Made by a program: the position numbers and the translations under genes. A DNA stretch of 25,474 bases, taken from a virus. Shown piece after piece: positions 1-25,474 of this stretch. The stretch spans positions 1-25,474 of the IMG/VR virus record IMGVR_UViG_3300022602_000384. The stretch is one strand, 5' to 3'. Position 1 is the first letter of the stretch. Each line of letters opens with the position of its first letter. The notes under the pieces were generated by a model. It had not been told where the DNA came from and did no database searches. It saw only the letters and a program-made list of their open reading frames with translations.

Positions 1-1
1 A

Positions 2-1210
2 GCAAATACACCAGCCAGTTCAACAGTTGTAGACACATCAAATCTTGCAGGTATAGCAGCGGCAAGTAACGCTAAATCAGGTACGCTTACTTCAAACTAT
101 GATTCAAGTTATTGGTCAGGTGTAGCAAACGCATCATATAATCAAAATGTAGATGGAACTGGCGCAACTGGTCCTGCAGTTATAGCCCCTACTGGTCCTG
201 CTAACACTGGTTCAACAGGAAGCACAGGTTCAACTGGTCCTTCTGCAGCCCTTACCAACGCCATGAACCAAGCAATTGCCGTACTTCAGGGTTATGGTCT
301 TACAGGTGATATTGGCGCTGGTTTAACTGCAATGCTACAAAATGGATTAGACGCGACAACTATTTACAATATTCTTGATTCTTCAAATCCTCAAGCAACA
401 ATTCAAGGTCTTGGTCTTTCATCAACACAATTAGCCGCTGCAACCAGCCTAGTTTCCTCATGGCAAGCACGTTTTGTCGGTAACCAAGCCCGCATTGCCG
501 CTGGTCTTAATCCACTTGATCCTGCTACTTACATCGCCAACGAGCAGTCATACAAGCAGGTAATGTCAATGGCTGGTATTCCAGCAAGTAGCCCATTGCA
601 GTCAACTGCTTACCTTGGCCAACTTATGGGACAAGATGTTTCTCCAGCAGAAGTATCACAGCGAGTAAACGCCGCTACATCTGCAGTGCAGAATGAAGAC
701 CCAGAAGTTATTGCTCAATTGCAATCACAATTTGGTCTTAGCCAATCAACAATTGTTTCCCATCTTCTTGACCCTGCAGTATCTGCTCCAGTTGTACAAC
801 AGGAATATAACGCAGCAACAATCGCTGCAGAAGCAGCCCGTGCTGGTGTAGCAATTACTGTTGGTAATACAGGTGGTAATACTCAGTCTGGTGGATTAGT
901 AAATCAGAATGCGCTACAGATGCAATTGGCAGCACAGGGTGTTACACAGGCTCAAGCCGCACAAAGTTTTCAAACAATTGCTCAACAGCAACCTGAGTTA
1001 CAAGCAATTGCTGCTAGATATGGCACAGGCTACACAGGCCCAGCCAATATCGGTTCAGCACTTCAAACAACCCAGTTTGGCCTTACTGGCGCTGCACAAG
1101 CACAAGCCCAACTTGGCCGTCTTACAACCGCAGAAACATCCGCCTTTAGCGGATCTGCTGGTGCTGTCACGGGCAGCCTAGGCATGAGAGATACAAGCGG
1201 CCTACAATAA
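2..1210 (+). CDS. Phage structural protein, 5'-truncated, function unknown
   Basis: The reading frame is open from base 2 with no stop, so the gene begins before the window; the first internal Met is at 263. About 402 residues are visible. The segment before that Met holds a short collagen-like stretch (GATGP, then [11 protein letters not shown]). After it comes a long Ala/Gln-rich, probably helical region with the pattern W-QARF-GN--R--AGL-PL-PA-Y. I associate that pattern with uncharacterised structural proteins encoded just before the scaffold and capsid genes of actinophages. No enzymatic motif or membrane segment is seen. Its place upstream of scaffold and capsid genes suggests an internal or portal-vertex virion component. 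That role is inferred; the family resemblance is from memory. Confidence 0.75.
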   Translation, partial: ANTPASSTVVDTSNLAGIAAASNAKSGTLTSNYDSSYWSGVANASYNQNVDGTGATGPAVIAPTGPANTGSTGSTGSTGPSAALTNAMNQAIAVLQGYGLTGDIGAGLTAMLQNGLDATTIYNILDSSNPQATIQGLGLSSTQLAAATSLVSSWQARFVGNQARIAAGLNPLDPATYIANEQSYKQVMSMAGIPASSPLQSTAYLGQLMGQDVSPAEVSQRVNAATSAVQNEDPEVIAQLQSQFGLSQSTIVSHLLDPAVSAPVVQQEYNAATIAAEAARAGVAITVGNTGGNTQSGGLVNQNALQMQLAAQGVTQAQAAQSFQTIAQQQPELQAIAARYGTGYTGPANIGSALQTTQFGLTGAAQAQAQLGRLTTAETSAFSGSAGAVTGSLGMRDTSGLQ

Positions 1211-1272
1211 ATAAGATCCGTCACTAAAGACCAGCATAGATGACGCGTATTAAGACTGGTAGTAAGAGCCAA

Positions 1273-1328
1273 CACTCCTTCCCCTGGGAAATGTTGAGGC
1301 TTACGCAATCCGACAACGAAAGGGAGTG
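1273..1328 (+). promoter_or_regulatory. Possible hairpin covering the scaffold gene's ribosome binding site
   Basis: CACTCCTT at 1273-1280 can pair with AGGGAGTG at 1321-1328 (one G-T pair). The 3' arm includes the GGGAG Shine-Dalgarno sequence of the gene starting at 1334. The loop is about 40 bases, so stability is uncertain. Confidence 0.25.
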
Positions 1329-1333
1329 CCTAA

Positions 1334-1819
1334 ATGGCAAACCAATATAACGATGATGAAGACGACATGGATCTAGATACAGAGATTCAGTCAGATGGCC
1401 CAGCAAATCTCCGCAAGGCTTTAAAGCGTGCTGAGAAAGAGAAGAAAGATTTGGCTGATCAACTCGCATCAATCCAATCAGATCTTCGTACTCGTTCCGT
1501 AAAGGAAGTATTGGCAAATAAAGGCGTGCCTGACAAGGTAGCCAAGTTCATACCTGGCGATGTAAGTACGCCAGAGCAGGTAGACGCATGGCTTACAGAG
1601 AATGCCGATGTATTCGGCTTCGCTCCAAGCAATGCAGAATCTGCTCCTACCGATGCCGCTCAGGCAGCAAATACGGCAGCGTATCAACGCATCAATGCCG
1701 CTACCCAAAACGCATCTACACCATCTCGTGACGCAGACCTTATGGCCAAAGTCAATGGTGCAAAGTCAATTGACGAACTGAATGCCCTTACGGGTCAGAT
1801 CAGCCAGCGTCGTCGGTAG
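1334..1819 (+). CDS. Capsid scaffolding protein (putative)
   Basis: This 161-residue acidic protein has the usual scaffold layout. Residues 1-25 are rich in Asp/Glu. Residues 25-60 form a charged, probably coiled-coil helix. Next is a segment resembling the VKEVLANKGVPDKVAKFIP motif seen in phage scaffolds, then an Ala/Gln-rich stretch and a short basic C-terminus (ISQRRR), typical of the capsid-binding end. It sits 48 bases before the major capsid gene, where scaffolds normally lie. The start at 1334 follows AAAGGGAG with a 6-7 base gap. Scaffolds act inside the prohead and leave before DNA packaging. No protease motif is seen. Confidence 0.75.
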   Translation: MANQYNDDEDDMDLDTEIQSDGPANLRKALKRAEKEKKDLADQLASIQSDLRTRSVKEVLANKGVPDKVAKFIPGDVSTPEQVDAWLTENADVFGFAPSNAESAPTDAAQAANTAAYQRINAATQNASTPSRDADLMAKVNGAKSIDELNALTGQISQRRR

Positions 1820-1867
1820 TAATTAACCCATCCAAAGCATAAACCCTTATAGAAAGAAGGTGACACA

Positions 1868-2905
1868 ATGAGTAACGCATATACAGACACATCGTCTGGC
1901 TCCCTTGGTACATCACTCGTACAAACAGCCTATGACCGATATGTCGAATTTGCTCTCCGTGCTGTTCCTCTTATTCGCGATGTCGCAGATAAGCGCCCAG
2001 TACAACAGGCTATGCCTGGTTCTTCAGTTGTATTCCAGATCTACACAGATCTATCACAGGTTACAAGCCCACTCTCAGAAGATGTTGATCCAGATGCTGT
2101 TGCCCTTGGTAACACAACACCTGTTACCGTCTCACTGAATGAGTACGGTAACGCTTCACTTGCTACACGTAAGTTGGAGTTGTTCTCACTCTCAGACGTT
2201 GATCCTGCAATTGCAGATATCATCGCCTTTAACATGGCTGACTCACTTGACACAACAGTTCTTAACGTTCTTGTTGGTGGACCAAACGCAATTGCTAAGG
2301 TCAACGGTTCAATCGTTTCAACATACGCTGGTACATACACCAACGGTACAACCCAGAAGTCAATCCTTGGCACAGACGTAATCTCAGCAGCAATGGTTCG
2401 TACCGCTGTTGCGAAGTTGCGTGCTAACAAGGCTGTCCCACGTCAGGGAGAATACTACTGGTGTGGTATCCACCCAGAAGTTTCATACGACCTTCGCTCC
2501 GAAACTGGCGCAGGCGGATGGCGTGATGACCATAAGTATTCTGAGAACGGTGCTTCAGAATTCTGGCCAGGCACAATCGGAACATACGAAGGCGCAATGT
2601 TTGTTGAGTCTCCACGTTTGTTCAACGCTGCTGACGGTACAGGTTCTGGATCTTCTTCAGGTACTTTTGGTACTTCTTCATATGTCAACGCTACAGGTGG
2701 CGTACGTGTATTCCGTACACTAGTCGCAGGAAAGCAAGCACTTGCAGAAGCAGTTGCCGAAGAGCCACACGTTATCTTCGGACCAATTGTTGATAAGTTG
2801 ATGCGTTTCCGTCCAATCGGATGGTACGGCGTACTCGGATGGAACCGTTACCGTGATGCGGCTCTTGTTCGTCTTGAGTCAACTTCTTCAATCCACAACT
2901 CATAA
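1868..2905 (+). CDS. Major capsid protein, N4-gp56-like family
   Basis: This 345-residue protein forms the icosahedral shell. The N-terminal half carries the family pattern: a region ending PLIRDVADKRPVQQ, a GSSVVFQIY strand, a PLSEDVDPDA loop, then VTVSLNEYGNASLATRKL. The second half has the GIHPEVSYDLRSETGAGGWR segment and ends with a PIGWYGVLGWNRYRD-like strand. Length fits N4-gp56-type coat proteins. The start follows AGAAGGTGAC. Codon use is regular and C-ending, as expected of a highly expressed gene. It lies directly after the putative scaffold gene and is followed by a strong hairpin at 2913-2951. The capsid role is very likely; the exact subfamily is recognised from memory. Confidence 0.88.
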   Translation: MSNAYTDTSSGSLGTSLVQTAYDRYVEFALRAVPLIRDVADKRPVQQAMPGSSVVFQIYTDLSQVTSPLSEDVDPDAVALGNTTPVTVSLNEYGNASLATRKLELFSLSDVDPAIADIIAFNMADSLDTTVLNVLVGGPNAIAKVNGSIVSTYAGTYTNGTTQKSILGTDVISAAMVRTAVAKLRANKAVPRQGEYYWCGIHPEVSYDLRSETGAGGWRDDHKYSENGASEFWPGTIGTYEGAMFVESPRLFNAADGTGSGSSSGTFGTSSYVNATGGVRVFRTLVAGKQALAEAVAEEPHVIFGPIVDKLMRFRPIGWYGVLGWNRYRDAALVRLESTSSIHNS

Positions 2906-2912
2906 TTGAGTA

Positions 2913-2951
2913 GTTGTCGTCCTAGCCCCGCACGTGGGGCTAGGCGGCAAC
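2913..2951 (+). other. Strong hairpin after the major capsid gene, no U-tract
   Basis: CCTAGCCCC (2921-2929) pairs perfectly with GGGGCTAGG (2936-2944) around a six-base loop. The stem extends outward (GTTGTCG with CGGCAAC, one bulge). No run of T follows. It may stabilise the capsid mRNA or attenuate readthrough rather than act as a classic terminator. Confidence 0.7.
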
Positions 2952-2970
2952 GCCCTTCTGAAAGGTAGCC

Positions 2971-3231
2971 ATGACTTACATTTTTAAACCGCCAACGGTT
3001 CAAGAAGGACCTGCGGGTTTTAGCAGATTGTTCTGGCGTTATAGAATCAATCGCGCTAATACAATCTTGGTCTATGGCACAGCAATTGTTAGCGAACGTA
3101 CGCCAGGCGTGGATGAAACGCAAGCAGCAGACTACTGCTATTTAGGCGGACATGAATATGTCATTAGCCCAGTCGAATACAACATTCTTGTCAATGGTGG
3201 TTATGGCGCAAGCATAACTACAATCCCATAG
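2971..3231 (+). CDS. Small structural-operon protein, unknown function
   Basis: This 86-residue protein is Tyr-rich, with N-terminal basic and aromatic residues (FSRLFWRYRINR) and a C-terminal half with short beta-prone stretches (YCYLGGHEYVISPVEYNILVN). No signal peptide, membrane segment or metal motif is seen. The start follows GAAAGGTAGCC. It is the first gene after the capsid hairpin and lies 8 bases before the next gene. Position suggests a head-completion, decoration or head-tail joining role, but nothing in the sequence proves this. Confidence 0.65.
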   Translation: MTYIFKPPTVQEGPAGFSRLFWRYRINRANTILVYGTAIVSERTPGVDETQAADYCYLGGHEYVISPVEYNILVNGGYGASITTIP

Positions 3232-3239
3232 GAGATAAA

Positions 3240-5023
<1,784 letters not shown>

Positions 5024-5035
5024 TAGGATAGCGCT

Positions 5036-6112
5036 ATGGTCAAGATAGCAACCTATTCCATATGCAAAAATGAATCTAAGCACATACTGCGATGGGTTGA
5101 GGCAACGAAAGATGCCGACTATCGAGTAGTAGTAGACACTGGATCTACCGATGGTAGCCAAGACATGCTACGAGCATTAGGCGTTACTGTCTATCAGATC
5201 CATCTTGATCCATTCCGCTTTGATGTGGCTCGCAACACAGCCTTATCACTCGTACCAGAGGATGCCGATGTCTGCGTTATCTTGGATATGGACGAAGTTC
5301 CAGAACCGACGTTCTTTAAGAAAGTCCGCAAAAAGTGGCTACCAGGTACACATCTTGGCTGGATCAGCATGGATACTGGCCAGAAGTGGGAACGAGATAG
5401 GCTCCACTCAAGGTTTGGTTGGTACTGGAAATATCCATGCCACGAAGTGCAACTGTGGTACGGGCAAGGTAACACACGAGATTGTGACATCCGCAATGCC
5501 GTTATACAACACCTTCCAGACAACGACAAATCCAGAGGACAATATCTAACCTTATTGGAAATGGCTGTTAAGGAAAACCCGCAGGATCCTCGCATGTGGA
5601 CTTACATGACAAGAGAATATTACTTCCACCACCAATGGCAGAAAGTCATTGACTCAGCGGAGAAACAAATCCCGCTCAATGGTTGGGATGTAGAACAAGC
5701 CGCTGTCTGCCGATGGGCAGGTGAGGCTAGCCACCAACTGGGCTTGCATGAGCAAGCAACCGCTTGGTATGACAAAGGTGTACAACTTCTTCCCCGTGAA
5801 GGTGAATCATGGTACGGCGTAGCAATTGATGCTTATCGTCGTGAGGATTGGGCCAGGTGCTTAGATGCTTCTATCAACGCTTTGGAACGTCCTCGCTCCG
5901 TCCACTACTGCTACGAATCAGCAGTCTGGGACTGGAAGTCCTATGACCTTGCATCAATCTCTGCTTACAACCTCAAGCATATTGATGAAGCAATAGTCTT
6001 TGCAACAGAAGCCGTTAAAGGCAATGGCGAAGAAACAGAGCGTATTCAACGCAACCTCAACTTCTTTAGACAGGTGAAGAATGACACATCAGCACACAAC
6101 AAAGGTAATTGA
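5036..6112 (+). CDS. GT2-family glycosyltransferase with TPR-like C-terminus
   Basis: This 358-residue protein begins with a GT-A fold of family 2: an early ATYSICKNE strand, VVVDTGSTDGS (31-41), RFDVARN (61-67), then the metal- and nucleotide-binding DMD at 84-86 in VILDMDEVPEP. Such enzymes transfer a sugar from a nucleotide-sugar donor. From about residue 170 the sequence becomes helical pairs like tetratricopeptide repeats (WTYMTREYYFHHQWQKVI, QLGLHEQATAWYDKGV), likely for binding the protein acceptor. It starts 12 bases after the collagen-like gene, so the fibre is an obvious candidate substrate, but host surface or other virion proteins are possible. The acceptor cannot be read from sequence. 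The gene overlaps the next one by 32 bases. Confidence 0.82.
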   Translation: MVKIATYSICKNESKHILRWVEATKDADYRVVVDTGSTDGSQDMLRALGVTVYQIHLDPFRFDVARNTALSLVPEDADVCVILDMDEVPEPTFFKKVRKKWLPGTHLGWISMDTGQKWERDRLHSRFGWYWKYPCHEVQLWYGQGNTRDCDIRNAVIQHLPDNDKSRGQYLTLLEMAVKENPQDPRMWTYMTREYYFHHQWQKVIDSAEKQIPLNGWDVEQAAVCRWAGEASHQLGLHEQATAWYDKGVQLLPREGESWYGVAIDAYRREDWARCLDASINALERPRSVHYCYESAVWDWKSYDLASISAYNLKHIDEAIVFATEAVKGNGEETERIQRNLNFFRQVKNDTSAHNKGN

Positions 6113-6524
6113 CTGGGGCTTAAACGCCACATACGACACAGTACCTATCAAGTATGGTTGCACCAAGTGCGATGAAGTATTTACTGAAATTCCTAAATAT
6201 GACGAAGTACCATCTGCTCACTCTAGCCACACAGAGTATGTAGATGATTGCTTTGGTTGCAAGGCCAAGACTCTAGAACTTTCCACAGGTGATGCCGCTG
6301 GTAACAAAGGTATGTCAACCAAAAAGTGGAATGCTGAACTAGATGCTTATGCAGATGCTCGCTCACAAGGCATCCAACCTGCAGGTACAACCATGAAGGC
6401 TGTAGCAGAAGCAAAGGAAGCAAGCGACAAGATCGGCGTCGCATTTGATGCTGGCACAATGCCAGCGGCAGCAAAGATTACCAAGCAATCGGCGAAGGTA
6501 ATGAAAGAATCGGGAGTCATCTAA
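6081..6524 (+). CDS. Zinc-finger phage protein, unknown function
   Basis: This 147-residue protein has two CxxC pairs in the first 60 residues (CTKC and, after a His-containing stretch, CFGC), a probable zinc-binding knuckle. A basic and Ala-rich helical part follows, with SQGIQPAGTTMKAV and an ending rich in Lys and Ala. I associate the arrangement (zinc pairs, a MSTKKWNAEL-like helix, then DARSQGIQPAGT) with uncharacterised actinophage proteins of the structural operon. The start lies inside the glycosyltransferase gene, after AGGTGAAG; no better in-frame start lies downstream. Its stop overlaps the next start (TAATG). It could be a minor virion or DNA-end-binding protein; function is unknown. 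Confidence 0.65.
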   Translation: MTHQHTTKVIDWGLNATYDTVPIKYGCTKCDEVFTEIPKYDEVPSAHSSHTEYVDDCFGCKAKTLELSTGDAAGNKGMSTKKWNAELDAYADARSQGIQPAGTTMKAVAEAKEASDKIGVAFDAGTMPAAAKITKQSAKVMKESGVI

Positions 6525-6709
6525 TGGCAGCAGCAAAAAAGGGCATGGGCTTTGCAGCAGCGCAAAAGTCAATTGCTAAAAAAGAAGGCGTACCAATGAA
6601 GAATGCTGGAGCAATCCTAGCCTCTGCTACACGCAAGGCTTCCCCAGCAGCCAAGAAGGCAAATCCAAATCTCAAGAAGGTAGCAATGCCTAAAAAGGGT
6701 GGTAAATAA
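6524..6709 (+). CDS. Small Lys/Ala-rich basic protein
   Basis: This 61-residue protein is strongly basic: Lys and Ala dominate, it holds a GVPMKNAGAILASATRKASP core, and it ends KKVAMPKKGGK. The core resembles small basic proteins common in actinophage structural operons. The composition suggests nucleic-acid binding or an internal, DNA-packed virion protein, but that is inference from charge. It is coupled to the gene before by TAATG and lies 1 base before the next small gene. Confidence 0.65.
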   Translation: MAAAKKGMGFAAAQKSIAKKEGVPMKNAGAILASATRKASPAAKKANPNLKKVAMPKKGGK

Positions 6710-6710
6710 T

Positions 6711-6842
6711 ATGTGCGTTTCATGCGGATGCGATAAAAACATGCCAAAAACAACTGGCAAGTTAGACGGTAAGCCAACTGCTACACCAGAAGGTTCTTAC
6801 GAAGGCGTGGGCGGTACCGTCACATGGCCAACAAACAAGTAA
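6711..6842 (+). CDS. 43-residue Cys-rich small protein
   Basis: The ATG at 6711 follows the previous stop by 1 base. The product starts MCVSCGCDKNMPK, so three Cys lie within residues 2-7, then continues with a Gly/Thr-rich tail ending TVTWPTNK. A CxxCxC cluster could bind a metal. The short length lowers confidence, but the tight spacing (18-base overlap with the following coupled ORF) and a clean stop support a real gene. Function is unknown. Confidence 0.5.
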   Translation: MCVSCGCDKNMPKTTGKLDGKPTATPEGSYEGVGGTVTWPTNK

Positions 6843-6943
6843 AGATAACTGGCGAAGCAAACCAAGTTACAACTAAGACCATCATCATCGGTGGCAAAGA
6901 AGTGCAAGTAGTAGCACATCCAAGTTCAGTGAAAGGTAGATAA
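6824..6943 (+). CDS. 39-residue small protein, unknown
   Basis: The ATG at 6824 lies within the end of the previous small gene. The product starts MANKQVKITGEAN and has a KTIIIGGKEVQVVAH beta-hairpin-like centre and a basic end. Its TAA overlaps the next ATG (TAATG at 6941-6945), the same coupling used across this operon, which is the main reason to call it. No known motif. Confidence 0.5.
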   Translation: MANKQVKITGEANQVTTKTIIIGGKEVQVVAHPSSVKGR

Positions 6944-7206
6944 TGACTGTACCCACTCTGCAATACAGTTTAAACAGATTGGCTGGCACAATTGTCAATG
7001 GGGTACCAACCCTTGACGCACAAGGTGCTGCCAATAAATGGGCAGCCACACCTACGCCTTTGGACTTGGATGGTGCGCTTAACTATCTTTACAACCAGCG
7101 TTTTGGTGCTAAAAACTATAGTACAGACATGCCAGGCATTCTTAATCTGCTTGCTGGCACTTACGGACTAGGCGAAGCATTAGCCGCCTCTTTGATAGCC
7201 TCATGA
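6943..7206 (+). CDS. Small structural-operon protein, unknown
   Basis: This 87-residue protein has an N-terminal TLQYSLNRLAGT segment, a DLDGALNYLYNQ helix and an Ala/Leu-rich C-terminus (GLGEALAASLIAS). It is coupled on both sides: TAATG with the gene before and ATGA with the gene after. It directly precedes the putative head-tail adaptor, a position often held by a small head-completion protein; that is inference from place only. No membrane segment or metal motif is clear. Confidence 0.65.
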   Translation: MTVPTLQYSLNRLAGTIVNGVPTLDAQGAANKWAATPTPLDLDGALNYLYNQRFGAKNYSTDMPGILNLLAGTYGLGEALAASLIAS

Positions 7207-8093
7207 CACTTTTCTCAGACCTTATAGACGAAACAGCCCTATCGCTGACAGGTTACACCAACCGTCAGGATCAGGCTACATTCCTTACTTCACCAATGGG
7301 TGCTACTGATCTAACCTTCGTAGTAGCCGATGGCACTGTATTGACTCGTGGTTTAGTTGAGATTGATAATGAATTGATCTGGGTTGATTCATTTGACCGT
7401 ACAACTAACACAGCCACTATCCCTGCCTATGGCAGAGGGTTTAGAGATACAATTGCCACAACTCACACCGTTGGTACACGAGTAACTATTACTCCTTCGT
7501 TCCCACGCTCGGTTATCCGCCGCAACATCCAACAAGCAATTGATGCTGTCTATCCAGATTTGTTTGGCGTTTACTACACACTCTTTACATTTCAAGCAGC
7601 GGTAACAACTTATGTGCTACCAGATGAATGCGTAGATGTGCTGGCTGCTTCATGGCAGACCATTGGCCCATCTAAGGAATGGCTACCCATCCGCCATTAC
7701 CGTGTAGATCGTACCGCTAACCCAATTGTATGGAACAGCGGTAAGACAATTTCTATCCGTGAAGGCATTATCCCTGGCCGTCAGATCATGGTTACTTACA
7801 CCAAGAAGCCAACTGTCTTGCAATATGACTCAGATGACTTTTCTATGACTGGCCTTGAAGATACTTGCCGTGAGGTAATTGTCCTTGGCGCCGCATACCG
7901 TACAGCGATGTACTTAGACTTTGGTCGTGTACCTGCACTATCTGCAGAAGCAGGAGCAATGGGACAAAACAACCCAATTGGTTCAGCAGTTAACATCGGC
8001 CGTGCTATCCAAAATCTATACCAGCAACGCCTGCAAATTGAGATTCGTCGTCTCGAAGCGCAGTTCCCACCTAGGACGCATTACACTTCGTAA
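7203..8093 (+). CDS. Putative head-tail adaptor / connector protein
   Basis: This 296-residue protein has two parts. Residues 15-100 form a beta domain that carries ELIWVDS and a GRGFRDT-A--H--GT-V turn; the first domain of the next fibre protein (8104) has the same design. Residues 100-296 are mostly helical: SVIRRNIQQAIDAVYPDLF, a WLPIRHYRVDR strand region, CREVIVLGAAYRTAMYLDFG, then IGRAIQNLYQQRLQIEIRRLEAQFP. A helix-rich protein of this kind after small head genes fits a head-tail connector ring. I do not recognise a named family with certainty. ATGA overlap fixes the start; RBS AAAGGATAG for the next gene lies directly after its stop. Confidence 0.55.
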   Translation: MTLFSDLIDETALSLTGYTNRQDQATFLTSPMGATDLTFVVADGTVLTRGLVEIDNELIWVDSFDRTTNTATIPAYGRGFRDTIATTHTVGTRVTITPSFPRSVIRRNIQQAIDAVYPDLFGVYYTLFTFQAAVTTYVLPDECVDVLAASWQTIGPSKEWLPIRHYRVDRTANPIVWNSGKTISIREGIIPGRQIMVTYTKKPTVLQYDSDDFSMTGLEDTCREVIVLGAAYRTAMYLDFGRVPALSAEAGAMGQNNPIGSAVNIGRAIQNLYQQRLQIEIRRLEAQFPPRTHYTS

Positions 8094-8103
8094 AGGATAG
8101 CCA

Positions 8104-8847
8104 ATGACACGATATTACTCTGCTATTGCTGTTGACAATACCCTTGGTTCGGCATTGTCTAGCGGTGCCACATCACTAGTTCTTAATGCTTCGCCAGTAG
8201 GCTATCCAAGCACTTATCCATTTGTTCTGGCTGTTGATTACAACGCAGCGTCTGAAGAACTTGTATTGGTGACTGGTGCTTCTGGCACCACCCTTACAAT
8301 TACCAGAGGTTTTAACGGTACCAGTGCGCAATCACATGCCATTGGTGCTGTTATTCGCCACGTCATTTCGGCACAGGATCTAACCGATACTCAGACGCAC
8401 TACGGTACAGCCTTAACGGCTGGTGCGCATGGTGTAACAGGTGCCTTAGCAACCTTCCTCGGTACGCCTAACTCAGCCAACCTAGCGGCTTTGGTAACAG
8501 ATGAGACAGGTTCTGGCTCAGCGGTGTTTGCCGTTGCCCCAACCCTTACATCTGGCCTTAACGCCCAGACTGGCACAACCTACACACCAGTTATCGCAGA
8601 TGCTGCCAATATCGTTACTTTAAACAACTCATCGGTTATTACGGTGACATTGCCACCAAGCGTCTACAACGCTGGTCAGCAAGTCAACTTCGTTCAACTT
8701 GGTGCAGGTCAGGTTAGTTTTGCTGCTGGTTCGGGAGTAACAATCTATTCAACGCCTGGGCTTAAATTGCGTGCGCAATACAGCCTCGGCTCTGCCATCT
8801 GCATCGCAACAAATACGTTCCTACTGGTTGGAGACTTAACCGCATAA
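8104..8847 (+). CDS. Tail fibre / surface protein with duplicated beta domains
   Basis: This 247-residue protein has two recognisable parts. Residues 1-105 contain the beta domain ending LTITRGFNGTSAQSHAIGAV, seen at the start of many phage tail proteins and related to the one in the adaptor at 7203. Residues about 157-247 form a beta domain with VTLNNSSVITVTLPPSV, a GAGQVSFAAGSGVTI strand and PGLKLRAQYS. The whole 116-residue protein at 9161 is a copy of this second domain. This C-terminal module is common in virion surface proteins and probably makes a trimeric spike or fibre knob. Start follows AAAGGATAGCC. Confidence 0.7.
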   Translation: MTRYYSAIAVDNTLGSALSSGATSLVLNASPVGYPSTYPFVLAVDYNAASEELVLVTGASGTTLTITRGFNGTSAQSHAIGAVIRHVISAQDLTDTQTHYGTALTAGAHGVTGALATFLGTPNSANLAALVTDETGSGSAVFAVAPTLTSGLNAQTGTTYTPVIADAANIVTLNNSSVITVTLPPSVYNAGQQVNFVQLGAGQVSFAAGSGVTIYSTPGLKLRAQYSLGSAICIATNTFLLVGDLTA

Positions 8848-9161
8848 TGGCTACCGCATATGTAATTCTCGGACAGGCTACGCCTTCGGCTGCTTCGTCA
8901 TCCACATTGGTAACAGGTTCTACCAATGGCTCCGTTGTAGGTTCGTTTACCGCCTGCAATACCAACGCCGCTAACGACACAATCCGTGTCAGCATTACCA
9001 AGTCTGGCGGATCTGCGTACTACATTAACTACAACTACACCATCCCTGGTTACTCGACTTTGAGCGAAACGCCAGGCTGGACCTTAGCCTCTGGCGACGT
9101 AGTTACTGTATACTCTACTAACGGGTACGTTTCATTTACAGCGACGGGAGTAACGCTTTAA
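8847..9161 (+). CDS. Small beta-rich virion protein (putative)
   Basis: This 104-residue protein is rich in Ser, Thr, Tyr and Asn, has a strong beta pattern (IRVSITKSGGSAYYINYNYTIPG) and no charged helices. It sits between two fibre-domain genes and is coupled to both by TAATG, so a role in the same fibre or capsid surface complex is likely. Its ASGDVVTVYSTNGYVSF end resembles phage tail-decoration proteins of the 'low-complexity beta' kind. No catalytic motif. Confidence 0.65.
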   Translation: MATAYVILGQATPSAASSSTLVTGSTNGSVVGSFTACNTNAANDTIRVSITKSGGSAYYINYNYTIPGYSTLSETPGWTLASGDVVTVYSTNGYVSFTATGVTL

Positions 9162-9511
9162 TGGCTTCTACATTATTGACTAATAGCGCCACGTTTCCAA
9201 CGGTAGCGTTTAACGCTCAAACAGGTACATCGTACACTTTCGTACTGTCAGATGCTTACAACGTAGTTGTATCGCTATCTAACTCATCTGCCATTACAGC
9301 AACTGTTCCACCTAACTCATCGGTGGCTTACCCAATCGGCGCTATCTTGCAGTTCTTTCAAGGTGGAGCAGGACAGGTAACTGTCGCTGCTGGTAGCGGC
9401 GTAACAATTAACTACACACCAGGACTTAAACTTCGTGCGCAAAATTCATTTGCCACCTTGATTCAAACAGCGGCTAACACATGGTTGCTCAGTGGGGATG
9501 TGACGCCATAA
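9161..9511 (+). CDS. Stand-alone copy of the fibre C-terminal beta domain
   Basis: The 116 residues align along nearly their full length with residues 157-247 of the protein at 8104: shared NAQTGT-YT, SNSSAITATVPP, GGAGQVTVAAGSGVTI, PGLKLRAQ and a final LLSGDVTP versus LLVGDLTA. The gene has therefore probably arisen by duplication of that domain. It likely forms a separate trimer on the virion surface. Coupled on both sides by TAATG overlaps. Confidence 0.7.
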   Translation: MASTLLTNSATFPTVAFNAQTGTSYTFVLSDAYNVVVSLSNSSAITATVPPNSSVAYPIGAILQFFQGGAGQVTVAAGSGVTINYTPGLKLRAQNSFATLIQTAANTWLLSGDVTP

Positions 9512-10062
9512 TGCCAATCTCATTAGCCTCTACATCAGCCAGTTCTATGCACGGCGCTATTGTGCCGATTGCTTACATTTCAAATCTTGCTGCAACTTCA
9601 ACATTTGCAAATATCCCATCTGGTTATCAAGATTTAATGGTCGTCATCAATGCTAGAGGTTCTCGTTCACTAACAAGCGATAATTGTTTAATTAGATTCA
9701 ATAATGATGGAAGCGGTATAAATAGTTGGACTTTTTTGCAAGGAGATGGTTCTTCAGCAACTTCTACTAGAAATTCATCAGGAAACAGTTTTATTGTTGT
9801 TGGAGACGTACCTGCTTCTAGCGCCACTTCTGGAATTTTTGGAAGCATAATCTGTCATATTCTAAATTATGCCAATACATCAACCTATAAAACAATATTA
9901 AGCCGTGCTGCTTGTGACTTAAATGGTTCTGGTTATAGTGAAGAAACAATTGGTTTATATAGATCAACTTCTGCTATTAACAGAATTGATGTTACGCAAT
10001 ATGTAGGGTACACGAGCGGTAGCACAGCAACCCTTTACGGCATTAGAACGGTAGGACAGTAA
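9511..10062 (+). CDS. Tail-tip paralog 1 (beta-rich surface protein)
   Basis: The start at 9511 is chosen because it overlaps the previous stop (TAATG); an ATG at 9481 would invade the gene before. This gives 183 residues. The protein belongs to a set of three in a row (9511, 10063, 10602) that share an early ANIPSGYQDLMV / TNIPQTFTHLQV / SSIPQTYTDLVL strand, a GDGSSA or ADGSTA loop, a Y-N-S-YKT strand and a final LYGI or LYGV. The jelly-roll-like pattern fits receptor-binding or surface proteins. Third-base composition is visibly more AT-rich than in the genes before it. Confidence 0.65.
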   Translation: MPISLASTSASSMHGAIVPIAYISNLAATSTFANIPSGYQDLMVVINARGSRSLTSDNCLIRFNNDGSGINSWTFLQGDGSSATSTRNSSGNSFIVVGDVPASSATSGIFGSIICHILNYANTSTYKTILSRAACDLNGSGYSEETIGLYRSTSAINRIDVTQYVGYTSGSTATLYGIRTVGQ

Positions 10063-10584
10063 ATGTCAATGTTTCCAATTGCAACAGTAAGTACGCAAAC
10101 ATCAAGCATTGCCTCATTTACCAACATCCCGCAAACATTTACGCATCTTCAAGTGCGTGCATTTGTTCACGATAGCGGAGCATCCAGCCCTGCCGATATT
10201 GCCCTTAGAGTCGGTAGCAGCACAACGACAACTGATTCTGGAAACAATTACGCTTACCACAGATTAGGCGGCGATGGCTCTAGCGCATTTGCATCTGCAG
10301 CAACAAGCAGTTCATTTATTAGTTGTGCATACTGCCCTGGCTCTGGAATTAGTTCAACTATTATGAGTGTTGCCATTGTAGATATTCTTGATTACACCAA
10401 TACCAATAAATACAAAACTGTTCGCAGCATGGGCGGTTATGATGCTAACGGCAGCGGTTACGCAAACTTTCATTCAGGCTTATGGCTTAACACCGCAGCG
10501 ATTCAATCATTGCTAATCTTTGGTGGTAGTGGTGGAACAAGCGCCTATAACACCTTCCAACTCTACGGCATAACAACCGCTTAA
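10063..10584 (+). CDS. Tail-tip paralog 2 (beta-rich surface protein)
   Basis: This 173-residue member of the three-gene paralog set begins directly after the previous stop. It has the FTNIPQTFTHLQVRAF strand, a GGDGSSAFAS loop and ends NTFQLYGITTA. Compared with paralog 1 the core is clearly divergent, so the copies are old or under strong selection. Another ATG at residue 3 (10069) is possible; the spacing to AGGAC favours either. Likely a virion surface or receptor-contact protein, by context. Confidence 0.65.
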   Translation: MSMFPIATVSTQTSSIASFTNIPQTFTHLQVRAFVHDSGASSPADIALRVGSSTTTTDSGNNYAYHRLGGDGSSAFASAATSSSFISCAYCPGSGISSTIMSVAIVDILDYTNTNKYKTVRSMGGYDANGSGYANFHSGLWLNTAAIQSLLIFGGSGGTSAYNTFQLYGITTA

Positions 10585-10601
10585 CGGCATAAGGAGATAA
10601 A

Positions 10602-11132
10602 ATGTCAGTATTCTTACAGCCGTTGCAAACGGTTACAGTTGGTTCGGGTGGGGCGGGAAGTGTTACTTTTTCTTCAATTCCACAAACTTATACAGATTTA
10701 GTATTAAAATCTAGCGCACGAAGTACACAGTCCGCTACATATACTTCTGTTGGTTTGCAATTCAATGGAAGCGCAACTGGATATAGCCAAACTTGGCTAC
10801 TTGCCGATGGTTCTACTGCATCATCTACCAGATATTCTTCAACAAGTATTACATATCCATATTGGGCTTCTGGGGCAAGCGCAACGGCAAATACTTTCAA
10901 CAATGGAGAATTGTATATTCCAAATTACACTGGAAATAATTACAAATCTTTATTATCTGATTCGGTTTCTGAAAATAATTCAAGTTCAGCGGGGGCTGTT
11001 CAGTTGATTCTCAACAGTTCTTTATGGTCAAGCACATCAGCAATTTCGTCAATAACAATTTATTGCGGAAGTGGTAACTTTGTTCAATATTCAGAATTCT
11101 CACTCTATGGCGTACTAAGAAGCGGTATTTAA
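10602..11132 (+). CDS. Tail-tip paralog 3 (beta-rich surface protein)
   Basis: This 176-residue third member of the set starts after AAGGAGATAAA, the best ribosome site of the three. It carries VTFSSIPQTYTDLVLKS, the LLADGSTAS loop and ends EFSLYGVLRSGI. Ser and Thr are very abundant. AT-rich codons set this region apart from the capsid genes. Its stop overlaps the start of an HNH endonuclease gene, a common sign of a mobile gene settled next to a variable tail-tip gene. Confidence 0.65.
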   Translation: MSVFLQPLQTVTVGSGGAGSVTFSSIPQTYTDLVLKSSARSTQSATYTSVGLQFNGSATGYSQTWLLADGSTASSTRYSSTSITYPYWASGASATANTFNNGELYIPNYTGNNYKSLLSDSVSENNSSSAGAVQLILNSSLWSSTSAISSITIYCGSGNFVQYSEFSLYGVLRSGI

Positions 11133-11563
11133 TGCCAAGCGGTAGAGTCGCAACTTATCCACATTGCACCATTGGCGAATGTGTTAAGCCACATTTAGCC
11201 AAAGGGATGTGTGGCATGCACTATCGCCGTAACTTTCTTTATGGCAATCCAAATACCAAACTTATATCAGGAGATAAAAAACGCGGCAAATATAAAATTG
11301 TTCAAGCCAATGGTCATCCTAATGCAAATGCTAAAGGTTCCATACCTGAACATCGTTTAATTATGAGCCAGCACTTAGGTCGTCCTTTAAGACCTGGAGA
11401 AAATGTCCATCATATCAACGGCAATCCAAAAGATAATCGCATAGAAAATCTTGAGTTATGGCTTGTTGCACAACCAGCAGGTCAAAGACCTGATGATTTG
11501 GTAAAATGGGCAACAGAAATTTTAACAAACTACGCACCGCATCTCTTAAACAAAGGAATATAA
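11132..11563 (+). CDS. HNH homing-type endonuclease with N-terminal zinc finger
   Basis: This 143-residue protein has an N-terminal cluster C12, C17, C27, H30 that could bind zinc. The HNH core is at about residues 86-110: RPGENVHHINGNPKDNRIEN, with the paired His at 93-94 and Asn-rich turn. This is the HNH_3 type found in phage homing endonucleases, which cut DNA and promote their own spread. It lacks an obvious DNA-binding AP2/NUMOD tail; the C-terminus is short and helical. It is inserted between the tail-tip set and the next small gene with TAATG coupling, so it does not break the operon. Base composition is AT-rich. Confidence 0.85.
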   Translation: MPSGRVATYPHCTIGECVKPHLAKGMCGMHYRRNFLYGNPNTKLISGDKKRGKYKIVQANGHPNANAKGSIPEHRLIMSQHLGRPLRPGENVHHINGNPKDNRIENLELWLVAQPAGQRPDDLVKWATEILTNYAPHLLNKGI

Positions 11564-11565
11564 CA

Positions 11566-11802
11566 ATGGCAACAGTAATCGAAGTAGATTGCACCACAGG
11601 CGTACAAACCGAGCGTGAGCAGACACCAGAAGAAGTAGCGGCACAGGCTGCTATGGCTGCTCAGGCTGAAGCAGATGCCAAGGCTAAGGCTGATGCACAG
11701 GCTGCACATGAAGCAGCACTTGCAGCAACCAACGCAAAGTTAATGGCCCTTGGTCTTACACAGACCGACATTGACACGCTATTGGCTGCCGCTAAAAACT
11801 AA
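11566..11802 (+). CDS. Small Ala-rich coiled-coil protein
   Basis: The chosen start (11566) follows AAAGGAATATAAC; an upstream in-frame ATG lies inside the HNH gene. The 78-residue product starts ATVIEVDCTTGVQTER-QTPEE, then has a long Ala/Glu/Lys/Gln helix, probably a coiled coil, and ends GLTQTDIDTLLAAAKN. The N-terminal pattern (D-TTG---ER--T-EE) is common in short proteins encoded after phage fibre genes, some of which are fibre-assembly helpers; here that is only a guess. It is the last gene before the structured region and terminator. Confidence 0.65.
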   Translation: MATVIEVDCTTGVQTEREQTPEEVAAQAAMAAQAEADAKAKADAQAAHEAALAATNAKLMALGLTQTDIDTLLAAAKN

Positions 11803-11939
11803 TATAGTGTAAGATAAGCATTCCTCTGGCTTGTTCTCTCCAGAGGATTACGAATCTGACTTGCCGTTACAGCGGCGAGCAGGAATTGCCCCGCCAGCAA
11901 TGGCGGGGTTTTTTATTGGAAACAACATAAGGAGTAAAT
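11803..11939 (+). ncRNA. Structured intergenic region, possible small RNA or attenuator leader
   Basis: A -10-like TATAGT (11803-11808) has TTGGCT 15 bases upstream. It is followed by three consecutive hairpins: CCTCTGG/CCAGAGG (11823-11829 with 11840-11846), CTTGCCG/CGGCGAG (11860-11866 with 11873-11879, one G-T pair) and a terminator at 11889-11914. A transcript from about 11815 would be about 100 bases. It could also be an untranslated leader of the tail gene at 11940. No tRNA fold is found. Confidence 0.35.
11889..11914 (+). terminator. Intrinsic terminator before the tail protein gene
   Basis: CCCCGCC (11889-11895), loop AGCAAT and GGCGGGG (11902-11908), followed by six T. This is a textbook intrinsic terminator. 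It ends the structural operon, yet the next gene is on the same strand without a clear own promoter, so readthrough or antitermination is likely. Confidence 0.85.
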
Positions 11940-14162
11940 GTGGCACTTGACGGCTTCCAACATATCGCTGAACGGCCCGTTGATCCGATTGGTCAACCAT
12001 CCAATGCTGGCAACACATATATCAATACTTCCAATAACTATGACTGCGCAATTGCTGGTCTGCCATTCTTCTTAGGCATTGATTCAGCCCATCCATACAA
12101 GCGTGAGACTGCCCAGTATCGCAAGCAACAGATTGATCAACAACGAGAACCAGGCGAGCAAACGCTCACAGGTTGGTGGCTTCGTAGCCAGTCCTCATTT
12201 CATTATGGCGCTGGCATCCGCTATGAAGAACCAATTGAAGGTGATGAAGTTGAATATCGCTTTACCAAATCTGCTGGCGTAGATGTATTTAACATTGGCC
12301 GAGTAACGCTACTCCCAGATGTCACCTTAAACCATACAGCCAGTTCTGCTCCGCTTATGATTGGCGGACATGACGCCAATGGCATAGATGTGGTTATCTG
12401 GTCTGACGGTTCCACGCTTTATCGCACTACTGCTGCTGGATCTACTGCAGCGCTTACTTGGGGCGGAAGCGGCACCATCCTTAGCATTACTCAAGATGGT
12501 CTTAATTACTACGCCGTCAACGCCACAGGCGTTTACAAAGGTCCACTTACTGGCGCAACTAACGGCACAATCATTTTTACCCACCCATCTGTAGTTGGCA
12601 CAGTTACCACAGCCAAAATCGCATGGGTTAAACAGCGTCTTATCCTCGGCATTAATAACTACATGTATGAAGTAGTACAAGTTATTTCTTATAACATTAC
12701 AGATGCCTTACTAACAACGCTTGTTGCCACTCTTAAAACCGATGGCACTGCTCACAACTTCTCCATCGGCTCAACAGTTGCCGTATCAGGAGTAGGCACT
12801 GCTTACAATGGAACATGGACTGTTACTGCAGTTCCAGATGCAACCCGTTTTTCTTACACTACCACATCTTCAGATGTAGCAGAAGGCACCGTTTCAGGTA
12901 CCGCTCAACTTTCAAGCAATACAAACCTACCTATCTACGCTCACCCAGATGCAAAATGGCAGTGGACTGGTATTTGCGAAGGACCAAACGCTATCTATGT
13001 ATCTGGTTTTGTTGGCGATTCTTCTACAGTATTTCGCCTTGCGCTTGATACTGCTGGCCAAGTGCCACTTCTTACTCGTGCGTTGACTGCTGCGGATATG
13101 CCAAAGGGCGAGATTATCTATGCTCTTGGAGCATACATTGGCAAGTACATGGTCTTTGGTACAAACAAAGGCGTGCGTATTGGCGAAATTGATACATCAG
13201 GTTTTGTGTCTTCTGGCTTCATTACCTATGGACCATTGAGCGTAATTACCAATGGCTATGATCCTGCTAGCGCTACCATCCTTAATGGTTATCCAGTAAA
13301 GTCAATTGCTTTCCAAGATCGTTTTGCTTATTGCACGGTTACTGATTACATTGATAATGGCGATGGTACCTTCTCATCTGGTCTAGTTAAAATTGATATT
13401 AGCCGTCAAATCTCAGCAAACCAAGCAGCATACGCTACTCATCTACGCGTACCTTCAATTGCTGAAGCCGCAGCGGTATGCACTGTTGGTGCTACTAATG
13501 CGCTTGCTATTGGTGTTACAGGCGTAGGCATGTATATGCAATCAACCAATCTTGTCTCCAGCGGTTACTTGCAGACTGGTCAGATCCGTTACCTTACTCT
13601 TGAGGATAAGCACTTCGAGTTGGTCAAATTACGTGAGACGCTACCAATCCAAGGCAAGATTAAATTGACAAGTATCCTTGCAGATGGTACCGCTACCGAT
13701 ATTATCACTGTAGATAATAACTTTGATTTTACCCAAGACATATCTGGCCTAGATCAAACTGCAGATATTACTCCGCAAGAATCACTTGCCTTGAAGTTCA
13801 CCTTCTACTCAGCATCTGGTCAACAGGTGGGTGATGAAGATTCATTTAATGGCTATCAACTCAAAGCCCTGCCAGCGGTTCAACGTGAGCGTATCTACAC
13901 AATGCCATTGCTCTGCTATGACTTTGAAGAAGACCGTTACAACATGGTTACTGGCTATGACGGCCGTGCTATGGAGCGTCTACTTGCCCTTGAGACTGTT
14001 GAGTCTGACGGCGATGTAATCGTCTTGCAAGACTTTACCAATAACGAAACTATCCGTGGCGTTATTGAAAGCATTTCGTTTAGCCGAGAAGCACCACCAG
14101 ATCGTCGCTTTAATGGCTTCGGCGGTGTTATCAGTCTCCAGTTCCGTACCATCGTCGCATAA
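11940..14162 (+). CDS. Large tail structural protein (740 aa)
   Basis: The start is GTG at 11940, six bases after AAGGAG. The overlapping ATG at 11938 is in another frame. The N-terminal 120 residues hold a conserved-looking stretch (PYKRETAQYRKQQIDQQREP, then GWWLRSQSSFH-GAGI) that I associate with minor tail proteins of actinophages. The middle (about 130-480) is repeated beta strands with VVIWSDGSTLYR, YYAVNATGVYKG and YMVFGTNKGVRIGEI, which suggests a propeller-like or nozzle-like fold. The C-terminal third has ALKFTFYS and a final strand FGGVISLQFRTIV. No lysozyme or protease motif is seen. It probably builds the tail nozzle, hub or spike. Family by memory only; the role is inferred from size and place before the lysis genes. 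Confidence 0.7.
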   Translation: MALDGFQHIAERPVDPIGQPSNAGNTYINTSNNYDCAIAGLPFFLGIDSAHPYKRETAQYRKQQIDQQREPGEQTLTGWWLRSQSSFHYGAGIRYEEPIEGDEVEYRFTKSAGVDVFNIGRVTLLPDVTLNHTASSAPLMIGGHDANGIDVVIWSDGSTLYRTTAAGSTAALTWGGSGTILSITQDGLNYYAVNATGVYKGPLTGATNGTIIFTHPSVVGTVTTAKIAWVKQRLILGINNYMYEVVQVISYNITDALLTTLVATLKTDGTAHNFSIGSTVAVSGVGTAYNGTWTVTAVPDATRFSYTTTSSDVAEGTVSGTAQLSSNTNLPIYAHPDAKWQWTGICEGPNAIYVSGFVGDSSTVFRLALDTAGQVPLLTRALTAADMPKGEIIYALGAYIGKYMVFGTNKGVRIGEIDTSGFVSSGFITYGPLSVITNGYDPASATILNGYPVKSIAFQDRFAYCTVTDYIDNGDGTFSSGLVKIDISRQISANQAAYATHLRVPSIAEAAAVCTVGATNALAIGVTGVGMYMQSTNLVSSGYLQTGQIRYLTLEDKHFELVKLRETLPIQGKIKLTSILADGTATDIITVDNNFDFTQDISGLDQTADITPQESLALKFTFYSASGQQVGDEDSFNGYQLKALPAVQRERIYTMPLLCYDFEEDRYNMVTGYDGRAMERLLALETVESDGDVIVLQDFTNNETIRGVIESISFSREAPPDRRFNGFGGVISLQFRTIVA

Positions 14163-14167
14163 AGGAT

Positions 14168-14488
14168 ATGGCAGTGAATCAAACAGATATTTCAACCATC
14201 CTCTACAACGATGTATTTACCATCGGTGCGGTAGCAACAGGGTTTTGGTTTTTGTTTAAGCATGGCGTTAAAAACGTTGTTAAGGATATAGAAAGCCAAT
14301 CCTCAGCCGATATTAGAACCATCAAGCACGAGGTACTACCTAATTCTGGCGGTTCACTCAACGATGCAATCCGTAAGCAAATCATTCCTATGATCGAGAC
14401 ATTAGTCGAAAGACAACATGGCATAGACCTAAAGGTCAGCATGCTAGACGGAAAGTTCGAACAGCACATTAGGGAGCATAATGTTTAA
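14168..14488 (+). CDS. Single-pass membrane protein, possible lysis regulator
   Basis: The product is 106 residues from ATG 14168. The AAAGGA site is only one base from that ATG, so a GTG at 14174 (104 residues) may be the true start. Residues 16-30 (VFTIGAVATGFWFLF) form one membrane segment. The rest is a charged helix with ADIRTIKHEVLPNSGGSLNDA and ends in a probable coiled coil. Such membrane-anchored small proteins (DUF2746-like) are typical of actinophage lysis cassettes. Its stop lies 8 bases inside the next gene. It may be a holin, antiholin or spanin-like factor; sequence does not decide. Confidence 0.65.
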   Translation: MAVNQTDISTILYNDVFTIGAVATGFWFLFKHGVKNVVKDIESQSSADIRTIKHEVLPNSGGSLNDAIRKQIIPMIETLVERQHGIDLKVSMLDGKFEQHIREHNV

Positions 14489-14822
14489 GAAAAAGTACAT
14501 TCACCCAGACACTGGCGATGTATTAACATTTAGCGAGAATATTTCCTGGAAGATTCAAGGCCTTATCCGCAACTGGTACTTTGTCCTTGCTTGGTCCATC
14601 ATGACATTCGTTTGGTGGGCGCAACCTGAGTTGTTCCATGACACGCATAACTACATCCTCTGGATGAACCTTGCCTCATGGCTTGCTGTAACAGTAGAAC
14701 TAATCATCGGTATTGCCCTTATCGGGCAAACCAAGCGCGATGCCATGATCATCCGCCACATTCTTAAACTAGAAAAGCAAGAGATTGAGCATCTTAAAGA
14801 TTTGCTAAAAGGTGACAAGTGA
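14481..14822 (+). CDS. Two-pass membrane protein, holin candidate
   Basis: This 113-residue protein starts 6 bases after AGGGAG. Two membrane segments are clear at about residues 31-47 (NWYFVLAWSIMTFVWW) and 58-82 (YILWMNLASWLAVTVELIIGIALI), with a charged C-terminal helix (LEKQEIEHLKDLLKG). This layout fits a holin, which makes lesions in the host membrane so lysis enzymes reach the wall. It lies between another membrane protein and two wall-active enzymes. A second holin candidate is at 15874, so which one forms the pore is open. Confidence 0.65.
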   Translation: MFKKKYIHPDTGDVLTFSENISWKIQGLIRNWYFVLAWSIMTFVWWAQPELFHDTHNYILWMNLASWLAVTVELIIGIALIGQTKRDAMIIRHILKLEKQEIEHLKDLLKGDK

Positions 14823-15295
14823 GTTACCAGCCCGTCGCAGGAGACTATGGCGTAGTAACAACCAAAGGCATATTCGGCAAATTGATTCGACTAGGAACGG
14901 TATCCCGCTGGAACCATGCGTTTATTTACATCGGTGATGGCAAAGTTGTGGAAGCCAATCCTACTGGCGTTGCTGTTAGCCCTGTTAGCAAATACCCAAA
15001 GATTGCATGGAACTTGCACGAAGAACTATCCCCTGACGCACGAGCAAAGATTATTAGCCATGCCTTTAACGCAGTCGGACGGCCATACAATTTCGCCATT
15101 ATTGTCATGCTGGCATTCCGTGCCATTGGCGTCAAAATCTTTCCTAAGAAAGTAATTGACTATCTTGCCAAGCATGATGGTTACATCTGCTCTGAACTAG
15201 TAGCAGAATGCTACGAAGAAGCAGGCGTACCAATCTGCCCATCGGCAGACCTGTGCAACCCAGGAGACTTAGCAGAAAGGTTGATCTGGCAATGA
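14819..15295 (+). CDS. Papain-like (NlpC/P60, YiiX-type) peptidase or amidase
   Basis: This 158-residue protein starts at a GTG that overlaps the stop of the gene before (GTGA-type). It has the permuted papain-like order: His first (H33 in RWNHAFIYIGDGKVVEA, with E45), then the nucleophile Cys (C124 in YICSELVAECYEEAG). This matches YiiX/DUF830 and LRAT-like relatives of NlpC/P60 hydrolases, which cut amide bonds in wall peptides or lipids. It sits beside the amidase (ATGA overlap), so peptidoglycan degradation or a modified acyl/peptide linkage is likely. No signal peptide is seen, so a holin would be needed for export. Confidence 0.75.
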   Translation: MSYQPVAGDYGVVTTKGIFGKLIRLGTVSRWNHAFIYIGDGKVVEANPTGVAVSPVSKYPKIAWNLHEELSPDARAKIISHAFNAVGRPYNFAIIVMLAFRAIGVKIFPKKVIDYLAKHDGYICSELVAECYEEAGVPICPSADLCNPGDLAERLIWQ

Positions 15296-15834
15296 CATAT
15301 CCATTTATTCAAGCAAAGCATTACACGCAAGGTCGTGGCGGCAAGACGCCTAAACTGATCGTCATCCACACAATGGAGACGCCACAGTCTGAAGGCCGTG
15401 CCAATCAAGTAGCCCTGTGGTTTGCAGGATCATCTGCCCCACAGGCATCTGCTCACTACATGATAGACGACAAGGCAATTGTCCAGTCAGTCAATGAGGC
15501 AGACACAGCATGGGCTGTGGATGAATTTCAATTGAACCAAGAGTCTATCTCCCTTGAGCATGCAGGCTACGCCGCACAGACGGCAGCCATCTGGGCTAAT
15601 CCCTACAGCACCGCTCAATTGGCTCTCAGCGCCTCTCTGGCGGCTGATATAGCCAAGCGCTACTCAATACCTGCAGTCAGGCTTACCCCCGCTCAAATCG
15701 TGGCAGGTGGTACAGGCTTCTGCGGACATAATGACATCACAGCCGCCTTTAAGATTGCGGGCGGCCATACAGATCCAGGAGCCAACTTCCCCTGGGCTTC
15801 ATACCTAGAGGCTGTAAAAGCCAAGATGGTATAG
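15292..15834 (+). CDS. Endolysin: N-acetylmuramoyl-L-alanine amidase
   Basis: The start at 15292 is chosen because its ATGA overlaps the previous stop; a longer frame from 15208 would lie in the neighbour. The 180 residues form one Amidase_2 domain. Zinc ligands can be placed at H26 (VIHTMET), H146 (CGHNDIT) and D161 (GGHTDPGANFPW), with E89 a candidate catalytic residue. It cleaves the bond between N-acetylmuramic acid and L-Ala in peptidoglycan. There is no separate cell-wall-binding domain, which is short for an endolysin of a Gram-positive phage. No signal peptide; release depends on the holin. Confidence 0.88.
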   Translation: MTYPFIQAKHYTQGRGGKTPKLIVIHTMETPQSEGRANQVALWFAGSSAPQASAHYMIDDKAIVQSVNEADTAWAVDEFQLNQESISLEHAGYAAQTAAIWANPYSTAQLALSASLAADIAKRYSIPAVRLTPAQIVAGGTGFCGHNDITAAFKIAGGHTDPGANFPWASYLEAVKAKMV

Positions 15835-15841
15835 TTATGGC

Positions 15842-15856
15842 ACAGGCTTTGCCTGT
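15842..15856 (+). other. Short hairpin before the holin-like gene
   Basis: ACAGGC-TTT-GCCTGT is a perfect six-pair stem with a three-base loop in the gap between amidase and holin-like gene. It has no T-run. It might tune translation of the gene at 15874. Confidence 0.4.
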
Positions 15857-15873
15857 TAGTCATAAGGAGAAAC

Positions 15874-16071
15874 ATGAAGTTATCAAAAGCAGCGGTTGAA
15901 CATTACGTCATCGCACTTGCGGTATCTGCTATTGCCATCTGGCAAACAGGTAACCACCATCTTAAGACTGTCGCATGGTCTGCAGTAATTGCAGTCCTAG
16001 GCCCAGTCGCTGATGCAGCATATAAGCACTTCAAAACTGAAGCAGCAGCACCAGTACCAACAACAAAGTAA
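15874..16071 (+). CDS. Small holin-like membrane protein
   Basis: This 65-residue protein starts after AAGGAGAAAC. Two hydrophobic segments lie at residues 11-25 (YVIALAVSAIAIWQT) and 32-47 (TVAWSAVIAVLGPVAD). The N-terminus is basic and the C-terminus is Ala/Pro-rich with a final Lys. This is the size and layout of class II holins or of actinophage holin-like proteins that follow the endolysin. It is the last gene of the lysis cassette, just ahead of a strong terminator. Confidence 0.7.
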   Translation: MKLSKAAVEHYVIALAVSAIAIWQTGNHHLKTVAWSAVIAVLGPVADAAYKHFKTEAAAPVPTTK

Positions 16072-16089
16072 AACTTAATAGCAAGACTA

Positions 16090-16125
16090 AGCCCGTCCTA
16101 CCGTTAACTCGGTGGGGCGGGCTTT
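16090..16125 (+). terminator. Strong intrinsic terminator after the lysis cassette
   Basis: AGCCCGTCCTACCG (16090-16103) pairs along 14 positions (three G-T pairs) with CGGTGGGGCGGGCT (16110-16123), followed by a T-rich run. The six-base loop TTAACT contains, on the other strand, the TAA stop of the convergent HNH gene. Confidence 0.88.
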
Positions 16126-16463
16126 TCTTTATTGTTCCAGTCCTTATAAATTGCTGTCTTTAGCCTATGGCAATTGGCACAAAGTGTCATCAGATTAGTT
16201 AGATCATTGTTCTTATTGTTGCCATCTATATGATCCACATCCAATTGTGAAGGATGTGTTGGCACAAAGCCGCAATGCTCGCACTTGTCTTTTTTAAACT
16301 TCTTCCAAGGCGTTTTGTACTTCTTATAATTTTTCATACATCGAAACGATTGACTGCCATCGGCAAGGTTTATGACCTTGACGGGTGTAGTTCCGCATTC
16401 GCTACACAGCCCTGTACGGGCCGTCGGGTCAACACCTGATAGACGATGTACCCATTGCGCCAT
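16104..16463 (-). CDS. HNH endonuclease, minus strand
   Basis: This 119-residue protein has zinc-type Cys pairs at C20/C23 and C61/C64 and a classic HNH core: LDVDHIDGNNKNNDLTN with H78, then CANCH at 95-99. Phage HNH proteins of this type are homing endonucleases or packaging nucleases. This one is the only minus-strand gene between the lysis and replication modules, which favours a mobile homing gene. Its stop codon sits in the loop of the lysis terminator, so insertion was very tight. The ATG at 16463 lies six bases after a -10-like TAGAAT, with no Shine-Dalgarno, so a leaderless mRNA is likely. Confidence 0.85.
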   Translation of the reverse strand: MAQWVHRLSGVDPTARTGLCSECGTTPVKVINLADGSQSFRCMKNYKKYKTPWKKFKKDKCEHCGFVPTHPSQLDVDHIDGNNKNNDLTNLMTLCANCHRLKTAIYKDWNNKEKPAPPS

Positions 16464-16469
16464 AAATTA

Positions 16470-16475
16470 ATTCTA
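16470..16475 (-). promoter_or_regulatory. -10 element of a leaderless promoter for the HNH gene
   Basis: On the minus strand TAGAAT is followed by six bases and then the ATG of the HNH gene. No good -35 is seen at 17 bases. The spacing puts the transcription start at or near the A of ATG. Confidence 0.4.
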
Positions 16476-16511
16476 TCACGGCTTAACTCGCTATCCGCTT
16501 CGCCGCTCGTT

Positions 16512-16536
16512 CCAGGCGCCCATAAGGCGCCCCTGG
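16512..16536. repeat. Inverted repeat in the divergent control region
   Basis: CCA-GGCGCC, loop CATAA, GGCGCC-CC-TGG: a GC-rich stem with a two-base bulge in the 209-base gap between the HNH gene and the replication operon. It could be an operator or a weak terminator. Confidence 0.45.
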
Positions 16537-16627
16537 TTTAACCGCACTCGCTTCGCTCGTATTATAGTCACAACTTTAACCCAATTGCAAATTCAACTCA
16601 ATGGCGAATATTTCACGCCACGCCGAT

Positions 16628-16642
16628 GTGTCTATTTGACAC
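16628..16642. promoter_or_regulatory. Candidate operator overlapping the -35 box
   Basis: GTGTC-TATTT-GACAC is a perfect five-base dyad whose right arm covers the TTGACA -35 hexamer (16636-16641). A repressor bound here would block the replication operon promoter. The matching regulator is not in the window. Confidence 0.4.
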
Positions 16643-16666
16643 GCCATTCATAGGCACTGTTACATT
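16636..16666 (+). promoter_or_regulatory. Promoter of the replication operon, leaderless transcript likely
   Basis: TTGACA (16636-16641) is followed after 18-19 bases by TTACAT/TACATT (16660-16666). The ATG of the next gene starts at 16673, about seven bases after the -10 box, and no Shine-Dalgarno is present, so the mRNA should begin at the start codon, as is common in Actinobacteria. Confidence 0.6.
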
Positions 16667-16672
16667 TCAGCC

Positions 16673-16891
16673 ATGAAAGAAACAAAGATTAATCACAGAT
16701 CGTTTAGTTCATTTACCTCATGGCTACGTTGCGGCAAAGCATGGCAACTGGAACGTGGCTTGCAAGCACCATCAGACCCAGCATGGTGGTTTGTCGGTGG
16801 TTCTGCGTTTCACGCAGCAGCAGAGAAGTTTCTGCTCAATGAATTTGCTAAGACAAATAGCCCAGTAAAAGATACGGAGATACCTTTCTGA
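16673..16891 (+). CDS. Cas4/RecB-like exonuclease, N-terminal half (split gene)
   Basis: These 72 residues match the start of phage PD-(D/E)XK exonucleases: FSSFTSWLRCGKAWQLERGL, then VGGSAFHAAAE. C20 corresponds to the first iron-sulphur cluster Cys of Cas4/AddB-type enzymes, and G43...H47...E51 is nuclease motif I. The frame then stops at TGA 16891 after a short linker. The rest of the enzyme (motifs II-III and the other three Cys) is encoded at 17415, after three small genes. The two parts together (290 residues) have the normal size of the family. They could assemble into one nuclease, or this half could be a decayed remnant; the clean boundary at a linker favours assembly. Confidence 0.75.
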   Translation: MKETKINHRSFSSFTSWLRCGKAWQLERGLQAPSDPAWWFVGGSAFHAAAEKFLLNEFAKTNSPVKDTEIPF

Positions 16892-16892
16892 A

Positions 16893-17108
16893 ATGAGTAA
16901 AGAAATTGCAGACCTTAGAGCAACACCAGGAGCAGAAGCCGACTACCGTTCACTCGGTCCAATCCGTATCTGTCCATGTGACAGCGACTTATGGAACGTC
17001 AAGTGCAAGTTTGACGATGACGGCGAGTTGGGTATTTACTTCCTCGACATGCGTTGTGCGTCATGTGACTCGCTTGCAGTTGCGCCAATGCCAGGATGGA
17101 AGCAATAA
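16893..17108 (+). CDS. Small zinc-ribbon-like protein inside the split exonuclease
   Basis: This 71-residue protein starts one base after the previous stop. It has a CPC motif near residue 28, a Cys about ten residues later (VKCKF) and CASC near residue 55, so four or five Cys could hold a metal in a ribbon fold. Strands GELGIYFLDMRC surround the second pair. Nothing similar to a nuclease motif is present. It is coupled to the next gene by TAATG. Function unknown. Confidence 0.6.
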   Translation: MSKEIADLRATPGAEADYRSLGPIRICPCDSDLWNVKCKFDDDGELGIYFLDMRCASCDSLAVAPMPGWKQ

Positions 17109-17227
17109 TGTACGAGCGTTTTCTGCTTTGGATTAACAACTGGTCATCTGAAAGACTCAATGACCTTTACGATTGGGACAGCGATTGCTGGCATAACGAC
17201 AATACAACATGTGAGGATTGTGAATAA
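17108..17227 (+). CDS. 39-residue Trp/Asp-rich small protein
   Basis: The ATG overlaps the previous TAA and the stop overlaps the next ATG (TAATG on both sides), which argues strongly that it is translated. The product starts MYERFLLWINNW, is rich in Asp and Trp, and ends with C-W-H----TCEDCE, so a Cys/His metal site is possible. Strongly acidic overall. No family recognised. Confidence 0.55.
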   Translation: MYERFLLWINNWSSERLNDLYDWDSDCWHNDNTTCEDCE

Positions 17228-17415
17228 TGGGAAAGAAACGCGCTGCATTGGTTACCAAGGCTGCCTTTGAGCAGGCTTTTGTTGAGGCAGAAGTGCTTAT
17301 GCGTAAGGCTCTATCTGATCTAATTCAGAAAGAGATTAACGCTGAGACTAATCCTGCTACAATTGTAGGTCTGAAGAAGGCCCAAGCCGTTGTATTCGGA
17401 CAGGAAATTCAATAA
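17227..17415 (+). CDS. Small helical protein between exonuclease halves
   Basis: This 62-residue protein starts MGKKRAALVTKAAFEQ and is almost wholly helical (EAEVLMRKALSDLIQKEINAE), ending GLKKAQAVVFGQEIQ. It is coupled on both sides by TAATG. No Cys, no membrane segment. It could be a small nucleic-acid or exonuclease partner protein, but only position suggests that. Confidence 0.6.
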   Translation: MGKKRAALVTKAAFEQAFVEAEVLMRKALSDLIQKEINAETNPATIVGLKKAQAVVFGQEIQ

Positions 17416-18071
17416 TGTGGGATGACATTTGGCGCGAAGCCTTCAACAACCAAGTTGCTGAGGTTGAGAAGAAGTCTGGCACAAACCCACAGGAGTGGCG
17501 TAAAGGTGGCATGGCTACCAAAGCCAATCCAGATAAAGAAAACGGCGTATGGTGGGACGAGAACGGCAAGAAGATGTTCTTCGACTTTATCAACGTCTGG
17601 CAAGAAAGCCACTTTGAGATTTGGCAAACGCCACAGGGTATACCTGGCATTGAAATTGAATTTAATAACAACTTCGGTGAAGTGCCTATCAAAGCCTTTG
17701 CTGATCTAATTGCAGTTACCCCAGCGGGTGAACTTGCAGTTGTTGACTTTAAGACAGGTAAGGCTACGCCAGATAGTTCTATGCAATTGGGCTTGTATGC
17801 CTCATGCATGGAGATGACCTTTGGCATCCGACCTACAGTTGGTTACTACTATTCAGCCCGCAAAGGTTACTTTGACAAGGTAACTGGGTTGGATCGTTGG
17901 ACCATCCCACTCTTTACTGAGATGTTTGCTCAGTTTGAGCGTGGCTTGCAGGCAGAAATATTCTTGCCAAACATCGGCATGTCGTGTAGCACATGCGGAG
18001 TAAAAGATTATTGTTACGTCGTTGGCGGACAATTAGCACAGATTTACGACCCACTAGCAGAAATAAACTAA
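17415..18071 (+). CDS. Cas4/RecB-like exonuclease, C-terminal catalytic half (split gene)
   Basis: This 218-residue protein begins MWDDIWREAFNNQVAE, the helix that follows motif I in full-length relatives. The active site is visible: D97 in PIKAFADLIAV, D111-F-K113 in VVDFKTGK and Q124 in MQLGLYAS. Three Cys near the end (C191, C194, C200 in CSTCGVKDYC) are the remaining ligands of a 4Fe-4S cluster whose first Cys lies in the separate 72-residue protein at 16673. The family resects DNA 5' ends or makes single strands for recombination with an annealing or RecA-like protein. Lacking motif-I His, this half alone should be inactive or altered. Coupled to the gene before by TAATG. Confidence 0.85.
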   Translation: MWDDIWREAFNNQVAEVEKKSGTNPQEWRKGGMATKANPDKENGVWWDENGKKMFFDFINVWQESHFEIWQTPQGIPGIEIEFNNNFGEVPIKAFADLIAVTPAGELAVVDFKTGKATPDSSMQLGLYASCMEMTFGIRPTVGYYYSARKGYFDKVTGLDRWTIPLFTEMFAQFERGLQAEIFLPNIGMSCSTCGVKDYCYVVGGQLAQIYDPLAEIN

Positions 18072-18081
18072 GGAGAAAAAA

Positions 18082-18465
18082 ATGGCAGCAGAGACAACAA
18101 AGTTCCAAGTCAACTTTAAGTTGGCTGATGGAACATTGATCAACATCTATGCAGACAACTCAGCAGAGTTGGAAGCATCACTTGCAACAATCCAAGACAC
18201 AGCAACACTTATCGGTGCAACTGCTGGTTCACTATCAGGAGCAGGCAATGCCGTTGGTCTTGTAGCACAGTCATTCAATGCACAGGTAGTCAGTCATGGC
18301 ACACATACACCAGCAGCACCTGCAGCAATTGCAGAAGGCCATTGCAAGCATGGTGCGCTAGTCTGGCGTGAGTCTAAGCCTGGTGCGCCAAAGGAATGGA
18401 AGGGTTGGTTCTGCCCATCACCGAAGGGTACGCCAGATCAATGCGAGCCTAAGTTCCTTCGATAA
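18082..18465 (+). CDS. Zinc-tail protein, possible single-strand DNA-binding partner
   Basis: The start follows AAGGAGAAAAAA. The 127-residue product has a small N-terminal beta part (FQVNFKLADGTLINIYADN), an Ala/Gly/Ser-rich helical middle and a C-terminal metal motif: HCKHGALVWRE, then WFCPSPKGTPDQC. The Cys/His set would make one small zinc knuckle, of the kind seen at the ends of phage replication proteins that hold single-stranded DNA. It lies between exonuclease and helicase-like ATPase, which fits a recombination or single-strand-binding role. Function inferred from context. Confidence 0.65.
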   Translation: MAAETTKFQVNFKLADGTLINIYADNSAELEASLATIQDTATLIGATAGSLSGAGNAVGLVAQSFNAQVVSHGTHTPAAPAAIAEGHCKHGALVWRESKPGAPKEWKGWFCPSPKGTPDQCEPKFLR

Positions 18466-18471
18466 TTTAAT

Positions 18472-19299
18472 ATGCTGTCCTTACATCAAGCGGCAGCGAA
18501 AAGTACCAATGATTACGCGCTATTGCCTGACCTATTTCAACCGTTAGCCGACGAGGGAATTAGGTTCAGGCGGGGGCAGATGACAATGATTGCAGGCCAG
18601 CCAAACGCTGGTAAGTCATTGTTGGCTCTGTATATGGCCGTACAAATGAAGGTGCCAACGCTGTACATATCAGCAGATACGGATGCGTATACGACTGCAA
18701 TCCGTGCAGCGGCGATGGTTACTGGACATAAGGTTGCAACTGTAGAAGAAGCGTTTGCTTCTGGTGCTGGTCAAGATTTTTATGGATCAGAGTTGGAAAG
18801 TATTAAACATTTGCAGTTTGACTTTAGCCCATCCCCTACGCTAGACGAGATTGACCTTTCAATCCGTGCTTACGCAGAAGCATATGGCGAGTATCCACAT
18901 ATGATTATCGTGGACAACGCTATGAATGTGGTATCGCTTCATAACGACGAATGGTCTGGGCTACGTGAGATAGCCAAAGCGATGCACCACATTGCCCGTG
19001 AGACTGATGCAGCAGTAATGTTGCTTCACCACACAACAGAGAATGAAGGAAGGCCTGATACGCCACCAGCACGTAAGGCTATCCAAGGAAAGATTGCACA
19101 GTTGCCAGAGATGATCCTTACAGTGGCACTTGTCTCATATACAGGTGAGTTTCGTGTAGCATGTGTGAAGAACCGCTTTGCAAAGAATAGCGCCGATGGT
19201 TCGCAGTATGTCACACTGTGGGCAGATGCAAGCCGTATGTCGCTATACCCAGACAGAGCAGCACAGGCAATTGGAACATCATGGAAGGATATGCAATGA
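18472..19299 (+). CDS. RecA/DnaB-like ATPase, probable replicative helicase or recombinase
   Basis: This 275-residue protein is a single RecA-fold ATPase. Walker A is GQPNAGKS at 42-49, Walker B is MIIVDN at 144-149, and a sensor-like LLHHTT lies at 184-189. PTLYISADTDAYT after Walker A resembles DnaB/RadA/AAA_25 ATPases. It lacks the N-terminal domain of DnaB; the primase domains are in separate genes just downstream, as if a T7 gp4-like primase-helicase had been taken apart. It likely moves on single-stranded DNA at the fork. The ATG has no clear Shine-Dalgarno, and the AT-rich GATAATTTAAT before it could be a leaderless promoter. Overlaps the next gene by ATGA. Confidence 0.82.
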   Translation: MLSLHQAAAKSTNDYALLPDLFQPLADEGIRFRRGQMTMIAGQPNAGKSLLALYMAVQMKVPTLYISADTDAYTTAIRAAAMVTGHKVATVEEAFASGAGQDFYGSELESIKHLQFDFSPSPTLDEIDLSIRAYAEAYGEYPHMIIVDNAMNVVSLHNDEWSGLREIAKAMHHIARETDAAVMLLHHTTENEGRPDTPPARKAIQGKIAQLPEMILTVALVSYTGEFRVACVKNRFAKNSADGSQYVTLWADASRMSLYPDRAAQAIGTSWKDMQ

Positions 19300-19436
19300 G
19301 TAGTGATTTTATGGCAGCAGCAGCAGCACAACTAGAACAGATGGTCATTTCCATTCGATATGAAGATTATTCTCTGGCTAAGAAGTATCTACTCAAGCAT
19401 GAGGCGCATGACATTATTGAGATGCTTGGCCTATGA
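19296..19436 (+). CDS. 46-residue helical protein
   Basis: The start at 19296 makes an ATGA overlap with the ATPase gene; upstream in-frame ATGs lie deep in that gene. The product has an Ala-rich N-terminus and a helix SLAKKYLLKHEAHDIIEMLGL. It ends with ATGA coupling to the resolvase gene. No motif recognised; it may be a helicase accessory or loader piece, based on place only. Confidence 0.55.
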   Translation: MSSDFMAAAAAQLEQMVISIRYEDYSLAKKYLLKHEAHDIIEMLGL

Positions 19437-19789
19437 GTACCTATGGCAAGCGCAAAGGTTCAGCCTTTGAGACTGGCATACTGAAGTTTCTTCGCTCCAG
19501 AGGGTTGCTAGCAGAGCGGTTACGCCTTGCTGGGAAGGATGATGAAGGGGATATAGTCTGTATGGTTGCGGGACAGCCATACGTCTTTGAACTGAAAGCA
19601 ACTGTCAAGATGGACCTACCGCAGTTTTGGCGTGAGGCTACCCTTGAGGCAGCCAATTACGCCAAGGCTCGTGGGTTAGAAGCCACACCACCTGCCTATG
19701 TGATAGTTAAGCGTCGCATGGGTAGCATGGAGAATGCCTGGGTTATTCAAGATCTAGACCAATGGATCAAGGTAACCAGTGGAGAGTAA
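19433..19789 (+). CDS. Holliday junction resolvase, PD-(D/E)XK fold
   Basis: This 118-residue protein has the Hjc-like set: KRKGSAFETGILKFL with E13, then DDEGDIVCM with D40, then FELKATVK with E53 and K55. These make the metal site that cuts four-way DNA junctions during recombination or resolves branched DNA before packaging. Length matches the compact archaeal/phage resolvases. It is coupled to the gene before by ATGA and overlaps the primase zinc gene by 11 bases, in a replication operon, which supports the assignment. Confidence 0.83.
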   Translation: MSTYGKRKGSAFETGILKFLRSRGLLAERLRLAGKDDEGDIVCMVAGQPYVFELKATVKMDLPQFWREATLEAANYAKARGLEATPPAYVIVKRRMGSMENAWVIQDLDQWIKVTSGE

Positions 19790-20150
19790 GCCTGATCTAG
19801 CCACTGTGCTAGAACATTACGGGGTGCGGATCCTCAACCGTCATGGCTGGATACCTTGCAAATGCATTATGCACGATGATTCACATGCCAGCGCAGCCTA
19901 TAACCTAGACTCGCAAGGCTACAACTGTTTAGTTTGCCAAATCCTCGGTGATGTCTACGATGTAGTAGCGCACATGGAAAACTTAAAGGAGTTTAGAGAT
20001 GTTAAGCGCAGAGCAGAAGAACTTGCTCACGGAAGCAGCAGAGCGTTATTCACGCAATCTCACACCACAGGCAGCGTCTTACCTCGCAGGGCGGGGAATA
20101 ACAAAGGAAGTGGCGGAACGGTTCCTTCTTGGAAGCGTAGTCGAGCCTAG
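19779..20150 (+). CDS. DNA primase, CHC2 zinc-binding half (split primase)
   Basis: Starts at GTG 19779, inside the end of the resolvase gene. The 123 residues carry the primase zinc motif: C29-I-M-H32 in CKCIMHDDSHASAAY, then C50-x2-C53 in YNCLVC, followed by helix GDVYDVVAHMENLKEF. The frame makes sense to about residue 85 (FRDVKRRAEELAHG). The last 40 residues (ending PSWKRSRA) look like out-of-frame translation, because the TOPRIM half begins at 19999 in the +1 frame. The zinc domain recognises template DNA and needs the TOPRIM domain to make primers, so both halves should work together. Confidence 0.78.
   Translation: MESKPDLATVLEHYGVRILNRHGWIPCKCIMHDDSHASAAYNLDSQGYNCLVCQILGDVYDVVAHMENLKEFRDVKRRAEELAHGSSRALFTQSHTTGSVLPRRAGNNKGSGGTVPSWKRSRA
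19985..19991 (+). promoter_or_regulatory. Internal Shine-Dalgarno site for the TOPRIM half
   Basis: AAAGGAG lies seven bases before the ATG at 19999 and inside the zinc-half gene. This near-perfect site supports independent initiation of the TOPRIM protein rather than a frameshift. A TAA in the same frame at 19984-19986 prevents a longer upstream start. Confidence 0.65.
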
Positions 20151-20634
20151 TGCTGGCCATGAGCATTCCACAGGAAGGCTATCCATCCCGTACCAGACGC
20201 CTACAGGCGTCGTGGGAATGAAGTTTAGGACTATAGATGGCGGCACGCCGAAGTACCTTTATCCCACTGGCCAAAAAGTGGGGCTATTTAACGTTATTGA
20301 TCTTCACAAGTACTCTGACTCGATTGCCATTTGCGAAGGTGAAATTGATACGATTGTACTTTCGGGCGTCGTCGGGATACCAGCGGTTGGTGTTGCGGGA
20401 GTATCACAATGGAAACCCTGGTTTCCAAAGTTATTCGAAGGTTACAAGAATATTTACATATTCGCAGATAATGATGTCAAAGAAGACGGGCGCAATCCTG
20501 GTCAAGAACTTGCCAAGAGGATCAAAGAAGATCTAGATAAGGCAACTGTCATGCAATTGCCAGACAATGAAGACGTCAATGATGTACTATTAGCCTATGG
20601 TTCTTCGTGGTTTACGGACAGGTTGGCAGCGTAA
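19999..20634 (+). CDS. DNA primase, TOPRIM catalytic half (split primase)
   Basis: This 211-residue protein begins with helices typical of the linker (RYSRNLTPQAASYLAGRGITKE), then a TGVVGMKFRTIDG strand. The TOPRIM domain follows: E113-G-E115 in ICEGEIDTIVLSG and D157-N-D159 in IFADNDVKEDG, the acidic residues that hold metal and polymerise the primer. It ends with LPDNEDVNDVLLAYGS, as in T7 gp4-type primases. It overlaps the zinc half by 152 bases in another frame and has its own Shine-Dalgarno. Normally both domains are one chain, so this is a split primase. It is followed by a small zinc gene that overlaps it by 38 bases. Confidence 0.85.
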   Translation: MLSAEQKNLLTEAAERYSRNLTPQAASYLAGRGITKEVAERFLLGSVVEPSAGHEHSTGRLSIPYQTPTGVVGMKFRTIDGGTPKYLYPTGQKVGLFNVIDLHKYSDSIAICEGEIDTIVLSGVVGIPAVGVAGVSQWKPWFPKLFEGYKNIYIFADNDVKEDGRNPGQELAKRIKEDLDKATVMQLPDNEDVNDVLLAYGSSWFTDRLAA

Positions 20635-20716
20635 TTGGCGCTGTCGGCGTGGCAACCATGTTTGGACAGGTACACCTGGAGCAGCACTGTGCATAGTATG
20701 CAGGCATGTTGAATGA
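20597..20716 (+). CDS. 39-residue zinc-motif protein overlapping the primase
   Basis: The ATG at 20597 lies in the primase end and the TGA overlaps the next ATG (ATGA at 20713-20716). The product reads WRCRRGNHVWTGTPGAALC then IVCRH, i.e. Cys...His-x-Trp...Cys-x2-Cys, a pattern of tiny actinobacterial and phage zinc proteins. The double overlap and motif support it despite a weak ribosome site. Role unknown. Confidence 0.55.
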   Translation: MVLRGLRTGWQRNWRCRRGNHVWTGTPGAALCIVCRHVE

Positions 20717-21036
20717 AACGGCCTACATTCCTTAAAGTCTCTGGCATTAAGTATCGGATTAAATACCAACTTGATGACCAGGATGCTTTTGGGTTGACAG
20801 ATCCTGCCACCAATACGATTTATCTTCGTGAAGGGCTACCAGAAGATAAGTTGATTCGGGTATTTGTACATGAAATTACACATGCAGTTATATTTGAAAC
20901 ACCGTTCTCTGTTCGCAAGCGCTTTGATCTAGAAGAAATATGCGACATAGTTGGCTGGCATTTCTTGGACATGCTAAGAGCAAACCCAGAGATTGTGCAG
21001 TACATCTTGCGAGAAACAGAAGACGATACAGAGTAA
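20713..21036 (+). CDS. HEXXH zinc metallopeptidase-like protein
   Basis: This 107-residue protein has the zincin signature H53-E54-I-T-H57 in RVFVHEITHAVIF, inside a helix after the strand pattern NTIYLREGLPEDK. A third ligand could be E75 or E76 in LEEICDIVGWHF. It resembles short IrrE/ImmA-type or SprT-like phage peptidases; ImmA family members cleave phage repressors, but no repressor gene is next to it here. It sits in a run of small genes after the primase and is coupled on both sides (ATGA, TAATG). Catalytic function is plausible; substrate unknown. Confidence 0.72.
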   Translation: MKRPTFLKVSGIKYRIKYQLDDQDAFGLTDPATNTIYLREGLPEDKLIRVFVHEITHAVIFETPFSVRKRFDLEEICDIVGWHFLDMLRANPEIVQYILRETEDDTE

Positions 21037-21221
21037 TGCCACAGTTTATCTACGGCCCTAAAGATGGCGGCGAAGTGCCAGCAATCTTGTGGGTACTTGA
21101 CTCAATTGAATTGATTGAGCGTAGGGACGACGGCAGAAAGATGATACACTGTTATGAATTAAAAGATGACAAAAACTATTATTACGCAGGAGAATATGAT
21201 GCAGGGGGAGAAGATGAGTGA
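21036..21221 (+). CDS. 61-residue small protein, unknown
   Basis: The start at 21036 overlaps the previous stop (TAATG). The product starts MPQFIYGPKDGGEVP, has a beta-rich middle (ILWVLDSIELIERRDDGRKMIHCYEL) and an acidic end rich in Tyr, Asp and Glu. The GPKDGGEVP turn resembles short phage and bacterial proteins that I cannot name with confidence. No metal motif or membrane segment. Confidence 0.6.
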   Translation: MPQFIYGPKDGGEVPAILWVLDSIELIERRDDGRKMIHCYELKDDKNYYYAGEYDAGGEDE

Positions 21222-21603
21222 ACCAAGACTTACAATTGGCGATAAGACTGTTGACGAATGCAGGGATGCAGATTGTAAATATCAATCATTTAAACAACAC
21301 TATCACGGTGGCACTGCCTCAAGTCAGGACTTTGCGGCAGGCGTCTGGTCAGTAATGGACGAGATTGGCAACTTACTTATCACTAAGCAGGCTGATTATG
21401 GTCCAGGTAACATCAATAACGCGTTTGGTGGGCCAATGAATGGTCTGATGGTACGCATTGGTGACAAGTTTGAGCGTCTTAAAAACCTACTGAGCAGTGG
21501 CTCAAAGCCACAGCATGAGTCTATCGAAGATTCGTTCAAGGATATGGCTAATTATGCAGTCATCGCCTTGATGGTCGAGAGAGGGTTATGGCCTAAATCG
21601 TGA
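21214..21603 (+). CDS. DUF1599-like (nucleotide-modification-associated) protein
   Basis: The chosen start overlaps the previous stop by 8 bases; ATG 21199, six bases after AGGAG, is an equally good choice and adds five residues. The 129-residue product contains an all-helical module with TKQADYGPGNINNAFGGPMNG, MVRIGDKFERLKNLL and SIEDSFKDMANYAVIALM. This matches DUF1599, often found with thymidylate or nucleotide metabolism genes and related in fold to MazG-type NTP pyrophosphohydrolases. It probably acts on nucleotides. No thymidylate synthase or hypermodification gene is in the window. Confidence 0.65.
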   Translation: MSEPRLTIGDKTVDECRDADCKYQSFKQHYHGGTASSQDFAAGVWSVMDEIGNLLITKQADYGPGNINNAFGGPMNGLMVRIGDKFERLKNLLSSGSKPQHESIEDSFKDMANYAVIALMVERGLWPKS

Positions 21604-21869
21604 TTAAAAAATCCCAACTTAAAAAACAAATAGAAAAAAATCAATCTGAAATTTTTGATTTACGGCGTAAATTATTTGAGTTAAGCGACGCATTTTATGC
21701 TAACAAGACAATGGGTAGATATACCAAATATGAAGTTCGACTTAAAATTCTTGAAGATGTTATAGGTCAATTGGTTGAATTAAAATATCCTGAAAATATG
21801 AATGAGCAACAAAAAGTTTTTTTCCAAGATACTTTGGAAAGAATGAAAAATATGGAATACAAAGAATGA
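21600..21869 (+). CDS. AT-rich coiled-coil small protein
   Basis: The start is GTG at 21600, overlapping the previous stop (GTGA). The 89 residues are Lys/Glu/Leu-rich and look like a coiled coil (KKSQLKKQIEKNQSEIFDLR, then KYEVRLKILEDVIGQLVELK). Base composition is far more AT-rich than in the genes on either side, with many A-runs, which suggests recent gain from another source. It remains in the operon by ATGA overlap with the next gene. No function recognised. Confidence 0.65.
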   Translation: MIKKSQLKKQIEKNQSEIFDLRRKLFELSDAFYANKTMGRYTKYEVRLKILEDVIGQLVELKYPENMNEQQKVFFQDTLERMKNMEYKE

Positions 21870-22336
21870 TTGAAATTAAGATGTCTCATGGAGACTTGTC
21901 TTTTGCTACGATTGAAGCAACAGCACGCTTTAATTTCAACAGAGCCAAAGGTAATGACGCGTCACAAGGTCATGCACCTACTTGGGTAGAACAAGTCGCA
22001 CGTGAAATATCTGGCTGTCTTGGTGAGATTGCCATTGCTCGTTGGCAGGATAAGTACCCATTTGCGCTATTTTCAGAGCGTAAGATGGGTGATGTGGGTG
22101 AGTTTGAAGTACGCACGACTGCATATGCTACGGGTAAGTTACTCATTACAGATAAAGATGACCCAGCACGCAAATATTTGCTGGTAACTTTGCCTACTTT
22201 TTATACTGCAAATATCCACGGATGGATGTATGGCTACGAGGCACAGGATGCTAAGTATTACAACACATCTATGCGTGCGCCAGTTTATGCAGTAGAACAG
22301 AAATACCTACACGCACCTGAGACGATCTATGGCTGA
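21866..22336 (+). CDS. Putative PD-(D/E)XK-fold nuclease-like protein
   Basis: This 156-residue protein has a helix with GCLGEIAIARWQDKYPF, then GDVGEFEVRTTAY and a beta hairpin GKLLITDKDDPARKYLLV, finishing with IHGWMYGYEAQ. The order Glu - Asp - E-x-R is like a restriction-endonuclease fold with Arg in place of the usual Lys. I have seen this layout in uncharacterised actinophage proteins. A nuclease or DNA-binding role is inferred; the E-x-R change lowers certainty of catalysis. ATG overlaps the gene before (ATGA), and its stop overlaps the sigma factor start by 8 bases. Confidence 0.55.
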   Translation: MIEIKMSHGDLSFATIEATARFNFNRAKGNDASQGHAPTWVEQVAREISGCLGEIAIARWQDKYPFALFSERKMGDVGEFEVRTTAYATGKLLITDKDDPARKYLLVTLPTFYTANIHGWMYGYEAQDAKYYNTSMRAPVYAVEQKYLHAPETIYG

Positions 22337-22967
22337 TTGGTTCTCAGAGGCTGAAGCCGTCGCCACACAGGTAGCACGCGTTGTGCATAGGAAGTATCAT
22401 ACTTATTTCGACGTATCTGATGTGCGTCAGGAATGCTTAGTATGGGTTATCCGTCGTGAGGCTAAGGTTCGTACCTGGCTTGACCCAGATCAAGAGCCAG
22501 AGGCGTACAAGGGTGGCGTTAAGCAATTGGGCAAGACACTATCTCGTCATGCTGACCGTTACTGCCGCAAGCGTAAAGCGCAGTCGCTAGGCTATGCGCT
22601 AGAAGATGAGGCGTACTACTCACCTATCACTTTGTCTGAGTTGCTACCCTTTGTTTGGTCTGATGTAGTTGAGACACACCGTCCTAATGATGGTGAACGT
22701 GTATCTGGTTCTGGTAATCCCGCTGAAGGTGGCAACTATGTCATTCAGTTGTTAGATATTCGTCGTGCAATGGCTAAGTTGGATGAGATGGACAGAGATG
22801 TATTGCAGTTAAAGTTTGAGCATCAGTTGACCTTTGCTCAGATTGCAGAAGAATTGCAGGTTAGCGATACAACAGCCCACCGCAAAGTGGATGGTGCGCT
22901 ACGCCGCTTGAACAATCACCTGGGTGGACAGTCACCATTTGAGCGAGAGGTAGAGATGGATGCCTAG
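22329..22967 (+). CDS. Phage sigma-70-like factor
   Basis: This 212-residue protein has an N-terminal helical region with SDVRQECLVWVIRREA, like sigma region 2, a charged middle (SRHADRYCRKRKAQSLGYAL) and a clear region 4 at about 145-205: LDEMDRDVLQLKFEHQLT then the helix-turn-helix around QIAEELQVSDTTAHRKVDGAL (171-191). Such factors redirect host RNA polymerase to phage promoters, often late ones. It could also act as a plain region-4 DNA binder, since region 2 is weakly conserved. Its end overlaps a FmdB-like gene by 8 bases, and it is late in the replication operon, a logical place for a switch to structural genes. Confidence 0.72.
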   Translation: MADWFSEAEAVATQVARVVHRKYHTYFDVSDVRQECLVWVIRREAKVRTWLDPDQEPEAYKGGVKQLGKTLSRHADRYCRKRKAQSLGYALEDEAYYSPITLSELLPFVWSDVVETHRPNDGERVSGSGNPAEGGNYVIQLLDIRRAMAKLDEMDRDVLQLKFEHQLTFAQIAEELQVSDTTAHRKVDGALRRLNNHLGGQSPFEREVEMDA

Positions 22968-23139
22968 TTATGAATACAGATGCGGGAAATGCGGTGTACA
23001 AGAAGTCGTCGAACGATCAATTCATGCGGAATCGTCCGCTCCAATGCACTGCGACGGCCTTATGGATAGAATCTTTTTTTCGCCACCAGTACAGTTTAAT
23101 GCGTCGGGATTTTATTCAACGGATAATCAGAGGAGATAG
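22960..23139 (+). CDS. FmdB-family zinc ribbon protein
   Basis: This 59-residue gene starts inside the sigma factor end. The product starts MPSYEYRCGKCGVQE, a near-exact FmdB beginning, and has C8, C11 and C31 (MHC) plus a final FNASGFYSTDN like the FmdB GSGFY-TD signature. One Cys of the second pair is missing; H30 may replace it. FmdB proteins are putative regulatory zinc ribbons. The next gene's AGGAGA site lies in its last codons. Close link to a sigma factor suggests transcription control. Confidence 0.78.
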   Translation: MPSYEYRCGKCGVQEVVERSIHAESSAPMHCDGLMDRIFFSPPVQFNASGFYSTDNQRR

Positions 23140-23141
23140 CA

Positions 23142-23846
23142 ATGCCAGTAATCAACATCGTCAATGACTCAACATCGGCCAATGCAAGTCAGGATACATT
23201 TCTGACTACACAGGCAGTTAAAATCTTTGTTCAGCAAGTCTGTCAGGCGTGGAATTTGCCTGGCTATACAGTTCAGTACGGCCTTGCACCTGTGGATGGT
23301 GACTGGAATGTGTTGATTGTGGATAAGTTCCCTGATACTGCCATGACAAGCATTGCACTTGGCTATCATGAGTTAGATCATCTTGGTAATCCACTTGCCT
23401 ACATCCGCTCAGATGCTTATGGTAAGCGCAGTTACCTTGGCACATACTCAAAGCCATTTGTATTTCTTGGTAAGACACTTAGCCCCGCACGCTTCACGCC
23501 TGGCGTAGCCACAGTCGTGATGCATGAAGTAGCAGAGATGCTGGCAGATGCTCACATTGATCAGTACATTACTGCACCAGATGGCCGTCAATGGTTGCGT
23601 GAGATTTGCGACCATGTATCGCCAGTCTGCTACAACATTGCACTGACTACAGCGCAGACCAATTGCATTGCACCCGACTTTACTTGGCCGTCCTTCTACA
23701 AGGCTGATGGCAAAGCACCATACAGCGAATGCAATACGCCTACAGCACCATTTACTCTACCTAAAGGCGCGTATGGATATTACAAAGGCACAATCGGTGT
23801 AGTGCCGTTGTCTGCTGCATCAGCAAAAGTGCCTGATGTAGAATAG
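23142..23846 (+). CDS. HEXXE-type metalloprotease-like phage protein
   Basis: This 234-residue protein starts 5 bases after AGGAGA. A helix carries H128-E129-V-A-E132 (VVMHEVAEMLADA), followed by EICDHV with E154, D157 and H158. The pair fits a zinc-protein family with HEXXE in which a later acidic/His cluster completes the metal site. I know this pattern from uncharacterised phage and bacterial proteins. C-terminal part: FTWPSFYKADGKAPYS. An HELDH string at 76-80 is probably chance. No signal peptide is clear, although the family may process virion or host proteins. It is the last gene of the + operon. Confidence 0.65.
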   Translation: MPVINIVNDSTSANASQDTFLTTQAVKIFVQQVCQAWNLPGYTVQYGLAPVDGDWNVLIVDKFPDTAMTSIALGYHELDHLGNPLAYIRSDAYGKRSYLGTYSKPFVFLGKTLSPARFTPGVATVVMHEVAEMLADAHIDQYITAPDGRQWLREICDHVSPVCYNIALTTAQTNCIAPDFTWPSFYKADGKAPYSECNTPTAPFTLPKGAYGYYKGTIGVVPLSAASAKVPDVE

Positions 23847-23847
23847 G

Positions 23848-23870
23848 TTTGCGTTAGGGGAAGACGCAAA
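23848..23870. terminator. First hairpin of a tandem terminator
   Basis: TTTGCGT (23848-23854) pairs with ACGCAAA (23864-23870) right after the stop of the metalloprotease-like gene. The stronger hairpin at 23874-23911 follows. Confidence 0.55.
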
Positions 23871-23873
23871 AGT

Positions 23874-23911
23874 AAAAGCCCGCCGCCGATAAATCTCGGT
23901 GACGGGCTTTT
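23874..23911. terminator. Bidirectional intrinsic terminator between convergent operons
   Basis: AAAAGCCCG (23874-23882) pairs with CGGGCTTTT (23903-23911). T-runs appear on both strands, so it can end the + replication operon and the minus-strand glycosyltransferase operon that faces it. Confidence 0.85.
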
Positions 23912-23954
23912 GCATTGCCGCTATAAGCCTGGAAGGGGTTAGCAAGCGGCAAAT

Positions 23955-24092
23955 CTATGGCAAGTATTCTGGTATGTAGTTTGGCCATTCGATACCGCAA
24001 AGTGGGCAGTTCCACTTGGGTATTTCTTCCTCGTACCAACTACTTGAGCCGATACCGCAAGGTTTGCAGTACCAGTACGCTCTTGGCTTCAT
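23955..24092 (-). CDS. 45-residue zinc ribbon protein
   Basis: On the minus strand ATG (24092) overlaps the glycosyltransferase stop as ATGA. The product starts MKPRAYWYCKPCGIG and later has KWNCPLCGIEWPNY, two CxxCG knuckles 20 residues apart, a rubredoxin/zinc-ribbon layout. It ends at TAG 23955-23957, 44 bases from the terminator. No catalytic part. It may be a small partner of the glycosyltransferase or an independent zinc protein. Confidence 0.7.
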   Translation of the reverse strand: MKPRAYWYCKPCGIGSSSWYEEEIPKWNCPLCGIEWPNYIPEYLP

Positions 24093-24907
24093 CGTAATGT
24101 AGCCATCCACTTTTGGCAAGCGGCTACATCTTCATCAAGTGTTAAGTATCCATACAGTTTGGTGTTATCTAAATACTGCGGGATGTTTAGTTTGCGTAAG
24201 TTGCGGCTAAAGATAACATACTCGTAGTCATCTGTCCCATCGGTGTAAGTAACCTTTGATAGCACATCCTTGCGAATGAGATAGGTGCAGTGAACCACGT
24301 CACACTTGATCAGTCCGCGTACACGGCCATTGAGTATTTCGTAGTAGGCAGGATTGTCCTGGTAATAGCCATTAGGCGTGGCTATGTTGTGATAGTTGGC
24401 GTAAGGTGCATGGTCCTCTTTTCCTACCGCATAGCGGATGAGAGGGGCTACTACGGGCAAGTTATAGCCCACTAGTTGCTTTAAGGTAGAACCAATGACG
24501 AAATTATCCACATCACAGGTGTAGTAAAAGTCTGTTTCCCAGAAGATAGCCTCATCTATACCTTCTTGGCGTAGTCCCGCAAGCGCCTTAAAGCGCGTTG
24601 GATTCCACTCATGCACGCCAAAGTTCTGTACAGGTACATCAATGTCGCCATCTTCAATAATGATGTTAGCCCATTCATACATACGCTCATCTGATTCATA
24701 GCCATTAGCAGCGCGTACAGGCTGGTCATCTATCCATTGGTGCAAGATCTTGGCTGTGTCGTCGTTGTTGTTATTGGTTCTGAAGTATAGATAGACCTTA
24801 TCGCGTGGATAGTCCAGGTTATCTAGGTTCTGTTCAAGCCAGTAAGGCAGGATGTCTGCCTTGTCTTTGGCGAGGATGTGAATTAAGACTCTAGGTAAGT
24901 CGCTCAT
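24089..24907 (-). CDS. Collagen-galactosyltransferase-like (GLT25D/PLOD-type) glycosyltransferase
   Basis: The start at 24907 is chosen because it overlaps the previous stop (ATGA); a longer frame lies in the neighbour. The 272 residues begin RVLIHILAKDKADILPYWLE then LDYPRDKVYLYFRTNNNNDD, like the N-terminal GT-A domain of animal collagen beta-galactosyltransferases and lysyl hydroxylase glycosyltransferases. The metal motif is D132-V-D134-N, followed by TLKQLVGYNLPVVAPL, with the DxDN and LPVVAP order of that family. VVHCTYLIRKDV and YEYVIFSRN near the end match further family motifs. It probably adds sugar to a protein acceptor; the phage's own collagen-like fibre is a natural but untested candidate. 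No membrane segment or signal peptide. Confidence 0.72.
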   Translation of the reverse strand: MSDLPRVLIHILAKDKADILPYWLEQNLDNLDYPRDKVYLYFRTNNNNDDTAKILHQWIDDQPVRAANGYESDERMYEWANIIIEDGDIDVPVQNFGVHEWNPTRFKALAGLRQEGIDEAIFWETDFYYTCDVDNFVIGSTLKQLVGYNLPVVAPLIRYAVGKEDHAPYANYHNIATPNGYYQDNPAYYEILNGRVRGLIKCDVVHCTYLIRKDVLSKVTYTDGTDDYEYVIFSRNLRKLNIPQYLDNTKLYGYLTLDEDVAACQKWMATLR

Positions 24908-25137
24908 GATAATGCCTTGTCTATTGCTTCTACTGTTGGACAGCCACCTTGTTGGCATACGCGACACTTAGGAGATTCATCTTCTGGTTCGTGCAGTTGG
25001 ACAATAGCCTTCAAGGCTTGCCATGCGTTGCGCTGGTCTACTGTATTCTCGTAAAACTCAGGGTTAGTAAAGTGTACGAGGTTGGTCCAGTATTCTTCTT
25101 GTGCATTAATCTTTTTTAATAGTTCTTCGTGTGTCAT
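24904..25137 (-). CDS. 77-residue paralog A, MTHEEL family
   Basis: Starts after AAAGGAATTGAT on the minus strand. The product starts MTHEELLKKINAQEE, has a helical AWQALKAIVQLHEPE segment, a CRVCQQGGCP Cys cluster and ends TVEAIDKALS. The neighbouring 77-residue gene has the same plan, so the two arose by duplication. Small proteins with this frame (MTHDEL... ELHKP... CPTIQAIEKEL) are widespread in actinophages and have no known role; the Cys group could bind metal. ATGA overlaps on both sides place it in the glycosyltransferase operon. Confidence 0.7.
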   Translation of the reverse strand: MTHEELLKKINAQEEYWTNLVHFTNPEFYENTVDQRNAWQALKAIVQLHEPEDESPKCRVCQQGGCPTVEAIDKALS

Positions 25138-25367
25138 ATCAATTCCTTTTCAATGGCTTGGATGGTAGGGCAGGGATAGCGTTGGTCATCAGAATCAAAA
25201 CTACAAAATAGTTTTTTTGAGTAGTTTTCTTTACCCACGCCTCTCATCATTTCTACAGGCTTATGCAATTCCACTGCAGCGCGTACCGCTGCCCATGCTT
25301 TGCCATCAAGCATAGAAGTGCCTTTGGCATATCTATCTATCTTTGCAAGCAATTCATCGTGGGTCAT
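25134..25367 (-). CDS. 77-residue paralog B, MTHDEL family
   Basis: Start at 25367 is chosen by ATGA overlap with the partial gene before it; a longer frame from 25418 would run through that gene. The product starts MTHDELLAKIDRYAKGT, has AWAAVRAAVELHKPVE and ends YPCPTIQAIEKELI. Compared with paralog A it keeps the helices and the final CPT--AI-K-L, but only two Cys remain (FCSF, YPCP), so a metal site is less likely here. It differs enough to be an old duplicate. Confidence 0.7.
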   Translation of the reverse strand: MTHDELLAKIDRYAKGTSMLDGKAWAAVRAAVELHKPVEMMRGVGKENYSKKLFCSFDSDDQRYPCPTIQAIEKELI

Positions 25368-25474
25368 GTTAGTTTCTTTTCTATAAATTCGAGTCTTGTC
25401 AAAATTAGTCCAAACCAATGCGCAAAGTCTTCTTTAAGGGCTGGCGCATTAAGAACCTTATGACATTTAGTACA
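25364..25474 (-). CDS. C-terminal part of a zinc-motif gene, cut by the window end
   Basis: The minus-strand frame is open from the window end (25474) to a TGA at 25364-25366, 36 residues, and overlaps the next ATG as ATGA. It starts CTKCHKVLNAPALKED and ends LTRLEFIEKKLT, so a CxxCH knuckle plus helix is visible. The start and most of the gene are outside. The coupling supports a real gene. Confidence 0.5.
   Translation of the reverse strand, partial: CTKCHKVLNAPALKEDFAHWFGLILTRLEFIEKKLT

Follow-up and report, generated by a model that had tools for sequence, protein, structure and literature searches.

A Cas4-like phage exonuclease encoded as two separate genes in three phage lineages

How is a phage nuclease made when the residues of its active site and of its predicted iron-sulphur (Fe-S) cluster are encoded by two genes rather than one? 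The question is raised by a locus in a 25,474-nucleotide stretch of viral DNA (IMG/VR record IMGVR_UViG_3300022602_000384, positions 1 to 25,474; hereafter the window), where the initial annotation had described a Cas4/RecB-like exonuclease split into two genes with three small genes between them. We assessed this locus by profile searches, structural modelling and comparison with several hundred related loci.

Two half-genes and the division of their motifs

The open reading frames and their family profile matches confirmed an exonuclease in two parts, an N-half of 72 residues and a C-half of 218 residues. Motif I and the first cysteine had been placed in the shorter protein and the D, D-x-K, Q and last three cysteines in the longer one; Cys20, Gly43-x3-His47 and Glu51 were found in the former and Asp97, Asp111-x-Lys113, Gln124 and Cys191/194/200 in the latter. 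The features are as follows, with conservation given for split pairs and fused proteins.

16673..16891, plus strand: exonuclease N-half, 72 aa, first gene of the run; phrog_1870 columns 14-72 (E = 2.9e-8) and phrog_69 (E = 6.8e-12)
16730..16732, plus strand: Cys20 codon of the N-half, predicted first Fe-S ligand; invariant in 169/169 split, 149/149 fused
16799..16813, plus strand: motif I of the N-half, G43xxxH47, with the predicted metal-site histidine; GxxxH in 169/169 split, 149/149 fused
17415..18071, plus strand: exonuclease C-half, 218 aa, predicted PD-(D/E)XK core and three Fe-S cysteines; PF12705 (E = 2.5e-10), phrog_1870 columns 78-293 (E = 2.8e-38) and a confident model core
17703..17705, plus strand: Asp97 of the C-half, motif II; invariant in 169/169 split, 149/149 fused
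17745..17753, plus strand: Asp111-x-Lys113 of the C-half, motif III; invariant
17784..17798, plus strand: Gln124-x3-Tyr128 of the C-half, QhxxY motif; invariant
17985..18014, plus strand: Cys191-x2-Cys194-x5-Cys200 of the C-half, predicted C-terminal Fe-S ligands; 169/169 split, 148/149 fused, with one gap

The Pfam PDDEXK_1 profile (PF12705) matches both halves, although the N-half match (E = 0.0019) lies under the curated cut-off. The two matches to the 313-column exonuclease family PHROG 1870 are complementary and do not overlap, so that no essential part is lost and none is doubled. All family motifs, I (GxxxH), II (D), III ((D/E)xK) and QhxxY, are kept but distributed over two chains, and the residues and spacing of the four conserved cysteines of the family (one plus CxxCx5C) appear to be matched by the split pair. 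The cut-offs of the CRISPR Cas4 equivalog TIGR00372 (22.5 bits versus 65) and of Pfam Cas_Cas4 (16.7 versus 22.7) were not reached, and no CRISPR genes were present in the region read around the split nuclease. A role in defence was considered and rejected, as PADLOC returned only weak Cas4 and nuclease matches.

The closest known counterparts are the actinophage Cas4-family exonucleases (phrog_1870/pfam12705), such as gp48 of Rhodococcus phage RER2, gp82 of Mycobacterium phage Astro and gp36 of Propionibacterium phage QueenBey, which share the motifs, the fold and the operon position upstream of a DnaB-like helicase. These are encoded by one fused gene, whereas the phage of the window has two genes, with up to several genes between the halves in such split loci. 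The Cas4 proteins SSO0001 and Pcal_0546 and the iron-staple nucleases AddB/AdnA likewise possess one N-terminal and three C-terminal cysteines, the His, Asp, (D/E)xK and Q residues and the same fold, but in a single chain. Cys32, His62, Asp99, Glu113 and Cys188/191/197 of SSO0001 correspond to Cys20, His47, Asp97, Asp111 and Cys191/194/200 of the window, and in both proteins motifs II and III lie 14 residues apart and the cysteine spacing is identical (PMC4176176).

A fused homologue of 285 residues (L390) was modelled at a pLDDT of 92.9, and its best PDB matches are the Cas4-family ACE1, AdnAB, Dna2, EXO5, MGME1 and SSO0001. The break had been assigned to a linker; in this model it falls in a loop, between the motif-I helix (42-59) and a helix starting at 70, and the linker there varies in length and sequence among fused proteins, in support of that assignment. 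The C-half of the window also matches Cas4-family structures when modelled alone; confidence is high in its core (97-98) but falls to about 49-66 in the last third, where the Fe-S cysteines lie. The low confidence at these cysteines, in what is a comparison between two different proteins, is no more than suggestive.

Distribution, junction genes and constraint

Scans of IMG/VR with several C-half queries and one N-half query yielded several hundred loci, which were classed by similarity and profile search. Both domains were present in 326 unique loci, of which 175 are split and 151 fused, and the two states were never mixed within a cluster. The sole exception, L394, belongs to a fused lineage, is set apart from its fused sibling L399 by an indel of a single base, and was put aside. 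Among the split loci, 169 have full-length domains, and these fall into three groups. Clade A, the clade of the window (75 unique loci), has gaps of mostly 365-750 bases between the halves. In clade B, the Planktophila-phage clade of ct2KA10 (63 loci), to which the isolated phages E7 and F5 belong, nearly all halves overlap by 8-35 bases in a constant relative frame, with L151 and L157 as exceptions that carry one extra gene between the halves. In clade D (31 loci) the relative frame differs from that of clade B; a 4-base overlap occurs in 20 of the 31, and a few have one small gene at the junction. The split locus thus stands as annotated, but it is not a peculiarity of one phage, since it occurs in three lineages and does not require inserted genes.

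Every related locus of the three lineages with enough flanking DNA has the same break, which excludes chance and assembly error. The junction was also read in the isolated phage F5 (OX376641, LanE43-AprF5), where it is split as in the window; in phage E7 (OX376640) a C-half match alone was seen. Phages E7 (39.1 kb) and F5 (38.9 kb) were isolated on 'Ca. Planktophila' LanE-43 (PMC10202952). An assembly or frameshift error was accordingly ruled out, the break being common to all relatives and to an isolated phage. A C-half lies downstream of 78 of the 80 N-halves, and for the other two the contig stops after a further 251 and 596 bases; neither half was found alone. Fused single genes occur in cultured Mycobacterium, Rhodococcus, Gordonia and Cutibacterium phages and in environmental clades such as the L390/L408 group. 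Actinobacterial hosts are indicated by the presence of WhiB in 8 of 10 long relatives; a scan of genome contigs with a clade B C-half revealed no relative as a host or prophage copy.

In the window, the gap of 523 bases (16892-17414) contains three genes:

16893..17108, plus strand: g1, 71 aa, zinc-ribbon-like CxC...CxxC with the four cysteines seen in the alignment; in 74/75 window-clade loci, median dN/dS 0.157
17108..17227, plus strand: g2, 39 aa, accessory; in 10/75 window-clade loci, TAATG overlap with g1
17227..17415, plus strand: g3, 62 aa; in 75/75 window-clade loci, median dN/dS 0.101

The tight coupling noted by the annotation was verified: g1 starts a single base after the N-half stop, and the g1/g2, g2/g3 and g3/C-half junctions are TAATG overlaps, which makes translational coupling likely. 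The best start of g2 is the one at 17108, although a longer frame opens at 17096. The order N-g1-g3-C is kept in all window-clade loci that have g1 and g3. These two are conserved families of small proteins, found in the window clade almost always inside the split nuclease; neither has a match in cultured phages. No gap gene matches a Pfam or PHROGs family at a meaningful score, and no homing endonuclease was found among them in these databases. An intron in the gap was considered and rejected, as no Rfam family matches in the window and the gap genes are under selection. The intervening genes are optional for the split state, and since most loci of clades B and D are split with an empty junction, the gap genes look like a consequence of the split and not its cause.

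Cys20, Gly43, Asp97, Asp111, Lys113, Gln124, Tyr128 and the three C-terminal cysteines are invariant across the split pairs, all of which retain GxxxH, and the fused proteins (149 rows) keep the same residues except for one row gapped over the C-terminal cysteines. Median dN/dS values in the split clades were 0.07-0.12 for the N-half (0.10 in the window clade) and 0.08-0.10 for the C-half, similar to those of the fused freshwater clade (0.09 and 0.12 for the corresponding parts). Purifying selection on the two halves is strong in each of the three split clades, and neither half is decaying. The division of active-site and Fe-S ligand residues between two chains, as originally described, is supported alike by comparison with fused proteins, by the invariant motifs, by this selection and by the fused-homologue model. 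The data establish the bipartition of the gene, its conservation, the invariance of the motifs, the selection and the gene order.

Trees of 61 and 50 representatives clustered the split and fused states strongly but left the backbone unresolved, and 2-3 state changes were needed (bootstrap range 1-3). Forcing all split loci together cost 1.9 log units and was not rejected (AU p = 0.43). Given these two results, a single origin was not retained as a settled matter; the trees are compatible with one split followed by re-fusion or with as many as three separate breaks in the same linker.

A proposed two-subunit nuclease

We consider it very likely, from sequence conservation and the models, that two genes, kept permanently apart, together encode one phage exonuclease, and that their products form a heterodimer in which both chains contribute to the active site. 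The working enzyme would probably consist of two proteins, both produced by coupled translation of one run of early genes. The N-half would provide the motif-I histidine along with the Fe-S ligand Cys20, and the remaining three cysteine ligands would come from the C-half together with the PD-(D/E)XK core. The iron 'staple' built by four cysteines in Cas4 and AddB lies within one chain (PMC3466216; PMC4176176); here the cluster would bridge two chains, with one and three ligands. The break is located in the loop that joins the motif-I helix to the following one; this loop varies in length and may tolerate a chain end. After the split, the junction would have become an ordinary gene boundary, at which small genes gathered in the window clade and occasionally elsewhere. 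The split locus is located just upstream of a gp49-like gene and the DnaB-like helicase, the position of the exonuclease locus in Rhodococcus and mycobacterial phages, suggesting a role in phage replication or recombination.

Physical assembly, cluster formation and nuclease activity are what we infer for the pair. A related fold, DUF3799, binds zinc and not an Fe-S cluster (PMC3466216), which counts against the Fe-S reading. Moreover, the Cas4 proteins Pcal_0546 and SSO1391 were still active as nucleases after Cys-to-Ala mutation (PMC4176176), so the cluster may be dispensable.

The main alternative, that the C-half is a whole functional nuclease and the N-half has another job or is a slowly lost relic, appears improbable. 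It would account for the match of the isolated C-half to Cas4-family structures and for its retention of motifs II, III and QhxxY, on whose residues Pcal_0546 and SSO1391 depend critically (PMC4176176). However, the N-half keeps Cys20 and GxxxH at every split locus, is under the same constraint as the C-half and always accompanies it. Production of a single chain after all, by RNA splicing or by ribosomal frameshifting or hopping, or a break due to sequencing error, is highly improbable: the constant frame of the clade B overlaps would permit frameshifting there and the fused relative L394 does have a one-base indel, but most window-clade gaps hold selected genes in varying number, clade D uses another relative frame, the clade B overlaps vary in length, no intron family matches the window and all relatives share the break.

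The proposed two-subunit nuclease can be compared with phage genes in pieces, such as the split NrdA of Aeh1, the split gp43 of Aeromonas phages and the T4 topoisomerase (PMC2988022), and with the split DNA polymerase of MEP401-like phages (PMC10580990), which are also enzyme genes broken into separate coding regions. In those systems the parts must reassemble, sometimes with a gene between them (PMC2988022; PMC10580990). The present locus agrees with them in having one coding region in relatives and two here, both under selection. It differs in that a small nuclease is broken inside its set of active-site and Fe-S motifs, in that no homing endonuclease is found in the gap, and in that three lineages are split, often with directly overlapping halves.

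The phage Cas4-like exonuclease family, including a large mycobacteriophage clade, is already known (PMC5704561), as are split phage enzymes (PMC2988022; PMC10580990). We found no report of a split Cas4-like phage exonuclease in the open-access literature, though it may have been described elsewhere; neither the paper on Cas4 phylogenomics (PMC5704561) nor the one on E7 and F5 (PMC10202952) uses the word 'split'. What appears to be new is a small nuclease split through its active-site and Fe-S motif set and kept so across three lineages. If the metal site and the Fe-S cluster are indeed shared, this natural split Cas4-like nuclease would offer a direct route to the purpose of the 'iron staple', because here two proteins would depend on the cluster to stay together. 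The locus also shows that in common freshwater phages the gene of a replication-region enzyme has been split for a long time; fused, directly overlapping and gene-interrupted states can all be compared, one cultured phage included. Annotation rules that expect one gene miss such enzymes, as the sub-threshold Pfam match of the N-half illustrates.

The Pro-Phe tail and neighbouring genes

The split makes possible a free C-terminus on the N-half, which in the window carries a tail resembling the tip of single-stranded DNA-binding protein (SSB):

16871..16888, plus strand: N-half C-terminal tail DTEIPF, SSB-tip-like; 58/75 unique window-clade loci end in Pro-Phe, encoded with different Pro codons

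Examples such as DTEIPF, FADVPF, TVDIPF, TDKPPF and EEELPF follow a variable linker with acidic residues, their Pro codons vary synonymously, and the tail also occurs in two clade D loci (L385 and L391). By comparison, Pro-Phe ends were found in 3 of 769 ORFs of at least 80 aa in representative loci, a rough background from mechanically called ORFs. The tails match the SSB-tip pattern of acidic residues, a hydrophobic residue or Pro, and Pro-Phe at the extreme C-terminus, as in DDDIPF (PMC4137731). The SSB of M. tuberculosis ends in DDEPPF. In contrast to the SSB tip, the tail of the window is on a nuclease fragment and has fewer acidic residues. No PF00436 SSB match was obtained in ten long relatives.

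There is an even chance that the Pro-Phe is instead a structural anchor derived from the fused-enzyme linker and packing on the nuclease core. This is equally possible because at roughly this linker position the fused freshwater clade often has Phe, preceded by Pro in some members, and then Asp (DAPFDPTAVF, SPFDTTAVF). Furthermore, 17 of the 75 window-clade loci lack the tail and are still split. On the other hand, the tail is at the extreme C-terminus behind a linker of variable sequence and length, and the listed tails have an acidic residue at -4 or -5, as in the SSB tip. We therefore treat the SSB-tip-like tail as a lead and not a finding. Rather doubtful is the combined proposal that the Fe-S cluster is an inter-chain staple gating formation of the nuclease and that the window-clade tail mimics the SSB tip, docking the nuclease onto SSB-binding replication and repair proteins.

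Other genes of the window were noted in passing. A gene for an HNH endonuclease of 119 aa (16104-16463, minus strand) lies just upstream of the N-half, outside the gap; a free-standing HNH gene beside a broken gene is suggestive. The primase apparently also consists of two overlapping genes (19779-20150 and 19999-20634, plus strand), with a weak match to the dnaG zinc domain and a TOPRIM part matching dnaG at E = 1.8e-10, and ct2KA10 (L082) shows a similar pair of primase frames. The structural gene region encodes a collagen-like protein of 480 aa with Gly-x-x repeats (3581-5023, plus strand).

What the first reader, a model, noticed from the sequence alone, without database searches (positions are those of the whole stretch)
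24089..24907. Phage homolog of animal collagen galactosyltransferase in a genome with collagen-like fibres
The DVDN, LPVVAP, VHCTYLI and YEYVIFSRN order matches the GLT25D/COLGALT N-terminal domain as I know it. The same window encodes a collagen-like fibre. Animal enzymes modify collagen hydroxylysine; the phage fibre is Thr-rich with few Lys in its triplets, so a different acceptor residue would be needed.
Basis: partly seen in the sequence, partly recalled or inferred. Interest (0 to 1): 0.78.

Follow-up and report, generated by a model that had tools for sequence, protein, structure and literature searches.

The report
Phage relative of collagen sugar-adding enzyme
A lake phage that probably infects actinobacteria carries a sugar-transferring protein related to one half of the human enzyme that puts galactose on collagen; relatives sit beside or are fused to a second sugar transferase and lie near bacterial or phage collagen-like proteins, which suggests that phages and bacteria have their own collagen-glycosylation kit.

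Summary
The ORF is real (24089-24907, minus, 272 aa, ATG start, dN/dS about 0.1). Sequence and fold place it with the N-terminal domain (GalT-N) of human COLGALT1 and the accessory domain of LH3: profile E 5e-30 and 6e-15; Z 29 over 252 residues. DxD and the His of VHCTY are invariant in relatives. No lysyl hydroxylase was found in the closest relative, and the fibre has Thr at 68 of 88 Y positions but one Lys, so hydroxylysine is an unlikely acceptor.

Context gives the function. A GT2-TPR gene of SgtA-like architecture lies directly after the collagen-like fibre (window and 40 of 43 relatives). In other phages this GT2-TPR gene sits directly upstream of the COLGALT-N-like gene; in three bacterial lineages the two are one polypeptide, next to a collagen-like or Gly-rich gene. 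In Mesorhizobium the fusion also carries GT25, giving the whole COLGALT architecture.

Best reading: the second enzyme of a Gly-X-Thr collagen glycosylation pair, extending the sugar that GT2-TPR puts on threonine. Homology is firm; donor, acceptor and activity are inferred.

The parts
24089..24907 (-). COLGALT1 GalT-N / LH3-accessory-domain homologue (single-domain GT-A protein, 272 aa), called GTN here
24602..24613 (-). HEWN motif (residues 99-102), invariant in phage and bacterial relatives, changed to KHWS in COLGALT1
24503..24514 (-). DVDN (residues 132-135), the DxD metal/nucleotide site, aligned with DADN of COLGALT1
24281..24292 (-). HCTY (residues 206-209), probable third metal ligand His; invariant in relatives, His kept in COLGALT1, lost in LH3 accessory domain
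24221..24223 (-). Glu229, invariant acidic residue at the start of a late helix of the model; candidate catalytic acid/base (inferred)
24904..25137 (-). small ORF directly upstream, overlapping the GTN start by 4 bp (probable translational coupling); no family match
3581..5023 (+). collagen-like fibre, 88 Gly-X-Y triplets, Thr at Y in 68; probable acceptor
5036..6112 (+). GT2-TPR glycosyltransferase (358 aa, phrog_13126), directly downstream of the fibre; probable first transferase of the pair

Best explanation
GTN is a metal-dependent GT-A glycosyltransferase that works with the GT2-TPR enzyme (5036-6112) on the phage's Gly-X-Thr collagen-like fibre. GT2-TPR, which has the architecture of C. 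difficile SgtA, puts the first sugar on threonines at the Y position; GTN adds the next sugar to it. Shown here: homology, intact DxD/His site, purifying selection, and the link between GTN, GT2-TPR and collagen-like proteins through operons, gene fusions and neighbourhood. Inferred: that GTN is active, that it acts second, the donor (UDP-sugar likely, GDP-mannose not excluded), and that glycosylation hydrates or stabilises the fibre or changes host binding.
For: Homology to the COLGALT1 N domain: E 1.6e-20 single sequence, 5e-30 and 2e-38 by profile; model pLDDT 86 gives Z 29.3, rmsd 2.4 over 252 residues. DxD, N135, H206, R105, E229 are invariant from phages to Mesorhizobium. Partner link: GT2-TPR directly upstream of GTN on the same strand in 8 phage loci, adjacent and convergent in 4 more, fused GT2-TPR then GTN in 3 bacterial lineages; GT2-TPR present in 15 of 22 GTN-bearing viral records. 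Acceptor link: in 40 of 43 phage loci a collagen-like gene lies upstream of GT2-TPR on the same strand, mostly immediately; stand-alone GT2-TPR of Methylobacterium, Cupriavidus and Peribacillus also lies beside Gly-X-Thr collagen genes; the betaproteobacterial and Mesorhizobium fusions lie next to or within about 1.5 kb of one. Collagen match in 12 of 14 GTN-bearing records of the window's lineage of at least 24 kb. Precedent: SgtA (358 aa, GT-A plus TPR, gene next to bclA3) adds beta-O-GlcNAc to Thr of collagen repeats in vitro, and the extending enzyme was not found (PMC7157674).
Against: In the window's own lineage GTN is about 19 kb from the fibre and GT2-TPR, on the opposite strand, in a module with WhiB and small ORFs, not with the late genes. 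The homologous domain of COLGALT1 and LH3 is catalytically dormant. Collagen is so common in this phage lineage that co-occurrence alone proves little. One distant 100-kb phage record (G1208) has both transferases but no Pfam collagen match. No activity data exist.
Confidence: 0.6

Rival explanations
1. GTN is a non-catalytic, nucleotide-binding scaffold that stabilises or positions GT2-TPR, as GalT-N does in the COLGALT1/LH3 complex.
For: COLGALT1 GalT-N and the LH3 accessory domain are dormant (PMC13382579); a Burkholderiales fusion has kept a degenerate GTN without DxD behind its GT2-TPR; operon pairing with GT2-TPR fits a subunit.
Against: Of 44 residues invariant in phages and bacteria COLGALT1 has changed 21, including K16, R43, H99, E100, N102, H173, E229 and D247, so the phage form has kept a set of polar residues that the dormant domain lost. 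In the window's lineage GTN is a free gene far from GT2-TPR.
Confidence: 0.17
2. GTN modifies a host surface glycopolymer or glycoprotein, blocking superinfection or altering the receptor, like phage O-antigen converting transferases.
For: The gene lies in a WhiB/small-ORF module of the phage, apart from late genes; weaker structural neighbours include teichoic-acid transferases TarP, TarS and RmlT at Z about 17; phage glycosyltransferases are often given this role (PMC10202952).
Against: Those neighbours are far below COLGALT1 (Z 29). No membrane anchor or flippase partner was seen in the window. Bacterial fusions and phage operons tie GTN to GT2-TPR and collagen-like proteins.
Confidence: 0.14
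3. GTN glucosylates hypermodified bases in phage DNA.
For: A MazG-like protein with Pfam 'Nucleotide modification associated domain 1' is encoded nearby, and this role has been proposed for freshwater actinophage glycosyltransferases (PMC10202952).
Against: A Pfam scan of 44 genes of the closest 48.6-kb relative showed no base hydroxymethylase, thymidylate-synthase-like enzyme or TET/2OG oxygenase among the 25 families listed. No DNA glucosyltransferase ranks in the sequence or fold searches.
Confidence: 0.03
4. GTN is a true collagen galactosyltransferase acting on hydroxylysine, as in animals.
For: Homology to COLGALT1.
Against: The catalytic GT25 domain is absent; one Lys in 88 triplets; no lysyl hydroxylase found in the closest relative.
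Confidence: 0.02

Closest known systems
COLGALT1/GLT25D1 N-terminal domain (GalT-N; PDB 9evj, 9u7j, 8zgc)
   Same: Full-length domain homology at 26% identity, Z 29.3; DxDN, W101, R105, R113, H206 kept; linked to collagen modification
   Different: Dormant in COLGALT1, where GT25 does the chemistry; phage protein is a single domain, keeps polar residues lost in COLGALT1, and lives with Thr-rich, Lys-poor collagen
LH3/PLOD3 accessory domain and mimivirus R699 accessory domain
   Same: Same fold (Z 26 and 21), profile E 6e-15 and 2e-6, in collagen-modifying enzymes; LH3 keeps the DxD
   Different: Non-catalytic; the His of VHCTY is lost in LH3; fused to other catalytic domains
Mesorhizobium ciceri 'glycosyltransferase family 25 protein' (WP_063173840, WP_024505824)
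   Same: 44% identity over the GTN domain; same invariant residues
   Different: 933 aa, GT2-TPR + GTN + GT25 in one chain, aligning through the N domain and the first part of GT25 of COLGALT1 (E 1.3e-40)
C. difficile SgtA with BclA3 (PMC7157674)
   Same: Model for the phage GT2-TPR: 358 aa, GT-A plus TPR, gene next to a collagen-like gene, Thr of collagen repeats as acceptor
   Different: SgtA is not known to be related to GTN beyond the GT-A fold; no extending enzyme is known for SgtA
Mnn9/Anp1 (GT62, PF03452)
   Same: Best Pfam match, Z 21.6
   Different: 16% identity, below the Pfam gathering score for the window protein (23.4 against 28.8 bits), yeast mannan enzyme

Membership tests
COLGALT/GLT25D collagen galactosyltransferases | GalT-N domain | tested here: met
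COLGALT/GLT25D collagen galactosyltransferases | C-terminal GT25 catalytic domain with EDD site | tested here: not met
   272 aa, no PF01755 match; the domain is present in the Mesorhizobium relative
COLGALT/GLT25D collagen galactosyltransferases | Hydroxylysine acceptor available | tested here: not met
   one Lys in 88 triplets; no lysyl hydroxylase in the 25 Pfam families listed for 44 genes of the nearest relative
COLGALT/GLT25D collagen galactosyltransferases | UDP-Gal transfer to collagen | not testable with these tools
   needs an assay
GalT-N / LH accessory domain superfamily | Sequence profile and fold over the whole domain, well above other GT-A families | tested here: met
GalT-N / LH accessory domain superfamily | DxD aligned and conserved | tested here: met
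Anp1 (PF03452, GT62) | Score above Pfam gathering cut-off | tested here: not met
   23.4 against 28.8 bits; bacterial relatives do pass, 30-36 bits
SgtA-type collagen O-glycosyltransferase system (for GT2-TPR 5036-6112) | GT-A plus C-terminal TPR, gene next to a Gly-X-Thr collagen gene | tested here: met
SgtA-type collagen O-glycosyltransferase system (for GT2-TPR 5036-6112) | Direct sequence relation to SgtA | not tested
   SgtA sequence was not compared
Phage DNA glucosyltransferase | Hydroxymethylated-base pathway in the genome | tested here: inconclusive
   none among the 25 Pfam families listed, but the listing is not exhaustive and contigs may be incomplete

The most novel reading that the evidence does not exclude
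Phages and bacteria carry the catalytically active form of the domain that became the dormant half of animal collagen galactosyltransferase and the accessory domain of lysyl hydroxylases; collagen glycosylation with GTN plus GT25 first served Gly-X-Thr collagens of prokaryotes and their viruses and was inherited by animals, where GTN turned into a scaffold and hydroxylysine became the acceptor.
Probability: 0.3. Interest if true: 0.85.

Novelty: new variant of a known kind. Interest (0 to 1): 0.66.

Why it matters
It links animal collagen glycosylation to a phage and bacterial enzyme set by sequence, structure, gene fusion and gene order, and names a testable pair (GT2-TPR, then GTN) for glycosylating collagen-like tail fibres and surface proteins. 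The enzyme that extends the first sugar on bacterial collagen was looked for and not found in C. difficile; GTN is a candidate for that kind of role elsewhere. The Mesorhizobium protein with the whole COLGALT architecture makes the origin of the animal enzyme a question that can be tested with trees and assays. A single-domain soluble relative may be a handy tool for putting sugars on recombinant collagens.

Tried and rejected
GenBank phages: no match to GTN at E 1e-3, so cultured phages do not help yet. PHROGs and NCBIfam: no family for GTN. Physical linkage of GTN to the fibre in the window's own lineage: not seen in the fetched loci; the link came from other phages and bacteria. Co-occurrence of GTN and collagen in this lineage: real but not discriminating, because MCP-related records in which GTN was not found (mostly shorter fragments) also have collagen. 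Weak bacterial hits G193, G318, G510 are generic GT2 matches with no collagen nearby and were dropped. Prevalence in bacteria: about 1 genome in several hundred, too rare for statistics of context. L086 and L087 carry a stand-alone GTN in housekeeping surroundings with no collagen seen in the fetched locus; they do not support the collagen link. Two COLGALT1 structure papers are not held in the library, so the dormancy of GalT-N rests on the review PMC13382579 (its residue numbers for the GalT-N DxD look misplaced). A claim that GTN binds UDP-Gal from memory of the COLGALT1 paper was not used as evidence.

Full report
What is there. ORF 24089-24907 on the minus strand encodes 272 aa from ATG, overlapping the upstream small ORF by ATGA. 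The window is a 25,474-bp viral record of a phage lineage that probably infects actinobacteria: its capsid protein is 53-58% identical to Streptomyces and uncultured phage capsids in the rows listed, and relatives encode WhiB. Relatives occur in 63 viral loci at 53-86% identity. dN/dS between relatives is 0.08-0.12.

Family. Against all PDB sequences the protein finds only COLGALT1 (1.6e-20, residues 4-257 against the N domain), the accessory domain of LH3 (1.9e-6) and, at the noise edge, mimivirus R699. A profile of 26 viral sequences raises these to 5e-30, 6e-15 and 2e-6 with nothing else below 0.3; a profile of 13 phage and bacterial sequences gives 2e-38, 6e-21 and 3e-9. The AlphaFold model (pLDDT 85.8, pTM 0.88) matches COLGALT1 residues 48-319 at Z 29.3 (2.4 A, 252 residues), LH3 293-543 at Z 26, Mnn9 at 21.6, R699 at 21 and other GT-A enzymes at 17 or less. 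Pfam sees only sub-threshold Anp1 and GT2_4.

Which half of COLGALT1. The review PMC13382579 states that GalT-N is catalytically dormant, that GalT-C (EDD 435-437) is catalytic, and that the LH3 accessory domain is inactive. The phage protein corresponds to the dormant half and has no GT25 domain. I compared the 44 residues invariant in both the viral and the mixed phage/bacterial alignments with COLGALT1 GalT-N. 23 are kept, among them D132, D134, N135, H206, W101, R105 and R113. 21 are changed, among them K16 to Ala, R43 to Ala, H99 to Lys, E100 to His, N102 to Ser, H173 to Trp, E229 to Thr and D247 to Cys (E229 lies beside a gap, so its partner is uncertain). The phage and bacterial form therefore has kept a conserved polar set that the dormant animal domain lost. 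This favours an active enzyme but does not prove it.

Context in phages. The window's fibre (3581-5023) has 88 Gly-X-Y triplets, Thr at Y in 68 and one Lys. Directly downstream lies a 358-aa GT2 enzyme with a TPR tail (5036-6112). Among 43 phage loci of this GT2-TPR gene, 40 have a collagen-like run upstream on the same strand, mostly within about 60 bp of the gene. C. difficile SgtA is likewise 358 aa with a GT-A domain and C-terminal TPRs, is encoded next to bclA3, and adds beta-O-GlcNAc to Thr (or Ser) in collagen-repeat peptides; its authors could not find the enzyme that extends the sugar (PMC7157674). In the window's lineage GTN sits elsewhere, in a WhiB/small-ORF module. In other phages it does not: in L234, L246, L249, L251, L253, L255, L257 and L258 GT2-TPR lies directly upstream of GTN on the same strand, with 17-38 bases between the matched domains and overlapping reading frames in some. 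Some of these eight contigs probably come from the same populations. In L219-L222 the two genes are neighbours in convergent orientation. L246 and L255 have a collagen-like gene about 3-4 kb upstream of the pair. GT2-TPR was found in 15 of 22 GTN-bearing records.

Context in bacteria. A betaproteobacterial MAG (L088) has one 924-aa protein with GT2-TPR (25% to the window's GT2-TPR), GTN (45% to the window's GTN, 7e-75) and a third GT-like part; the gene before it, 213 bp away, encodes a signal-peptide-like, (GATGAV)n collagen protein. Mesorhizobium ciceri plasmids encode a 933-aa protein with GT2-TPR, GTN (44%, 4e-65) and PF01755 GT25 (1.7e-16); residues from GTN into GT25 align in one stretch with COLGALT1 at 1.3e-40, although the GT25 part alone is only weakly similar (3e-4). 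A Gly-X-Thr collagen gene lies about 1.5 kb away in divergent orientation, or its repeats within about 2.4 kb, in the three plasmids examined. A Burkholderiales genome has GT2-TPR fused to a degenerate GTN without DxD; the next ORF is a Gly-rich protein. Stand-alone GT2-TPR in Methylobacterium, two Cupriavidus and Peribacillus also sits beside Gly-X-Thr collagen genes, but in Citrobacter beside an autotransporter. In Priestia megaterium a GT2-TPR and a very distant GTN-like protein (1e-13 in a small-database search) lie beside a collagen gene. These neighbourhoods were found one by one, not by a blind count, and GTN is rare in bacteria.

Mechanism. The simplest account of adjacency in phages, fusion in bacteria and the collagen genes is a two-step pathway: GT2-TPR primes Thr at Y positions of the triple-helix repeats, GTN extends. 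Order in the fusions (GT2-TPR first) fits but does not prove the order of reaction. The donor is unknown. Some phages of this kind carry sugar-nucleotide genes beside the pair: a GalE-like epimerase and a GT25 in L220, and a UDP-GlcNAc 3-dehydrogenase-like, aminotransferase and acetyltransferase trio in L253 and, by likeness of the ORFs, L255. This favours UDP-sugars without settling which.

Rivals. A scaffold role for GTN is the strongest, given COLGALT1, LH3 and the degenerate Burkholderiales copy. Host-surface modification and DNA glycosylation are possible and less supported (see rivals). A hydroxylysine galactosyltransferase is very unlikely: no GT25, no lysyl hydroxylase among the families listed for the closest relative, and almost no Lys.

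Novelty. A literature search of the held papers for prokaryotic relatives of collagen galactosyltransferase found none; the library is incomplete, so this is weak evidence. Mimivirus R699 and R655 were reported as viral collagen-type glycosyltransferases or candidates, so a viral link to this superfamily is known for giant viruses, not for phages as far as I could see.

Noticed in passing
L277 2682-5483; L278 3798-6596; L293 4014-6809 (Mesorhizobium ciceri plasmids): Bacterial protein with GT2-TPR, GTN and GT25 in one chain, near a (GATGST)n collagen-like protein: a bacterial protein with the whole COLGALT domain order.
   Followed up: partly
L253 3602-6178 and L255 7265-9841 (minus strand): UDP-GlcNAc 3-dehydrogenase-like, DegT aminotransferase and NeuD-like acetyltransferase genes convergent to the GT2-TPR/GTN pair: a phage-borne amino-sugar nucleotide pathway (families checked in L253; L255 by likeness).
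   Followed up: partly
L220 (130,553-bp phage contig): GTN, a GT2-TPR fused to a methyltransferase, a GalE-like epimerase and a GT25 protein within 7 kb, with several collagen-like reading frames about 13-20 kb away.
   Followed up: partly
L286 7322-9289 and 9144-13088: Burkholderiales GT2-TPR fused to a GTN domain that has lost DxD, HEWN and HCTY, followed by a Gly-rich protein: a parallel to the dormant domain of COLGALT1.
   Followed up: partly
L291 918-5194 (Citrobacter plasmid; similar GT in Enterobacter and E. coli plasmids): Stand-alone GT2-TPR gene directly after an autotransporter gene on a conjugative plasmid.
   Followed up: no
G002 4421-5476 and 46350-47417: One 48.6-kb relative carries two GT2-TPR genes and two collagen-like regions.
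   Followed up: no
window 21166-21603: MazG-like protein with Pfam DUF1599 (Nucleotide modification associated domain 1).
   Followed up: no
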